A program made the translations under genes and the position numbers. Shown in pieces: positions 1 to 64,000 of a stretch of 64,000 nucleotides of DNA. The DNA is from Bryopsis sp. KO-2023 (taxonomy: Eukaryota; Chlorophyta; Ulvophyceae; Bryopsidales; Bryopsidaceae), in the NCBI GenBank assembly GCA_030272585.1, contig BSYQ01000005.1:4495501-4559500 (forward strand), in the 5' to 3' direction. Numbering within the stretch: the first letter of the stretch is position 1; the number at the start of each line of letters is the position of its first letter. The notes under the pieces were generated by a model, which worked only from the letters and a program-made list of their open reading frames with translations, ran no database searches and was not told the DNA's origin.

Positions 1-2728
1 TTGATTTGGGAAAAAAAGAAAAAGGTCTACGAAAATCATGTTGGGAGTTTTTTTGTTTTACGATGTTTAGAGAAGGTTTTGGGAGGGGTGGGGAAGAGGA
101 GCTGCATTAGTCAAATAGGGCTGTAAACTGAAAACGAAGGTCAAATGCATTGCATCGATATGTCTTCCATCACATAAATGAAAGCTGGAAGCCTGCCCTT
201 CCAACTCAAAAGGTTCCTATTCATTGTTTATTAAGTTTGTATCGTCTGGGTTTCCATAGATTCGATGAAGTTGTATCCATGTCTGTCAACCAAACATGGA
301 AGGAAGAAAAGTGCATTCATTACTGAGTTAAAAAATGTTCCACAAGGAGCATGAGCAGGCTTTTTTCTGATTGAATGTGAATGATAACTTTAATAAACGC
401 AACACACTACTGGCATGTCGAACCCCTTCGATTTGGCTTCCCCCATCTTTAGCCACTCTTGTGGAGTCCAACTGGCTCATTGATTGAGACTTGAAACAGA
501 CCCCAAATGTACAGCCATAGCGGCCTGCTCAAGTGTAAACCGATTCCTGATTCCTGATTCCAACTGGCAGGGAAGCACTACCCTTGGTTGAGGTTGCTGA
601 AAAAAAACAATCCCCAAAATGCTGAAACCAGGAAAAGAAATCGGAAGAAAATCAGAAGCGGTTCCGCAAATGAAACGATCAGGGAGCAGACATGTTTTTG
701 GGATGCGAAAATGAGCCTTTCTTCTTCCTCAGCGCTGTCATTTCGAATTCATTATTAATACAACTTGGGAGTACCCAGAGAAAAAATAATAATAAAAAAA
801 AAGAATTTCTTTTTTTTTGTTTGCAAACCCCTCCCTTGTAGTTTGGTAAAACCTTGGTTCTCTGTTGATGGAAATAAATTATTTCTTATTATAAATTATT
901 TCTTATTATAAATTATTTCACTCTTTTGAGGAAGACTTTTCGGCGCTTCTTGAAGTTATCCACCACATGCAAGAACAGGAATCCTCTTCATTAAAATTTC
1001 CATTTCTTCACCACATTCATAAAAAAGATTTTCTTGGAGCCCCAACAAATCCCCCTTTCTTTTTTTTGATTTTTTTTTTCTTTTCGCTCGTGTCGTCTTC
1101 TTTTTTTTTTCCACAGAGAAATGGAGTCGATACAAGCAGCAGAGAAAAACCAAACAGAACAAATAAAAAGGACTCATAATTCCCCACAGATATGTATATT
1201 TTTCTACCTCCCTTTCTTTTTTTTTCCCATTCAAGATATTACATCTCACCCACAAAATCAATGCTGAACAGAAACGCTGGTGTACACACAAACAAAAAAA
1301 AAGGTTGATAGATTGCAGGAAACAAAAAGGGAATAAAAAAAAAAAAAATCAGAAAAAAAATAATCCAATAAAGAGAGAAGAGAAACATCGGATTTCCCAA
1401 CCCCTTTCCTCTCCAACCCCCGCCCACCCACCCTTCTTTTTTGCCCCCTTTCCCCCCCCCAAAAGACCTCGTGTATTTTCTTCCCACCCTCCCAAACAAG
1501 AAAACCCAGGTTTCCAAACTTGAACAAGACCCATCGTATTTTTTCTTCCTTTTTTTTTTTTTTTTACAGACTGAGGATTCTTTTTTCTCTCTCTTTTTTT
1601 TCAATTTTACATTCTGGCAACAAAGAGAGGATCATTTCTTTTTTTTTTTTTTTTTTGGCCCTCCATTCACCGACACGGGTTGGGCCATAAAATGGGGAAA
1701 AAAAAGAAAGAAAAGAAAAATACAGACCCTCACATATTCTTTATCATATCGTCTCATCCAAAAAAAAAAACCTCAGGAAAAAAAAACACGGAAACTACTA
1801 AACCTTCTTGAGCATTGTTATGAACACAAACCATTTCTTTTTTTTGTTTGATCAACCCCTCATACATGAATCTGGGCTTCCCTGCGCAAAAAAATTAAAA
1901 ATAAAACAAAGATTGCCGATCTTTTTTTTTATCGTCTCTTTTTTTCTTTTTACACTCTTCCTCTCCCCTCAATTTCTTTTTTTTTCCAAAACACCCCCAA
2001 ACCCTTCATCCATATTTCAAATTTCTCTTATCACTTGGATCACACATGTATGAACACATAATCCCCCACCCCCCAAAAAAAACAAAAAAAACACCCAACA
2101 AAAGAAGAAGAAAAATATATATAGATAGATAGATATCAAGGAGAACAGGAACAAAAAAAAAAGCCACAAACATAAACAGATGCATACACAAGAGAGTAAG
2201 CCCATCAGAAAAAGAACTAAAATATTGAAGATATATACCCCGTACGCGAAAAAAAAAAAAAGCAACCAGAAAAGCAATGAGGGCTGATATTCTCTTTTTT
2301 TTTTCTTCAACCCGCCCTCCCCCATCCCAATTAATGGGTTGCTGGGCTTTAGGACAAAAGCAGTCTTGGCCTGAAAAAACCCCGAAAACAACAAAAAACA
2401 AAAAAAAACTTCTGTATAGTTGAAATGATAGCAAGATTTCTTTTTCTACATCTTTTTTCAATTTTTTTGGTTATATCCACTCGATGTTTTTTTGATTTTT
2501 TGATTTTCTGTTATGTATTTCCTTTCTTTTTGCTGGATAATGCAGTCTTCTTTTTTTTTGAAAAAAAAAATCAGAAACGCACGCATGCATTTTTAGCAAG
2601 AGTGCTTATTTCTTTTTTCTTTTTTTTTTCTTCTTTCGTCGGTTTAAGTTCCGTACATTTATGTTCTTTCCTTTTTTTTTTCTTTTCCCTCCCCTCTTTT
2701 TAATCCTCTTGATGAATTTTTTTTTGGT
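1..2728. other. Non-genic low-complexity region
   Basis: No coding frame here looks like protein. The stretch from about 780 to 2700 is dominated by T, C and A homopolymers, which create short hydrophobic or lysine-rich frames. A small direct repeat of an AAATTATTTCTTATTAT-like unit lies near 875-920. It is the region beyond the 3' end of the minus-strand MO25 gene and probably holds its 3' UTR. Confidence 0.6.
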
Positions 2729-5700
2729 TCAGGGATCCGCATCAATGAGCGAGATCTCCTTTACAATGAAATTTTTTTCATCTTGGAATTGTTCATCATC
2801 TTCAGCTGCAGTTAAAAAAAAATTTCAATAGTCAGTCATACATCCCTTAAGTTAATACACATATATGAACAAAAATTCGCACATGTTCAGAAAACCTATC
2901 AGAAAACGTATGCATAAATAATATCAGGAACTATTCAGGTGAGCTCATAGATCCAAAACTAATTTAAAAAATAAATCAACATCTATTCATGGATTTCAAA
3001 AACATGCATAACTGCATCTGAAAATATCTTTTAAATAAAGATCAACATTTGCATGTCAGTGTCACAAGAAAAATAAATCAAATCAAATCCCCCACCTTCC
3101 AATTTCCTTTCCTTTTTTTTTTCCTTTTTTTTTAAAAAAGGTATGAGCTTCCCCCCAAAAAAAAAAGAAAACACTTTTTAATACAGTGAAAATAGGTTTA
3201 GACTAAATTAAGAAACAATAACCAAAAAAATTCGAACGAAAAAGAATCTATATCCTATATATTCAATTTAAATAAATGCCCTCACCTCTGTCCGTATGGA
3301 AATTCTCCAAGTACTTCAACAGTTTATCCTTGTTATTCTTCAATATATCTTTAACTGCAGGAGGTTTGCTGGGATTTGCAACAAAGACCTACATTTTTTA
3401 TAAAACAAAAATTTTAAAAAATATATTCAAAAAAATTAAATAAAAAAAAAATAATAATAAAATATTTAACCACTATTATTTATATTTAATCAACTTATTC
3501 CCCCCCCCCCTCTCTCTCAAAATACCTCTAAAAATCAAACGCAAAATGCAGGAGAGATGTATCTTTCCCAAATCACGATAATACCAATACCAGCAGCAGC
3601 AGCAGCAATTTTCTGACATGACTATTGGCAATCCAGAAGCTGTCATTTGGCCATTGGATGCAACATAATTTTTCAAATATGATGTTCAATAGACAATTCT
3701 TTAATCATCGACTTTACTCTGGGAGCTCGACGAAAGAAAAGAAAAAAAAAGGTATAAAGAAAAAACTCTCTCATCCCAACCCATTCACAGTTGATATATC
3801 ATCCATTTTTAATTTTTTCTTAAAAAGATCCCAACCCATTCACAGTTGATTTATCATCCATTTCTATTTTTTTCTGCCTTCATAATAATTCTTCGGGCCG
3901 AATTTACCTTGAAAACGTGGAAGGCCTCATACTGAATGCTTTCGTATTGATCCCTCAGAAGGTTCATCATCAGAATCAAATTATGCACATCAGCAACGTA
4001 TTTGACCATCACTCTCACATTAGCTGGCTCCATCAGCAATTCACCAAGAAGCTGGAATTTCAAAAAAGATCGAATAAACAAAGGAAAGACAATGCAAAAG
4101 AATTTCATAACACTGAAATGTTCATTTACTATGATTTAAAAAACAAAAACAAAAAAAACCCTGCAATAAACACAGGGCATTTCCTTTCTTTCAGTCTTTA
4201 AAAAAAAAAAAATTGACCGAGCACATTCAGAGTTTGTTAATTTTTCATTGCTCTTGACTTTCAAGTGTTTGAAATAATCTGCATAAGAATACCCCACATT
4301 CGGAAAAAAAAAAAAAAATGGGGGGGGGGGGGTATTCTCAGGAGAGAACAAGAATCCATGATAATTCAAATTAATTCTACCTTCAAAAGCTGCCTCCTTG
4401 TGAAAAAATTTTCTGATTTCAGCAGCTTCTTGTAGTGAAAAAAGAAATCATCGAATTTCGCTTCGAGAAACTCTGCAACAAGCTCCTTGTGGCGAATGAT
4501 CAAATCCTTAAGGGGAAACACATGTGGAATTTTTTAGAAATGGGCTAAGAAATAATTCAAGTATGTTGAGTTTTAAGCTTTTCCTGCGTCAATGCTCAGT
4601 TTCCCAAGTTTTTTTCACACTTTTATTTTGATTTTATTTTAACAGGAGGTAATTAATGCCATATGAACAAGTGTGAATACAGGTATACGAGAGAAAAAAA
4701 TATATCAGTATTAATGTTATTTTCCCCAACCCCTCCGAATTTATGATGCAAGCAAAGAAAGGCAAATGAATCCTCTATACAAAAAAGCGAGGACCCCCCC
4801 CCCCAAAAAAAAAAAAAAACACCCAATGAAACGCTCAAAACAAACCTTTTCTTACACTACAAAACCTGAACAGCCCCAAAACAAAGCAACACAATCGAGC
4901 CTTCAGAGATTCTGTCGCATATTGTTTATCAGCAAAAACACAGTGCCTGACTTCCATTGCGTTTTTACCTTGAAAGTTGCGAAAGCATCCGCTGCGATCT
5001 CAAATTTCCTTTCTTCAATTTCCTCAAAGAAACGAAGGAACATGGGACTGTCAAGCACCAGCCTGTGCAGTAAAAAGCACACACACACCCTTTTTCACTT
5101 CACAGAAAGAAATATACAATACATATATTATTATTATTATTACCCCCACCTGTACGTCAAGAGGAAAATAAAATTAAAAAAAAATCCAAAAACATAGTTT
5201 GAATTCCAATCGATGTTTCTTTTTTCATTTTTAGAATTTCTTTTTGCACATGAAGGAAGGGTCGAAACATGGTGGATGTTTTTTTTTGCTTTTTTTTTAC
5301 CTTGCCAATTCCTCGTGCCTTATGCAATCCCTCAACATGCTTCCACAATTCAAGCCCATGTGAGGATCTTCTGTGTGCTGATATCTATTTTCAACATTAG
5401 GCCACATCGACAAAACAAAAGCACAAACAAAAATTATTTTTGTTTTGACAATCAGAACAATGGGCAATTCCTGCATTGCAAAACATTCTCTTCACATATA
5501 TTCTTGACAGAATTTTTCAGCTTTTTTCTTTTTTTTTTTTCCCTGTTTTCGACATCTTCCAAGCATACACTCTGAACAGAGATCCTTCATTGATTTTTTT
5601 GTGTGGCCAAATTGCACCCTCTCTCGAGTTTCCACAACCAGTTTCAAAAACCAAAAAAACTCAACAATACGGCAAAAAAAACCCTCAAAAAACAGGAAAA

Positions 5701-6612
5701 AAAAACTTTTCAGGTTTATTCTCCCCCAGGGACACACCCGTTGAACAGCATTTCCAGAATTGCGGGGTGTTCTTTTATGTAATTTGCCATGGGCGCCGAA
5801 TCGTTTTCGTCTTTGATGCGCAGCAGAGCTCCGAAAACCTGAGCAGCATCTTTTCGGGATTCGAATTCCAGAGCACCCAAATGCATGCAAATGCTCAAAA
5901 ACAAGCCTCCATTGGCAGCTGCCGTGGCCACGTTCAGAACGGTGTCTTTCTGCAGCGAATGCTCCTCGTCGCCGAACAGGTGAACCTGTAAATAAACAAC
6001 CCCTGTTTCCAGAAGGGCAAAGAAATCGAACTCACATTTTCTTTTCTTTTTGGTGCTTTTTTTTTTTTTCTTCTTTTTTTTTTTTTTTGTGGGGGGGGGA
6101 GGGCTGGATGGTGTTTTGCTGGCACTTTTTGTCCTTTTCTTTCTTGGCTTATTTTTCCCGTTGCAGAGGCTTTCCTGGCGTGAGTTTCGATTTTGTTGGT
6201 TTTTTGGTTATGCATGATTTTGTTTCCGTTCCTTTCTTTTTTTTCTTTTCTTTCACTACAGGTTGCTGGCAATCCAGTTTTACTAAACCTTTAAAAGGTT
6301 TAGTACAACTTCTGGCATCGCACAGGAACAAAAAAAAGGTTCAACAACGCGAAGGGAAAAAACGCCAGGAACGCCGAGGAACGCGCTCCGGACTCCGTAC
6401 AGAAGCAGAATGGCATTCACGGGAAACGAGCTATTTTTCTTTCCTTGTGATTTTACCTTCATTTGTTCCAAATACCTCCCCACATCCTCCAGAGCCTTTT
6501 CTTTCGTCCGTTCTTTGGGCTCGGAGAGGTGAGATATCGCCGAGATGATTTTCGCCACCAACTCCGTTGGTGTTTTCAGCTTGGCCTTGCCAAACCGAAG
6601 GTGCATCGGCAT
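2729..6612 (-). CDS. MO25: MO25 (CAB39-like) scaffold protein, eight exons
   Basis: MO25 proteins are armadillo-like helical scaffolds. In animals they bind STRAD and activate LKB1 and other STE20-type kinases; plants and fungi use them in cell polarity and division signalling. Coding exons on the minus strand are 6457-6612, 5736-5985, 5301-5367, 4969-5062, 4381-4506, 3908-4051, 3286-3388 and 2729-2805. All introns read GT-AG and the sum is 1017 nt, giving 338 residues, the usual family length. Diagnostic segments are the start [28 protein letters not shown] in exon 3, AADAFATFK in exon 4, [15 protein letters not shown] and YEAFHVFK in exon 6, VFVANPSKP in exon 7 and [11 protein letters not shown] near the end. 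The start at 6612 was chosen because it matches the conserved MPxxFGK opening. The function in this organism is inferred from the family. Confidence 0.95.
3773..3875. repeat. Short direct duplication inside an MO25 intron
   Basis: A unit of about 50 bp containing CCCAACCCATTCACAGTTGA and a T-rich tail occurs twice in tandem, near 3776 and 3830. It lies in the intron between exons 6 and 7 of MO25 and has no visible coding effect. Confidence 0.7.
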
Positions 6613-8428
6613 GACGGTCGCCTCCCTCACAAACGTCCTCAATCTAACGGGTAAAAGCGTCAAGTGCAAACGGATTGAGCTGGCCGGGGCCTTTACCCCT
6701 CCACCGCGTTGAAACGAAATTTTGAAGGGTCTGTCGAATAGGAGATTCCGCACGTGCGAGGAACGGAATCGAACTGCAAGCGGGACACCTTGTTCTGGCC
6801 CCACTGTCGAACAGGACGCTTCGGCACGGGTGGAGCGCTTACGGTATCAACCTGTCCACGCACTTCCAACTCGTGGGTACGTCAACAGGACGACGCCGAG
6901 CGGTGCGAGAATGGACCGAGGCCGGGATTCGAACACCGCCAACGAAACGTCACACCAACGCGCCACGACGTCGCTCGAAAAGGAGACCGGGCGCTTATGA
7001 GTGTTTCGAGGCCTGGCTCGCTGTCAAGCAACACAAACGGTGTCCAGTGTCCAACCACAAGTTGGAAACATTACCATTACGATGCATCAATTGGCGAGGA
7101 AAACAAAGGTTTCGAGTCCGACCCGAAACCACAGGCTTCGATCACTTGGCTTTGGCCTTTTCTTCGGAAGGCCCATTTGCGTTCGACACACCAGCTCAGT
7201 CAGCGCACGTAATGTATTGTGGGTGTGAGCGCCCCGTGATGCGGCGGATTGTGTTGAAACGCTCGAACGAGCGTTTTCGAACCGACCCGCGTCTGGAAGA
7301 AACAGGGAAGCATCTGTTGGCTCGCCCCCTAATCCACTCTGGTGGGTCTACCCATTTCACAAACGGGAGTGCAACAGGATGTGCCGTCCAGCAGCACCCA
7401 TCTATCTCGCGTTGCTACGCTGAGGGAGAGTGCAAGGGCTGTGTGGATTGAAAGGGTATCAAAAGACAACAACCGCGTTTGCGTCTTCGCAGGGTGAATT
7501 TCTCTAGGGAAACGACTACGCCCTTCACGCATTTCTTGGGCGCACTTCGACCCCTCTCCAAGTTTCACAAGGCAAGAAGGTACACTACTACAGTCTAAAA
7601 AGCTTGCACACCATTCCAGTGCCAACACGTACAGTTCTGGGATGAAGAGTCCTGGCAGTGAACCTCTGGACTCAAAACGAATGTCCAAACTGTGATTAGA
7701 TCAGCAGATGTTCTGGTGTTAAAACACCAGAGTTGCTGTGGACTTAACCACACCCAGTTGCCAAGTCTCTGTGATTGCACAGTTCAGATGGGGGTGCAAG
7801 ACAAATCTGAAAAAAGTGCGACAATGCAAACCATGGAGAGAACTAGAGCTACACATGACAGACAATCCAACGAGGTATGCCTTACACAGTTGAAAATATA
7901 CATTAATCCCAAATTAATCCAGTTTGACACACAATTACACTCTCCCCTATTTTCCACCACGAGGAAAGGATGAAACCCTGAATGCTTTTTCTGATCATCG
8001 TTCTTCAAGAAATAGAATTACCGGTGCTCCTGAGATGAGTGTTTTTTTTGTTTTTTTTCATTTCGTCAAAGTCATATCATCCCACATCACCATATCGAAA
8101 ATATATTTTGTGTACAAATGATCCCCCATTGTATAAAAAAACGATATGCCGTCCCCCCCCCCAACCCCACGCTTTTTCTGTTTTTATATCAAAAAAAAAA
8201 AAATAACTTCTTTCTGCTCACAGTCATTCTTCAAATTTCCAACGAAAAAGAAATTAGCATCCTTCCCCTACAGCCCACTTCGATTCCTCCAATGTCAAAT
8301 TGTAGCTACGCTAACATGTCAAGCAAGCCTGGTTGCTACATCCCATCAGCTGGGAGTTGCAGCCCAGGAAACTCACCTCAGCCATCTATAAACCCGAAAT
8401 ACTTCAACCCTCTTTTTTCCATCCCACT
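6613..8428. other. GC-rich spacer upstream of MO25 with tRNA-like fragments
   Basis: This holds the presumed MO25 promoter and the 3' flank of NAR2. From about 6,600 to 7,550 base composition is clearly richer in G and C than neighbouring introns. Several overlapping open frames on both strands exist only because stops are rare there; none resembles a known protein. Two tRNA-like promoter fragments are visible. No CAAT or TATA element was assigned. Confidence 0.5.
6918..6978 (-). repeat. tRNA-derived SINE-like fragment (A and B box)
   Basis: Read on the minus strand, TGGCGCGTTGGT resembles an RNA polymerase III A box. It is followed about 30 nt later by GTTCGAATCCC, a good B box. The T-stem does not pair well and no acceptor stem is found, so this is not a functional tRNA. 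A SINE head or tRNA pseudogene fits better. A second B-box-like string, AGTTCGATTCC on the minus strand, lies near 6768. Confidence 0.35.
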
Positions 8429-9537
8429 TCATTTGTTCTTCTTCAAGATTTGCTCGAAGGCGAAGAACCCGAACAACATGGCTAAGGATACTCCAGACAT
8501 GATGATAACAGCCACATACAACCCTGTGGGCCTGCTTTCACGCACGGTGGTGAAAATATGGAGCTCTTGACTTGTGGTGGCATCCAAAGCTTTCTGGGCG
8601 TCCCCTTCGGCGCCGATAGCCGAAATAACGTCCTCCTCTTTCGCCAGCTGTATCAGTCCGCCGGTGGTGTCCAGCCCACAGTAAGCAGTGTCATCCTTGC
8701 CGTCCACGTCACACTCCAGAAAAGCGGTAAAATACCACTGGGCCCTGGGCGTGTCCGATGGAATCTTGTAGGACTCAGTGATAGTACCTCCACTGACGGA
8801 AGCGAGGTCCAGTTTTTTGATGACCTTGTTCTTACAACGCTTATCGTCCTGTGAGTAAACGAAACGTGGTTAGGTGTGCTCTGCCAAAGTAAAGCAACTC
8901 GTTCCTGGGGTTCGACGGCAGCGTGCGCGGCCTGCAAGCAGTCCGTTCGACAGGGAAACCATGACTTACGTTGATAGTGTCCTTGATTTTCCTCCACTTT
9001 CTTTTGGAAGTCCATGGCGTAGCGAAGCACAGCTTCACCGTCAAACTCGTTGGAGGCAACAAAACCAAGTCTCCCGCCTTCTTCATGTACTTGTCGGCCA
9101 AGTTTTTGGGTGGCGTCAGAGTGAGAATAAGTTCGGAGTCGTCGTCGCTTGTGAACTTAGGATCCTGACACGCAGTATCCTCGAGCGTGCAAGGTTTTCC
9201 CTCGTTGTACTCAACTGGACTTTCGTTGGACGAGTCCTTGAAGGACAGTGTCATCCCCATGTCGACAACATGTTTCCCGGCGACAAGCTCGCTGTATTCT
9301 GCACACGAGCGAAAACCTCACTTTGTGAGCATTTCTCACCACAGTTGCTGTTCACATAGCTAGCCTCAAAAACTGTCAACTCATGCATGGAAAATGCGCT
9401 TATCCGCCACGAGAAACCAACCCTTCACTGGTAAGAAAACTGATGCGGCGTTCCGCAGAGATGCACTTACTGACGTCGACTCCTTGAGAGCAGACGACCA
9501 GCGTCGCGAGGAGCAAACAAGCTGCCTGGATAGTCAT
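8429..9537 (-). CDS. NAR2: High-affinity nitrate transporter accessory protein NAR2/NRT3, three exons
   Basis: NAR2 (NRT3) is a small membrane-anchored partner that NRT2 transporters need for high-affinity nitrate uptake at the plasma membrane. Exons are 9471-9537, 8970-9298 and 8429-8848, all GT-AG with consistent phase, giving about 271 residues. The first exon encodes a signal peptide (MTIQAACLLLATLVVC, then SQG). The middle exon carries the family-like stretch VKLCFATPW followed by KRKWRKIKD, and the third begins DDKRCKNKVIKKLD. A single C-terminal membrane segment (YVAVIIMSGVSLAMLFGFFAF) is followed by a lysine-rich tail, as in plant NAR2. The start at 9537 was preferred over an upstream in-frame Met because it places the signal peptide at the N-terminus. 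No NRT2 gene is in the window. Confidence 0.88.
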
Positions 9538-11767
9538 GCTCACGAGCTCAGCAAATCGCGAAGACGCAAGCGTATGTGCAGTGGGGTTACCTCCAGCGGG
9601 ACGCGACGACTGAACAGGAGATCTGAATTGGAGCTGCTGAAGAAGGCAGCGGAGAGCGCTCTTCACTTACGAAAAGTCAGACCACTTGCTCCAGGCCTCC
9701 ACAACTGAAGCGTTCAATCATCAAACCTGCTCTTTCGACATGTGCCCTTTGTCGCATGACACACGGGTTGAGCACCCCACCAGGGCTACCTCCGTTGGAA
9801 CGATTCGAACCACAATTGAATCGACACCACATTGAAGGCTGCCCGTTCCCTGTTTTCAGGCATCGGATCGTTTTTCGTTTTGGCTTCTACTGGTGACCTG
9901 AAGGCGGTCGCCAACGACGGGACGCAACACAGATTTTTTTTCTTCTCGTGGTTGGGTTAGCAAGAACGAGGACGCATCGATTACCAATTATGCGAATATG
10001 GTGACAAGAAGCAGCTGAGGTCAAGGAGCTCCCTCGAGGGTGGCTTTGCTTCTTGGCGATTCTCCCCCAAAATGTAATTTATGTTTGTTTGTTTGCTTCT
10101 TGGACACTCTTTTTCCCTCAAGACGACTTGATGAAGTTCTGAAGTGGCGCTTGTGGTTCCCCAAATCAAGACGCCAGACTGTCATAATGCTTTGTTCAAC
10201 TGTGAAAGGCAAGAGCAGCGTCGTTCAGACGATGTCCTGAGTTTTCCTGCCTTAATTCTCGAGCCATCCACACAAATGGGTGTGGCGTTACGACTCGGAT
10301 TTCATTCATGAGGTGGGTTTTATTCAATGTTTTTTCTTCGAAGTTTGTTAATGTCCCGCTGTCTTAATTCACCAGTGACCACGGGAAAGGCTCACGAGCG
10401 ACTCAACCAGGGGGGGTTCAGGTCATCTGGTGCCTATTTATGGATCCTGCTGGAGGGAAATGGCCTTCAGCAAGAGAAGATGATTGGGCACTCAATGATT
10501 CAGGGAGAAAAAACATAACATAGCATCCTGGCAGAAAGGAATGTTTCAGCTGCAGAGTGTGGGTCAGACAAATGCCTCGTTTTTATTTCACGACATCAAG
10601 TTCAAACATCTAATTTGTATCATCACCCCCACACATCTGCACAGGGAAAACAACGCAATTCAGTGGAAAAAAATAATACAGAAACCCCCAGCCCCCCAGT
10701 GGAATAGCAACTCTCAGCGCTTCTTGGAGAATTGGAGGAAACACACGGACCCAACGCCCATTCAAGCCAACATGTTATCATCCTTGAGATGCCATCACTA
10801 ACCACAGGGCTGGTTTTGAACACCCTTGCCTTGGATAAAACAATAACAGATTTTTATCCCCAGAAAAACAAAACTAGAAACAGGTTAAGACCCTCAGAGA
10901 ACCTTGAGACATCATTTGTATCAGGCTGCACTTCCTATGCTTTGGAAATCATCACAGGGTTCCCCCCTGGCTTTCCCTCCCTATATCTATCTGGGGCTTC
11001 CCTCTGGGGCTTCCCTCTCTTTCCTGCAGTTGTACCTGTCTGAAATTTCTACCAACCTCCGAGTATGTTTCCTCTTTTTTCGGCACCGTCCCTCACTATG
11101 AAAATTGTGAGGGGCGGCTTCCTAAAGGGATGACTATCTCAGCCCCCACTGGACAGTGATCCACCTTAGATCGAAGGTGGCCCTGTGGCGGGGGGCTGTA
11201 CTGAAGCCATCATTGCATGCTGCACACAGCGCTCCAAACACCCTCGACAATAGACTTGAAAAGACGTAAGGTCGGAGCGAAAAAGAGCGGACAACCATGA
11301 GTCGGTCTCTAGAGGTATGGGGCGACAATGACGCAGGTTCCGTCTAACGAATCGTAAACGGGTCTGAAACACGAGCGCCCATCGATGATTTTGCACGAGG
11401 CTGGGACCGAGAAGCCGAGTGTCGCCAGTCAGTCAGGGGTAGCCCAGTGCTGTCCAAACAAAAAAGAAAAACGATGGCCTGGCTCAGGAGTCGAACCCGA
11501 CGCCAGACGAAAACAGCCGCCATACCAGAAACTGCTGGGGAAAAAAAACATACTTCATGTTGGGACGGAGAAAATAGTTCTTTGAGAAAATGAGGGTGTC
11601 CAACCGGTATTTGTACTCGGTTGAAGAAATCTCGACGGCATCAATCAAGGTTTTTTTGATGGGCTTAGTCGGCAATTACATACACGAAAGGACACTCTTT
11701 CAGGTCACTTTACTTTTGCGGGTTTTCTGCGTGTTCGTGTTTTTTTTGTCCCGGTTGAGCCAACAGC
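9538..11767. other. Intergenic region between divergent NAR2 and the small glycine-rich gene
   Basis: No convincing gene is seen in 2.2 kb. The sequence is less homopolymer-rich than most spacers here. It must hold the NAR2 promoter on one side and the promoter of the gene starting at 11768 on the other. B-box-like strings on the minus strand occur near 9800 and 11490. No transcription-factor site could be named with confidence. Confidence 0.5.
11470..11545 (-). repeat. tRNA-like SINE fragment with good B box
   Basis: On the minus strand the string TCGGGTTCGACTCCTGA forms a plausible T-arm with a 7-nt loop (one G-T pair) and contains a consensus B box. A weak A-box-like TGGTATGGCGG lies about 30 nt upstream. 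No acceptor stem was found, so a tRNA-derived repeat is likelier than a tRNA gene. Confidence 0.35.
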
Positions 11768-12589
11768 ATGCCTCCCCCAACTCAAGCGAAACCCATGGAG
11801 GGCATGGCGAAAGCCCCCGACCCCCAAGGATGCAAGAAGAAGAAGAAAAAGCAGGCGGACCTGGATGGCAGGAAAGTCGAGTCTGCATACTTCGCCAAAA
11901 CCATCGACGAGGACCGAAATTCCAAAAACGTAAGTGGAAAAACGTTTTACCTCGCACCTCTCTTTCTATCCCTTTGTGAGTTTCTTTGTTGGGTTGAATG
12001 CGGTGCGTGGGAATTGGGGGGGTGACGCTCACGACACGAAAGACGTCATTTCTGTGAGTTTTTTTTGGCGAGTGGGTGATTTCTGGTGGGTTTCTTGCAG
12101 CCTTTTCAGAAATTTGGAGATTCCATCCTTTCTGGGCTGCCCAATGATGCCCAGATGAATTTGAGAAGGGCTGGGAGGTAATCCAAGCTGTTGTTTTGAT
12201 GCATTGTCAGACTTTCTTTTTTATAAAAGCCAAATCAACCTCAAATGGTCCAGCCATTTGAAAAGCAAAGGAGCTGAAAATTCTGACATCGTGTGAAAAG
12301 ATGGAACGGTGGGCTATGGATGCTAGTTTGAGTTTGAAATGGGGTTTATTGCTGAAGCATGGAAAAACAAACACTGAATTAAGATGGAAAAACACTGGAC
12401 CGTGGAGAATAAGTCACTGGACCATTGACAAAAACATTGACCATGGAAAGAAACACTGTTTTGAGTTGGAAATGGTATCCATTGCTGAACCATGGAAAAA
12501 AACACTGTTACAGGGGAATTGGGTCAGCGGTGGGAGGAGTTCGGGATGCTATTGGCGGAGCACTGAGCTCATTCGTGGTGAAAAAGTGA
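11768..12589 (+). CDS. Small lysine-rich, glycine-zipper-like protein, three exons
   Basis: Exons 11768-11929, 12101-12177 and 12514-12589 join in phase to exactly 315 nt, giving 104 residues. Splice sites are standard: GTAAGT after exon 1, TTGCAG and TTACAG acceptors. The N-terminal half is polar, with a run of six lysines (residues about 23-28). The C-terminal third is glycine and alanine rich with spaced glycines (GRGIGSAVGGVRDAIGGAL), which could form an amphipathic or membrane-interacting helix. I do not recognise a family and assign no function. It lies head-to-head with NAR2, 2.2 kb away. The exact phase match across three exons is the main support. Confidence 0.6.
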
Positions 12590-13681
12590 GGGCCAAGCTG
12601 CTGATTACTCATCTCAATGCAGTTTGACTGGCAGCAGCCAAATCCCACAGATTTCACTTCTTGGTGATCGATAGTTGTGGATTTTTTTTTGGGGGGTTAT
12701 TCTTGATATGTTTTCTGAGAGCGAACACTCTTCCAGAAGTAAGAAAAGGGGAATTTACAGGAAGGGTGTATTTTCATTTTTGGTTTCTTTTTTTCTTTTA
12801 AAAAAGTATGATGAATCCTGGAGGGATTTAGGAAGATATTTATTTTAAATCCAAGGGGATATGTTGGTTTCATATCTTGAAGTTTTGACTATTTTCGTAG
12901 CAGCTCCAACAGATTTCCCAAAGTACCGTGGCAGGCATCATTACCGCTGGCTGCTTCTCCAACTAGCATCCAAAGGGTTGGGCCAAAAAAAACACACCTC
13001 CTCACGAAATGATAGTTTGAAACAAGGCGAGGGGAACCCCATTTCTGCTTTATTTTTCTTCTGTTTTTTTTAATTATTTTGGAGGAATCTAATGCATCAA
13101 CCATAACCAAAACCTCATGCTAACAAAAGTAAAACGAAATAAATAAAACAAAAAGACAAAACAAAACAATGAAACCATATGTATAGGGGGAAATTTGCTA
13201 TGCGAAATTTGGGATTCGTAAGAAACGGACTTTTCTCAATTCTCAATTTTCTTGGAGGAGGGGTTGGGCAAACTTCGTAGAAAAAGTATAGATTAATATA
13301 TACATATCTCTGTGTATATATTTTCCCCCAAACCACGAATTGCTTCCATCCAGCATCTGCTAGATCTTTCAACAAGTTTTTCATTGTGAATGGCAATGCT
13401 CCAAAACAGCCATACCAAAAACAAACCCCAACGAATCCCACGAATTTCATCCAATCCCGATTTTTCTTGTGTCCATTTTTTTTCCCCTCCCTCGTGCCAG
13501 TCCCTTCCAATTTAGCCCCAAACTCAGGAAAACAAGAAAAAGAAAAGAATGTGAAAAAAAGTTAAGGATTTTTTTTTTCCTCCCTTTTCTTTCTTTCTTC
13601 ACCTTCTCAAAAAGAAAGAAAAAAAGAAAAAGAAAAAAAAAAACACCACAAAAGAATAGCAAAAATTTTTGGCTTTTCTCC
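12590..13681. other. Intergenic region between convergent genes
   Basis: The 3' flanks of the small glycine-rich gene (+) and PPL1 (-) meet here. It contains pyrimidine- and purine-rich runs and no credible coding frame. Confidence 0.6.
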
Positions 13682-14383
13682 TCAATACGTCGAAGTGCCG
13701 ACTTGGAACGACTTTGCGACGGTTTTCAACTTTTCCTCCATTTTTGGCCAGCGACGTTCGTTGGCGCCGGTCGTTAATGCGTAAAACTTCCCATCGAACA
13801 CCGCAACGACCGACAGAGCCCGTCGAATGTAATTGGTGGCCTTGGCCGCGAACTCAAACTCGTAGTAATTCACTCCGCTGACGTTTTTGGCATCGGCGCC
13901 CAACAATTTCACCTCCTGGCTGCGATTCGTCAAAACCGTGTCCGCCAGAGCGAAGCAAACTTCGTTGAGATCCCCGAACTCGGTGATGTCCGTCTTGTCG
14001 GTGGGGGTGATGGTTACGCTGACGCTCTCCAGAGGCTCGATGATATCTTTGAAAACGATATCTTGGCCGTCCACCGTCACCTCTTGCCAACCGAACGGAT
14101 AGAGGAAACGATATTTATCGCCCTTGTCTTTCACGGGGGTGAATCCGGCAGGAAGTTTCGCCGACGCTGCGCCAGGGAACGCCAGCCCGATCAGAGCTAC
14201 CCCGGCGACGTTCAAGCCTTCCCTTCTCGACAGGGATGCGTTGACGACGGAGGGGATGGCCACCTTCTGTTCCGTCTTGGACGCAGACGCCGAAACTCTT
14301 CCGACGCAGCGGCTTCGATGCGCGACTCGCGGCTGCGAGACGCGAGGGACGGCGTTCCGAGCGATCAGAGCGGATTGGCACAT
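13682..14383 (-). CDS. PPL1: PsbP-like protein 1 (PPL1), thylakoid lumen, intronless
   Basis: PPL1 is a nuclear-encoded PsbP-domain protein of the thylakoid lumen, linked in plants to repair of photodamaged photosystem II. The 233-residue frame has a two-part targeting sequence. A Ser/Arg/Val-rich transit peptide is followed by SRREGLNVAGVALIGLAFPG and an ASA cleavage site, a twin-arginine-type lumenal signal. The mature part matches PPL1 closely: KYRFLYPFGWQEV, FKDIIEPLESVSV, YYEFEFAAKA, and FYALTTGANERRW near the end. The start at 14383 (MCQSALIARN) was preferred over a Met 40 codons upstream because it gives a normal transit peptide. The gene is unspliced although its neighbours are intron-rich. 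It is direct evidence for a photosynthetic host. Confidence 0.93.
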   Translation of the reverse strand: MCQSALIARNAVPRVSQPRVAHRSRCVGRVSASASKTEQKVAIPSVVNASLSRREGLNVAGVALIGLAFPGAASAKLPAGFTPVKDKGDKYRFLYPFGWQEVTVDGQDIVFKDIIEPLESVSVTITPTDKTDITEFGDLNEVCFALADTVLTNRSQEVKLLGADAKNVSGVNYYEFEFAAKATNYIRRALSVVAVFDGKFYALTTGANERRWPKMEEKLKTVAKSFQVGTSTY

Positions 14384-14998
14384 TGTGGGGGGTAAAGAGG
14401 ATGAACGCTCGACACGAGAAAAACAGGAAGGTGAAGAAACTGGAAAGTGATTTTGCTTTTTTTTTTCTTTCCCCTCACCGTACGATTCGTCATAGAGAAA
14501 CACGATTAATGACGAAATAAACGAACTTTCTCAATAAAAAAATGCAAACAAATGTGAATACAAGAATACAACATCTCTTCAGGAAACAGGTAATAATCAG
14601 CTGTGTTGTAGAAACAAGCATCTTACAGAAAAAAGTCAAGATACAACAAGCATCCCTGTATCCTCCCCTTTCATGTTCAGTTATGTAACAGACTTCAAGT
14701 AATTTGCGGATTCCAACGACTCCGAAATCATTGGAGGCAAAAGTATTGCAATATGGGCTGGTTAAGCAACATTTGTGCATTGCCCCCCCCCCCCCCCCCC
14801 CCCCCAGGCACTAGCCCAGCCCTTTCACTTTCACACAGCCAACACTGCCAACCCCAGATTTGACAGAAACGCAAGAACCAGCATCGGTACAACACCGAGT
14901 AACAGTTACATTAACCTCAAAACCGAATCACCGCAATCCAACTTTGCAGACAATATCCCCCACTTTCTGCTGCATCTCCAGTAGCTCCGATACATCGA
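14384..14998. other. Spacer between PPL1 and the ArsC-like gene, with long poly-C tract
   Basis: This contains the PPL1 5' region and the 3' flank of the ArsC-like gene. An uninterrupted run of about 22 C lies at 14784-14805. No gene is seen. Confidence 0.6.
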
Positions 14999-15358
14999 CT
15001 ACAAAACAATCTGCAATACTTTCTCGGGAGGCCTCCCAATACGAGCTTTTCCACCACAGAACACCACCGGCCTCTCGATCAAAACAGGATGGGCAGCCAT
15101 CGCCTCGATCAACTCACTCTCTGTCGGATTGCCACCCTCCAGCCCCAGCTCTGTGTAAGCATTTTCTTTTTTCCTCACAAAGTCATGGGCGCTGCAGCCC
15201 AACAGTTCTACGGCGGCTTGGAGCTCCTCTGCTGTGGGAGGGGCTTCCAGGTACAATCGAATTTGGGGGGTGATGCCTTTACCTCTAATGATTTCGAGGG
15301 TTTCTCGAGATTTTGAACAATTTGGGTTGTGCCAAATAATCACCCCGTTGCTGGCCAT
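14999..15358 (-). CDS. ArsC/Spx-family arsenate reductase-like protein, intronless
   Basis: A complete 119-residue, single-exon frame. The family has a thioredoxin fold and includes glutaredoxin-dependent arsenate reductases of bacterial type. It shows WHNPNCSKSRETLEIIRGKG near the N-terminus, with the single catalytic Cys of the ArsC class in the NPxCxxSR setting. It also has the conserved LIERPVV and ARIGRPPEKVL near the end, where arginines bind the oxyanion. The length equals bacterial ArsC-like YfgD-type proteins. There is no targeting peptide, so it is probably cytosolic. It sits between two other unspliced minus-strand genes. Reduction of arsenate to arsenite is likely but not proven; some family members act on other substrates. 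Confidence 0.88.
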   Translation of the reverse strand: MASNGVIIWHNPNCSKSRETLEIIRGKGITPQIRLYLEAPPTAEELQAAVELLGCSAHDFVRKKENAYTELGLEGGNPTESELIEAMAAHPVLIERPVVFCGGKARIGRPPEKVLQIVL

Positions 15359-15654
15359 GGAGGGCTGCTCCTCCCTGACTGAATCACAAAAAAAAAGAAA
15401 AAACAGAAAGAAAGAAAGAAGAAATACGTTCTATTTTTAAACTCATCAAAAGCCAAAGTGGTGAATTCTCGAATTCTCATTTCTGTTTTTTTCTTGTTTT
15501 TTTGCACTGTGTTCGAGGAATTCTTTTCCTTACACAGCTTGCTTTTTTTTTTGTTCAACCCCCAAATCTAACTGACCAAACAGGAATCAAAGTGGCCAAA
15601 GTGAGTTCAACCCTTCCACACATTCCCCCCAAAAAAATTCAAAATCTAGTTCAA

Positions 15655-16158
15655 CTAGCCCCTCCTCTTTGAGATGGGTTTCTTTATCTCCATAAAATCC
15701 GTGATGCTGGTTTGAATTTGCTTCTTTTCCCCAGACAAAAAAGCCTCCTCCTTTTGGCCATCGTTTTTCGACAGCAATTCCCCCAAATTATCAAAACCAT
15801 CCTTCGCTAAAGCCTGCGCCAACACCCCTCTATGACAGCCATGCAAATCCTTGCATCCACACATCAACACGACGGGACGCCCCGTGCGGGAGGCGATCCC
15901 ACCCAAAATTTCCCGCCCTTTCACGTAGTCGCGAATTTCGATGCCGAGAGAATGCCTTTCCCCGTAGTTTACGTTGCCGAACTCGGATAAATGCGCGTAT
16001 CGGCCCGCCAACGCCGCTTGCAACTCTTTGCGTCTGAATCCCGGTTTCTTTGAGAACGGGCTCATTCTGACGTCCACGAGCGTCGCCTCCGCACGTCCGA
16101 TCGCCTCGCAAATCGCAGCCAGATCGAAGCTGGCGTAACCCAGAGTGTAGAATGCCAT
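15655..16158 (-). CDS. DUF488 family protein, intronless
   Basis: A 167-residue frame starting MAFYTLGYASFD. The DUF488 family is widespread in bacteria and of uncertain function. Family features are a GY start, VDVRMSPFSKKPGFRRKEL (the DVRxxPxSxxxxF segment) near residues 30-50, and VVLMCGCKDLHGCHRGVLA with the conserved Cys and the CHR motif. A lysine-rich tail follows. An in-frame Met eight codons upstream is possible, but the MAFYTLGY start fits the family. It lies about 300 bp upstream of the ArsC-like gene on the same strand and is also unspliced. Confidence 0.85.
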   Translation of the reverse strand: MAFYTLGYASFDLAAICEAIGRAEATLVDVRMSPFSKKPGFRRKELQAALAGRYAHLSEFGNVNYGERHSLGIEIRDYVKGREILGGIASRTGRPVVLMCGCKDLHGCHRGVLAQALAKDGFDNLGELLSKNDGQKEEAFLSGEKKQIQTSITDFMEIKKPISKRRG

Positions 16159-16741
16159 CGCGATCGCGGTTTTTCGAAACACACGCGCGGCGTTCTCACG
16201 GACTCTTACCTTTTAAACTTTTTCCTGTGGAGGGGTGTGTCAAAAGGATGCGCTGGCAGCTGGAATATCGTCAGGCAGAAGCTGGCCGCCAGCGATGAAA
16301 ATTTTCACATTTATCGAGACTGACAACGCGAAGGAATCTACTGAAAGCGACCCCCGCAGTTATGAGTCGCAATCCAAGGTCGCTGGAATCTTATTTATTT
16401 TCTTTCTTAAAAGAAAAGCAGGGGTCGAGAGTTGATCAACGTCGCTTCCCACCTCGTTTTGCTTCTTGTCGCCGCCGCCTGAATTTTTGCATGCACCATC
16501 GGATTCGAGAATAGCTTGGTAGGAGCGCTTAGATCCATATGATTTTTTCCGAAAAGGGAAATTTATCTCTGATGGTGAAGCCGGGCAGTTCATTGAAGGA
16601 GTTTTTTCCCTGGTAGATCAGGCAAAGGACCTGCTTGCTGCAAAAAGTCGATTCGAATTGACATGTACCAGCATGCAATGATCTGTATTAGTCAATGTGA
16701 TTAGTAATTATTTGAGTGCATGCATGCATGCATGTCATATC
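16159..16741. other. Divergent intergenic region between DUF488 and wax synthase A
   Basis: About 580 bp separates the two opposing starts and should contain both promoters. There is a short (ATGC)n-like run near 16716-16735. No other feature is visible. Confidence 0.5.
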
Positions 16742-19724
16742 ATGATTTTGCATCTCAATGTCAGGTTGGATTTGCTCCCAAAAACAGGTGGTTTGAAGGC
16801 TGGGTTTCTGGAAATCATGTTTTTGATAGCGTACGGTTTTCTGATATCGGGATGGCTGCGAGTGTTGGGATGCCCGGCCAAGCCTGGCTTGCAAAGATTT
16901 CTTGTGTGTTTTCCTGTCGTTTTGGGAAATTGCATGATCCCTTTGCTGTTTGATGCGGCCTCCGTGAAAGAATCCACCTCGTTCGCACGCCAAGCGCTGA
17001 AAATTGTCACTGCATACGTTTTCATGTGGATGACTAATTGTAAGGTGAGAATTGTTTGGTTGTGTGGTGGGGTGTTTTCCTGGGTTTTTTTTATCATGGT
17101 GTTGTTGGGTTTTTAAGATAAAACCGAACAAAGAATATTTCGATTCGGATTTCGATTTTGGTTTTTTTGTTTTTTTTTGAGCAATCGATTCCTATGTTTT
17201 TACACGTATATACTGTATTTCTTAAAATGTATTCTCCAGGATGATAACGCCATATTGCCTGTATGCAATTGCAATTGAAATTATTTTACACACAGCCAAA
17301 AGGCCGAGTGGAGGCCGTTCAAGGAAACGTGTTACAGGCTATCTGGCCTGTATGAGTAAAGATATGGATATATGTAATTTTAATTGTTTATTGGTCTTTT
17401 GTCGCTGGAAAAAGGTTTTGGCCTTTTGTTTGAATCGAGGGATGCTGGCGGCGGCTGAGAAATGGTCTTTTTGGCGATTTTGTGGGGCTGTCGTTTGCAC
17501 CATTAGTATAAAAACTGGTAAGCGAAATGGTCATATCATTTGTAATCAGCTATTACAAAAAAACGGTGCTTGTGCACTTCGAAAAAATTAAAAAGAAGGG
17601 GGGGGGGGGGGTATTTTGTATATTCTAGTCTAACATTTTTTCTTGCTGAGATAAATAGCATCCAAAACTTAAAAAAAAGGAATAAAAACAAAGGGGTACA
17701 CTGTTCCGATTCGCAGCATTGAGATTCGCAGCGATTTTGAAAAGAAACACATAAAAAAAACATAAATCTTTTTCCTGGCATTGATTGGGGCCGGCAAAAT
17801 ATTTAGCTAAACCAAAAAAAAAGCTGTATAATTTGAACCATTGCAGCTTGTCTTCACTACAAAGAAATAAATAAATAGAAAAAATAAAATATGTGAATAT
17901 TACTTGAGATCAATGCGCTTTGTGTCATTTGAAATCATTGCTATGCCACAATGATCGAAGGAAAAAAAAAAGTTCGATTTCGTTTCCACAGATTCTTTCA
18001 ATGCCAGAACCGGGAAGAGCAACCTAGACTTGCAATCGAAAATGAAGAAGATTTTTCGATGGAGTTATCAAGCCTGTTGTAAAGCTGGTGTGTGAGAGGA
18101 AAATGAATCGAAAGGATCACAGATTTATTAAATAAATTCTTTAAAACAATCATACAAAAAAAAAATAATTTTTCACAACAAATTCCTCACCTTGAGGTGT
18201 CTTGCTCCACGTTAATTTCAATTTCAATTTTTTTTTGTGCAAACAAATAACAGCGCATCCTTCCAGTTGTTCTGCTTTGAAGTGATTTTTTCCTAGGATC
18301 TGAATATGCCCGAGGAAACCCTGTATTCACAGGCAATTTTTTTATTCAAGTGTTTTTATCCTTGAAGATGTAATTGGGTTTTACTTAAAGCGTTTCGCTA
18401 TCCTCATCCAGGTCTGCTTTTGATAATTATTTACCTGCTTTCAACCAAGGAGTTTGGTTTTCTATTGAAGGAAACTTTGCACAGTGAGTGACCCCTCTAC
18501 CCCCCCCCCCCAAAAAAAAAATAAAAAAATAAATAAAAAAATAAATAAAAAATAATAATAATAAAAAAATGTAAGGCAAGAAAAAACATAAGAAACAATA
18601 AAAAGTAAAAGAAATAACATTATGTGCATGGGGACTTGCGTGTGAATCTTAATCCATGAAAAAAAAAAGATTTTGGTGTTTGTTCTTGCTGCATGTTTTC
18701 TAGCCAGGTAAAATTCAATGAACATTTCCATTCCATGTTTTTGTAACCTCAGGGCTTTTTTTTTTCCATCAGATTTCTGAGCTTTTTGTTTGTTGTTTGT
18801 TTTTCTTTTTTTTTTGGGGGGGGGGAAGAGGGGTAGTTTTTGAACCTTGTTTTGATTTTGTGTGTGTGTGTGTGGAAAATGTAGACTGGGCTCTGTATAC
18901 ATGGCTTGGATGTGCATTGGAGGGCATGCAAATCGTCGCCTTGGCCATTTTCGACATCAACTCCATCGATTCGTTCAACTACCCGTTCGTGGTCAGTTCG
19001 TTCAAAAAAAGTATACTTGGTTTCTTTTTCACAGAAATACACTTGTTTGTTGTCAGTTTTTTTTCGGCTTTATGTTGTGGAAGCTGGGCCTGACAGTTTA
19101 ATGCTCAATAAACTGAAATTTACGCACCCCTCTTCAAATGTCATCAACTGCCTCCGCTAGTTTAGTTTAAACTTTTGTTATGTACTGAGTATATATTGAA
19201 AATACTAATAAAATGAGACCTAGAATACATAAATAAAATATCTTGTGACGTTTTTTGAGAAAACGCTAAATCCTTTGCCTAGATTCTATCTCGTGTTTTT
19301 TTTTGTTTCGTTCCTTTTTTTTTTTTTTTAAATTTAACAATAAGGTTAATTTGAGTCGACGATTCGATTTTTATTTTCTGCAAAAAAATGAAAATTAGGC
19401 TTCCAGCTCGCAAGACAATTGGGGGAATCGATGGAATCTAACAACAGCCAGCACGATGAAGCCCATTTCTTATGATTTGGTCATGGCAGGTAATGAGCAA
19501 TTGAACGACAAATTTAAATTGAAAAAATCCACTCAATTTTCCTAATCAGCCTCATGTCTTTGTCGTTTCGAACAAAAAAATAATTATTTCGAGAGAAACA
19601 AAATGAGGTTCCTTACAGGATCTTTGAAAAAAAAAAAAAAAGCTGAAGCCAAGAGGCTGCTAACCTTGTTTGAAGGTATTTCCTAAAAGCTTTTTTTGCA
19701 AGAATTTTTGAACTTTTTTAAATT

Positions 19725-19767
<43 letters not shown>

Positions 19768-20455
19768 CGTTTCTCCCACCCGCAGATACCATCATTGGAA
19801 AGAACACCGAGGATTCATCCAAAAGCAAAAAATCAAGACGGCCAGAATGGAGGCGAGTGTTGGCTGTTTTGTCGATTTTCACTCTAAGTGGAATTTTACA
19901 CACGGTATACTTCTGGTGAGTGGGAACTGGGTTTAAAATCTTGTTTTACTTTTTTTAATGGACAAATATGCAATTGAAAATCAATGTGTTTTTCCATCCC
20001 CGAAACATTGAAAAATAAAATAAACACAATGGAAAACATGTGTCAATGCTATCCTCTTTTCCCAAAGGATCATTTTTTTTTCTTCTTCTTCTTCAAAAGA
20101 AAACATATCTTCATTTTTAGTTTTAGTTTTAACTCGTAAATTTCATTTCTTGTTTTTTTTCAGTTTTTCATTTTTTTTCATTTTCTTTTTGCTCAGGTAC
20201 CTTTCCAAACTGTGGATTTGGCAATGGATGGTTTACTTCTTCATGTTGGGAATGGCAATCGTTCTGGAACAGGCAATGGAGCAATTTCTTTTGAAAACAC
20301 TAAAAATAGACGTGGTCCGAGCCGTTCCTTCCCTCATTCGGCATGTCATCGCCACCGTCTGTTTTTTGACGATGAACCAATTCTTTTACGAAACGGTGTA
20401 CGAAATCGGAATGTTCAAATTGGTGATCTTGTTTCAACAGGAGTACCTTTCTTAG
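16742..20455 (+). CDS. Wax synthase-like acyltransferase A (MBOAT type), eight exons
   Basis: Plant-type wax synthases are multi-pass ER proteins that esterify fatty alcohols with acyl-CoA. Exons are 16742-17044, 17415-17517, 17992-18087, 18412-18483, 18885-18991, 19399-19489, 19786-19915 and 20197-20455. They sum to 1161 nt, giving 386 residues, close to plant wax synthases. Support: NCKVLAFCLNRGML spans the exon 1/2 junction (family NFKLLxFxxxxGxL); DNWGNRWNL lies in exon 6 (family DFWGRRWN); and SGILHTVYFW in exon 7 carries the presumed catalytic His. Several hydrophobic helices are present. Every intron phase matches gene B. The start is the least certain part: an earlier in-frame Met exists at 16697. 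Substrates are inferred. Confidence 0.82.
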
Positions 20456-21015
20456 AAAAAAATAAGAAAAAAAATGGTAAAAATAAGTGACATTAAGTTG
20501 AGTTTGAGGGGTGAGAAAAAGATTGGAAAAAAAAATGGAAAAAAAATAATGCCTTGATTGACCGATTGATCTTCAGACAGGAAATCGTGGAGTTTTTCCT
20601 TTGTTCAATTCTCTGAGAAAAACAAACACTGCAAACACTCTGTGTGTTTTTTTTCTTGTGTTTTATTTCTTTTGTTCAATGCGTTTATTTTAGTCCACAC
20701 CTCCACAGTTTCCCTTTTTCCCCCGCCAGTTTTTTTTTTATTACAAGAAGAAAGAAATAGATAAAAAAATCAGCATTGCCATAAAAACCAAAAGCATGTT
20801 CCAAAAAAAACACAGCTAAAAACAGCAATAGATGACAAACAAGACATAATCCGATTTTTTCCTTTCTTTTTTTTTCGCTCTGCTTTATTTCTTTTTTTTC
20901 CCCTCAAAAAGAACATAGTAATATAAATAACAATAATAATAATGCGAGGCGGCCAGAGGGGGGAAAATCAGCACCTTTTAAATTAATATTTCCTAAAATC
21001 GAATTCAACAGCCAC
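20456..21015. other. Spacer between convergent wax synthase genes
   Basis: This short region between the two stop codons holds both 3' UTRs. It is rich in A and T runs, with AATAA-like strings near 20920-20940 on the plus strand. No gene is seen. Confidence 0.6.
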
Positions 21016-24000
21016 TCACACAAAATCCTCCCCGAATACCATTCTCACTGGCACTTTTATCAATCTGAGCAAACCCACTTCTTCGGCGGGGGGGACGAAA
21101 AAAAACCTCGCTAAAATCACGTGGGTGGAGAGGGTGTAAAAAATGCCCAAAGCCAGAGGGATGGATTTTACGCCCATGTTATTATGCACGAATTTTTTTA
21201 CGATCTGTTCCAGCAAAACCACGGGGCCAAAGCTGGAAAAAAACATAAACCATTTCCACACCCACTGTCGAGTGACGTACCTACGGAACAATTAAACGAA
21301 TATGACATAAAAAAACCCGTGGTAATGGGGCTTAAGAAGAAAAACAAAAGGGGTTAAAACTGAAATCTGCAGACTTAATTATATCACCACCTAATATATA
21401 TATTTTTTTTCTCTAAGAAAAAAAATCATCGTGGCCACAGCCATATTCAAGGTACGGCCCATTATCTTTCTTGTCTCTTTTATTTTTTCAAATCCATACA
21501 TTTCATATTTGTTTTCAAATTCAAGGTTGGCGCTTTTAGAAGAATTACTATCAAACGTGCATAACTATCATCAATAATTTCTTTTTTTTTCAAGAAAAGA
21601 AGAGGAATAAAGAAAACAAGCGTGTGAAGGTGGACACAGAACTACAGTTATCAAAAAGAATGGGGAGACTTTACCAAAAGCACATGCAGTGCATGAATCC
21701 ACTGAGCAGAAATATAGACAGGACAGCTGCACCTCGCCTCCATTCCGGACGCTTTGGTTTTGCAGAGTCTGGATCATTCACCAGTACCCCTGCAGGCAAT
21801 ATGATTTAAAAAAATTAAAGAGAAAAAATATTACAATATTCTTTTTCTGTGCTGTATGACAGCGGGGAAAAAAATGGTCAAAAACTGCATTGGAGTGTTT
21901 TGACACGACAGGATCCAAGCATAGCATCGCATTGATTCAGAGAATTCCTTCTGTATCAAAAATATATATACGTATATAAAAAGAAATCCCCTAAATCAAG
22001 AAAATGTAGTAAGTTGTTGTTCATTCCGAAATTGAGAAGAAGAAAAAACATAAAAAATAATGAGTATGAGTTTGAAATTAGGGGAATTCCTCCTCACCAT
22101 CTTTCACCAAATCGTACGAAAGCGGTTTTAACACTTTCGCCGTCATTGTGTTCCATCTTTTGCTCCACAGCTCACAATTGTCAATAGACTGCATTACAGA
22201 AAATAATCATAATGATTTTAAAAACATCCACTTACCGGAAAAATTAGTCATCCCCCCCAACTGGGGGAAAAAAAGGCGAACATGATTAAAAGATATAGAA
22301 ATACAAAAACAAAAGGTAAAACAAAAAATAAAAACAGATGAATCAAGTGTAACTCACTGATACTGAGGAGGACAGCAGTCATTACTATGATGAATGTTTA
22401 AAAAAAAAAACGAAAGTGTATATCAACATACATAATCAATGGTCGTGTTAGCTGTTCGATCAAAACACGCATGCAGTGCATTTCAGATTCACACTATCAA
22501 GAGAGAAAAAAATAAGAAAAGGAAAAATAAAAAATGTGATTTGTTCCCTTACCAGGTAGGGATGGTCGAAGGAATCGATGCTGTCTATATCAAAAACGAG
22601 GAGGGCAAACGCTTGCATGAAATCAAAACAGCATCCCAACCAAAACATCAAGCCGAATCCTGTGAGGTAAAAAAAAAATTGGAAAAAAAAACAATTGCAC
22701 ATTTCAAACAACTCCATTTTTGGATTCAAACGCATCACTAGAAAAGAGATACACATCTGTGGGGGTTTTTTGGCGTCCCGATGCTGCAGTTCTCTGTGCT
22801 ATTTTTTGTTGCAAATTTTTCTCTCTCTTTCTCTCCTTTTTTTTTTGTTTTTTTAAGTTTTCATCCAAATTTCATGCTTACCGTAACCCAGCTCCGTCAG
22901 GGGAAAACCCGGATCCTTCACAATAACCACCCCCATGAAAAGGAGCATCACTACACACACAACCAAAAAATTCATTCAAAACACACATCCCTTGTTTCTC
23001 TTTTTAACATCCATATCCAGCAATGCACTTGCCTTCCCTCAGTGCAAGACAAACAGCCCCAGCCGAAATATCTAGACCAAAAAGACTTCAGGAGAGTCTG
23101 TAGCTATTGATTGCTTACACCCTACCATTCTTGAATACGCATTGGGTAAGCCATCTGCCAATCTCTTTGGATTTTGTGTAGGTATCAAGCATGCTCTGCC
23201 CCGTATCATTCCGGCAATCTGCAAATTTTCCAAGCGGCTTTTGTAAGAAAAAAGAGAAAATTTTCCAAAAAAAAAATCATGAAAGAAAATACACATATAT
23301 GTACATGCCAGCCTACAGCACTGTGTGCTTTTTGCCTGACGAATGTATGCATGCATGCTATCTGCGAATTTTTTTTGAATTTTTTTTTTTCATGGCTGAA
23401 AGTGCATCACATCAAAAAATTATTTTTTTCATTTAGTTTAATATTAAATTGAAACTAAAGTGTATTCTAAAAATAATGTAGCTCATCGCATCATGTCATG
23501 CAATAGGTTGGAACAAAAATGGCTGTTGGCAGAAAGGCCTCCAATTATTTTTCCTTACCAGTTTTAGGATTAATGGGGCAAAGCACCACTCCAGTGAAAC
23601 GCCAGTAATCCCAATTTTCAGCAGACACCAGGATCCCTCGATTCAAGCAATACGCAATTATCTAGACACAAGCAGCAGAACTGAATTTTTTAAATTGTCA
23701 GAAAAAAAGCGACAAGAAAAAAAAACATAGTAATAGTTGGCATGCTGCTTCTTTATTCTGGTTTTGATCGAGTTTCTTTTCCACCCCAGACAGCGCTTTC
23801 AAAAAATAAAAAATAAAAAAAATGCCACAGAATATTTTTGGGCCCGTATCACTCATTTGCATTGTGGATAGGCTGCATGGGGATGTAATCAATTTGAAAA
23901 AAAAGGAAAAAATGGGGACTGATCTAATCCAACAAAGGGACATCGTTTTTTAACCACCACAAAAAACAAAGGGAGGAAAAATAAAAAAACATGAATCGAT

Positions 24001-24403
24001 GTGTGTGTAAGATGCCCACCTTTTGATTGGACAACCAAGCGACCAGAAATGAAGTGTAGATGCTCAAAATAGCCCCCCACATTTCCGACGACTGTTTCAC
24101 GATTCTCTCGTCGAACATAACAGGGATTAAGAAATTAAACAAGATTGTTGGGCACGCGACGAGCAACCGCCAGAATCCCGGGGTCGAGGTAGCGCAAAAC
24201 CTTTTCAAATAGTACGACGACAGGCACCCGTTCAAAAACACCGCTAGAACGCCCCCCGCCAGCGTCATGTGCACCTCCGGGAGGCTCTCCATGAATCCTG
24301 TCGAGGAAAACGCAAAAAACATCCCATCGATCGGGTGAGGATCTATTCTTTTTTTCCTAAACCAGCGAGCAGCAGCTCTGGGCATTTGCAGTAACGAGTT
24401 CAT
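21016..24403 (-). CDS. Wax synthase-like acyltransferase B (MBOAT type), eight exons
   Basis: This is a paralogue of gene A in inverted, tail-to-tail arrangement. Exons on the minus strand are 24020-24403, 23559-23661, 23126-23218, 22882-22950, 22553-22659, 22098-22188, 21675-21789 and 21016-21280. The sum is 1227 nt, giving 408 residues. Exons 2, 5 and 6 have exactly the lengths of gene A (103, 107 and 91 nt), and all intron phases agree. Matching motifs are SNQK then IIAYCLNRGIL across exon 1/2, NCELWSKRWN (family DFWGRRWN) in exon 6 and LLSGFMHCMCFW with the presumed catalytic His in exon 7. Residues differ widely between A and B, so the duplication is not recent. Wax-ester or related neutral-lipid synthesis in the ER is inferred. 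Confidence 0.82.
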
Positions 24404-24726
24404 CGAGTATGTGGAATCTAATATTTGTGTTGCAACTTGGGGATATGTTGTTCAATTTCTGCAAGCGACGATCGGCCGTTCCTCACCAAATGTCATATTT
24501 TTTCGCCGCAGCCGCCACCCACGCGAGCCTCAAGAGCCGAGGTGTTTCGACGAGGGGAAAAACCTGGCCCCACACCCCTGTTTTGTAACTTCATGAACAA
24601 TTTCCGCTGCTTACCCCTGTGGCCAATCGATCATTCCGAGGTTTTGATTGGGACGATAAAGTTGATGATGGGTTGTCTTCGAAATGTTTTTTGTTGATTT
24701 TGCGGCGTTTGCTGCTTCGATATCTG
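24404..24726. other. 5' flank of wax synthase B up to the TRIM insertion
   Basis: About 320 bp lies between the start of wax synthase B and the outer TRIM. It presumably carries the promoter of gene B. No other feature is visible. Confidence 0.5.
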
Positions 24727-25778
24727 TGTTGAATGGTGTTCCTTGGTTGAGACTCAGTCGGGGACAGTTCGACCCGACTTCTTACGAAAGTCTAGGAAAC
24801 ACGCATTGAACCAATCGTTTTTACACGAAAAAGTTATCCGAAGTATCACGGTCTTTCCTTATATGTTCCCCTAGTTTCTGTCAGGTATGCGAAACGCCAT
24901 ATGCGATCCACTAATTCGATCGCGTACAATCAACATGGGCCCACCCACCTGGAACTGTAGAACTCCGAAAGAAAAAAAAACCTGAAAGCCCCGAAAGAAA
25001 AAAAATAATCGAAATCCAAAAAAACTCCCAACGCTCACGGTTCCCACGTGATAACTTCAGAAAAAACCAAAAAGGTCGCAAAACACAATGATGGACCATT
25101 CCAAAAACAAGGACCCCATAAATCCATGCATGGAAAAAATAAACCCACATTGTACCGCATCATAATTTCACTCCACTCTCGACCCCAAACCTGACTTTTT
25201 TGTCCTGCGTCGCTCAGGCCACGACTACGTTGATACGTCGATTCCAGGTCGTCAAAAAACGTCTCTGTCGGTCAGTTTTCAAACTCCCAACGCCCACCCG
25301 CCCAGTCGCATCACTCTTGACGTCCCACGCTCTTCTCTGGCGGGGACTGTGATATCTGGTCGACTCTTTTGGTGTCAGGTGTCGTTTCAGTGGTAGAAAA
25401 CTGCCGATGTGACGCGCGCGCGCTCACGTCCATTGTTACTCCAGGTCTTACTGCTTCCTCAGCCGAGCGACTCTCGTCCACTGTGGACGTCCTTCCAGAA
25501 ATAGGAAACGTCGGGGGTGAGGTCGAACTTCAAGCGCAAAGGCTCGACTTGGACTCGCTCCTGGGATTGTTGTCGACATGTTGCTCACGCTGGTCACAGG
25601 GACGATCGCCCAGGAAGCGTCACTTCGGCTCCGAAACCATGTTGAATGGTGTTCCTTGGTTGAGACTCAGTCGGGGACAGTTCGACCCGACTTCTTACGA
25701 AAGTCTAGGAAACACGCATTGAACCAATCGTTTTTACACGAAAAAGTTATCCGAAGTATCACGGTCTTTCCTTATATG

Positions 25779-25986
25779 TGTTGATTGTACGCGATCGAAT
25801 TAGTGGATCGCATATGGCGTTTCGCCTACCTGACAGAAACTAGGGGAACATATAAGGAAAGACCGTGATACTTTGGATAACTCTTCGTGTAAAAACGATT
25901 GGTTCACAACATGGTTTCCTAGACTTTCGTAAGAAGTCGGGTCGAACTGTCCCCGACTGAGTCTCAACCAAGGAACACCATCAACA
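25779..25986 (+). repeat. 5' LTR of inner TRIM
   Basis: A 208-bp terminal repeat starting TGTTGATTGTACGCG and ending CCATCAACA, with a 6-bp terminal inversion TGTTGA/TCAACA. Confidence 0.9.
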
Positions 25987-26729
25987 TGGTTTCGGAGCCG
26001 AAGTGACGCTTCCTGGGCGATCGTCCCTGTGACGAGCGTGAGCAACATGTCGACAACAACCCCAGGAGCGAGTCCAAGTCGAGCCTTTGCGCTTGAAGTT
26101 CGGTGCGCTATGCGAGTGTCACGTCGTTTGCTTTTGAACGATATTTGATGGGACGTATGGGAGTCCCTCGTTCAATTTGACGAGACGAGAGTCGCTCGGC
26201 TGAGGACGGAAGCAGTAAGACCTGGAGTAACAATGGACGTGAGCGCGCGCGCGTCACATCGGCAGTTTTCTACCACTGAAACGACACCTGACACCAAGAG
26301 TCGACCAAATATCACAGTCCCCGCCAGAGAAGAGCATGGGACGTCAAGAGTGATGCGACTGGGCGGGTGGGCGTTGGGAGTTTGAAAACTGACCGACAGA
26401 GATGTTTTTTTTGACGACCTGGAATCGACGTATCAAAGTAGTCGTGGCCTGAGCGACGCAGGACAAAGAAGTCAGGTTTGGGGTCGAGAGTGGAGTGAAA
26501 TTATGATGCGGTACAATGTGGGCTTATTTTTTCCATGCATGGATTTATGGGGTCCTTGTTTTTGGAATGGTCCATCATTGTGTTTTGCGACCTTTTTGGT
26601 TTTTTCTGAAGTTATCACGTGGGAACCGTGAGCGTTGGGAGGTTTTTTGGATTTCGATTATTTTTTTCCTTTCGGGGCTTTCAGGTTTTTTTTCTTTCGG
26701 AGTTCTACAGTTCCAGGTGGGTGGGCCCA

Positions 26730-26937
26730 TGTTGATTGTACGCGATCGAATTAGTGGATCGCATATGGCGTTTCGCCTACCTGACAGAAACTAGGGGAAC
26801 ATATAAGGAAAGACCGTGATACTTTGGATAACTCTTCGTGTAAAAACGATTGGTTCACAACATGGTTTCCTAGACTTTCGTAAGAAGTCGGGTCGAACTG
26901 TCCCCGACTGAGTCTCAACCAAGGAACACCATCAACA
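26730..26937 (+). repeat. 3' LTR of inner TRIM
   Basis: The same 208-bp sequence as the 5' LTR, with no difference noticed by eye. It is followed directly by the ATATG target duplication and the rest of the outer LTR. Confidence 0.9.
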
Positions 26938-27017
26938 ATATGTTCCCCTAGTTTCTGTCAGGTATGCGAAACGCCATATGCGATCCACTAATTCGATCGC
27001 GTACAATCAACAATCTG

Positions 27018-27466
27018 TTCTGTTTGTTTTGTTTGTTTTGTTTGTTTGTTAATCTCTGCATGGCCTGTGATTTTTTTTTTCCGATCGATTTTAGCTCTCC
27101 CAAGGCTGGTGTGCAGGAAAACCTTGAAGACTCGATTCAAGTTTGATACAGTAAATACAACGACAGAACAGTCACTAATTGATTAGGAAAAACAAGGTTT
27201 TCAAAAAAAGAAAGTTGGAAGTCTATCATGGGTTCCAGGTGAGACCAAGAAACAATTGACGTTGTGGAGGAATTCGTCTGGTTTGATATCATACCCCGTG
27301 TGACGGCGGCCTCAAGTTGATCGATTTGACAGCCTCTCGTCGACAGGACCGGCGCAACGTTACATCAACTCTCAACCACTGTGATAGGATCCCCTTTCGG
27401 AAACCCCACACAATTTTTTCATAGGTTAAACAACCAACCGACCGCGCCCAAGCTACGCAAATAGCC
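27018..27466. other. Upstream region of the LRR gene
   Basis: It starts with a TTTG/TTTTG simple repeat (about 27018-27050) right after the TRIM target duplication and runs to the LRR start. It is the presumed promoter region, so the TRIM pair lies about 450 bp from the LRR start codon. No specific site is assigned. Confidence 0.4.
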
Positions 27467-30400
27467 ATGGCGAAACGCCGATTCCTGGCAAAAACCACAG
27501 GTAACAAAATTTGAACACCTAAGGTTTCGAACAAGGATTCAAACTGCCTCCCTTCCCGAGAAAAATGCGTGCATATCCATGACGCACGATGGCGTGACGG
27601 GGTGTTTCGATACCCCCAACAGGTAGCCAAATAATCTGCGGGACGTATTGCATCGTCACCTTAGCGACGATCTTTTTCGACGGCGGCGGCGCGGAGGCCG
27701 CCGCCACTCCAGCGGATATCTCCGCGTTGTTACGATTCAAGGCGGCGATCGTCGATCACGAGGGGTATTTGCAGAAATGGAGGAACGACACGGATCCGTG
27801 CGTGGATGCGTGGCCTGGGGTGTGGTGCGATTGCGAGGCGGCGGAAAAGAAAACTGGTGTCGACTTGGAATGCGTTGATGTGGTGGAAGGGGAGAAGAGA
27901 GGGGAGGCGATCATCGCCTTGAAGCCGAAATGCGACAGCTGCAGGTGAGTCAGCTGAAAAATCAATGTGTGGGATGTGAGGTCTGGGTGCCTCTATGACC
28001 GTCCGGGGGAGCAACTCAGAGTTCACCGATGAAGTGTCAAACCCGTGATGGAATGCGATCTATTTTTGGTTTATTTCTTAAAACCACCCTTGCGGGTCAG
28101 GGGGGTAAATTCAACTGTTGATTGTTGTGATGGAATTTCAATATCTGCCAATATCTGGCAGCAAGCGTGAACTGATCATCAGACAATGGAATGAGAAAGA
28201 AGCCACCGATATGAAAATGATGGACTGCTTTTTCCCATTTTATTTTTTTTAGTATATTGCATCAAGACTGAAAGCCCCACATCCACTAGGTAACAAGAAC
28301 AAAACATGTATTTTTTTTCCCATATTTTTTAAAATATTTTTTGGGGAAAATTACTGTCAGGTGGCTGAGATTCAAGGGAACAATAGCACCAGAAATAGCA
28401 AACATTACCACCCTTCGGCTGTTGGATTTGTCGGAGCATTCTTTCGAAGGAGATATCCCAACAGAATTACAGGTGACTCTTTTGCATCTCTTTCCTTTTT
28501 TCTCAATTTTCTGGCTAAAGATGCGTGCACTTTGAAACAGTGAAAGAAAAAACTGAAATCGAAATAAAAATTGAAATTGACTACAACCAAATAAACTAAT
28601 AGTCCAGCAGTTTTTTTCTTAGTTTACAGTGGTGCGTTTTGACTTTTCCCCAACATGAAAAAGCATGGGGTTGTTTCACTCATTTCTACAGTGGCTTGAT
28701 GTAATATAATTTGAAAACAAACAATGAAAGAAAAAGAAAATATGCCACCCAGCACCACTTGTTTTTGTTTTTTTTAACCATATTTTTTCACTTCCCATCA
28801 CAGCGAATACCTAAACATTGACTAATTGGAAATTAACGTTTTGAATTCGATGCCAGAAACTGGAAGAATTGAGATTTCTGTCGTTACGGGACAACAAATT
28901 GAACGGAACTCTTCCAGACTTCTTTGGAAAATTGACCAAGCTGAAAACGCTTGAGCTCGATCGAAATTATTTCTCGGGTCCCATCCCAGAAAAGTGGTGC
29001 GTCGATGGATTCAACTCGACCAGGGTCACGCTGCAAAACAACCCAGGGTTGTGTGGTGAGTGTGGTGGTGGTGTTTTATAAAGTGAAAAATGGGTGGGTT
29101 GAAAATAAGGAGAGAGAACTATGGAAAATGGTAAAAGTGTAATGTGTCACACTTTTGGAAGTGTGAGAAATAACATGCAGATCACATTCAGATTCATTGG
29201 GCTGAGCCCTTACTGTTTTCTGTCTTCTCAACCATTCAGGAGAAAATGGATCACTCGTCCGTTTAGTTCTTTTTTTTCAGTAGATGCATTTTGTTATTAT
29301 TAAAATTATTAACGAACGAATGATTGTCAGAATTTTTGAATTTCATTTGCCCTTCCACTTTAATTCGATGGAGATTTCTGGATTCTGGTTGAGATTAATT
29401 ACCTTCACCATTAATCTTTTTTTGTTCCAAAAAGTCATTGATATTTTTTCTTTATTTTTTGGTAAAATGCAATACTGAGGCTGTCAGCCCCACATAGCCC
29501 ATCGTGCGAATTAGTGATATGGGCCATTACGTCATATTATTTTTTTTCCAGAAGTAATTTTTCAATCTTTTTTTTTTTTTTTCTTGCGATCCAAACGCAG
29601 GGACCATCCCTCCATGCATCAAAAACCCCATAGTAGATTTCACATACATATCACGAAAAGCTGACCTTCAAGAGGGGATATGCGACACCACTCCACCGGT
29701 GTGCTCCGAAAAAAACGGCTGCAAAATATCCGTCCCGAAATATTGGATCCATGAAGACATCATATCGTTTGGATTTGATGAATTCGAGGATCGAGAGAGT
29801 AATATGACGGGATATTCCTTTTCGGTGGCGTTGGCTGATGGTGGAGGCCGAGCAGGCCAGGAGGTGGTGTCTGACATGCAGCTGGAAGCTGCAAGGAATC
29901 TAAAGATCGAGATCATCAACAGGCAGCACCCGGTAATCAAACATGGCTGTTTGATAAGAAAAATGAGTTAAAACAAACTTATCATTCCGGAAGATTTTAT
30001 AATGGTGTCGGCTGATTCTCCTGTGGCTGCTGAATGTGACAGCGATCGATCGAATCTTTGTTTTGCTCTTTTTTTTTGCCTGTTTAGGAAACTGGGGAGA
30101 AGCGTAGATATTATAACGTCAAGCATTACCTGACCGGGGTTGGATTGGCCTCTGGAGCTCGATTTAAAGTGACTGTGACTGGAACGAATGGAGCTGGGCC
30201 CCCTCTGACTACTGCTGTCACCAGTGATCCTGTGACGACTGATTTCACGGGGCCCTTGGGGGGTTCAACGGTTTTTAACAGGTGATGGTCTGGGAGTGGT
30301 TGATGGAGAGGTCACTTCTTTCTGTTTGGTTAAGCAATGGAGCATCACAGAAGATAATGGATCGAAAAGGGGATTTCTTTTTTTTTTTTGGTTAAATTTC

Positions 30401-32046
30401 TTATATAATATTTTTTTTCAAAGAGAACTTTGCATCAAGCGGCTTTCCTTTCAATTTTAATAACGATGCAATTTATCATTTACGGGACTGCGCTGTGGCT
30501 GTCTTTTGGGAAAAGGAAAAAAAGGACATGGAGCAGAGAGCCAGCGCAACTTTTGGAAAACAAAATAAATAAAGTAATAAAGTAATCAATTACTTGACTT
30601 AAACTTCAACAAATCACATTTTTGACTGTTGAATATTCAACAGCAAAGTGTGATCCCTAATTTTTTTTGAACTGAGCAAAGACCAGCAGACCATTGTTTT
30701 CCAAATGTATTGACGAAATGTTGATTTATTTATTTTTTTTTCAAAGGGTGCCAGTCAGTGGTGAAAAAACACAAGAGGCCGGTCAGTTGGGCGTTTCGTG
30801 GATTCCGTTCGAAGACAAAGAGAGCAATGTATGCTCACCATCACTCTTTCCCAACATTTTAAAAATGTGTAATTTTTTCTGAGGAAAAAAACGCCACAGT
30901 TATTTCATTGCTCAAAAGAATGCTCAGAATATGAACTGGTATAAAAAAGGATATATCATGTCAAACACCCCTCAATTTGTCACATTTAGACTTATGCTTT
31001 TTTTTTGAGTAATGTGAGTTGGATGATGTGAATTTTGGAGGTGCTTCCTTTGCAGTCGGGAAAAAAAAGTGTGATGGAGGTGAATCACTTTTTGTTTATA
31101 TATTAAATTCTACCCCCTCTCTCTGTGCCTTTTCAGATTTCGTCCGTTTCTGTGCAACTGGTGGAAGTTGATGAGAAAGGGTCCTTGGAAAAAAATGTCA
31201 CAGCTCCAATCAGCGTCCCTGAAAGTCAAAACACCTTGGATGTGAATGCAGAACTGAAGGTATGTTTTTTATTTTTATTTATTTTTTTTTTTTTTCATTT
31301 TAAAAGTAGACACACAAAAAAAGTATATCTTTTTCTTTTGTTGTTGCAAAAATTGCAATGAAAAAGTTCTAAAATTGGTGTGGTTACCTGCTTTCTTAGT
31401 GAAGGACTTTCGTTGGTCGAAAACTCATTTGGCAATTTTTAATATTTTTTGGAGATGGAGAATGCTGGTGATTTTCACAGGCAGATACCTTGTATCAATT
31501 TGAAGTGAGGGCTATCAACAGAGCCGGGATCGGCACCACTCGGAGTTCGCAACCCTTTTTGTGAGTGTGACAAATATCAAAAAGCAAGAAAAAAAAAATT
31601 CAACTCAAATCTTTCCCATTCGTAATGAGATAGAGTTTCCTCCATCTTCATCTCAACGCCTTTTCCCCCAAAAAAAAATAAAAAAATAAAATAAATAGAA
31701 GAAAAATAAAAAAATAATAACTATCAGCTGTAGACTAAAAAAACAAACCATCGATTTTCTTGTCTCTTTTTTTTTTCTTTCTGTGGCTTATTTTTTCCCC
31801 CTTTTGGACCATCACAGAGTTTCAACCCCGACGCACTCCTCCGGCAATGAAGAAATGACAAAATTTCGATTGGTGTTCATTATCGGGGGCTTGGTGCTGG
31901 CTGCCGTTTTTTTCGCCATCGGCATCGGGGTGATTGTCTGGAAGAGGGGCTGGATCGAGGAATTATCCACGCACTCCCACATGCACAAAAAAGCAGAAAG
32001 AAGCCAAACTCGCTCCCCACGTATATCCGTTTCAGTAAGGCGGTGA
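27467..32046 (+). CDS. Single-pass membrane protein with LRRs and fibronectin-III-like domains, ten exons
   Basis: Exons 27467-27500, 27623-27944, 28361-28472, 28857-29055, 29601-29932, 30088-30281, 30747-30828, 31137-31259, 31481-31560 and 31818-32046 join in phase to 1707 nt (568 residues). The order is: basic start plus hydrophobic signal region (ICGTYCIVTLATIFF); a plant LRRNT cap (ALLRFKAAI, then CVDAWPGVWCDC); about four plant-type LRRs (LRFLSLRDNKLNGTLPDFFG, LDRNYFSGPIPEKW); a Cys pair after NNPGLCG; then two regions that resemble FN3 beta-sandwiches (ending FKVTVTGTNGAGPP and YQFEVRAINRAGIG). One membrane helix (VFIIGGLVLAAVFFAIGIGVIVW) and a short basic tail follow. There is no kinase. 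It is probably a cell-surface receptor-like or adhesion protein. A GTAAG lies just before the stop, so a longer spliced tail is possible. Confidence 0.8.
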
Positions 32047-33716
32047 TGAGGGAAAAAAACAAACAGGAAAAAAACAAACAGAAATCTTGTTTTTGGTTTT
32101 CTTTTTCTTTTCTTTTTCTTGGTTTTCTTCTTCCTCCCACCCCCCGCCCATCCCATCCAGTATTTGTTTATACAATATTTTCTGGTTTCTGTTCTATGGA
32201 TCTCAGTGTTGCATTCTTCTTTTTCTTTTCTTTTTCTTTTTCGCTTTTTTTTTTCCTTATTTCGGAAGAGAATTGATTAGGAAAGTTTCTCTCTTTTTCA
32301 CTCTTTTTTTTTCTGGCAGGCTGTGGAAGTTTGGTTTTTCTTTTTTTTTTTTTGGGGGGGGGGGGGGGGGGCGTTGGGGTTGGGGAGCGTCTTTTTGTGA
32401 GCCCATGGATTTGTGTTTCTGGAAAGACAAAGGTGAAAGTATAATAATGAGGGTTTTGCTCCAGATATTATTTCGCTGCTGCTGGTGCTGCTTCTTTATT
32501 GTTGTTTTTTTTTTTTGAAGGGCGGGGGGTGGGTGGGATTGGACCAACAAGACATAAATTGACTTTAGATCCTCTTCTTTCCTGGAAAACAAAGAAAAGA
32601 AAAATACACTCTTTCCATTCTGGTTTGTTTTGTTTATGTACAAGAGTTGATATATTACGTCGATACAAGCAAAAAGAAGTTCTAAGAATAGGGCGATGGA
32701 AAAATAATGAAGAAAAAAATTAATGAAAACGATGAAAATAACTGACTTACCAAATTTTCAGTCGGAGATACTTTCTCAAAAAAGTTTGTGAAAAGGGGAA
32801 GAAAAAAAAGGAGGGGGGGGGGGGTTATTAGGAGTAGTTCAAGGATTTAGTGATCTGTTGTTTTTTAAAACAGAAAAGCAGAAAAAAAGGGAGGAAAAAA
32901 AAAGTGGGGCTCCGTTCGTATAATACCAAGTTATCTATCAATCGGGCAGCAAGGTCAAGAAAAGATTTTATTTAAAAAATCGTAATAAATAGATATATGG
33001 TTTTTTTCTTTTTTTTTTCTTTTTAAAGGGGTGTTGGTATCTGGGAAGGTAGTCGATATGTACGTTTAAGAAAAAAGATAAAAATATATATATTTTGGAA
33101 AGAAACAGGTTAAAAAGAGTGTGAATTGATGGAGAGAGGCGGTGGGGTGGGGGTCTGTAACTCAATGTGAATGCAACCCATGTGCTTGAACCCCAAGAAG
33201 GATGATTTGAGATCATAAAGAGGAAGCTTCCTTGGAGTTTGCCTGTTCATCAAGGAAAATCTTTAATGGAAAATGGAATGGAGCAGGGGAAATGTGACCA
33301 GAGGTTTTGGTTTGGTTCTAGAACCAAACCATCACAATTCTGTTGCGGCTGCTTCCCAAAAAATGACGCTTTCTGAGTGGGGTAGCGAACAGAAGTTTGC
33401 TCCTTTTTTCCTCTTTACTGCTATGGATCATAAAACCCATCGAAAAGTTGGAGCAAGTTTACCAGACTCCTCAAAAGCTTTTTCATAAAACCCATCGAAA
33501 ATATTGGAGCAACTTGACCAGACTACTCACAGCGTAACACAAGGATCATAGTGCTGAAGTCGAAGAAAAAAGTCGAGCAGTCCACACATTCATGTTCAAC
33601 TTTCTCCCCCACCTCATTTCCTTTGTAACGTTTGGTACAAGAAAGAAACCGGTTTTTTTTTTTGCGTTTCTTGCACAAGTGCTGTCAAAATCATGTCTTT
33701 GATTGGTTTGCTAAAA
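32047..33716. other. Low-complexity spacer downstream of the LRR gene
   Basis: T- and G-rich runs (for example G17-18 near 32354-32371) and A-rich strings; no gene is seen. It includes a perfect 24-bp palindrome at 33308-33331 and a 46-bp direct duplication near 33428 and 33484. Confidence 0.6.
33308..33331. repeat. Perfect 24-bp palindrome
   Basis: TGGTTTGGTTCTAGAACCAAACCA reads the same on both strands. It lies in non-coding DNA between two genes and could be a dimeric protein-binding site or a hairpin. No role is known. Confidence 0.6.
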
Positions 33717-34664
33717 TCAAGTTTGCACTTCATCCACCACAGAGTTCATGAGGGTGTCATTTGACCTGACTCCACCTTGCCTTGATAAAGGGGATCTGAT
33801 CCCCTTGCTTTGCAACAGCCCTCTCACTATGTCTGCTTTTACAGGTGATGTAAGTGAGGCTATACATTGAGACATCCTCGAAATGTACCTAAAACGAAAG
33901 CTCATGTTTATAGAAAGAAAAGTAAAAAAAAAATGTGTGGATGCAAAGGAATGAGTGACTAACCTGTGAACTACAAATTTAAAGGAAGTGCCAAGGCCCG
34001 GACAGATTTTTTTTTTCTTCTTAAACAAAGAAGGCTAACACTTTTTGTGGCCATTCCACCCTCCCCTTACCCTGATTTATTCCCCACCCAGCCAGTTACA
34101 TGAAACGATTGTACGACACGGATTGATCTTGATATCAACTCACATCTGAGTGGGAAAAAAAACCTACCTCCTCTTGGTCCTTTCAGAAGGTTCCCTTTCT
34201 GTTGAGCACCTCTTCAATGTGGTCGATGGCCTTGCTAAATCAGGGTTCTTGGAGTTTTGAGGTGTGGAGGATGCCACACCGCTTCTTCTCCTTTGAGTCT
34301 TCTGAGATTCACCTCCTTCATCAGGCCTTTCATCAGGCCTTTCGCTCTCATTTTCACTTCCAATCACTTCACTTTGATGAAGTTTTGGGAACATGGATTG
34401 CCTTGGCCGCCTATGTGGCAATACTTCTGTGTAGAAGTACCTCGCATATTCAACACTTTCCAGGCCATATCTGACCTTCAATCTGGATAATTTTTTTATA
34501 ATTTTTCTCCCTTCTTTTTTTGTGATAGTTCCATACTGTTTTTTTCTCCCCTTCATCCCCAGGAAGTGAAAAGAGTCGGCAACCAGGTCGACAATGAAGT
34601 CCAAAAAACTGTCACCTCCTTGAATAGTCGTCACAAACACGCGAACCACTCTCTCGAACGCCAC
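33717..34664 (-). CDS. Unknown protein, two exons, basic Ser/Arg-rich C-terminal half
   Basis: Exon 34168-34664 ends at a good donor (AG/GTAGGT). It joins 33717-33888 through a TTTTAG acceptor, for 669 nt in phase and 222 residues. The N-terminal third has a mixed hydrophobic segment (SFLDFIVDLVADSFHFLG), then a basic region (KKEGRKIIKKLSRLKVRYGL). The middle is polar and charged with ERPDERPDEGG repeats and RRR; the last exon is rich in Ser, Gln and Arg. I recognise no family. Without the splice the frame stops two codons later, so the extension rests on the splice signals. Confidence 0.45.
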
Positions 34665-35592
34665 GAAATTTTAACCGTAGCGCGGCAAGAATATTGTATA
34701 GCCGCCCTCAAATTTTTGTTTCGATTGGCTGCGTGGATGATGAGTAATCGACGAATTGTGACCTAATTCAGACACGAACTACATGCCAAAAATAACGATT
34801 TTTCGCCTATGTTTCGTTTTGTCGCCATGCTGAGTATTTTTTTTGGCCCGGTTGGCCCGGTAACCGATCGGTCAGAGATCAATGGTTGGGTAATATTGGG
34901 AACAGAGGAGATCAAGGACGAATATTGAGATGTAAACAGATTATTAGTGCAAAAAAAAAAAAGTATTTTTTTTCGGTATTTTTGATGTGCGCCAATTTAT
35001 TTGAGAGAACCATACCCCCGTGAGCATGTTTTTGAGGCGTTATTACACCGGTCCGTATCTACAAACACTGATTGTCATTCAAAAAGAAAAAACATGTTTT
35101 TGAGGCCCGGGCTTCTGCGCATGTAATTTTTGAAGAGAGTTTGGTTTGGTTTTGAGTGCAATTTCATTAAAGAAGTGGATGAAAGATTTGAAAACATTGC
35201 TGCCAAAGTTTCAAATCGAAAGACATCTATTGGAGTTCTCTTTTGATGCAATGACTGGAACAATGATTTTTAGGAAAGATACGTGTCCGAAATCAGGCGA
35301 TTTTGGTCATGAGAGTTGTATAACTGGTCATGATTTTGTTCTCATAATCGTCGAATTCCACCAATAGTCTCTTGTGGTGTGATCATAAGATATATATATA
35401 AATCGAGATACGACATCTGAAGCGGCCTATCTCAAAAAACAAAAAAAGAAACAAATATATATATATGCGAGAGGGGAGGGTGTCCTGTTTCAACACAACA
35501 TGAAAACCCCACGATGCTCCAAGAGTATCAATCAATCAATTGCAGTAAAAAGAGGCCATCACCCCCCACAATACCAGAGTACTACGAGGTAA
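34665..35592. other. Spacer upstream of the chromovirus
   Basis: This holds the 5' flank of the unknown gene. A 73-codon plus-strand frame at 35146-35367 has no recognised similarity and no supporting signals. An (AT)n tract lies near 35455-35465. Confidence 0.5.
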
Positions 35593-35597
35593 GAACA

Positions 35598-35809
35598 TGT
35601 AGTCGGGTTACTGATTATCGGGCTAATAGAGCCACGAGGTTGACTTTCTCGGTGTCCGACATAGAGTTAGGATAAAGGGCACTATTGGGATTGTATCGAG
35701 GACCGTGTTTTTGACCTGTGTAAGACATTGACGCTCGATAGAGCTTGTGACTCCGACCACTCCTCCCACACGACTTGACTCCCTCTCATAAACAACGTGA
35801 CCCTCTACA
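35598..35809 (+). repeat. 5' LTR of chromovirus
   Basis: A 212-bp direct repeat from TGTAGTCGGG to CCTCTACA. It should carry the element's promoter. Same length as the 3' copy; no mismatch noticed by eye. Confidence 0.95.
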
Positions 35810-35810
35810 A

Positions 35811-35822
35811 TGGTTTCGGAGC
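35811..35822 (+). promoter_or_regulatory. Primer-binding site of chromovirus
   Basis: TGGTTTCGGAGC starts one base after the 5' LTR. It resembles the TGGTATCAGAGC site that plant gypsy elements use for initiator-Met tRNA priming, with two differences. The same 12 bases occur in both TRIM copies. Confidence 0.75.
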
Positions 35823-35904
35823 TTTAACCTCTCAACGAGGAACGATCGGATAAGGAACGAGGAATCACAGAGAGACGTCACGCTCAACTTTCCAAACTGG
35901 GACC

Positions 35905-38884
35905 ATGGCTAACAGAAACCTCGGACATAAAGTGAAACGATACGAGGAAGAGAAGTTCGATCGAAACAGACGCAACGACCGCCAGAAATCGTCGAACGGC
36001 GATGGTCGGTGCAGAGGTTTGAAACACCGTGTTGGGACGGTTGAAAGGAACATGAACGAACTCCTTAAAGGACAGAAAACGTTACTGGAACAGTTGAGCG
36101 AGATCGTGAAAGAGTCGCGACGTCTGACAGATGCTGCGAAAAGTGTGAAACGCAGAGATCAACAAACGACGGTGGGACGAGCTTCTCGTAGGACTGGCAG
36201 ACGCCAGGCGAGGAAGTTACACCAGTCGGAACGGTCAGAAAACAAAAGCGCGAGCTCTGGAACGGAGAGTGACGATGGTGTGACGGACGTCACAGGCGTC
36301 AGGTCAAGGAAAATGCATGTCGAGCATGCAGAGGACGATGCGGCGTCCACAAATGCGGGTGCGCTCGATGATCGACCTGAGGGGCAGATTAAGGCGAAGG
36401 CGAGTCCATGCGCCATGATGCCTCAGGAACGGGTTGGCGTGCATCAGGCCCGTGATCATCAGTCGGAATCAGGGGTGATTTCGAGAAATCCAGGGAGGGA
36501 TTTCAAAGGAAGCGATGACGATGATGAAGCGTCGCAGAGCGCAGGAGCATCGTGTGACGGAAAGGAGCCGACAGCGGTGGATCTAAGGGTGACCGGAGTG
36601 GGATCCAAGACATCGCTGCTGAAATTACACGGCTCGCTGGGCCATGCAGCAGTACGAGTTCTGGTCGATAGCGGAGCGTCGACAGAATTCATTTCAGAAC
36701 GGTTGGTAAAACGGTTGGGATTAAACATCGATGCATTCGAAAAGCATCGACCTGTGACATTAGCAGATGATTCGGTCGCGAATGTCGTCGGATCATGCAC
36801 GACGACGATTCGATTTGGACCATATCGAGTTCGAAGAAAATTTTTGGTCCTGGCTGAATTGGTGCATGATGTTATCTTTGGGAAAAGTTGGTTGTCAGAT
36901 GTGAACCCTAAAATCGACTGGGTATCACACAAACTGAAAATCTGTCGTCCTGGAAAGAAGGATTTGGAATTACAGGGGTACTATGGCGATGATGCTGGAG
37001 GTGGCAACAGTGCGCGGAACCTAAATCTGATTTCGGCAAAACAAATGTCGAAGATCATGCGCAGAGGTCGCGATGAGGTGTTTTCGCTGTGGATTCATGA
37101 TGTCGGAGATGATGATGATTCGGAGGATTTCATGGAGTGGAAAAATTCAGAGGAATGTGGGGGCATAAGAACTGGAGGAGAATTGAGAATGGCTGAACTG
37201 CTGAATGAGAAGTCGATTGCTGAAAGACAAGACAAGTCGAAAGGAACTGCAACTCACAAAAAGGAAGCTACAGAACTGGAAACGGAACTGAACACAGAAA
37301 TCGGGAAATCGGGAAGGACTGAGAGAGTGAACCAAAGGAAGGAATCGAACACAGACCACACTGGATCAACAAATAAACTGGGGAAAAGAATTGATGGACC
37401 AAGTGGAACTCAAGCAAATTCTATCACGAACGTTGAGACTCCTGACCAAGCTAAGGCAAATCAAATAAAGGAGGAACCAATGGGAGTGCCCAAACATGGA
37501 AGTGTGAATGTGGATTCGAAACTGGAACACATGATCGAAAAACTGCCCAAGGAACTGGAAAAACTCAAGGCAGTGCTTCGTCGTCATGCAGATCGGTTTC
37601 CGGAGGATTTACCGACGAAGCTTCCACCCCACAGAAAATTCGACTTTGAGATAAACGAACAGGAAGGGGCGCAGCCGGTTTCTCGACCGATATACCGGTT
37701 AAGCCCGGTCGAACTCAGAGAACTCAGGAAACAACTCGACTACCTTCTCCACCACGGCATGGTCCGTCCCTCACACAGTCCATACGGAGCTCCCGTCCTG
37801 TTCGCACCAAAAGCAGATGGGACTCTCCGTTTTTGCATCGACTACAGGATGCTTAACAAACAAACACTCCGCTCGAAATATTCGCTCCCACGAATGGACG
37901 AAATGGTGGACCAAGTGGAAGGAGCGCGCTGGTTCACGAAAATAGACTTAAGGAGCGGTTACTGGCAGGTCCGCATCAAGAACGAACACATCCACAAGTC
38001 GGCGTTCCGAACTCGGTACGGCCACTTTGAATGGCTAGTGATGCCGTTCGGGTTCGCTGACGCGCCAGCCTATTTTATGCGGCTGATGAACGACACCCTC
38101 CGCCCCTATCTGGATAACTTCGTTCTCGTGTTCCTGGACGATGTGTTAATTTTCAGTAAGGATGCCGACTCGCACGCCGACCACGTGCGTTTGGTGCTGG
38201 AAAGGCTGGAAGAACAAGGTCTGTATGCGAAGTGCAGTAAATGCGAGTTCGGAAAAAGCGGCGTCGAGTTTCTGGGAACGTGGCTGGAACGGGATGGAAC
38301 TTACCCCACGGCGGAGAAGATTAAGTCGATAACAGAATGGCCGACGCCGAAGTCTGTACACGACGTTCGCAGTTTTTTAGGACTGTGTTCGTTTTACCGA
38401 AGGTTCGTCAGGAACTTTTCGGTGCTCGCTGCCCCTTTGACGAATCTGACGAAAAAACACAATGGTTGGAATTGGGGACGGCTAGAGCGGCAGGCTTTCG
38501 AGTCTCTAAAAACGGCTATGACAACGACGCCAGTGCTGAAGCACTTCGACGACGAACTTCCTGTGGTGGTGGCGACCGATGCCTCGCAAGCGGGGATCGG
38601 TGGTGTTCTAATGCAGCGGACAGAAAAAGGATTACACCCTGTGTGTTTCGAGTCGCACAAGTTCACGGAGGCAGAACAGAACTATCCTGTTCACGAGCAG
38701 GAGCTCCTTGCGATTGTGCACTGCCTTAAGAAATGGCGCACATATCTGGAGGGGCGGCACTTCGTTTTGCGAACTGATAATGCGAGTTTGGTGTGGCTGG
38801 ATACGCAGAAGGGATTGACGCGACGACAGGTGCGATGGACGCAGTTCCTAGCACCGTTCGACTTCGACACTGTGCACATAAAAG
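35905..38884 (+). CDS. Chromovirus polyprotein, first part: protease, reverse transcriptase, RNase H
   Basis: One frame runs from a start 95 bp after the LTR to the hAT insertion. The first 240 or so residues are basic and partly coiled-coil (NMNELLKGQKTLLEQ) and lack a visible CCHC zinc knuckle, which is unusual for Gag. Next is a retropepsin (VLVDSGASTEFIS, about residue 252), then a 200-residue charged, low-complexity linker. Reverse transcriptase follows (FCIDYRMLNKQT; catalytic FLDDVLIFS near residue 745), then RNase H with ATDASQAGIGG near 893. The frame is open to the break at 38884. It resumes at 44873 in the same phase once the insertion and one target duplication are discounted, so the polyprotein is otherwise intact. 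It reads to a stop at 38892 within the transposon. Confidence 0.95.
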
Positions 38885-38911
38885 CATACTAGGGATCCGA
38901 TGCCGACATGT

Positions 38912-39200
38912 CGGTCATCGATCAAACCGATCTCCGATCAAGATCGGTCCCTGCAGTTTCCGATCAAGCCGATCACCGATAAGATCGGTCCGATCAGACC
39001 GATCGCCGATCAAAATCGGACCGATCAAAAAAAAACGGTCCGACTTTTCCGATCAAAATCGGCCGATCACCCAGTTCTGCCTCGGAAACCAGATCGGATC
39101 GGGATCGGGATCGGCGGTTTCCGATCAGATCGGAAATTGACCGATCTGATCGGCGCGTCGCCGATCATGATCGGCGACGCATTATCACTCGACAACGATC
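38912..39200. repeat. Left subterminal GATC-type repeats of hAT
   Basis: Over twenty copies of CGATC/GATCG-containing words (CCGATCA, AGATCGG and variants) in both orientations. The layout mirrors the right end, as expected for transposase-binding sites. Confidence 0.8.
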
Positions 39201-39282
39201 AAATCGCTGGTCCGGCTACCGATTCCCCTGATCGGCACCACATCAAAGCCCGTGGCGTCGGATTATCCGTGTTTCCGTGAAC

Positions 39283-41922
39283 ATGAGAGGCAACAGGAGA
39301 AAGACGAAACCGCGAGCGCAACCGCGAGCGCTGCACCGTATCTTACCTCCCGTCGAGCTGTCCGGGGATGACTTGCGAGGCGAACCGAACGCAGTTCAGC
39401 CGACGCCACACCGCTGGAGCTCTGATTCTGTGAACCCAAAGGGGGTTGCACGCGGAGGGGGAAGAGGATCTGGAACTGGAACGGAAACAGGAGGAGCAGG
39501 AACACGATCTGGAACAGAAACCGGTGAGTGTGGCAAATTTGCTGTGCAGTGAACTCATCAGATGTGATTGTCTTGGTGGGGCACTCTTGGGGTGTTGGTG
39601 TTTCCTTGCATCTGCCTCCAGGTAGGGACATGTCACCTGTGGGCTTTGATATGCTTCAGAAGATATGGCCTTGGGCCTCATGCTGGTTGTCTTGTAGTGG
39701 ATCTCACATTCCAAACATCAGCTCGGACGCAGGCACAGAACCAGAAACGGACCGGAATCCACACTTGGGTGGACTCCATGTATGTACAGAACAGTGCAGG
39801 AGAAATGGAGCGATTTGTGGATGAATGGAACAGGAAAGTAGTGACCTGTAGGATATGCAGGAGTCAGTTGGTCTACAGCAAGGGAGGCCGCACCTCGTTG
39901 TTGACCCATGCTAAGAGGCATGGTCTCACCACCCCGGAGCAGATGCAGATCGCTGTCCACAACGGATTTGTGGGACATCATCAGGAGCAGGGGGGGGAAC
40001 GGATCGTTTCGTTCGGAAACCAGAGAACGTTGCCTTTCGTGTCTAGATGGGGCTGCCTGACCAAAGAGTACAAAAACTTCCGGGATCATGTCATGAAATT
40101 CGTGGTCAGCACCGGTGCAGCTTTCAGGTGTGTGGAGGACAAACATTTCAGAGCCATGTGCTCCTCCCTTAATGCATCTGCACCTTGTCTGAGTGCAAAG
40201 ACCATCTCCACCAACGTTGGGCTTTCAGCGAAACGGCTCAGCAAAAGGATCCGAGAAGAGGACCTCGGAAAATTCAGACCCTGCTTCGTTGCAGATGGCT
40301 GGTCGCAGGAACCGAAGCACTGGTTTGCCATGGGAGCTGTTTATATCCACCGGGACGCTGAACAGGATCTGTTTGAACTGAAGCGGATCAGCTTGGGAAC
40401 CTGGGACCTGAAGGGAAATTGTGATGCTGAGGACATCAAAAAAAAAATGGCAGAAATTCGGGATCGGTACAACCTGGGCGATTACCGGGCAAGCATTGTC
40501 ACAGATCATGAATCAAGAATGGGTGCGGCCTGTGAACGCAAAGGTGAATACGACTGGCACGGATGCTGCACTCACCGGATCAATCTCGGAGTCAGAAAAG
40601 CCCTGAACCAGGCACCTGAGCCGTTGGAATTCCTGATCAAGAAGGTCCGTCAGATCTGTGTCCGTGTCATGGGATCTGCCAACCTGTGGGAAAGTTTCAA
40701 GACAATCCAAGAAGCGCGCATATACAAGGAAGATTATGACCGGGACCGGGCTGCAGCGGATGCGGATATGCAGAGCCAGGCCAGCCGGAACCAGGTTGGC
40801 AGTCAGAACCAGAGTCAGAATCGAAGTCAGGCTGGCACCTCCGACCAGAATCAGGATCAGAACCAGGCTGAGGAGGAGGGGCCCTTCCCCATGTACTCCT
40901 CTGATGAGGAGGAATGTCCTGATGATGACTGGTTGATGGAGGAAACAGAAGACTGCCCTGGACCAGTCAGGAGATCGCAGCGGATCCTGAGATTGACCCT
41001 GCCCGTTGAAACCAGGTGGAACTCTGTGTGGTACATGCTGCATCGGTTCCTGATCCTGAAGGAGGATATGCGTAAAATGCTGCAGACCATGTCTGAAGAG
41101 GATCGGTTGACAGAATTGGAATGGATACAACTCCGGCACCTGCATTCGATCTTACAGCCATACAAGGAAGCTACCAAGCGCATGGAGGCTGAAAAAACGG
41201 TCACCTGTTCGCTGGTTCTGATGGTCATGGCCCGGGTCAGTGACATCATCGACAAAATGGATTTACCCTGTCAGGACTTGGATCAGTTCAGAAAGCAGCT
41301 CAGAAGCAATATGGATGAGGAATTCGATGATCCAAACTGGCTCCTGGCCGTCGGATGCATGCAACAACTGGATCCGTCACGTTTGCGATTGGATGATCCT
41401 GTTATCACTCGGTATCTGTGGGGATCGGACCAGTTCCATGAATTCAAATCTCGGTGGTCTCGGTGCGATCTGTGGGTGAATGATGTGCTAGAGGAGTGCA
41501 ACAAGCTCATAATGTGCATCAAAGAGAGACCGGATCAGGAGGCAGGAGCAGATGCATGCGGCACCTTCAGAGGACCAGAAAAAAGCCCGGTGCATTCCAC
41601 GTATGACTGGCTCACAGTTGTCCATCCATCAGGGGATCCAACCGATTCAGGAACAGATGAGTGGGAACGGTACTGTGCAGTGAGGGCAACCCCCCTCACA
41701 TCTGTACTGACTTCAGGTCTGGAGTGGTGGCGGTTAAATCAGGCTCTGTACCCAGCTGTAGCAGTTCTGGCAGCCGAGTATTTGTGCATACCAGCGTCCA
41801 GTGCATCTGTGGAACGGATGTTCAGTATTAACGGGCATCAGTTGAATAAGCGCAGGAGGCGGATTCAGGTTTCCAAGGTGCGGGATCTGACACTGATACG
41901 GGACAATCTGGATATGATTTAG
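39283..41922 (+). CDS. hAT transposase, two exons, apparently intact
   Basis: Exon 39283-39523 (donor G/GTGAGT) joins 39698-41922 (acceptor TTGTAG) in phase, giving 821 residues. An in-frame alternative acceptor is at 39721. The order is: basic Gly/Thr-rich N-terminus; BED-type zinc finger (CRICRSQ, then LLTHAKRH); RNase H-like core with the first acidic segment FVADGWSQ; then IVTDHESRMGA and CCTHRINLGVRKAL. A Gln/Asn-rich insert (SQNQSQNRSQ) and ETRWNSVWYML follow. The C-terminal dimerisation region has IPASSASVERMFSINGHQL, the signature end of hAT transposases. No frame break was seen. It should cut and paste this element using the 12-bp ends. Confidence 0.93.
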
Positions 41923-41980
41923 TGTGGTTCCCTTCTTTTTTTCTGCAACCTGGATCTGAATCTGTTTCTGATGCAAATTG

Positions 41981-42290
41981 GATCTGTTCCAGATTCCATG
42001 GTTTGGCAGGGGTTTTTGTGGAGGGGTCAGTCTTGGTTTTTCCGTTTTTTAACAGGCAGTTTTTTAACATGCAACCTGGATCTGTTCCAGATTCCATGGT
42101 TTGGCAGGGGTTTTTGTGGAGGGGTCAGTCTTGGTTTTTCCGTTTTTTAACAGGCAGTTTTTTAACATGCAACCTGGATCTGTTCCAGATTCCATGGTTT
42201 GGCAGGGGTTTTTGTGGAGGGGTCAGTCTTGGTTTTTCCGTTTTTTAACAGGCAGTTTTTCAACATGCAACCTGGATCTGTTCCAGTTTT
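41981..42290 (+). repeat. 98-bp tandem repeat inside hAT
   Basis: A 98-bp unit beginning GATCTGTTCCAGATTCCATG starts at 41981, 42079, 42177 and, truncated, 42275. It lies just after the transposase stop, between the two convergent hAT genes. Confidence 0.9.
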
Positions 42291-42603
42291 CCGTAGTCTC
42301 CCTCGGGGTGAACATCATCCACAAACGGTTTTACATTTCACTGAGTCCGGAAACCGTTCATCATCATCCACTGAGTCACTGATCCACTGAGTCCTGATCC
42401 TGATCCCAATACTGCTTCCTGAAAACTCGATATCCTCCACCAGAGCAGTGTACCATTTCGTTCTTTCATCCACATCCACTCAGTCATCACAAATCATCAC
42501 ATTCCTACCCAGCAAAGCTGATCCTGATCCTGCTCCTCTACAAAATCGATTTCTCCCACCAGTGCACCATTCCATTGTCAAACTCTGGACAATCATCACA
42601 TTC

Positions 42604-44225
42604 CTACCCTTCAAACCCACCCCCATGGTGCTGCTGATCCTGGTCCTGCTCCTGCTCCTCTACAACATCGATTTCTTCCACCAGTGCATCATTCCATTCT
42701 CTAACGCTGAACACTGTGCCCGAGTTCCCTGAATGACGCCTGAAACCGTCCAACCCCCCTCTTCCGGTTCTCCTGTAAACTTTAGTGTCTGATATGACAA
42801 TGCCATGGATATATAATGCTTCCTTTATTCTGTGGAGAATCCACGAGTTTTCCAGGGCCACGTTTTGGAGGAACTGTACCAGGTGGACCATCGACCGGAA
42901 GCTGATGGGGAATTGGATTTTATAATCTCCGTTGAAGGTGTACCTGGTCCTGAGCTCCATGTCCTCCAACCGCAGCTGAACCCGCTCCTCATCCGATAAT
43001 TGGATCTGGTCCTGTTGTACTGGGCACCTTCTGGGCACGGCTCTACCGCGCTGATCCGTTTGACAGGAGAAGCCATCAAAATCTCTCGGGAACGGGGTTT
43101 CTACTGGGTACCTCTGGGGCTCACTCTGGTCCTGCCTGTGTGCGTGCATCTGGGCCCGCATCTGTTCAAAGTTAGGTTGGGGACCCCTGCCACCACTTCT
43201 GAGAGGTTCGTTTCCGAATCCTGATCCAGGCCTTGATCCTGACCCAAGTCCTGACCCCGATCCAAACCCTGATCCAAACCCCGATCCATATCCTGAATCT
43301 GGGTACTCTCCATCTTCATATTCCGCACAGGATCCACGCCCTGGTTGAGGTCGGAACTCCCCAATCAGCTCCACTTCGCTGTCATCGTCTCCCCAGTGTT
43401 CCACAGGCTCCACCTTGATGAATGAGCCAGGTCCTGATGGGGCCGGTTCATACGATGCTGCTGGTGGTGCCATTCCTGACCCTGATCCAACCGGTGGTGC
43501 TGCTGCTGGCGCTGAGGATCCTGATCCAGATGGCATGGGTGGTGCTGCTGGTGGTGCTGCTGGTGCTGGTGCTGGTGCTGGTGCTGGTGCTGGTGCTGGT
43601 GGTAATGGAATCGAGAAGTCTGCAGCAATCTGATCCGAGATTACTATCATATTCTGGACCTCAACTTCTAGCTGAGCCAGGTTCTGTTCCAGGCAATATC
43701 CTGTGAGCACTCCTGCTCCATACACAACAACTTGTTACCCTAACAGGAAAAAAACAATAAAACAACCGCAGCATCAGATATTCAACTGATTTAACTCACC
43801 TGTTTTAACCGATATCACCCGATGCGTATCCGAAGCCAGGTTCTGGTAACCCTCTCTCACGATTCCGGGTGGGCCTTGCTCCAGGTACACCAGCAAACGG
43901 TCCACGAGTCTGGGCAGGTACGGGTCGTTGTCCATCGCAGCTTGCAGATAACCGGATCCGAGAGTACTGCAAACCTTCAGGAACGGAACCTACACAACCA
44001 AGCAAACAAGAAATCTGTTTCCGGACAGACACCAACAGCAGCACCAACAGAAACCGCGACAACGATACTTACCCGTTCCAATCCGAAAAACCGACGCAGG
44101 GACCGGACGCAGCCATAGATTCTCTGCCGCGCGTCGGCAGGTTCTTTTCCCACCGCGGGAGGAATCGCGCCACCGAGGCTGTTAAGCTCCCGGGCGTACC
44201 GAATAGCAGGGAACGCGTCGACCAT
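42604..44225 (-). CDS. Second gene of the hAT element, unknown function, three exons
   Basis: Minus-strand exons 44073-44225, 43800-43989 and 42604-43730 join in phase to 1470 nt (489 residues), with GTAAGT and GTGAGT donors. The first 115 residues look globular and helical (QRIYGCVRSLRRFFGLER, YLPRLVDRLLVYLEQG). A low-complexity centre follows, with an (AP)n run encoded by a GGTGCT repeat, plus Gly/Ser and Asp/Glu stretches and GSGFGSGFGSGSG. The last 120 residues again look folded (MELRTRYTFNGDYKIQFPIS, NVALENSWILHRIKEALYIHG). I recognise no family. Its place wholly inside the terminal repeats, with intact frame and introns, makes it a resident gene of the transposon, perhaps an accessory protein or captured host gene. 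Confidence 0.75.
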
Positions 44226-44516
44226 TTCAGAAACCGAGAGAAAAAAAACAGGACCTGGGGTAAAGGGACCGAAACCGGGACAAAAACAGGGACCGAAACA
44301 GGGACCGCAATATGCAAACAGAGACAAGTCCAAGCATAACACGAGAAAAGAAGGTGGCCCAAACGCCTCGAGGCTCGACATATATTGGAGGCAGTTTTGC
44401 GCTGGACGTCACATCTGAGTCATCGGTGTGTCAGTGAACACGGGTAGTCGGATCGCAAGTCGGCATCAGACCCACACAACCGATTTTGAATGATGTGACC
44501 GACATTGCGCCTTTCA

Positions 44517-44760
44517 CACCGATCATGATCGGCACACCCCGATCACTGCACCGATCAAAGAAAACACGCCGACTTTGATCGGCCGACTATTCCGATCACA
44601 GCTCCACGCCTTGATCGGATCGGGATCGTGATCGGCCGACGCCGTTCTTTGATCGGATCGGTCGCCGATCCCGATTAATCGGTCCGATCATAACACCGAT
44701 CACCGATGATCGACGCCGATCATGATCGGTTTTGAAAAAAAAAAAAAAAACCGACTTTTT
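44517..44760. repeat. Right subterminal GATC-type repeats of hAT
   Basis: Dense CCGATC/GATCGG words in both orientations, the mirror of the left end. Confidence 0.8.
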
Positions 44761-44872
44761 TTGTATCACTCCAAAACACACGTTCGTGAAAACCAGAGTC
44801 CGATCCGACCCCGTTTAGACCTGTTTACAGCAGGCCGATTATTACCTATCATATCCCTAGTATGCATAAAAG

Positions 44873-47190
44873 GGACGGACAACGTTGTGGCCGACGCCTT
44901 GAGTAGGTGTCCTCAACCCAACAGGAGTTCTGGATTGAGTTCAGGAGGGGATGAGGAGTCGTCAGCCCAACAGAAGTCGTCAGGCAAAGTAATTGAGCTG
45001 TGGACAGATGAATGTGTCGATCGGAAAGTTGCAGGAACAACGAACAGACAAATGCTGAAGGAGTATAAGACAAATGACCACCAAGGAAATCAAGCTGACA
45101 AAGGACAACAGAACCAGAAATTAATGGAACAGGAGGGGGAACTTGGTTCTCTCCAAACACCCAACAGAGAACAAGAACAGAATGGCAACCAAACTGAACA
45201 AGGGAGTCTGATTGAGAAGCAAACTGGGGATATGCTATCACAGACTGAAATAAACAAACTGCTGGAAACATCTGGTGCTGGAGATAGCACAGGTGTAAGG
45301 AAGCCTTCGGGGCTACCACTGGAGCAAAAGAACAAAGGAAGTGGAGGGGAAGAGGAAGAAAACACCCCTGGCACAGGCAAACCAGTAGAGACTGGAATTT
45401 CGACTGATGAGTTGAATGAAGGTCCAGTGGCAGCTCTAAAACCACCTAAGAGTGAGGGAAAGTCCAAGAAAGAAGTGAGGATTAATCCACAAGCAACTGA
45501 GTTGAAATGTTGGTCTTCTGGAGAGGAATCTGAAGGGATCCCTGAGAAGTTAAGACCACTTGGACAGCGACTGGTAAATGATGCAGACAGTTGCAGAATG
45601 GAGGCAAACATGGCACAGAATCAAACTATGGATGGAGGAGCCCCATCCCTGAATGTGTTGACAAGAAGTCAAGTGGAACAAGTGAAGATACCAAGAGAAA
45701 AGATCAGAACTGAGCAAGGAAAGGATGGATATTGCATCAACATCAAGGACCTACTGGAAAAACAGGATGCTAATGTCATCAAGCAATTCAAGTTACAGGA
45801 GGGAATCATCATGAAGCTGACTGGACAGTTAGTCATACCCACATCCATCAGGCAGGATGTTCTGAAAGAGGCACATGACTCAGCGATTTCAGGACATAAA
45901 GGCAGAGAGAGGACCCTTGATTTAATCAAGAGGTACTTCTATTGGAGGAGACTAGATAAAGATGTGGCTGATTACTGTAGAACTTGTCCAGAATGTCAGA
46001 AATCAAAGGCAGAGGCGAAGCTTCCAGCAGGGAAGCTCCAGCCACTTCCGATACCGGAACGACGTTGGGAATCGGTCAGTCTCGACTTGATCGTGCAGCT
46101 TCCGGAAACAGAGCGAAGACATTCGGCGATAGTGGTGTTCATCGACAGATTAAGCAAAATGACGCACTTCATACCGACGTCGACGAGCGCGTCTGCCAGG
46201 GATTTGGCAGACATATTCTTCAGAGAAGTGTGGCGACACCACGGGATGCCAACGAGTTTGGTGTCGGACCGCGACAGTCGTTTCGTCTCGGCATTCTGGC
46301 GACGACTAATGGAGCTGAGTGGGACGTCACTGAAGATGAGCTCGGCGTTTCACCCGCAGACCGACGGCCAAACAGAACGAATGAACAGGGTGCTGGAAGA
46401 GACGTTAAGATGCTATGTCGACGCTCGACGACGCGATTGGGACGAGAGGCTACCTGCCGCCGAATTCGCGTATAACAATGGGAAGCATACGTCGACTGGC
46501 CACACGCCGTTTTATTTGAACTCGGGGGAGCATCCATTGGTACCGATGGCGCTTATCGGAGGTCGACGCGTCGAGAGCGAGATTCGTGGCGTGCACGACA
46601 TTCTGTCGAATATGCGCAGTGACTTGGAATTGGCGAAACAACTGTGGAAACAAGCTCAGGAGAGGCAACGGAAGTACGCCGACAAGTCGCGACGTGAAGA
46701 GAACTTCGCGGTCGGGGATCGAGTTTTGCTGACGACCCAGAATCTGTCATTTGCTGGCAGCGGGATTTCGCCGAAGCTCGGACCACGTTTCGTGGGGCCG
46801 TTTGAAGTGGTCGCAAGGGTCGGACAGGTTGCGTATAAGCTGAAGTTGCCGGAGACGTGGAAGATTCACGACGTATTCCACGTGGTGAGATTGCGGAGAT
46901 TTAAAGAGTCGTCAGAGTTTCGACGACCTGAACCAGAGCCGCCTGCACCTGTGGTTAATGAAGAAGAACTCGAGTATGAGGTCGAAAGAGTGTTGGACCA
47001 CAAGGAGGTGAAACGCGGACGATCTGTGACGAGAAGATATCTGATTCGCTGGGTCGGCTATGGGATCGAACACGATTCCTGGGAGCCGTGGAAGCACTTG
47101 GTTAACGCGTCAGAAAGGGTGGCGGCATACCACCAACTGGTCGGAATCCAGCCTACGAAGGAAGAAGCTACCCTTCGGGGGCGGACGTGA
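44873..47190 (+). CDS. Chromovirus polyprotein, second part: integrase and chromodomain
   Basis: This continues the interrupted polyprotein in phase; without the hAT and one target duplication the two parts total 1765 residues. It opens with the RNase H/integrase junction (NVVADALSRCPQ), then a 250-residue Gln/Glu/Lys-rich spacer. The integrase HHCC zinc finger follows (HDSAISGHKGRERTL, YCRTCPECQKSK). The catalytic core has SLDLIVQLP, VSDRDSRFVSAFW and the Glu in QTDGQTERMNRVLEET. The C-terminal part has FVGPFEVV and a chromodomain (YEVERVLDHKEV, YLIRWVGYG, DSWEPWKHL), which steers chromovirus integration to modified chromatin. The stop is at 47188-47190. The present mRNA would have to cross the hAT, so this copy cannot make the full protein. 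Confidence 0.95.
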
Positions 47191-47902
47191 TTGGTGGTGA
47201 CGACTTTGCGACGATCGAGGCGAAGGACGACCAGAATACCCACAGACTGACGGAGTGCGAGGGAGCGGTTATCGGATTGCGTGATGGGTACTACCGCTAG
47301 GCAACCGCAGACTGCTTTGGGTAAGTCGCTGGAAACCGATCGAAGTCGAAGTGGAAGTTTTTAGAAAAGAGGATTCGAAAAGGAAGTGAAAAGAAAATCG
47401 AATTTGGGTAGCCTGGGAAGAGGCTAGTGTTTTGGAACCTGAATGACCTGATTGTTTATTGACTGGGGATTTCTTATTTTTACTGGAACATTTGGGATTC
47501 TTGGGACTGGATTCCTGTGTTTTGATTTTTCTGTACTCCCTAGCACTTCCTGGACTTTGAATGATTTGATTATGTTTCTGGAGGGGAGTTTGCTAGAGTG
47601 CTGGCTGTGAATTGTTTATTTGCTAGCTGGGAGTCAGTGAGACATTGATTGATTGACTGTTTATTGAATTGACTTGGGCTGGATTCGAACTCGAGTGGGC
47701 TAGAATGAAATGAGCTGAGCTTTGCCTTTTGGGATTGGCTCGCTTGAGAGAACGGGATAGTGGGACGTTTTTCTCTCTATTCTCGGATTGATTCGGATTC
47801 GGACTTTTGACGGACTTTGGACTGATTTTTGGGATACGATCCTGAGTTGCTCTTTTGGATTTTGATAGATGTGACCTCACTCGCCTGACTGGAGTTTAGT
47901 CG
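47191..47902 (+). other. 3' non-coding part of chromovirus
   Basis: About 700 bp between the polyprotein stop and the purine tract, T- and G-rich with many imperfect TTGGGA/CTGGA words. No frame is credible, and there is no envelope-like gene. Confidence 0.7.
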
Positions 47903-47918
47903 GTGAGGTGGAGGGGAT

Positions 47919-48130
47919 TGTAGTCGGGTTACTGATTATCGGGCTAATAGAGCCACGAGGTTGACTTTCTCGGTGTCCGACATAGAGTTAGGATAAAGGG
48001 CACTATTGGGATTGTATCGAGGACCGTGTTTTTGACCTGTGTAAGACATTGACGCTCGATAGAGCTTGTGACTCCGACCACTCCTCCCACACGACTTGAC
48101 TCCCTCTCATAAACAACGTGACCCTCTACA
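47919..48130 (+). repeat. 3' LTR of chromovirus
   Basis: A 212-bp copy of the 5' LTR, followed directly by the GAACA target duplication. Confidence 0.95.
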
Positions 48131-48480
48131 GAACAACAAAAAAAACCCACCCAAAAGAAAGCTCCCTGGACAAAGAAAATCCCACCGTTCCAAAGAAAAA
48201 ATGCTTAAGCTAAAAGAGATTGCCGACGTTTATACATTGAAAACAAAATAGAAGTCAAAAGCCTACTAGAGATCTTGGAAAGAAGATGTTTCGGAGACTT
48301 TGGCAAGATCTTTCCAAGAGTATCACCAACCAACTAGAAAAAATAAAATAAAAAAATCCTACATTATGCAATATAGAAAAAATGTCAACATCCTATAAAA
48401 AACCAACTGTCCTCCTCCTTCCAAATTTCTTCCCAACTGTTTCCTAATCACACAAACACGCCGAATTTCATGCCCTCGAT

Positions 48481-49530
48481 TCAATGGTCTTGCCAACTTA
48501 CTTTCAAAACTGAAATCCCACCTGATGGGTCATTACACTGAGATACGCTAAATCCAAACTTTCCTAAATGCTCCTTCAATGTTCCCAACTGATTATTGCT
48601 GAGCAACAAGAAAGTTACACCATGGACTTTGCAACGTCCATTTTCCATTTTAGGAGGGCGACTAATGTATCCATTGTAAGGGATAGGAGGGGAAGACATG
48701 CTCCGTGCCCTCTCTTCAATAGACTGATAGGACGCATTATTGTGACCCAAATATAATGCATTGAGGGTTCCTGGCTTATCCTTATCCAAAACAACACAAA
48801 ACCCAACGTACTGTACGAAACAAAGACTCCCCTCTACAGCACGCAGATCAGCCAGTATCTTATCCCCCAAATCCTTCAGTGCCTTTTTTTCCCGTCTGAA
48901 CAACAATTCCCCATGGATAGATGGCAACAGTTGGTCTGGAGCGGGCAACTGGTAAAAGTTCAGTTCATCCTCCATGTCAGCCAGCCCCCAGTCTGAAGGA
49001 ATGCTCTGAGCAATCTTCATTGCAGATCCCCTGGATGGCAAACAATATCTGTCAGTTGGGTACCCTGTTCAGCGGAGGCCACAAACCCATCAAAAGGTGC
49101 ACCTTGGCCATTTTGTCACTGTGGCTGAAAAATGTTTCAAATCTGAAAATGCATGGATGAGTGTTGCTGGGCTGATCTTCCATGCTAGAAGTCTTGAAGA
49201 GCACGACCAGTTGTCTGCCTTTTGCTGTGGAGTATGCTAATGAGCAGCAAACTTCTGTGACAGGCTCGAGGGTGGAATTGCCTCAGCCAAGTAAACCTGT
49301 TTGCACCTGTAAATCTCCATAATCCACCCAAATCCAGCCGCACTGCGATCTATGTGAATCTCTTTCCCTGTTCCAACGGCATCATGGCAATCTCTGCACA
49401 TCGCTGGCAAAATCGACTCTGGATATCGCTGGAGCGTCTGCAACGTGGTCGAAAACCTTTGCCCTCCAACATCAAACACCACCACGTCCGCCATGATCCC
49501 CTCCTTCGTCTCTTTCTTGACCTCCGCCAT
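48481..49530 (-). CDS. BTB/POZ T1-type (KCTD-like) domain protein, two exons
   Basis: Exon 49253-49530 joins 48481-49030 in phase, giving 828 nt and 275 residues. The first exon is a tetramerisation-type BTB domain: VVFDVGGQRFSTTLQTLQRY, ESILPAMCRD, EIHIDRSAAGFGWIMEIYRC and YLAEAIP. The second completes it (SDWGLADMEDELNFYQL, as in KCTD proteins). It adds a C-terminal domain I do not recognise (CFVQYVGFCVVLDKD, VHGVTFLLLSNNQLG, LGKFGFSVSQC). Such proteins often act as substrate adaptors for cullin-3 ubiquitin ligases; that is inferred. The donor (AA/GTTTGC) is weak, so the junction is less certain than the domain. It lies 350 bp from the chromovirus, which probably landed in its 3' flank. Confidence 0.72.
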
Positions 49531-52500
49531 TTACAATTCCCCACTTCTCTCCCAGCGATCAGTTCGGACTCCGTTCTAAATATAAATAGCAGAAACGGAG
49601 GCACGTGGAAATCCTGCGTGTCGTTTCAATTTACCTCATGTCGGCTGATACCGTTGCTGACGAACACCTCCTTTGGCTGGAGACTGGCTGCCATGGCAGT
49701 TGATACATCTTCCCCCTGTTGAGAAATGGATCGAATTAGTCGATTTCGTGTGGCGTTTCGCATGCTTGACACAAACTGGGGGAAGCATGTAACGGAAGTT
49801 TATGATATCTATGCTCGAAGTCCTGGGGCTCCGCCAATTGCCTTGCGAGGGTCTGACGGGATGGGGGCACTACGATGGATGTTTGCGGTTCTAGCCACCC
49901 TGTGCTGCTCCCTGCCAAATATTTCTGGAGAAGGCTGTGCCTCTCATTGTGATGGCCACCACCTCCACAGATCTGATGACTACCGAGGAGCCCCTAATTT
50001 TCAGCGGCGCCGCCACTATCACGGTGGGTGCTTCCTCTGCGGCACCCGATCGTTGGCGGCTCATGTACGAAACGTAGAAGAAGCCGCTCGCTTGCGGTCC
50101 ATTGGGGCCGGACGGAAGAACAGCGTCCGGTGTAGCTTTGACGTGGTGGTGTTTTCCAGATCGGCCATTGCGCTGGGCAACGATTTTTGAGAAAATGATC
50201 TCCTCTCCTTCACCACCACAAAAACCATGTTGTATTGTAGTCGAAGATCCTTCATCTTTTTCTCCTTCCCTTAAAAACGATTCCTCCCTCTCGAATTGCC
50301 ATCTCGAAAAATTGCCAAAATGAAGAAACGATCATGGAGAAACGATTTTGCAGGAAACAGAGGATGGCCAAAAACGATTCAGAACTGATTGTTTCACTGA
50401 GGCGTTGAAGCTTTTCCCTACTGAGGGACACAAACATGCTTGTATATATATATTTAGGTACATTCCCACAGCTCCCATCTGTACACGCAACTGTTACAAA
50501 TTGAATGGAAAGGGCCAAAAAAAAGAAAAAAAAAAGATTCTCATGCGCATTCTGCACCTATTGACTGCCTTTTGCTCCCCCCCCCCAAAAAAAAGAAAAA
50601 AAAAAAAGAAAAAAAAAACTCCTTTTCTTCCTAAATTAAACCCACACACTGACTCTGCAGCTTCTTGTCAGGCAGCCAACGCCTGCTGACATAATCGCCC
50701 CCCTAGTCCACACTTGGAATTCTCCTATCCCCAGCACTAACAACCATTAAATGACAACGAATTCCAAAACAGCCAAAGTAAAAGAGCTGAAGGCAAGCCC
50801 CCTTTTTTTGCTACGCATATAGACAAACACATATATATCCCACCCCCCCTTTTTCCCCCTTCCTGCCAAACACATGCACTGTTGATATCTAAAAACCCAT
50901 CCCATGAAATTGAACACCCCAAAGTCTTAAAACCAGAAGGCCCCCCTTACTTATGTTTGCCCCCCCAGCGAAATCTTATATATATATATATAATTGCAAG
51001 AATTGGCCATTTCTCATTCTTTCTTTCAATTGGCGTTTTTTTTTCTTCTTTCTTGCTTCTTTTTTCTTTTGAAGTCGATCGTATACTCCGAGGCATTTTT
51101 CTCCTTTTTTTTTTTCTTAACCGACCATTTAACTGATCGCAAAATGAAAAAACAATGGGCAAGCAACCCCTTCCCCCCCCCCCCCTCCTGGCTCCCCAAC
51201 ACTGTATTAAACAGAAAACTTGAAAAAGGGAAAAGAAAAAAGATGAAAGCACAAATGAAAAGTATACTGCTTCAAAGACCAGATTTGGACTCTTCTTTTC
51301 CCTGCAGGTTGGATAATATGCGATATTACAAGTGTGTTGTCGAAGGAAAAAAATAATACTAAACACTGTGGTGATTTGGGGTTCTCAATTTCAACCCTCC
51401 GGACGATTCCAACCCGTCTTTTAGCCCCGCCCCCTTCTTTTTTTTGATCAAAAATGAAAAGAAGAAAACCAACCGGGGATCAACCCGTCTTCACTAAACC
51501 TATCCAAAAAAGGAAAAAAAAAACCCTAAAAAAACCGAGCGATTTCCCCCGCACAGCCCCCCGCCCAATCTTGCCTTACCCCACAACACCAAACCAAGCT
51601 TTTTTTTCTTTCTCGTCTCGACAGAAATTCAATTCAGCGCCCCCCCCCCCAAAAAAAAAACAAAAAAGGAAAACAAGCCTATTAGAATTTTCTTTCCTTT
51701 TGGCCCCACTTTCTGAAAAAAGAGAGAGTTGAAAACTTACTTTGATTTCGCTTTTTCTTCCTACCCAAATACAATGTGATCACCTCTTGGTTGACCCCCT
51801 GTCTTTTTTTTAATAGAACCAGAAACTAATCTTGCATGAATCGGGATAATCTAATAGCTTAGTCATAGCTTAGTCATACACCCTTCCCCACCAATCATGC
51901 CTTCGACGAATTTTCTCGTCGAAATGAAAAAACATAATAAAGGAAATACAGTGGGGAATACTGATCAGACCATAAAGGCTCTATTTTTCCTTTTTTCCCC
52001 CTTTCTCTTCTTTGTCTTGGTTTAAAAAAAAAAAAAGAAATTCGTAGGTAAAAAAACAGAAATACCTTTTGAGTGGATCACCCCATACCAAACCCCCAAA
52101 CCCATTGAAAATACGAAAATATTTTTCATTGAAATAATGTGTGTTTCTTTTAAATTGGATTCCTTTGCGGAAAAAGAAAAAGAAGAAAAAAGTGTGTCAG
52201 AAAAAGCAAACCCGTTTTTCCTCCCCGTCACGAAAAAGCATGTGGTGGATTAAAAAAAAAAAAAACGAAAAACAAAAGAGTGTATCAAATGTTTCAAAGC
52301 CAAGGGGCCCCCCCAGCCGCCGCTTCTTTTTTTTGCAAAAAAAAAAAGCAGATTTCCATAAAAAAAAAAAAAAAAAACAACTAGAAGAGAACCGACACGG
52401 AAGCGTATGAAGGAAGGTTTTATTTTTTTTCCTTTTTAAGCAAAGCGAAATATTTCTTGCAAACATGAATGATGAAAAAATGGTTTCACTTCCAGTTATT

Positions 52501-53540
52501 TTCAATCTAACTTTTTTTTTTCTGTTGAATTTCTTTTTTTTTTTCCTTTCTTTTTTTTGGCTACAGACCCAGCCTCTCCCTGGGAAGAAGAGAAAAGTCA
52601 TCATTGGCAAAAATTAGATGACCCCTCTAACCCTCCGCCCCTCCCCCCTCAAACTCAAACTTAAACCCCCAACCTGAAAGCGGCTCCTTTTCACTTCTTT
52701 CACATCATATTTTCCCCCACACAAAATATACACAGAAAAACTTCTTTTGTATTAAATTCTTTTGTATTAAATTCTCACCACCTGTCTGTCTGAATTGCCC
52801 AACTCACCCTGTCTAGCGTCTCCCTTTCTTGACATCAATCAGTAACACTATCTGTAATAGCAATTCTTTATTTTTCCCCCCTCCCTTTTCCCCTTTCCTT
52901 CGTACTCCAGATGGGTGCCCTCTAATATCAGCCAAAACGAGCAAAAACATAATTCACAACGGGGCCATTCTTTCTGTTCTTTGTAGTCACCCCCTCGCGT
53001 TAATATTTTTGCCCCTTTTCTTCCACATAATTTTGTTCAAAATAAGGATAGCTAGATAAAAAGGGTAGCAACCTTCCTCCCCTCCCCCAAAAAAACCCCT
53101 TGGTACCTCCACATACATCATTTATCGATCCGATTTTCTAAGAAAAAACGAGAAAAAAAGGATGGGTGTTTTCACTTTCCTCCATCACCCCACCCACCCC
53201 CTTCCTGCCCGGCGTTGCTTTCAGTTCTTTAACCTCCTTCTTCTTCTTCTTTTTTTTTTCGCCCCCATACCTCACACTTTTCCTGTTTCCTACACCTCAC
53301 ACTTTTGAATCACATTTTTTTGTTGGTTCCTATTCTTTCTTTTCACCACCTAACAAAAAAAAAAAAATCCTCCCTCCTACCACCTGTTTCGTTTTTTTTT
53401 CCTTAACCTCAACGCAACCACCTCCTTCGACCAAACTCACCCTTCCACAAAAAATATTTACTCACACACGAAATGTATATATATATATCAATACATACAT
53501 CGCCGCCTCCTCCCCCAAACCAGTTTCCCCTCATTACTAA
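49531..53540. other. Long, mostly low-complexity intergenic region
   Basis: From about 50.3 to 53.5 kb the sequence is packed with poly-A, poly-T and poly-C runs and AT dinucleotide strings, with no credible gene. A better-composed stretch lies at 49.7-50.25 kb, with open frames on several strands (including a 154-codon plus-strand frame from 49726). None shows a recognised domain. Its first 75 bp resembles the TRIM LTR. Confidence 0.5.
49730..49805 (+). repeat. Degenerate fragment resembling the TRIM LTR
   Basis: GATCGAATTAGT, then TGGCGTTTCGC, then TGACA-AAACT-GGGGAA and a TGATA end occur in the same order and spacing as near the start of the TRIM LTR at 25792-25870. By eye about two thirds or more of positions agree. 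It may be an old solo-LTR relic of the same family. Confidence 0.5.
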
Positions 53541-56500
53541 TCAACCCGTGTGCACTTGTTCCCCTATGTCAGACTGGTTTTGCAGCAACATGATTTTCTC
53601 TTTTAGTTGTAGAATTTCTTCGTTTTTTTCTTGCAGCTGTATTTCTAGCCCTTGGACAATATCCCCCACGCTCCTTCTTCGAAGTTCTGTTATGGGGACT
53701 GCTGAGGGGCAACTGGACCCTGGGGACGATATTGGCAGTGAATTCTGTCGACTGAAAGGAGAGCTCAAGGCCTGTGATTGAAAAAAACACCCGACTCAGT
53801 GCGCAGCCCATGATAATACTCCTGAAAGGTTTGCTGTTCGTTTTGCTGAAGGCCGCTGAATTTATCGGACAGCTGGATGATACTCCCCATCTGTTCATTT
53901 CCTTTTTCCAAAACTTCACCAGCAAATGATTTGCAAGGACACCAAAAGTTTGTGTTGATGTTGACTCAGGTTCGAATCCTGACTTGTGCAACTTTCGTCC
54001 ATATGTTCTGCTTAGGGCGATGGAATTGTCAATGAGGAAACAGAGAAGGGGCATATAGGCGAAAAAAAAGCACCCTGCCCAGTGGCAGGCCCTCATGGTT
54101 GAAAACAAAGCTACACCATGCAGCCGATTCCGGGGTCAACTTTGAAATTAGAAGAAGCCGCCTGGTCGCTAGAGGACTCTTCCAGGTTTTTTAAATTTCT
54201 TTTCATAATTTAAAAAGAATACTAAAAAGTAAAATCTATTTTAATTTTTGATTTTTTTCCAAATTCAGTGAAGCTCACCTCATCCAGGTCATCTCTGGAC
54301 CCTTTCTGAGAACCCCCTTGGGACATGTCCGACTCCAAATCCAGCTCCTCAATCGCCTCCAGCTCAATGGCCTCATCCTGAATCACCTCCAAAACTCGCG
54401 CATCGTTGCTGAACTCAGAAGAGTCCAGGGACCGGGCCCGCTGCTTTCCCCCCAATCGCATGTTGATGGGCCCCGGCCTTGCCCGCCTGGCCATTCGAAT
54501 CACGTGTGCTGAGATGGAGTGTCGGGGTGGGGGAAGGGGTGGGGCTCTGCCGGAGGGCAGGGACCGAACAAAGGAGCCTGAGGAGCCGGATAGGAGCTCG
54601 AGGCAAGGCATGGGGACCACCATGCATGGACATGGGCATCTGTAAGGCAAAGATTGAAGAGCTGGGATCCCTGGAATGTCCGAAAAGTCAGTCAATGAGT
54701 TAGGGAAAAGTTTTTCGATCGAAAGATATATGTGAGGAAAGAAGAGATTTGGCAACGTTAATGGGGAAAAAAAAGGGGGAGACAAAAATGGGAAACAAAA
54801 AAAAATTAGAGAGAGGGAGAGAGAACAAAACGCCGTGCTGAAAATAGTTGGAGAAACAATGTGTGCCTGTAATGAATGCTCTGAGAAAATAATAAACTGG
54901 ACATCTACAATAGTCTATTTAAAAAAATAATATATATGTTTTTTCTGACAGGAGTCATGAATGGCTACGTTTCATTCAACACAACTCAATGCAGAAAAGA
55001 TGGGAACCAAAGGGTCGATTTTGTTTTGATCACTGGGGCTGACCTGATGGCAATGGCCTCCGAATCCTTTTTTCGTCGCTTCGCATGAATACTACTAGGT
55101 CTATTCCCTTCGATTCGATGGTGTTGCACAACACCCTCAAACCCCCCTTAAAAAAAAAAAAAAAGCGATAAGTTCATTGAACTGTATAATCTGTTGCAGT
55201 GGAGAGTCGGTGTGAGGAGGGTTTCATTCTCCTTTCAAAAATCTTTTTTTCCAGTGCATTATTGAAAAAATATTTTTGGCATTGAAGGCGAAAGATGAAT
55301 CGTGGTCCACATATTTTTCATATTTTTAATTTTTGAGCACCTCCTTTTTTGGGGGGAAGAGAGAAAAAAACAAGGATTTTGTTTTGGAAAACATAATCAA
55401 GAAAATCAAAGAAAACCATCTCCACAACCATTCTAGGTATTAACTCCCCCCCCCCAAAATAAAAAAATTGAAAGCATTTTTCCAAGAGTTCCATTCTGAT
55501 AATTGGAATTGAATTTACCAGACACACCGCCTCATCACACACAAACACATTTTAAAAAAACATTTTTGATCCAAGAAAAACATCACCTACATTCAAAATT
55601 TCCACAGCCATCGCGACGTTGGCCCCCCTTAATTTATTCCGGCCGATTTCCCTGGCGCTGTCTTTCTCCAGAGCTTCCAGCTCGTCGCGATTTTGTCTGT
55701 TCAAAATATTTCGCGTGAGGCACCGCACCAACACCACCCTATCCCCAGCCAGGAGCACGTTTCTAGCAGCGTGCTGTACAAGATTCGCATCGTAGGGGCC
55801 GGCATTCAACACGATGGCCACTCTCCGGCGAAATTGCAATGATACGTTTGCTTCCTGCAGAATCGATTGCAAAGAACAACAAAGATCTATTCAAAAATCG
55901 AAAGTTTCGGTTTCGGTTTCTCCACAAACCCCCTCCTTCCCCCCCCCCCCCCCCCCAAAAAAAAAAAAACAGGAAAAGAAAACATATGAACTGAAGTGCA
56001 TTTGACAGATTTGCAAAAAAGATTGATGATCATATTTTCGTCAGGTCAAGTTTATTCTTTCTTCCTTTATTCTTTTTCTCTCTGTCTGGGGAAAAAAGCC
56101 CCCCTCGAAAAAAAAACAGGGGAATTTTCTTGCAAATTTTTCGAAACAACTCCTGTCCTTTCAGTACACCACTTTTTTCATTATCTATTTTTCTATTATT
56201 AAATTCCAACAGGAATCTAAATCCGTCCTTCTCGATATCGAAGTGCAAAATTTTTTACCAGGACGTCGGCCTGGCGCGCAGCTTGAATTCGAGTCTGCTC
56301 CCCCGCAGTGATCTAGCCATACCAAACAATTTATTTTATCATTCTATTATTTGCGAATAATTTCAAAGCATACTACACTCCGGTGCATACATCCTACTCA
56401 AAAGCCAGGCCTGATGATACACATTTTCCAGCTTCTTAAATTTTCTTTGCAACCAAATCACATTTTTCATCTGTTTTTACTTTTACTTTCAACCGAGATC

Positions 56501-57882
56501 CTGAGAAAAATACAACAAAAATGGAATTTTGAAATGGATTCCGCCGCTGCCATGATGTGTTTTTTGAGAATGAATCTGCTGCCATATGGATACATGGGAA
56601 CATATCTACCTTTCATTTAATTATTTAGTTTAGTTTAGTTCCATTCTATTTTTTCCCAGAAAAAGAATCTGAAAAAGATGGAAAACGCACCCTTGGGCTG
56701 ACGATTACGCATGCACATGATGCTTTCGAGACAATGTTGATGCTGGTGCTTCTACCGACGGTCCGTTTGACACGACCATGGCCCTTCGACCCTGTCATTT
56801 CATTTCATTTCATTTTTTGTTTCCCCCATAAGAAATCCAAAGCAAAAATCAAAAGTGGAACTGGAAAAACAAGCAAAGAAAAAAAATCCACAGTTGCACG
56901 ATCATAATGCGAAGAATCACCTCATTCTTTGTCCAGTTTCGTTCCGCTTTTTTATTTTTAATCTGTCTTTACCCTTCCCATGAAAAACGATATCATCAAA
57001 TGAACTGGGCTTTGAAGTTTTGTCTTAAAAACCCACCTAGAATCATTATGTTGATGCTTTTTTCCTCCGCAAACCTCAGCAAGGCTTGAACAGTGTCTCC
57101 CTAGAAAACCAAAAAAAAAAAAAAGAGAAAAGATCACTCATATATCAAAAACCCCGGCCCCCTTCTGTGTCTAGAATCCTTGCAGCAATCAGTAGCAAAA
57201 AAAATTATGTCTGTATATACAATGGGTTTAAGGACAGGCACACGTTTCCTTAGGTCCTGCTCTTCTCTGTGAAACTATATTGCTTCTTAAACCAAAAAAA
57301 AAAAGTGAAAAAACTCCGCATGAGAAGGGGTTTACTGTTCGACGCTCGACTAACCTCCACTTCCACTATGGTGTAGTGCAGTCCTTCCAGGACCGATTGG
57401 GCGTCGCCCAGCAGCGGGCCCCCCAAATCCCACCGAGTTGCGCTTGCGCTTCGCGAGCGATTAACGTGGACGATGTACAGATGGTCTTCACCAGGCTGGC
57501 GCAAATCCTGCGAGCAAGAAACAACCTCCTCCCTCAACCTCCACTCTCAAACACCAAGCGGATCGTTTCGGACAGCCCCCACGACGACCCCGTCGTTTCT
57601 CTTTTCCAATGCCTTCCACAGCAACCCCACGCACCGCTCCAACGAACAGAGAATCGAGCCCGATACGACGGGCAGGAAGCTGAAACTGTCGACGTCTTTC
57701 TGTTGCAAAAAACGTCTCTCCCTTTCGCTTGCGAAGCGAGGGGAAAAAAAGAGGATTTAAAATACTTCATGGTTTTCGGCACCGACCTGCAACAGTCGTT
57801 TTTTGGTCCACATCCATGCGTAGTGGTTTTCCTGAGAGCTCCACGTCTCCACACATAGCGCAAGCCGCCGCGCGAAACGCAT
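53541..57882 (-). CDS. Protein with two universal-stress-protein-like domains and coiled-coil tail, about eleven exons
   Basis: The assembly is partial. Clear minus-strand exons are 57787-57882, about 57555-57699, 57355-57507, 57037-57100, 55591-55854, 55044-55146 and 54279-54661; the last three join in phase. Domain 1 has PGEDHLYIVHVNRS and GDTVQALLRFAEEKSINIMI. Domain 2 has RRVAIVLNAGPYDANLVQHA, GDRVVLVRCL, SKGIDLVVFMRSD and YRCPCPCMVVPMPC, the beta/alpha pattern of USP domains. An acidic linker follows (VIQDEAIELEAIEELDLESD). The last exon (from about 53765 down) encodes a coiled coil (VQGLEIQLQEKNEEILQLKE) and a stop at 53541. Exons near 56250, 54117-54176 and 53780-53910 are uncertain in frame. 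USP proteins bind ATP or AMP and act in stress responses; the role here is unknown. Confidence 0.5.
53922..53990 (+). repeat. tRNA-like T-arm in an intron or exon of the USP gene
   Basis: TCAGGTTCGAATCCTGA at about 53967-53983 forms a perfect 5-bp T-stem with a 7-nt loop and a consensus B box on the plus strand, antisense to the host gene. A TTGCAAG string about 35 nt upstream can pair imperfectly with the CTTGTGCAA after the arm, but there is no room for a normal D-arm. A tRNA-derived repeat is likelier than a gene. Confidence 0.35.
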
Positions 57883-59118
57883 TTTCCTCGACGAGAGTGC
57901 AAGTTAGAATTATGTTTCTTGTTGAAACGGGATTCCCCGGATTTTTTTTTGGCGGTCGCCCCTGTTCGTCCCCTCTCTACAATTCCACCTCGGTTTCCGT
58001 AACTTCTCCTCGAAGTCTTGTCGGGCAGGTTTTCCTGCCCAGCGAGTCAAAACAAAATCCGTCTTTTTTTTCCTCTGCGTGCCGTCGCGATTGAATGCAA
58101 CCTTCGCTGTTTTGGTCAGCAACAAGGTGTTTTGTGTTTTTTTTTGTTCTCTCGACGTTTTGTGGGAAAGCGGAGGCTTTTTTCGTGCCAGGTATGCACG
58201 TCTCAACGGCTGCTTCCGCTTGGGCCCGCGCGTACGACAGTGCCTTCCACTCAGTGCCACCTGTCGGAAAATTTCATAAAAAGCGACAGAATCAGATTCC
58301 CTGACACATAAAAATTCGAATCACCCATAACTCGCAACTCGAGCCCAAATCAATTGCGTCAACGAGGTTGTTTGGATATTTCCCCAAAAAAAAGGAAAGG
58401 CTGAGGAAAGTTGCAGGAGACTCTTGAAGAAAAGAAGAAAAACATAAGTATGGGAATTCGGTTCAAATTTAGCCTTTTACCCCTCCTTGGGAAAATACCT
58501 GAGCAAACTGTGCGCTACGGGTTTCAAGGACCGGTTTCCGGTCAAAGCCACGAAACTTGAATCCTGCTTTGCTGTTTTGCATCGTGACTGACATGAGGGA
58601 AAGGAAAGAGGTGAGTAAGGAGTTGGTCACGTTCTTTGGGTGGGTGCAGGACTTTCAATAAAGCCTGGAAAGGGTTGGAAAAACTTGACAAAGGAGAGAA
58701 AACGACGCGCGGAACAGTTTTGGAATTGAGCGATCGCTGGTGAAGCTGTTGGACGAGCGTTCGGACCATCGCGCGTTTTGTGCCGGCGCGGTAGCACAGG
58801 GATCACGAACGAGGCTGTTCGAAGAATCGGTGGCGCAGGGAGTGGCAGTCGAAAAGGAAGCGTGAGAGGGGTGTCAGAGTGCGACTGCTTGGCAGTCGGA
58901 GGAGGTGAGCCAGGCCTCGCAAGAAGAAATCAAAACCCGACTGAAAGTGTGACCTTCTCCAGGAATTTTATTTAGTAAAGCTGGAGTTGAAAGTGTGAGC
59001 TCCTCCAGACCTTTAAGTAAAAGGGTCCAGTGGAGTGTATATGTGTGTGTGTGTGACTCCCCTAAAACAGGTAACAGTACTGAATGAGCAGCTTTTTCTT
59101 TGTTCCCCAGGAAAAAAT
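57883..59118. other. Divergent intergenic region
   Basis: It lies between the USP-like gene (-) and the zinc-finger-like gene (+) and should hold both promoters. A 65-codon plus-strand frame at 58778-58975, rich in Gly and Arg, and the acceptor-like CCCCAG at 59105-59110 hint at an upstream exon of the right-hand gene. This could not be settled. Confidence 0.4.
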
Positions 59119-62100
59119 ATGGCGGAGTTATGGTCTGACTTACAGGAAGCATTGTGTACGAAATGCGGTACACCAGCTTGTGAGGATTCGCACATGTTTT
59201 GCAAATATAGCATATGGGCCGGGAAGTGGCCTGGGTACGGTTTCTGAGTTTGGACTCATAGGTTGCAGAAAATTTCTGGCTGCTGGCTGTTATAGATTTC
59301 ACTCTTATCACTTTTTTTCGCTCTCTTTTCACTTATTTTTTTTCATTGTTTTCCGCTCTTGTTATTTTTTTTGCCGTCTTTTCACTCTATGTTTCACTCT
59401 TGTCACTTTTTTTTTTTTTGGGGGGGGGGGGGCTGGGGGGGGGTAGTGTATCATAATTATCCAATCAGGAGAATGGCTTTTTAAGTGCTTTGGAAATCGA
59501 TTCCAGGTGTTTCGGGGCCATCCATTGGAGTTGCACGCCGGAGCACTTTGAGGAGGGACCTTGCAGGTCGTACGTCTGCGAGTCTTGTGGGAAGCTTTCC
59601 GAGTAAGTGTGATCTAGTCATTGGGGCTGATCAAAAGCCCATCCGACGAGGATTTGTTGGGACTGGAATTATCAATATGGAATAAGGTTGCCTCGGTGAA
59701 GAAAAAAAACATAACCTTGTTTAGAATAAAATGGTTGATTGTATCATGAAAGGAAGATCTCATTGTCCCCCCCCCAAAAAAATATACATATATGTATAAA
59801 AGAATAAAAAGAATAAATATGTATGTCTATACAAATAAGCGACTCTTTCTGGGATTACACATGCAATTCTGGTCGGCGTTATTTCTGGAGGTTTTAGTTT
59901 CTTTCTAGTGTACCTTTGGGGTAGAGAGCTAGATATGGACAGTATGATAACACACTGTTTTTTTTTTTCTTTTCTGAGTCAGTCTAGAACTCATTTCCAT
60001 GGACGGGCTGCCCTCGGCCTCTTGGCCGTTCGTAAAGTAATTTCAAGTCAAAAAATTACAAAGTTTCCTTACAAAGTTTTGACAAATTCAAAAGAATCAT
60101 TTGATGCGATCGTGTGTGTGTATTTTGTTGAATTTTCCAGGTATGCAGCATCTATGCTGTACAAGGAAGGAGAAGTTGATTTCGACAGTGTGCTGTTTGA
60201 TGGGGAATGTGCAGCTGCCGACCCACCCCCTCCTAATGAAAACGTTATGAATAATTTGGAGCCTGATTTCAATTTGGATTTCCCAGTGGTAAATTTATTT
60301 ATTATTTTTTTTTTTTTGGTCCCTTTTACAGGATGACCCGTGATTATGGGGAAAAAATATTTAAAATCGCTGTTAGTAAAAATTCGAAAAACTGCAGGAT
60401 TTAACCTTGATATTATAGTCTCGCCCCAAGTAGCACCTCTCCGTTCGAAAGCCCATGAACAGACCCCCTGTTCGGAAATTTTATACCATATTACTCTATC
60501 ATTCTTTGTCTTTCAGAATTGTGAAACACATCTTTCTGAGTCAGCCTTGTGTGGGGCAATAGTTTTTTTTTTCGGTACTTTCTTTCTCCAAATGTTTGTC
60601 CCAACCCAACTCCCCCCCCAAAAAAAACCCAAAAAAAGGTGTGTAATTTCCACGTGTTGGTGTTCTGATGGCTCTCTTCTTCCTCTTTTTTTATTTACTA
60701 AAGGAATTATTTGACGAGGAAGAGGTGGGGGAGGAGGAGGTGGAGAAGGAGGTGGAGGAGATTCTGCGCGCGGCCTTGAAACCTCCCCAATTCTCGGGCG
60801 TAGGGGATCGTCCCAATGTAAAAAAACAACAGAAAAGGCCGATTCGACAAAATTCAGGAGGGGCTGCAGCAGCAGCTACTGCTGGTGCAAGCGGCAGTGG
60901 TGCTGGTGCAAGCGGCAGTGGTGCTGGTGCTGGTGTTGGTGGATCCCTGCAGTCCAATCAAAGGGCAGCAGTGAGGAGAACGCCCTCTAATGCGACACTC
61001 CATAAAAGGTTGAGAAAGGTCGGGCAAAGGCTGCAACCTCGTCAGAGACCCCCGAAAATTCTGAAAACGAGGGCGGTGCCAGATGATCTGGAGAGGGCAG
61101 ATAAGTGGGCCAGCGGGACGACGATGCTGAAGGCCGGTGGTAGGGGGATCGTCCACAACCTCAACTTTCCACCACAGAAGGGGAAAGAACCCAGGAGAGA
61201 TCCGGTGCCTCCCACCACCAAAAAACCCAAGAAGGCCGGTCCAGGTGAGCTGTAGAGGCGATTCTGGTCAAAATCAGGATGTAATGAAGCTGTAAAACCT
61301 TTCCACTAGAAAAGGGAGGGGCCTGCTTTTTGGAACGGCTTTTTTTCATGATTCATTGGGTTTCTGAGCTTCAACAGGCCTTGATTGGGTTGACTTTCTT
61401 GTTTTTCTCCTGTTTTATGTTCAAAGACATGGATGCCTTTCGTTCAGGGACGTTGCAAACTGAAGGACCATCGCAACATGGGCAAGATTTGCAGGAGGCT
61501 GAGAAACGCCCACACCGACCTATTGACGATTTCTGGAGTGATGCGAATATTGACTCGGCGGGACCGAGTGGAACTGCAGGAAACCAAACTCCACCACACA
61601 ATCCGTGCGAAAACGATGATCCAATGGAGGAACACCCCCAGACATCGGCCACGCCCATCCCCAAGGAACCGCCAAACCCCACTCCGATTGCAAACCCGGG
61701 CTTGGCGGGAGCAAGTGCAAATGCAAGAAAACAGACTTCAGCATTCAACCCTTGGGAAGACGATGACCCACTGGAGGAAGGCACCCGGACATTGAGCCCA
61801 TCCATCCCCAAGGAGCCTCCAAACCCCACTCCGATTACAAAATCCAGCTTGGTGGGAGCGAGTGCGAATGCGAGAAAACAAACCCCACCAGACAGGACCC
61901 CATCCATCCCCAAGCAACGACCCAACCCAATTCCTCAGCCGACGGCGTCATTGGGAAAACATTCGGCCAGCTCTCGTGCTGGGTTGTCCTCCGCTCCGGT
62001 TTCAACTCAGCAACGTTCCTCAGATGACCGCCAGCTGAGGGCTGGATTGAGCACTCCGGCCAGTGCAGAGATCCGGCCCAGATGGCCTTCGGCCAGACCT

Positions 62101-64000
62101 GCTTCTGGTTTGGATGATCGAGGCGAGGGGGATGGTGTGGGGTTGGTTTCTGAAGTTCCAGTGGTACACAACAAATTCACCAAGGCGGCTGGACGTGAAA
62201 GAATGAAGAGGAGTGCCTCCAACTTCAGTAGTTCCCTGAACAAGGTGGATCACTTGGGGGCGGGCCAAGGTATGCACTCTCTTTTGTTTTTTTGTTTTTG
62301 CCGTTTTCAAACCGAGAAACCCACTTGTCATGCGTCAGTGTTTCAGTTGTGGTTCGAATGGGGGGGGGCGATTTTTTTTTTTCAAATTTGTTGGATTGAG
62401 GATGGAGGCCCCACTCAGCCCTTATACTGTGCAAAGGATACGTTTTGTGTTCGTATACGACATTTGTAGTACGGGATTCTAGGGGTTAAGTTCAGAGAGA
62501 ACTCTGTAAAATTAATTTTATTTGTCTGGTTTCCCAGACATATCCATCAATCAGTGTTTGTGTGCGGTTTCTGATGTATCAGTTGGGGAGCGGGACTCTG
62601 GCATGCTGAGCAAAAAGTTGTGGACGGGCAAGATCAAATTCATTGGGGATCCAGCATTGTTGCCTCCCAATCTCGATAAAGTAGGTTTCTCGATAAAGTA
62701 GGTTGTGTTTGGGGGGGGGGGGAAGAAACAAGAAACGAGGAAGTGCCTGATCACATCTCGTCAGATTCTTTTTGTATTTTTCCGAAGGGGGGGGAAGGGA
62801 AAAAATATGAGTGCCTGTGGGTGCATGTCTGTACCCCCCCCCCCCAAAAAAAAAAAAGAAAGTAAAAATAAAAATTAATAATAGTGATAGTAATAAAACC
62901 ATATTGGTAGGATTGATGAAAGTGGCTGGAACTGGATGGGTTGGGTTAGGTGAGTAGTGTTGTTTTAGTCATATTTACGTGAACAAAAAACATAAAATGT
63001 AGCAACCAAAATTTCCTGTATCTTTGGCCCTCTTTTTGTTACCATGTGGTGCCCTGCCTCAAAGTGGGATGGGCTAATGGATGAATCTATTACAATAAAA
63101 AAGTTCTCAACCTTGGGATTTCATAGGGAAAAAAAAATAGAAAGAGTTTTAACCTTGAATTTTGCTTCTTCCCCCCCCCCCCCCCAGGTGGGCCCTGTGC
63201 TGTTTTTTTCCACTCCTGTGATATGCCCTGTGTTGGGCTGTGACGTGGAGTCTGTGAAAAAAATATTCAAGGGGGATGGACAGGTGTTGTGCCTGTCCCT
63301 CCGGAAAAGATTTGATCTGGGATGGCTGATCGAGGACCGCAAATACAGGTTGGTATTTTGGGTCACTTGCAGAATCCATCTGTTTTTTAATTTCCCTGTT
63401 TGAGTTGCTCCAAAAAATGTGGAGCTAATTGGCAGCAGTGATAATTGTTTTTTTAATATTTTTTTAATTTAGAGAAATGCCAAATTTTGCAAACGGGACC
63501 ATGTGAAACACACTGAGCAAAAATATCAAAAAGATGGACTTCTTCCTAAACAATGGCGAAGCTTCCTGTTTTGTTTTTTTTTTGAAGATTTTTTTTTGTG
63601 AAAAGATGATATGCATGTGCGGTTTTCTTTTTCTTTTTTTTCCATAAAAAACAGTTTGCCCGGGCTCCCTTACCTGGGTACCCTTCATTTGTTGAGACTC
63701 GGATTGTCTGTCATTTCCTCCAGAGAAGCTCGCAATCAAGCTCAACTGGAAGTGGAGGCCGTATCTGAATCCCATCGAGAGCAACTGATCTCCATGCAAA
63801 AGTGAGTAACGTGACTACCCCTCCATGGTCAATAGAATCCTTTCTTTTCAAGCATTTTTTCTTTCCCTTTCCAAACTATCGCGAACTCCCTCCCCTCCAG
63901 CCAAAAAATGTTAAACAAAACAGCCACCCTGGGTGCGTTGGCGATTCGGTGGGGAGGGGGGAGGGGAAAGCACTGGAAGAAAGCTGGGAAAGACCTGATA
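59119..64000 (+). CDS. Zinc-finger-like, low-complexity nuclear protein candidate; incomplete at right edge
   Basis: Exons 59119-59234, 59507-59602, 60141-60288, 60704-61244, 61427-62269, 62538-62680, 63188-63348, 63655-63801 and 63901 onward join in phase and stay open to the window end. The N-terminal 70 residues are Cys-rich with CTKC, CFGAIHWSC (C-x4-H-x2-C) and YVCESC, like the second half of a PHD finger, though one expected Cys is missing. Then come an acidic patch (EEEVGEEEVEKEVEE), a GASGSGAG repeat and a basic stretch. A Pro-rich region repeats PKEPPNPTPI and GASANARKQT. A folded-looking domain follows (LSKKLWTGKIKFIGD, GQVLCLSLRKRFDLGWLIED) that loosely recalls SPOC-type domains. 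A chromatin or transcription role is a guess. Confidence 0.6.

Follow-up and report, generated by a model that had tools for sequence, protein, structure and literature searches.

A conserved second gene opposite the transposase in five hAT transposon families of Bryopsis

Results

A hAT element with two convergent genes

We analysed a stretch of 64,000 nucleotides from contig BSYQ01000005.1 of Bryopsis sp. KO-2023 (hereafter the window), which holds a complete hAT element bounded by terminal inverted repeats (TIRs) and a target-site duplication (TSD) (Table 1). The original prediction, that a second spliced gene lies inside a hAT transposon opposite its transposase, was borne out: between 12-bp TIRs flanked by an 8-bp TSD, three exons on the minus strand join in one frame. 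The element is inserted inside a chromodomain Ty3/gypsy pol frame, and on reading the sequence the two halves of pol were seen to continue in matching frames around the TSD.

Table 1. Features of the hAT element and of its insertion site (positions in the window).
Feature	Position	Strand	Basis or remark
Ty3/gypsy pol, left part: protease, reverse transcriptase, RNase H matches	35854-38884		Pfam
Left TSD, 8 bp, CATAAAAG	38877..38884
Complete hAT element, 5980 bp, two convergent genes	38885..44864	+	TIRs and TSD
Left TIR, 12 bp, CATACTAGGGAT	38885..38896	+
Left subterminal CCGATC/GATCGG cluster, 23 per 500 bp	38885..39384
hAT transposase, 714 aa from first in-frame ATG	39778..41922	+	Pfam Dimer_Tnp_hAT
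Noncoding tandem array, 98-bp unit x 3.1, between both stop codons	41979..42286
Second gene, exon 3 including stop codon	42604..43712	-
Conserved C-terminal region (DFDG ... QFPI ... LQNV ... LHR ... EAL)	42607..43119	-	alignment
GGRGPQPNF, single copy in window of GGRGPPPN-like motif	43168..43194	-
Second gene, intron 2 (GTGAGT..GCAG), 87 bp	43713..43799	-	without counterpart in A2 (L033)
Second gene, exon 2	43800..43989	-
Second gene, intron 1 (GTAAGT..GTAG)	43990..44072	-
Second gene, exon 1 (ends FGLER, phase 0)	44073..44225	-
Right subterminal CCGATC/GATCGG cluster, 17 per 500 bp	44365..44864
Right TIR, complement of CATACTAGGGAT	44853..44864	-
Right TSD, 8 bp, CATAAAAG	44865..44872
Ty3/gypsy pol, right part: integrase, chromodomain matches	44865-47190		Pfam

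The assignment of the transposase to hAT rests on its Dimer_Tnp_hAT domain (54.9 bits, Pfam cut-off 21.4), a C-terminal domain detected in all six transposases that were aligned. Invariant across these six are D173, D243 and E679, which we take to be the hAT catalytic D, D and E residues, and an N-terminal CxxC and HxxxH (Pfam zf-BED, 14.9 bits, under the cut-off of 20.6). Two close relatives at about 41% identity, P0001 and P0002, were found in the protein database; their source tag 'lgn' presumably denotes Logan assemblies. The transposase frame is open from 39568, upstream of the first in-frame ATG at 39778, and an additional upstream exon is possible. Further upstream, an open frame at 39232-39552 with GTGAGT near its end could be the first exon of the transposase.

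Genome searches covered the same 91-Mb genome as the window (91,088,769 bases in 28 contigs). One of these contigs, C1, starts with CCCTAAA repeats; CCCTAAA triplets number 4288 forward and 5184 reverse genome-wide, against 2 and 4 for the control.

Gene model and protein

The three exons predicted to join in phase do so, although into 483 codons and not the 489 originally given. The difference lies in the intron-2 acceptor: 43731 yields 489 aa, and the homologues back 43713 (GCAG|GA), which yields 483 aa. We prefer the latter because a relative of the element, A2 (L033), has no intron at this junction and reads through it (ISVKT-GILQECGL vs ISVKT-GVLTGYCL), and because the acceptors of the further families B, C, D and E described below lie at the place matching 43713. 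Among 22 aligned loci of the window's own family (family A), intron 2 reads GTGAGT..GAGCAG in all 22, and intron 1 starts with GTAAGT in 12 and GTAACT in 10. Both the reading frame and the GT..AG ends are kept in 21 of the 22. The simplest explanation for the exact loss of an intron is a spliced transcript, and the missing intron 2 of A2 is hence indirect evidence, from one such loss, that the second gene is transcribed and spliced.

The second protein falls into three parts. Its N-terminal part looks helical, a disordered linker rich in Pro and Gly bears GGRGPPPN-like motifs, and the C-terminal region is conserved. The predicted Ala-Pro and Gly-Ser centre was confirmed, and what all families share there is the GGRGPPPN-like motif, which the prediction had not named. 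Every family examined has it in 1 to 9 copies (A 1, A2 1, B 3, C 9 or 6, D 6, E 4). Exon 3 lengths among family-A copies differ by multiples of 6 (at 43562-43605 in the window), fitting a putative hexanucleotide (Pro-Ala) microsatellite; in-frame exon 3 lengths are therefore by themselves no evidence for selection.

Searches for relatives bore out the prediction of an unknown family. In the protein database no homologue of the second protein was found among the 7993 candidates sharing most words, a set in which repetitive words probably dominated, and the C-terminal part of the family D protein gave none among 69 candidates. A profile of the C-terminal region matched no PDB sequence up to E 10. 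Pfam returned nothing above cut-offs (best sub-threshold TFB6, E 0.018, in one of 8 members), including no DNA- or RNA-binding domain, no Myb and no TET/JBP dioxygenase match. Viral contigs held no relative of either the second gene or the transposase. Descent of the second protein from the transposase was considered and rejected (profile comparison probability 0.2%). Structure prediction for the C-terminal part, run on the window's sequence by itself, reached a mean pLDDT of 38, too low for use.

Intact copies and a short form

The whole second gene, all 1622 bases, is matched at 22 places in the genome with 97-100% identity; fragments and one relative at 72-73% were recovered in the same search. 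For the frame alignment we used the window and L010-L030, leaving aside L031, L032 and L033, and found a single broken frame, with the frame intact at 21 of the 22 loci, the window included. Among the loci left aside, L031 has internal stops in the second gene, and L032 has one internal stop in a second gene that is present and split by an insertion. A count of TSDs across 27 of 29 loci gave identical 8-bp duplications in 16 of 16 copies having both exact TIRs. None of these 16 two-ended, TSD-flanked copies is a full-length element lacking the second gene, all 16 coming from loci that carry it.

Across the genome the exact TIR was counted 141 times (control 2), and pairing within 60 kb, applied to 100 of the 141 sites, gave at least 34 pairs. 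Among the pairs listed, the second gene is present in all 9 of 5.8-6.5 kb, absent from 15 of 1.05-1.08 kb, and present in 5 and absent from 5 of the 10 with other lengths; the latter 5 have no transposase among the matches listed. The short form of 1.05-1.08 kb (for example C1:6152892-6153957 and C3:18606-19671) retains the left 250 bp (94%) and the right 367 bp (89-90%) of family A, and is a non-autonomous derivative with neither gene. At L010, near a second TIR, a short-form end directly adjoins a full-length copy at its left end; the arrangement may reflect a nested insertion or one alongside.

The second gene in four further hAT families

While the prediction of the gene in one hAT element held, its scope proved wider. 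Four further hAT families, with transposases 67% (B), 54% (C), 54% (D) and 56% (E) identical to that of A, have a homologous gene at the equivalent convergent position, making five families in all. By protein search, the second-protein homologues across the genome are 33-45% identical. Transposase copies and second genes were both selected by hand from the genome search matches, and for 67 of the 73 transposase copies a second gene lies 579-1397 bp away in tail-to-tail orientation on the other strand (A 18/20, B 8/8, C 30/32, D 10/12, E 1/1). The pairing omits 5 of the 63 rows of the first transposase search, four of which end short of the 3' end and one of which (C12:3100466-3101365) does reach it and lies 590 bp from a second gene by coordinates. 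It also omits ten rows new in the other transposase search that fail to reach the 3' end, and retains one row, C11:488362-490218, that stops short of it. Three of the six unpaired copies have a candidate second gene at 6.5, 8.0 and 10.8 kb, and C10:231741 has second-gene fragments nearby, outside the hand-picked list. The two without any candidate are C9:4136265, with no right TIR among those listed, and C2:8794661, which has an internal stop. Related TIRs, CATACTATGGAT, bound family C, two copies of which have their own 8-bp TSDs; by script no TSD turned up at six further loci, several of them incomplete.

Gene structure is shared as well. Intron 1 comes immediately after FGLE and one further residue in A, A2, B, C and E (the donor in E is GC, and its exon 2 start is tentative), exon 1 of family D lying beyond the locus sequence; intron 2 is positioned alike in families A to E. 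Conserved in exon 1 are YAR.LN..GG and FGLE (A, A2 and B, more weakly in C), in exon 2 PPG[IL], and at the start of exon 3 a leucine-rich stretch. The C-terminal region has 28 invariant positions across 8 sequences, among which two pairs are nearly alike.

Selection was estimated as dN/dS by the Nei-Gojobori method with Jukes-Cantor correction. For the whole second gene the ratio was 0.34 between A and B (p 6.8e-17, dS 1.83) and 0.40 between A and A2 (dN 0.24, dS 0.59, p 3.7e-13), with 0.30 in the C-terminal region of the latter pair, the A2 values being single ratios that need care; between A and C, pN was 0.53 and pS 0.76, with dS saturated (p 4.0e-13). The transposase gave 0.21 for A vs B and 0.26 for C vs D. 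Amino acid identity between A and B is 42% in the C-terminal region of the second protein and 67% in the transposase. Judged by these substitution ratios, the second gene is under purifying selection between diverged families. Within family A the departure from neutrality was not significant for either gene (26 nonsynonymous against 14 synonymous changes in the second gene, with pN/pS 0.59 and p 0.13; 14 against 7 in the transposase, with pN/pS 0.55 and p 0.19). Such a lack of significant constraint is expected of young copies, yet it lends no support to selection, and neutrality is contradicted by the diverged pairs and not by the copies within the family.

The relative A2 (L033 4044-9501) is a mosaic. 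Its transposase is at dS 0.165 to A (ratio 0.58), and dS of its second gene to A runs 0.59, 0.28 and 1.09 along the length. This unevenness shows that recombination between families has happened, and suggests an exchange of gene modules between hAT families.

Noncoding repeats at the ends and between the genes

In three complete elements CCGATC/GATCGG occurs 17-24 times per terminal 500 bp (40-45 at both ends together) and 5 times in the remaining 5.0-5.2 kb; mononucleotide shuffles of the ends gave means of 0.2-0.3 and maxima up to 4. A tandem array separates the two genes in A, A2, B, C, D and E; its unit measures 27 to 99 bp. The 98-bp unit of family A is repeated 2.1, 3.1, 4.1 and 5.1 times in four copies; the other arrays are 83 bp x 7.0 (A2), 62 bp x 8.2 and 78 bp x 5.8 (B), 99 bp x 2.9 and 50 bp x 2-3 (C), 27 bp x 4.3 (D) and 66 bp x 5.8 (E). 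A common GATC-type motif in the central arrays was sought and rejected as inconsistent (family C, 1 vs 1.9 expected). GATC exceeds expectation in coding parts as well.

Discussion

In summary, the second gene almost certainly belongs to this hAT lineage as a dedicated component, and is neither a passenger nor a chance frame. That the open frame and its splice sites arose by chance might be imagined from the repetitive, low-complexity centre, and is scarcely credible given dN/dS below 1 (p down to 1e-17), protein similarity between families and shared intron positions. Capture of a host gene, which the original prediction had also entertained, is a process known from transposons. As an account of this gene it is very improbable: the gene is present in five families whose transposases are 54-67% identical, it is under purifying selection, no homologue was found, and among the genome matches inspected no host gene, nor any copy outside these elements, was recognised. 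Because diverged families have kept the gene, it probably helps the element to spread rather than riding along.

As to how, we lean somewhat towards a trans-acting accessory factor that works on the element's own noncoding DNA. Such an accessory nucleoprotein factor would act in the nucleus, binding either the terminal CCGATC/GATCGG clusters or the intergenic tandem array, and would assist the transposase or keep the element expressed. As the short form retains the family-A ends, the ends appear to be the target acted on in trans. A fuller version, in which an orphan family of GGRGPPPN-repeat proteins and the transposase jointly move or de-silence the element through its GATCGG-rich ends and central array, obligatorily and lineage-wide, is offered tentatively. 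The repeats could instead serve the transposase alone.

The leading specific rival to an accessory factor, which we consider rather unlikely, is an anti-silencing protein like VANC of the Arabidopsis VANDAL elements, which would bind its own repeats and keep them unmethylated. It would fit the presence, in each family examined, of an intergenic tandem array with a family-specific unit, whose copy number varies within family A, as VANC targets too are often tandem repeats, variable between related elements, according to the available text of PMC5735166. It would also fit the faster evolution of the second gene than of the transposase between A and B. Against it, the second protein showed no sequence relation to a known family in the searches above, arrays also arise without function, and the shared GATC-type array motif failed. 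An element-encoded repressor or copy-number regulator would be equally element-encoded, convergent and conserved, and nothing separates it from a positive factor on those grounds; we nevertheless think it improbable, since a self-repressor selected in 21 of 22 copies is harder to explain, though host protection could account for it. An accessory factor acting in trans remains our preferred reading.

Looking forward, hAT elements are used for gene transfer and studied as models, on the view that one protein suffices. A hAT lineage that has long kept a second protein would imply that in some hosts a transposase is not enough, either for transposition or for escaping silencing. Having no recognised relative, the second protein may hold a new mode of nucleic-acid binding or anti-silencing. 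The near-identical intact copies, together with the short non-autonomous form, make its role testable.

TnpA of En/Spm (CACTA) and mudrB of MuDR are likewise second element-encoded proteins, and TnpA binds subterminal repeats; unlike the gene described here they belong to other superfamilies, sequence comparison having been made through Pfam only. In PIF/Harbinger elements ORF1 is Myb-like and the TSD is 3 bp. Here, by contrast, the transposase is of the hAT type and the second protein has no Myb match in Pfam. PIF/Harbinger requires both ORF1 and TPase, as the accessible part of PMC2836001 describes, and resembles the present system in having two element-encoded proteins and short non-autonomous derivatives that share its ends. 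The likeness to VANC of VANDAL, as far as the consulted portion of PMC5735166 extends, is an element-encoded non-transposase protein combined with variable noncoding tandem repeats; VANDAL is Mutator-like, whereas the transposase here is hAT, and the second protein, compared via Pfam families, matched none that is named.

The sole precedent for a second gene in a hAT element that we found in the open-licence literature is in the hAT7 elements of Puccinia rust fungi, for which the excerpt available of PMC12730594 reports a TET/JBP dioxygenase as the second gene, a 7-bp TSD and passive exchange of the TET/JBP gene between transposon lineages. The element described here differs in its 8-bp TSD and in a second protein without a known domain. 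The two are alike, within that excerpt (PMC12730594), in enclosing a transposase and a second gene within one TIR- and TSD-bounded hAT element.
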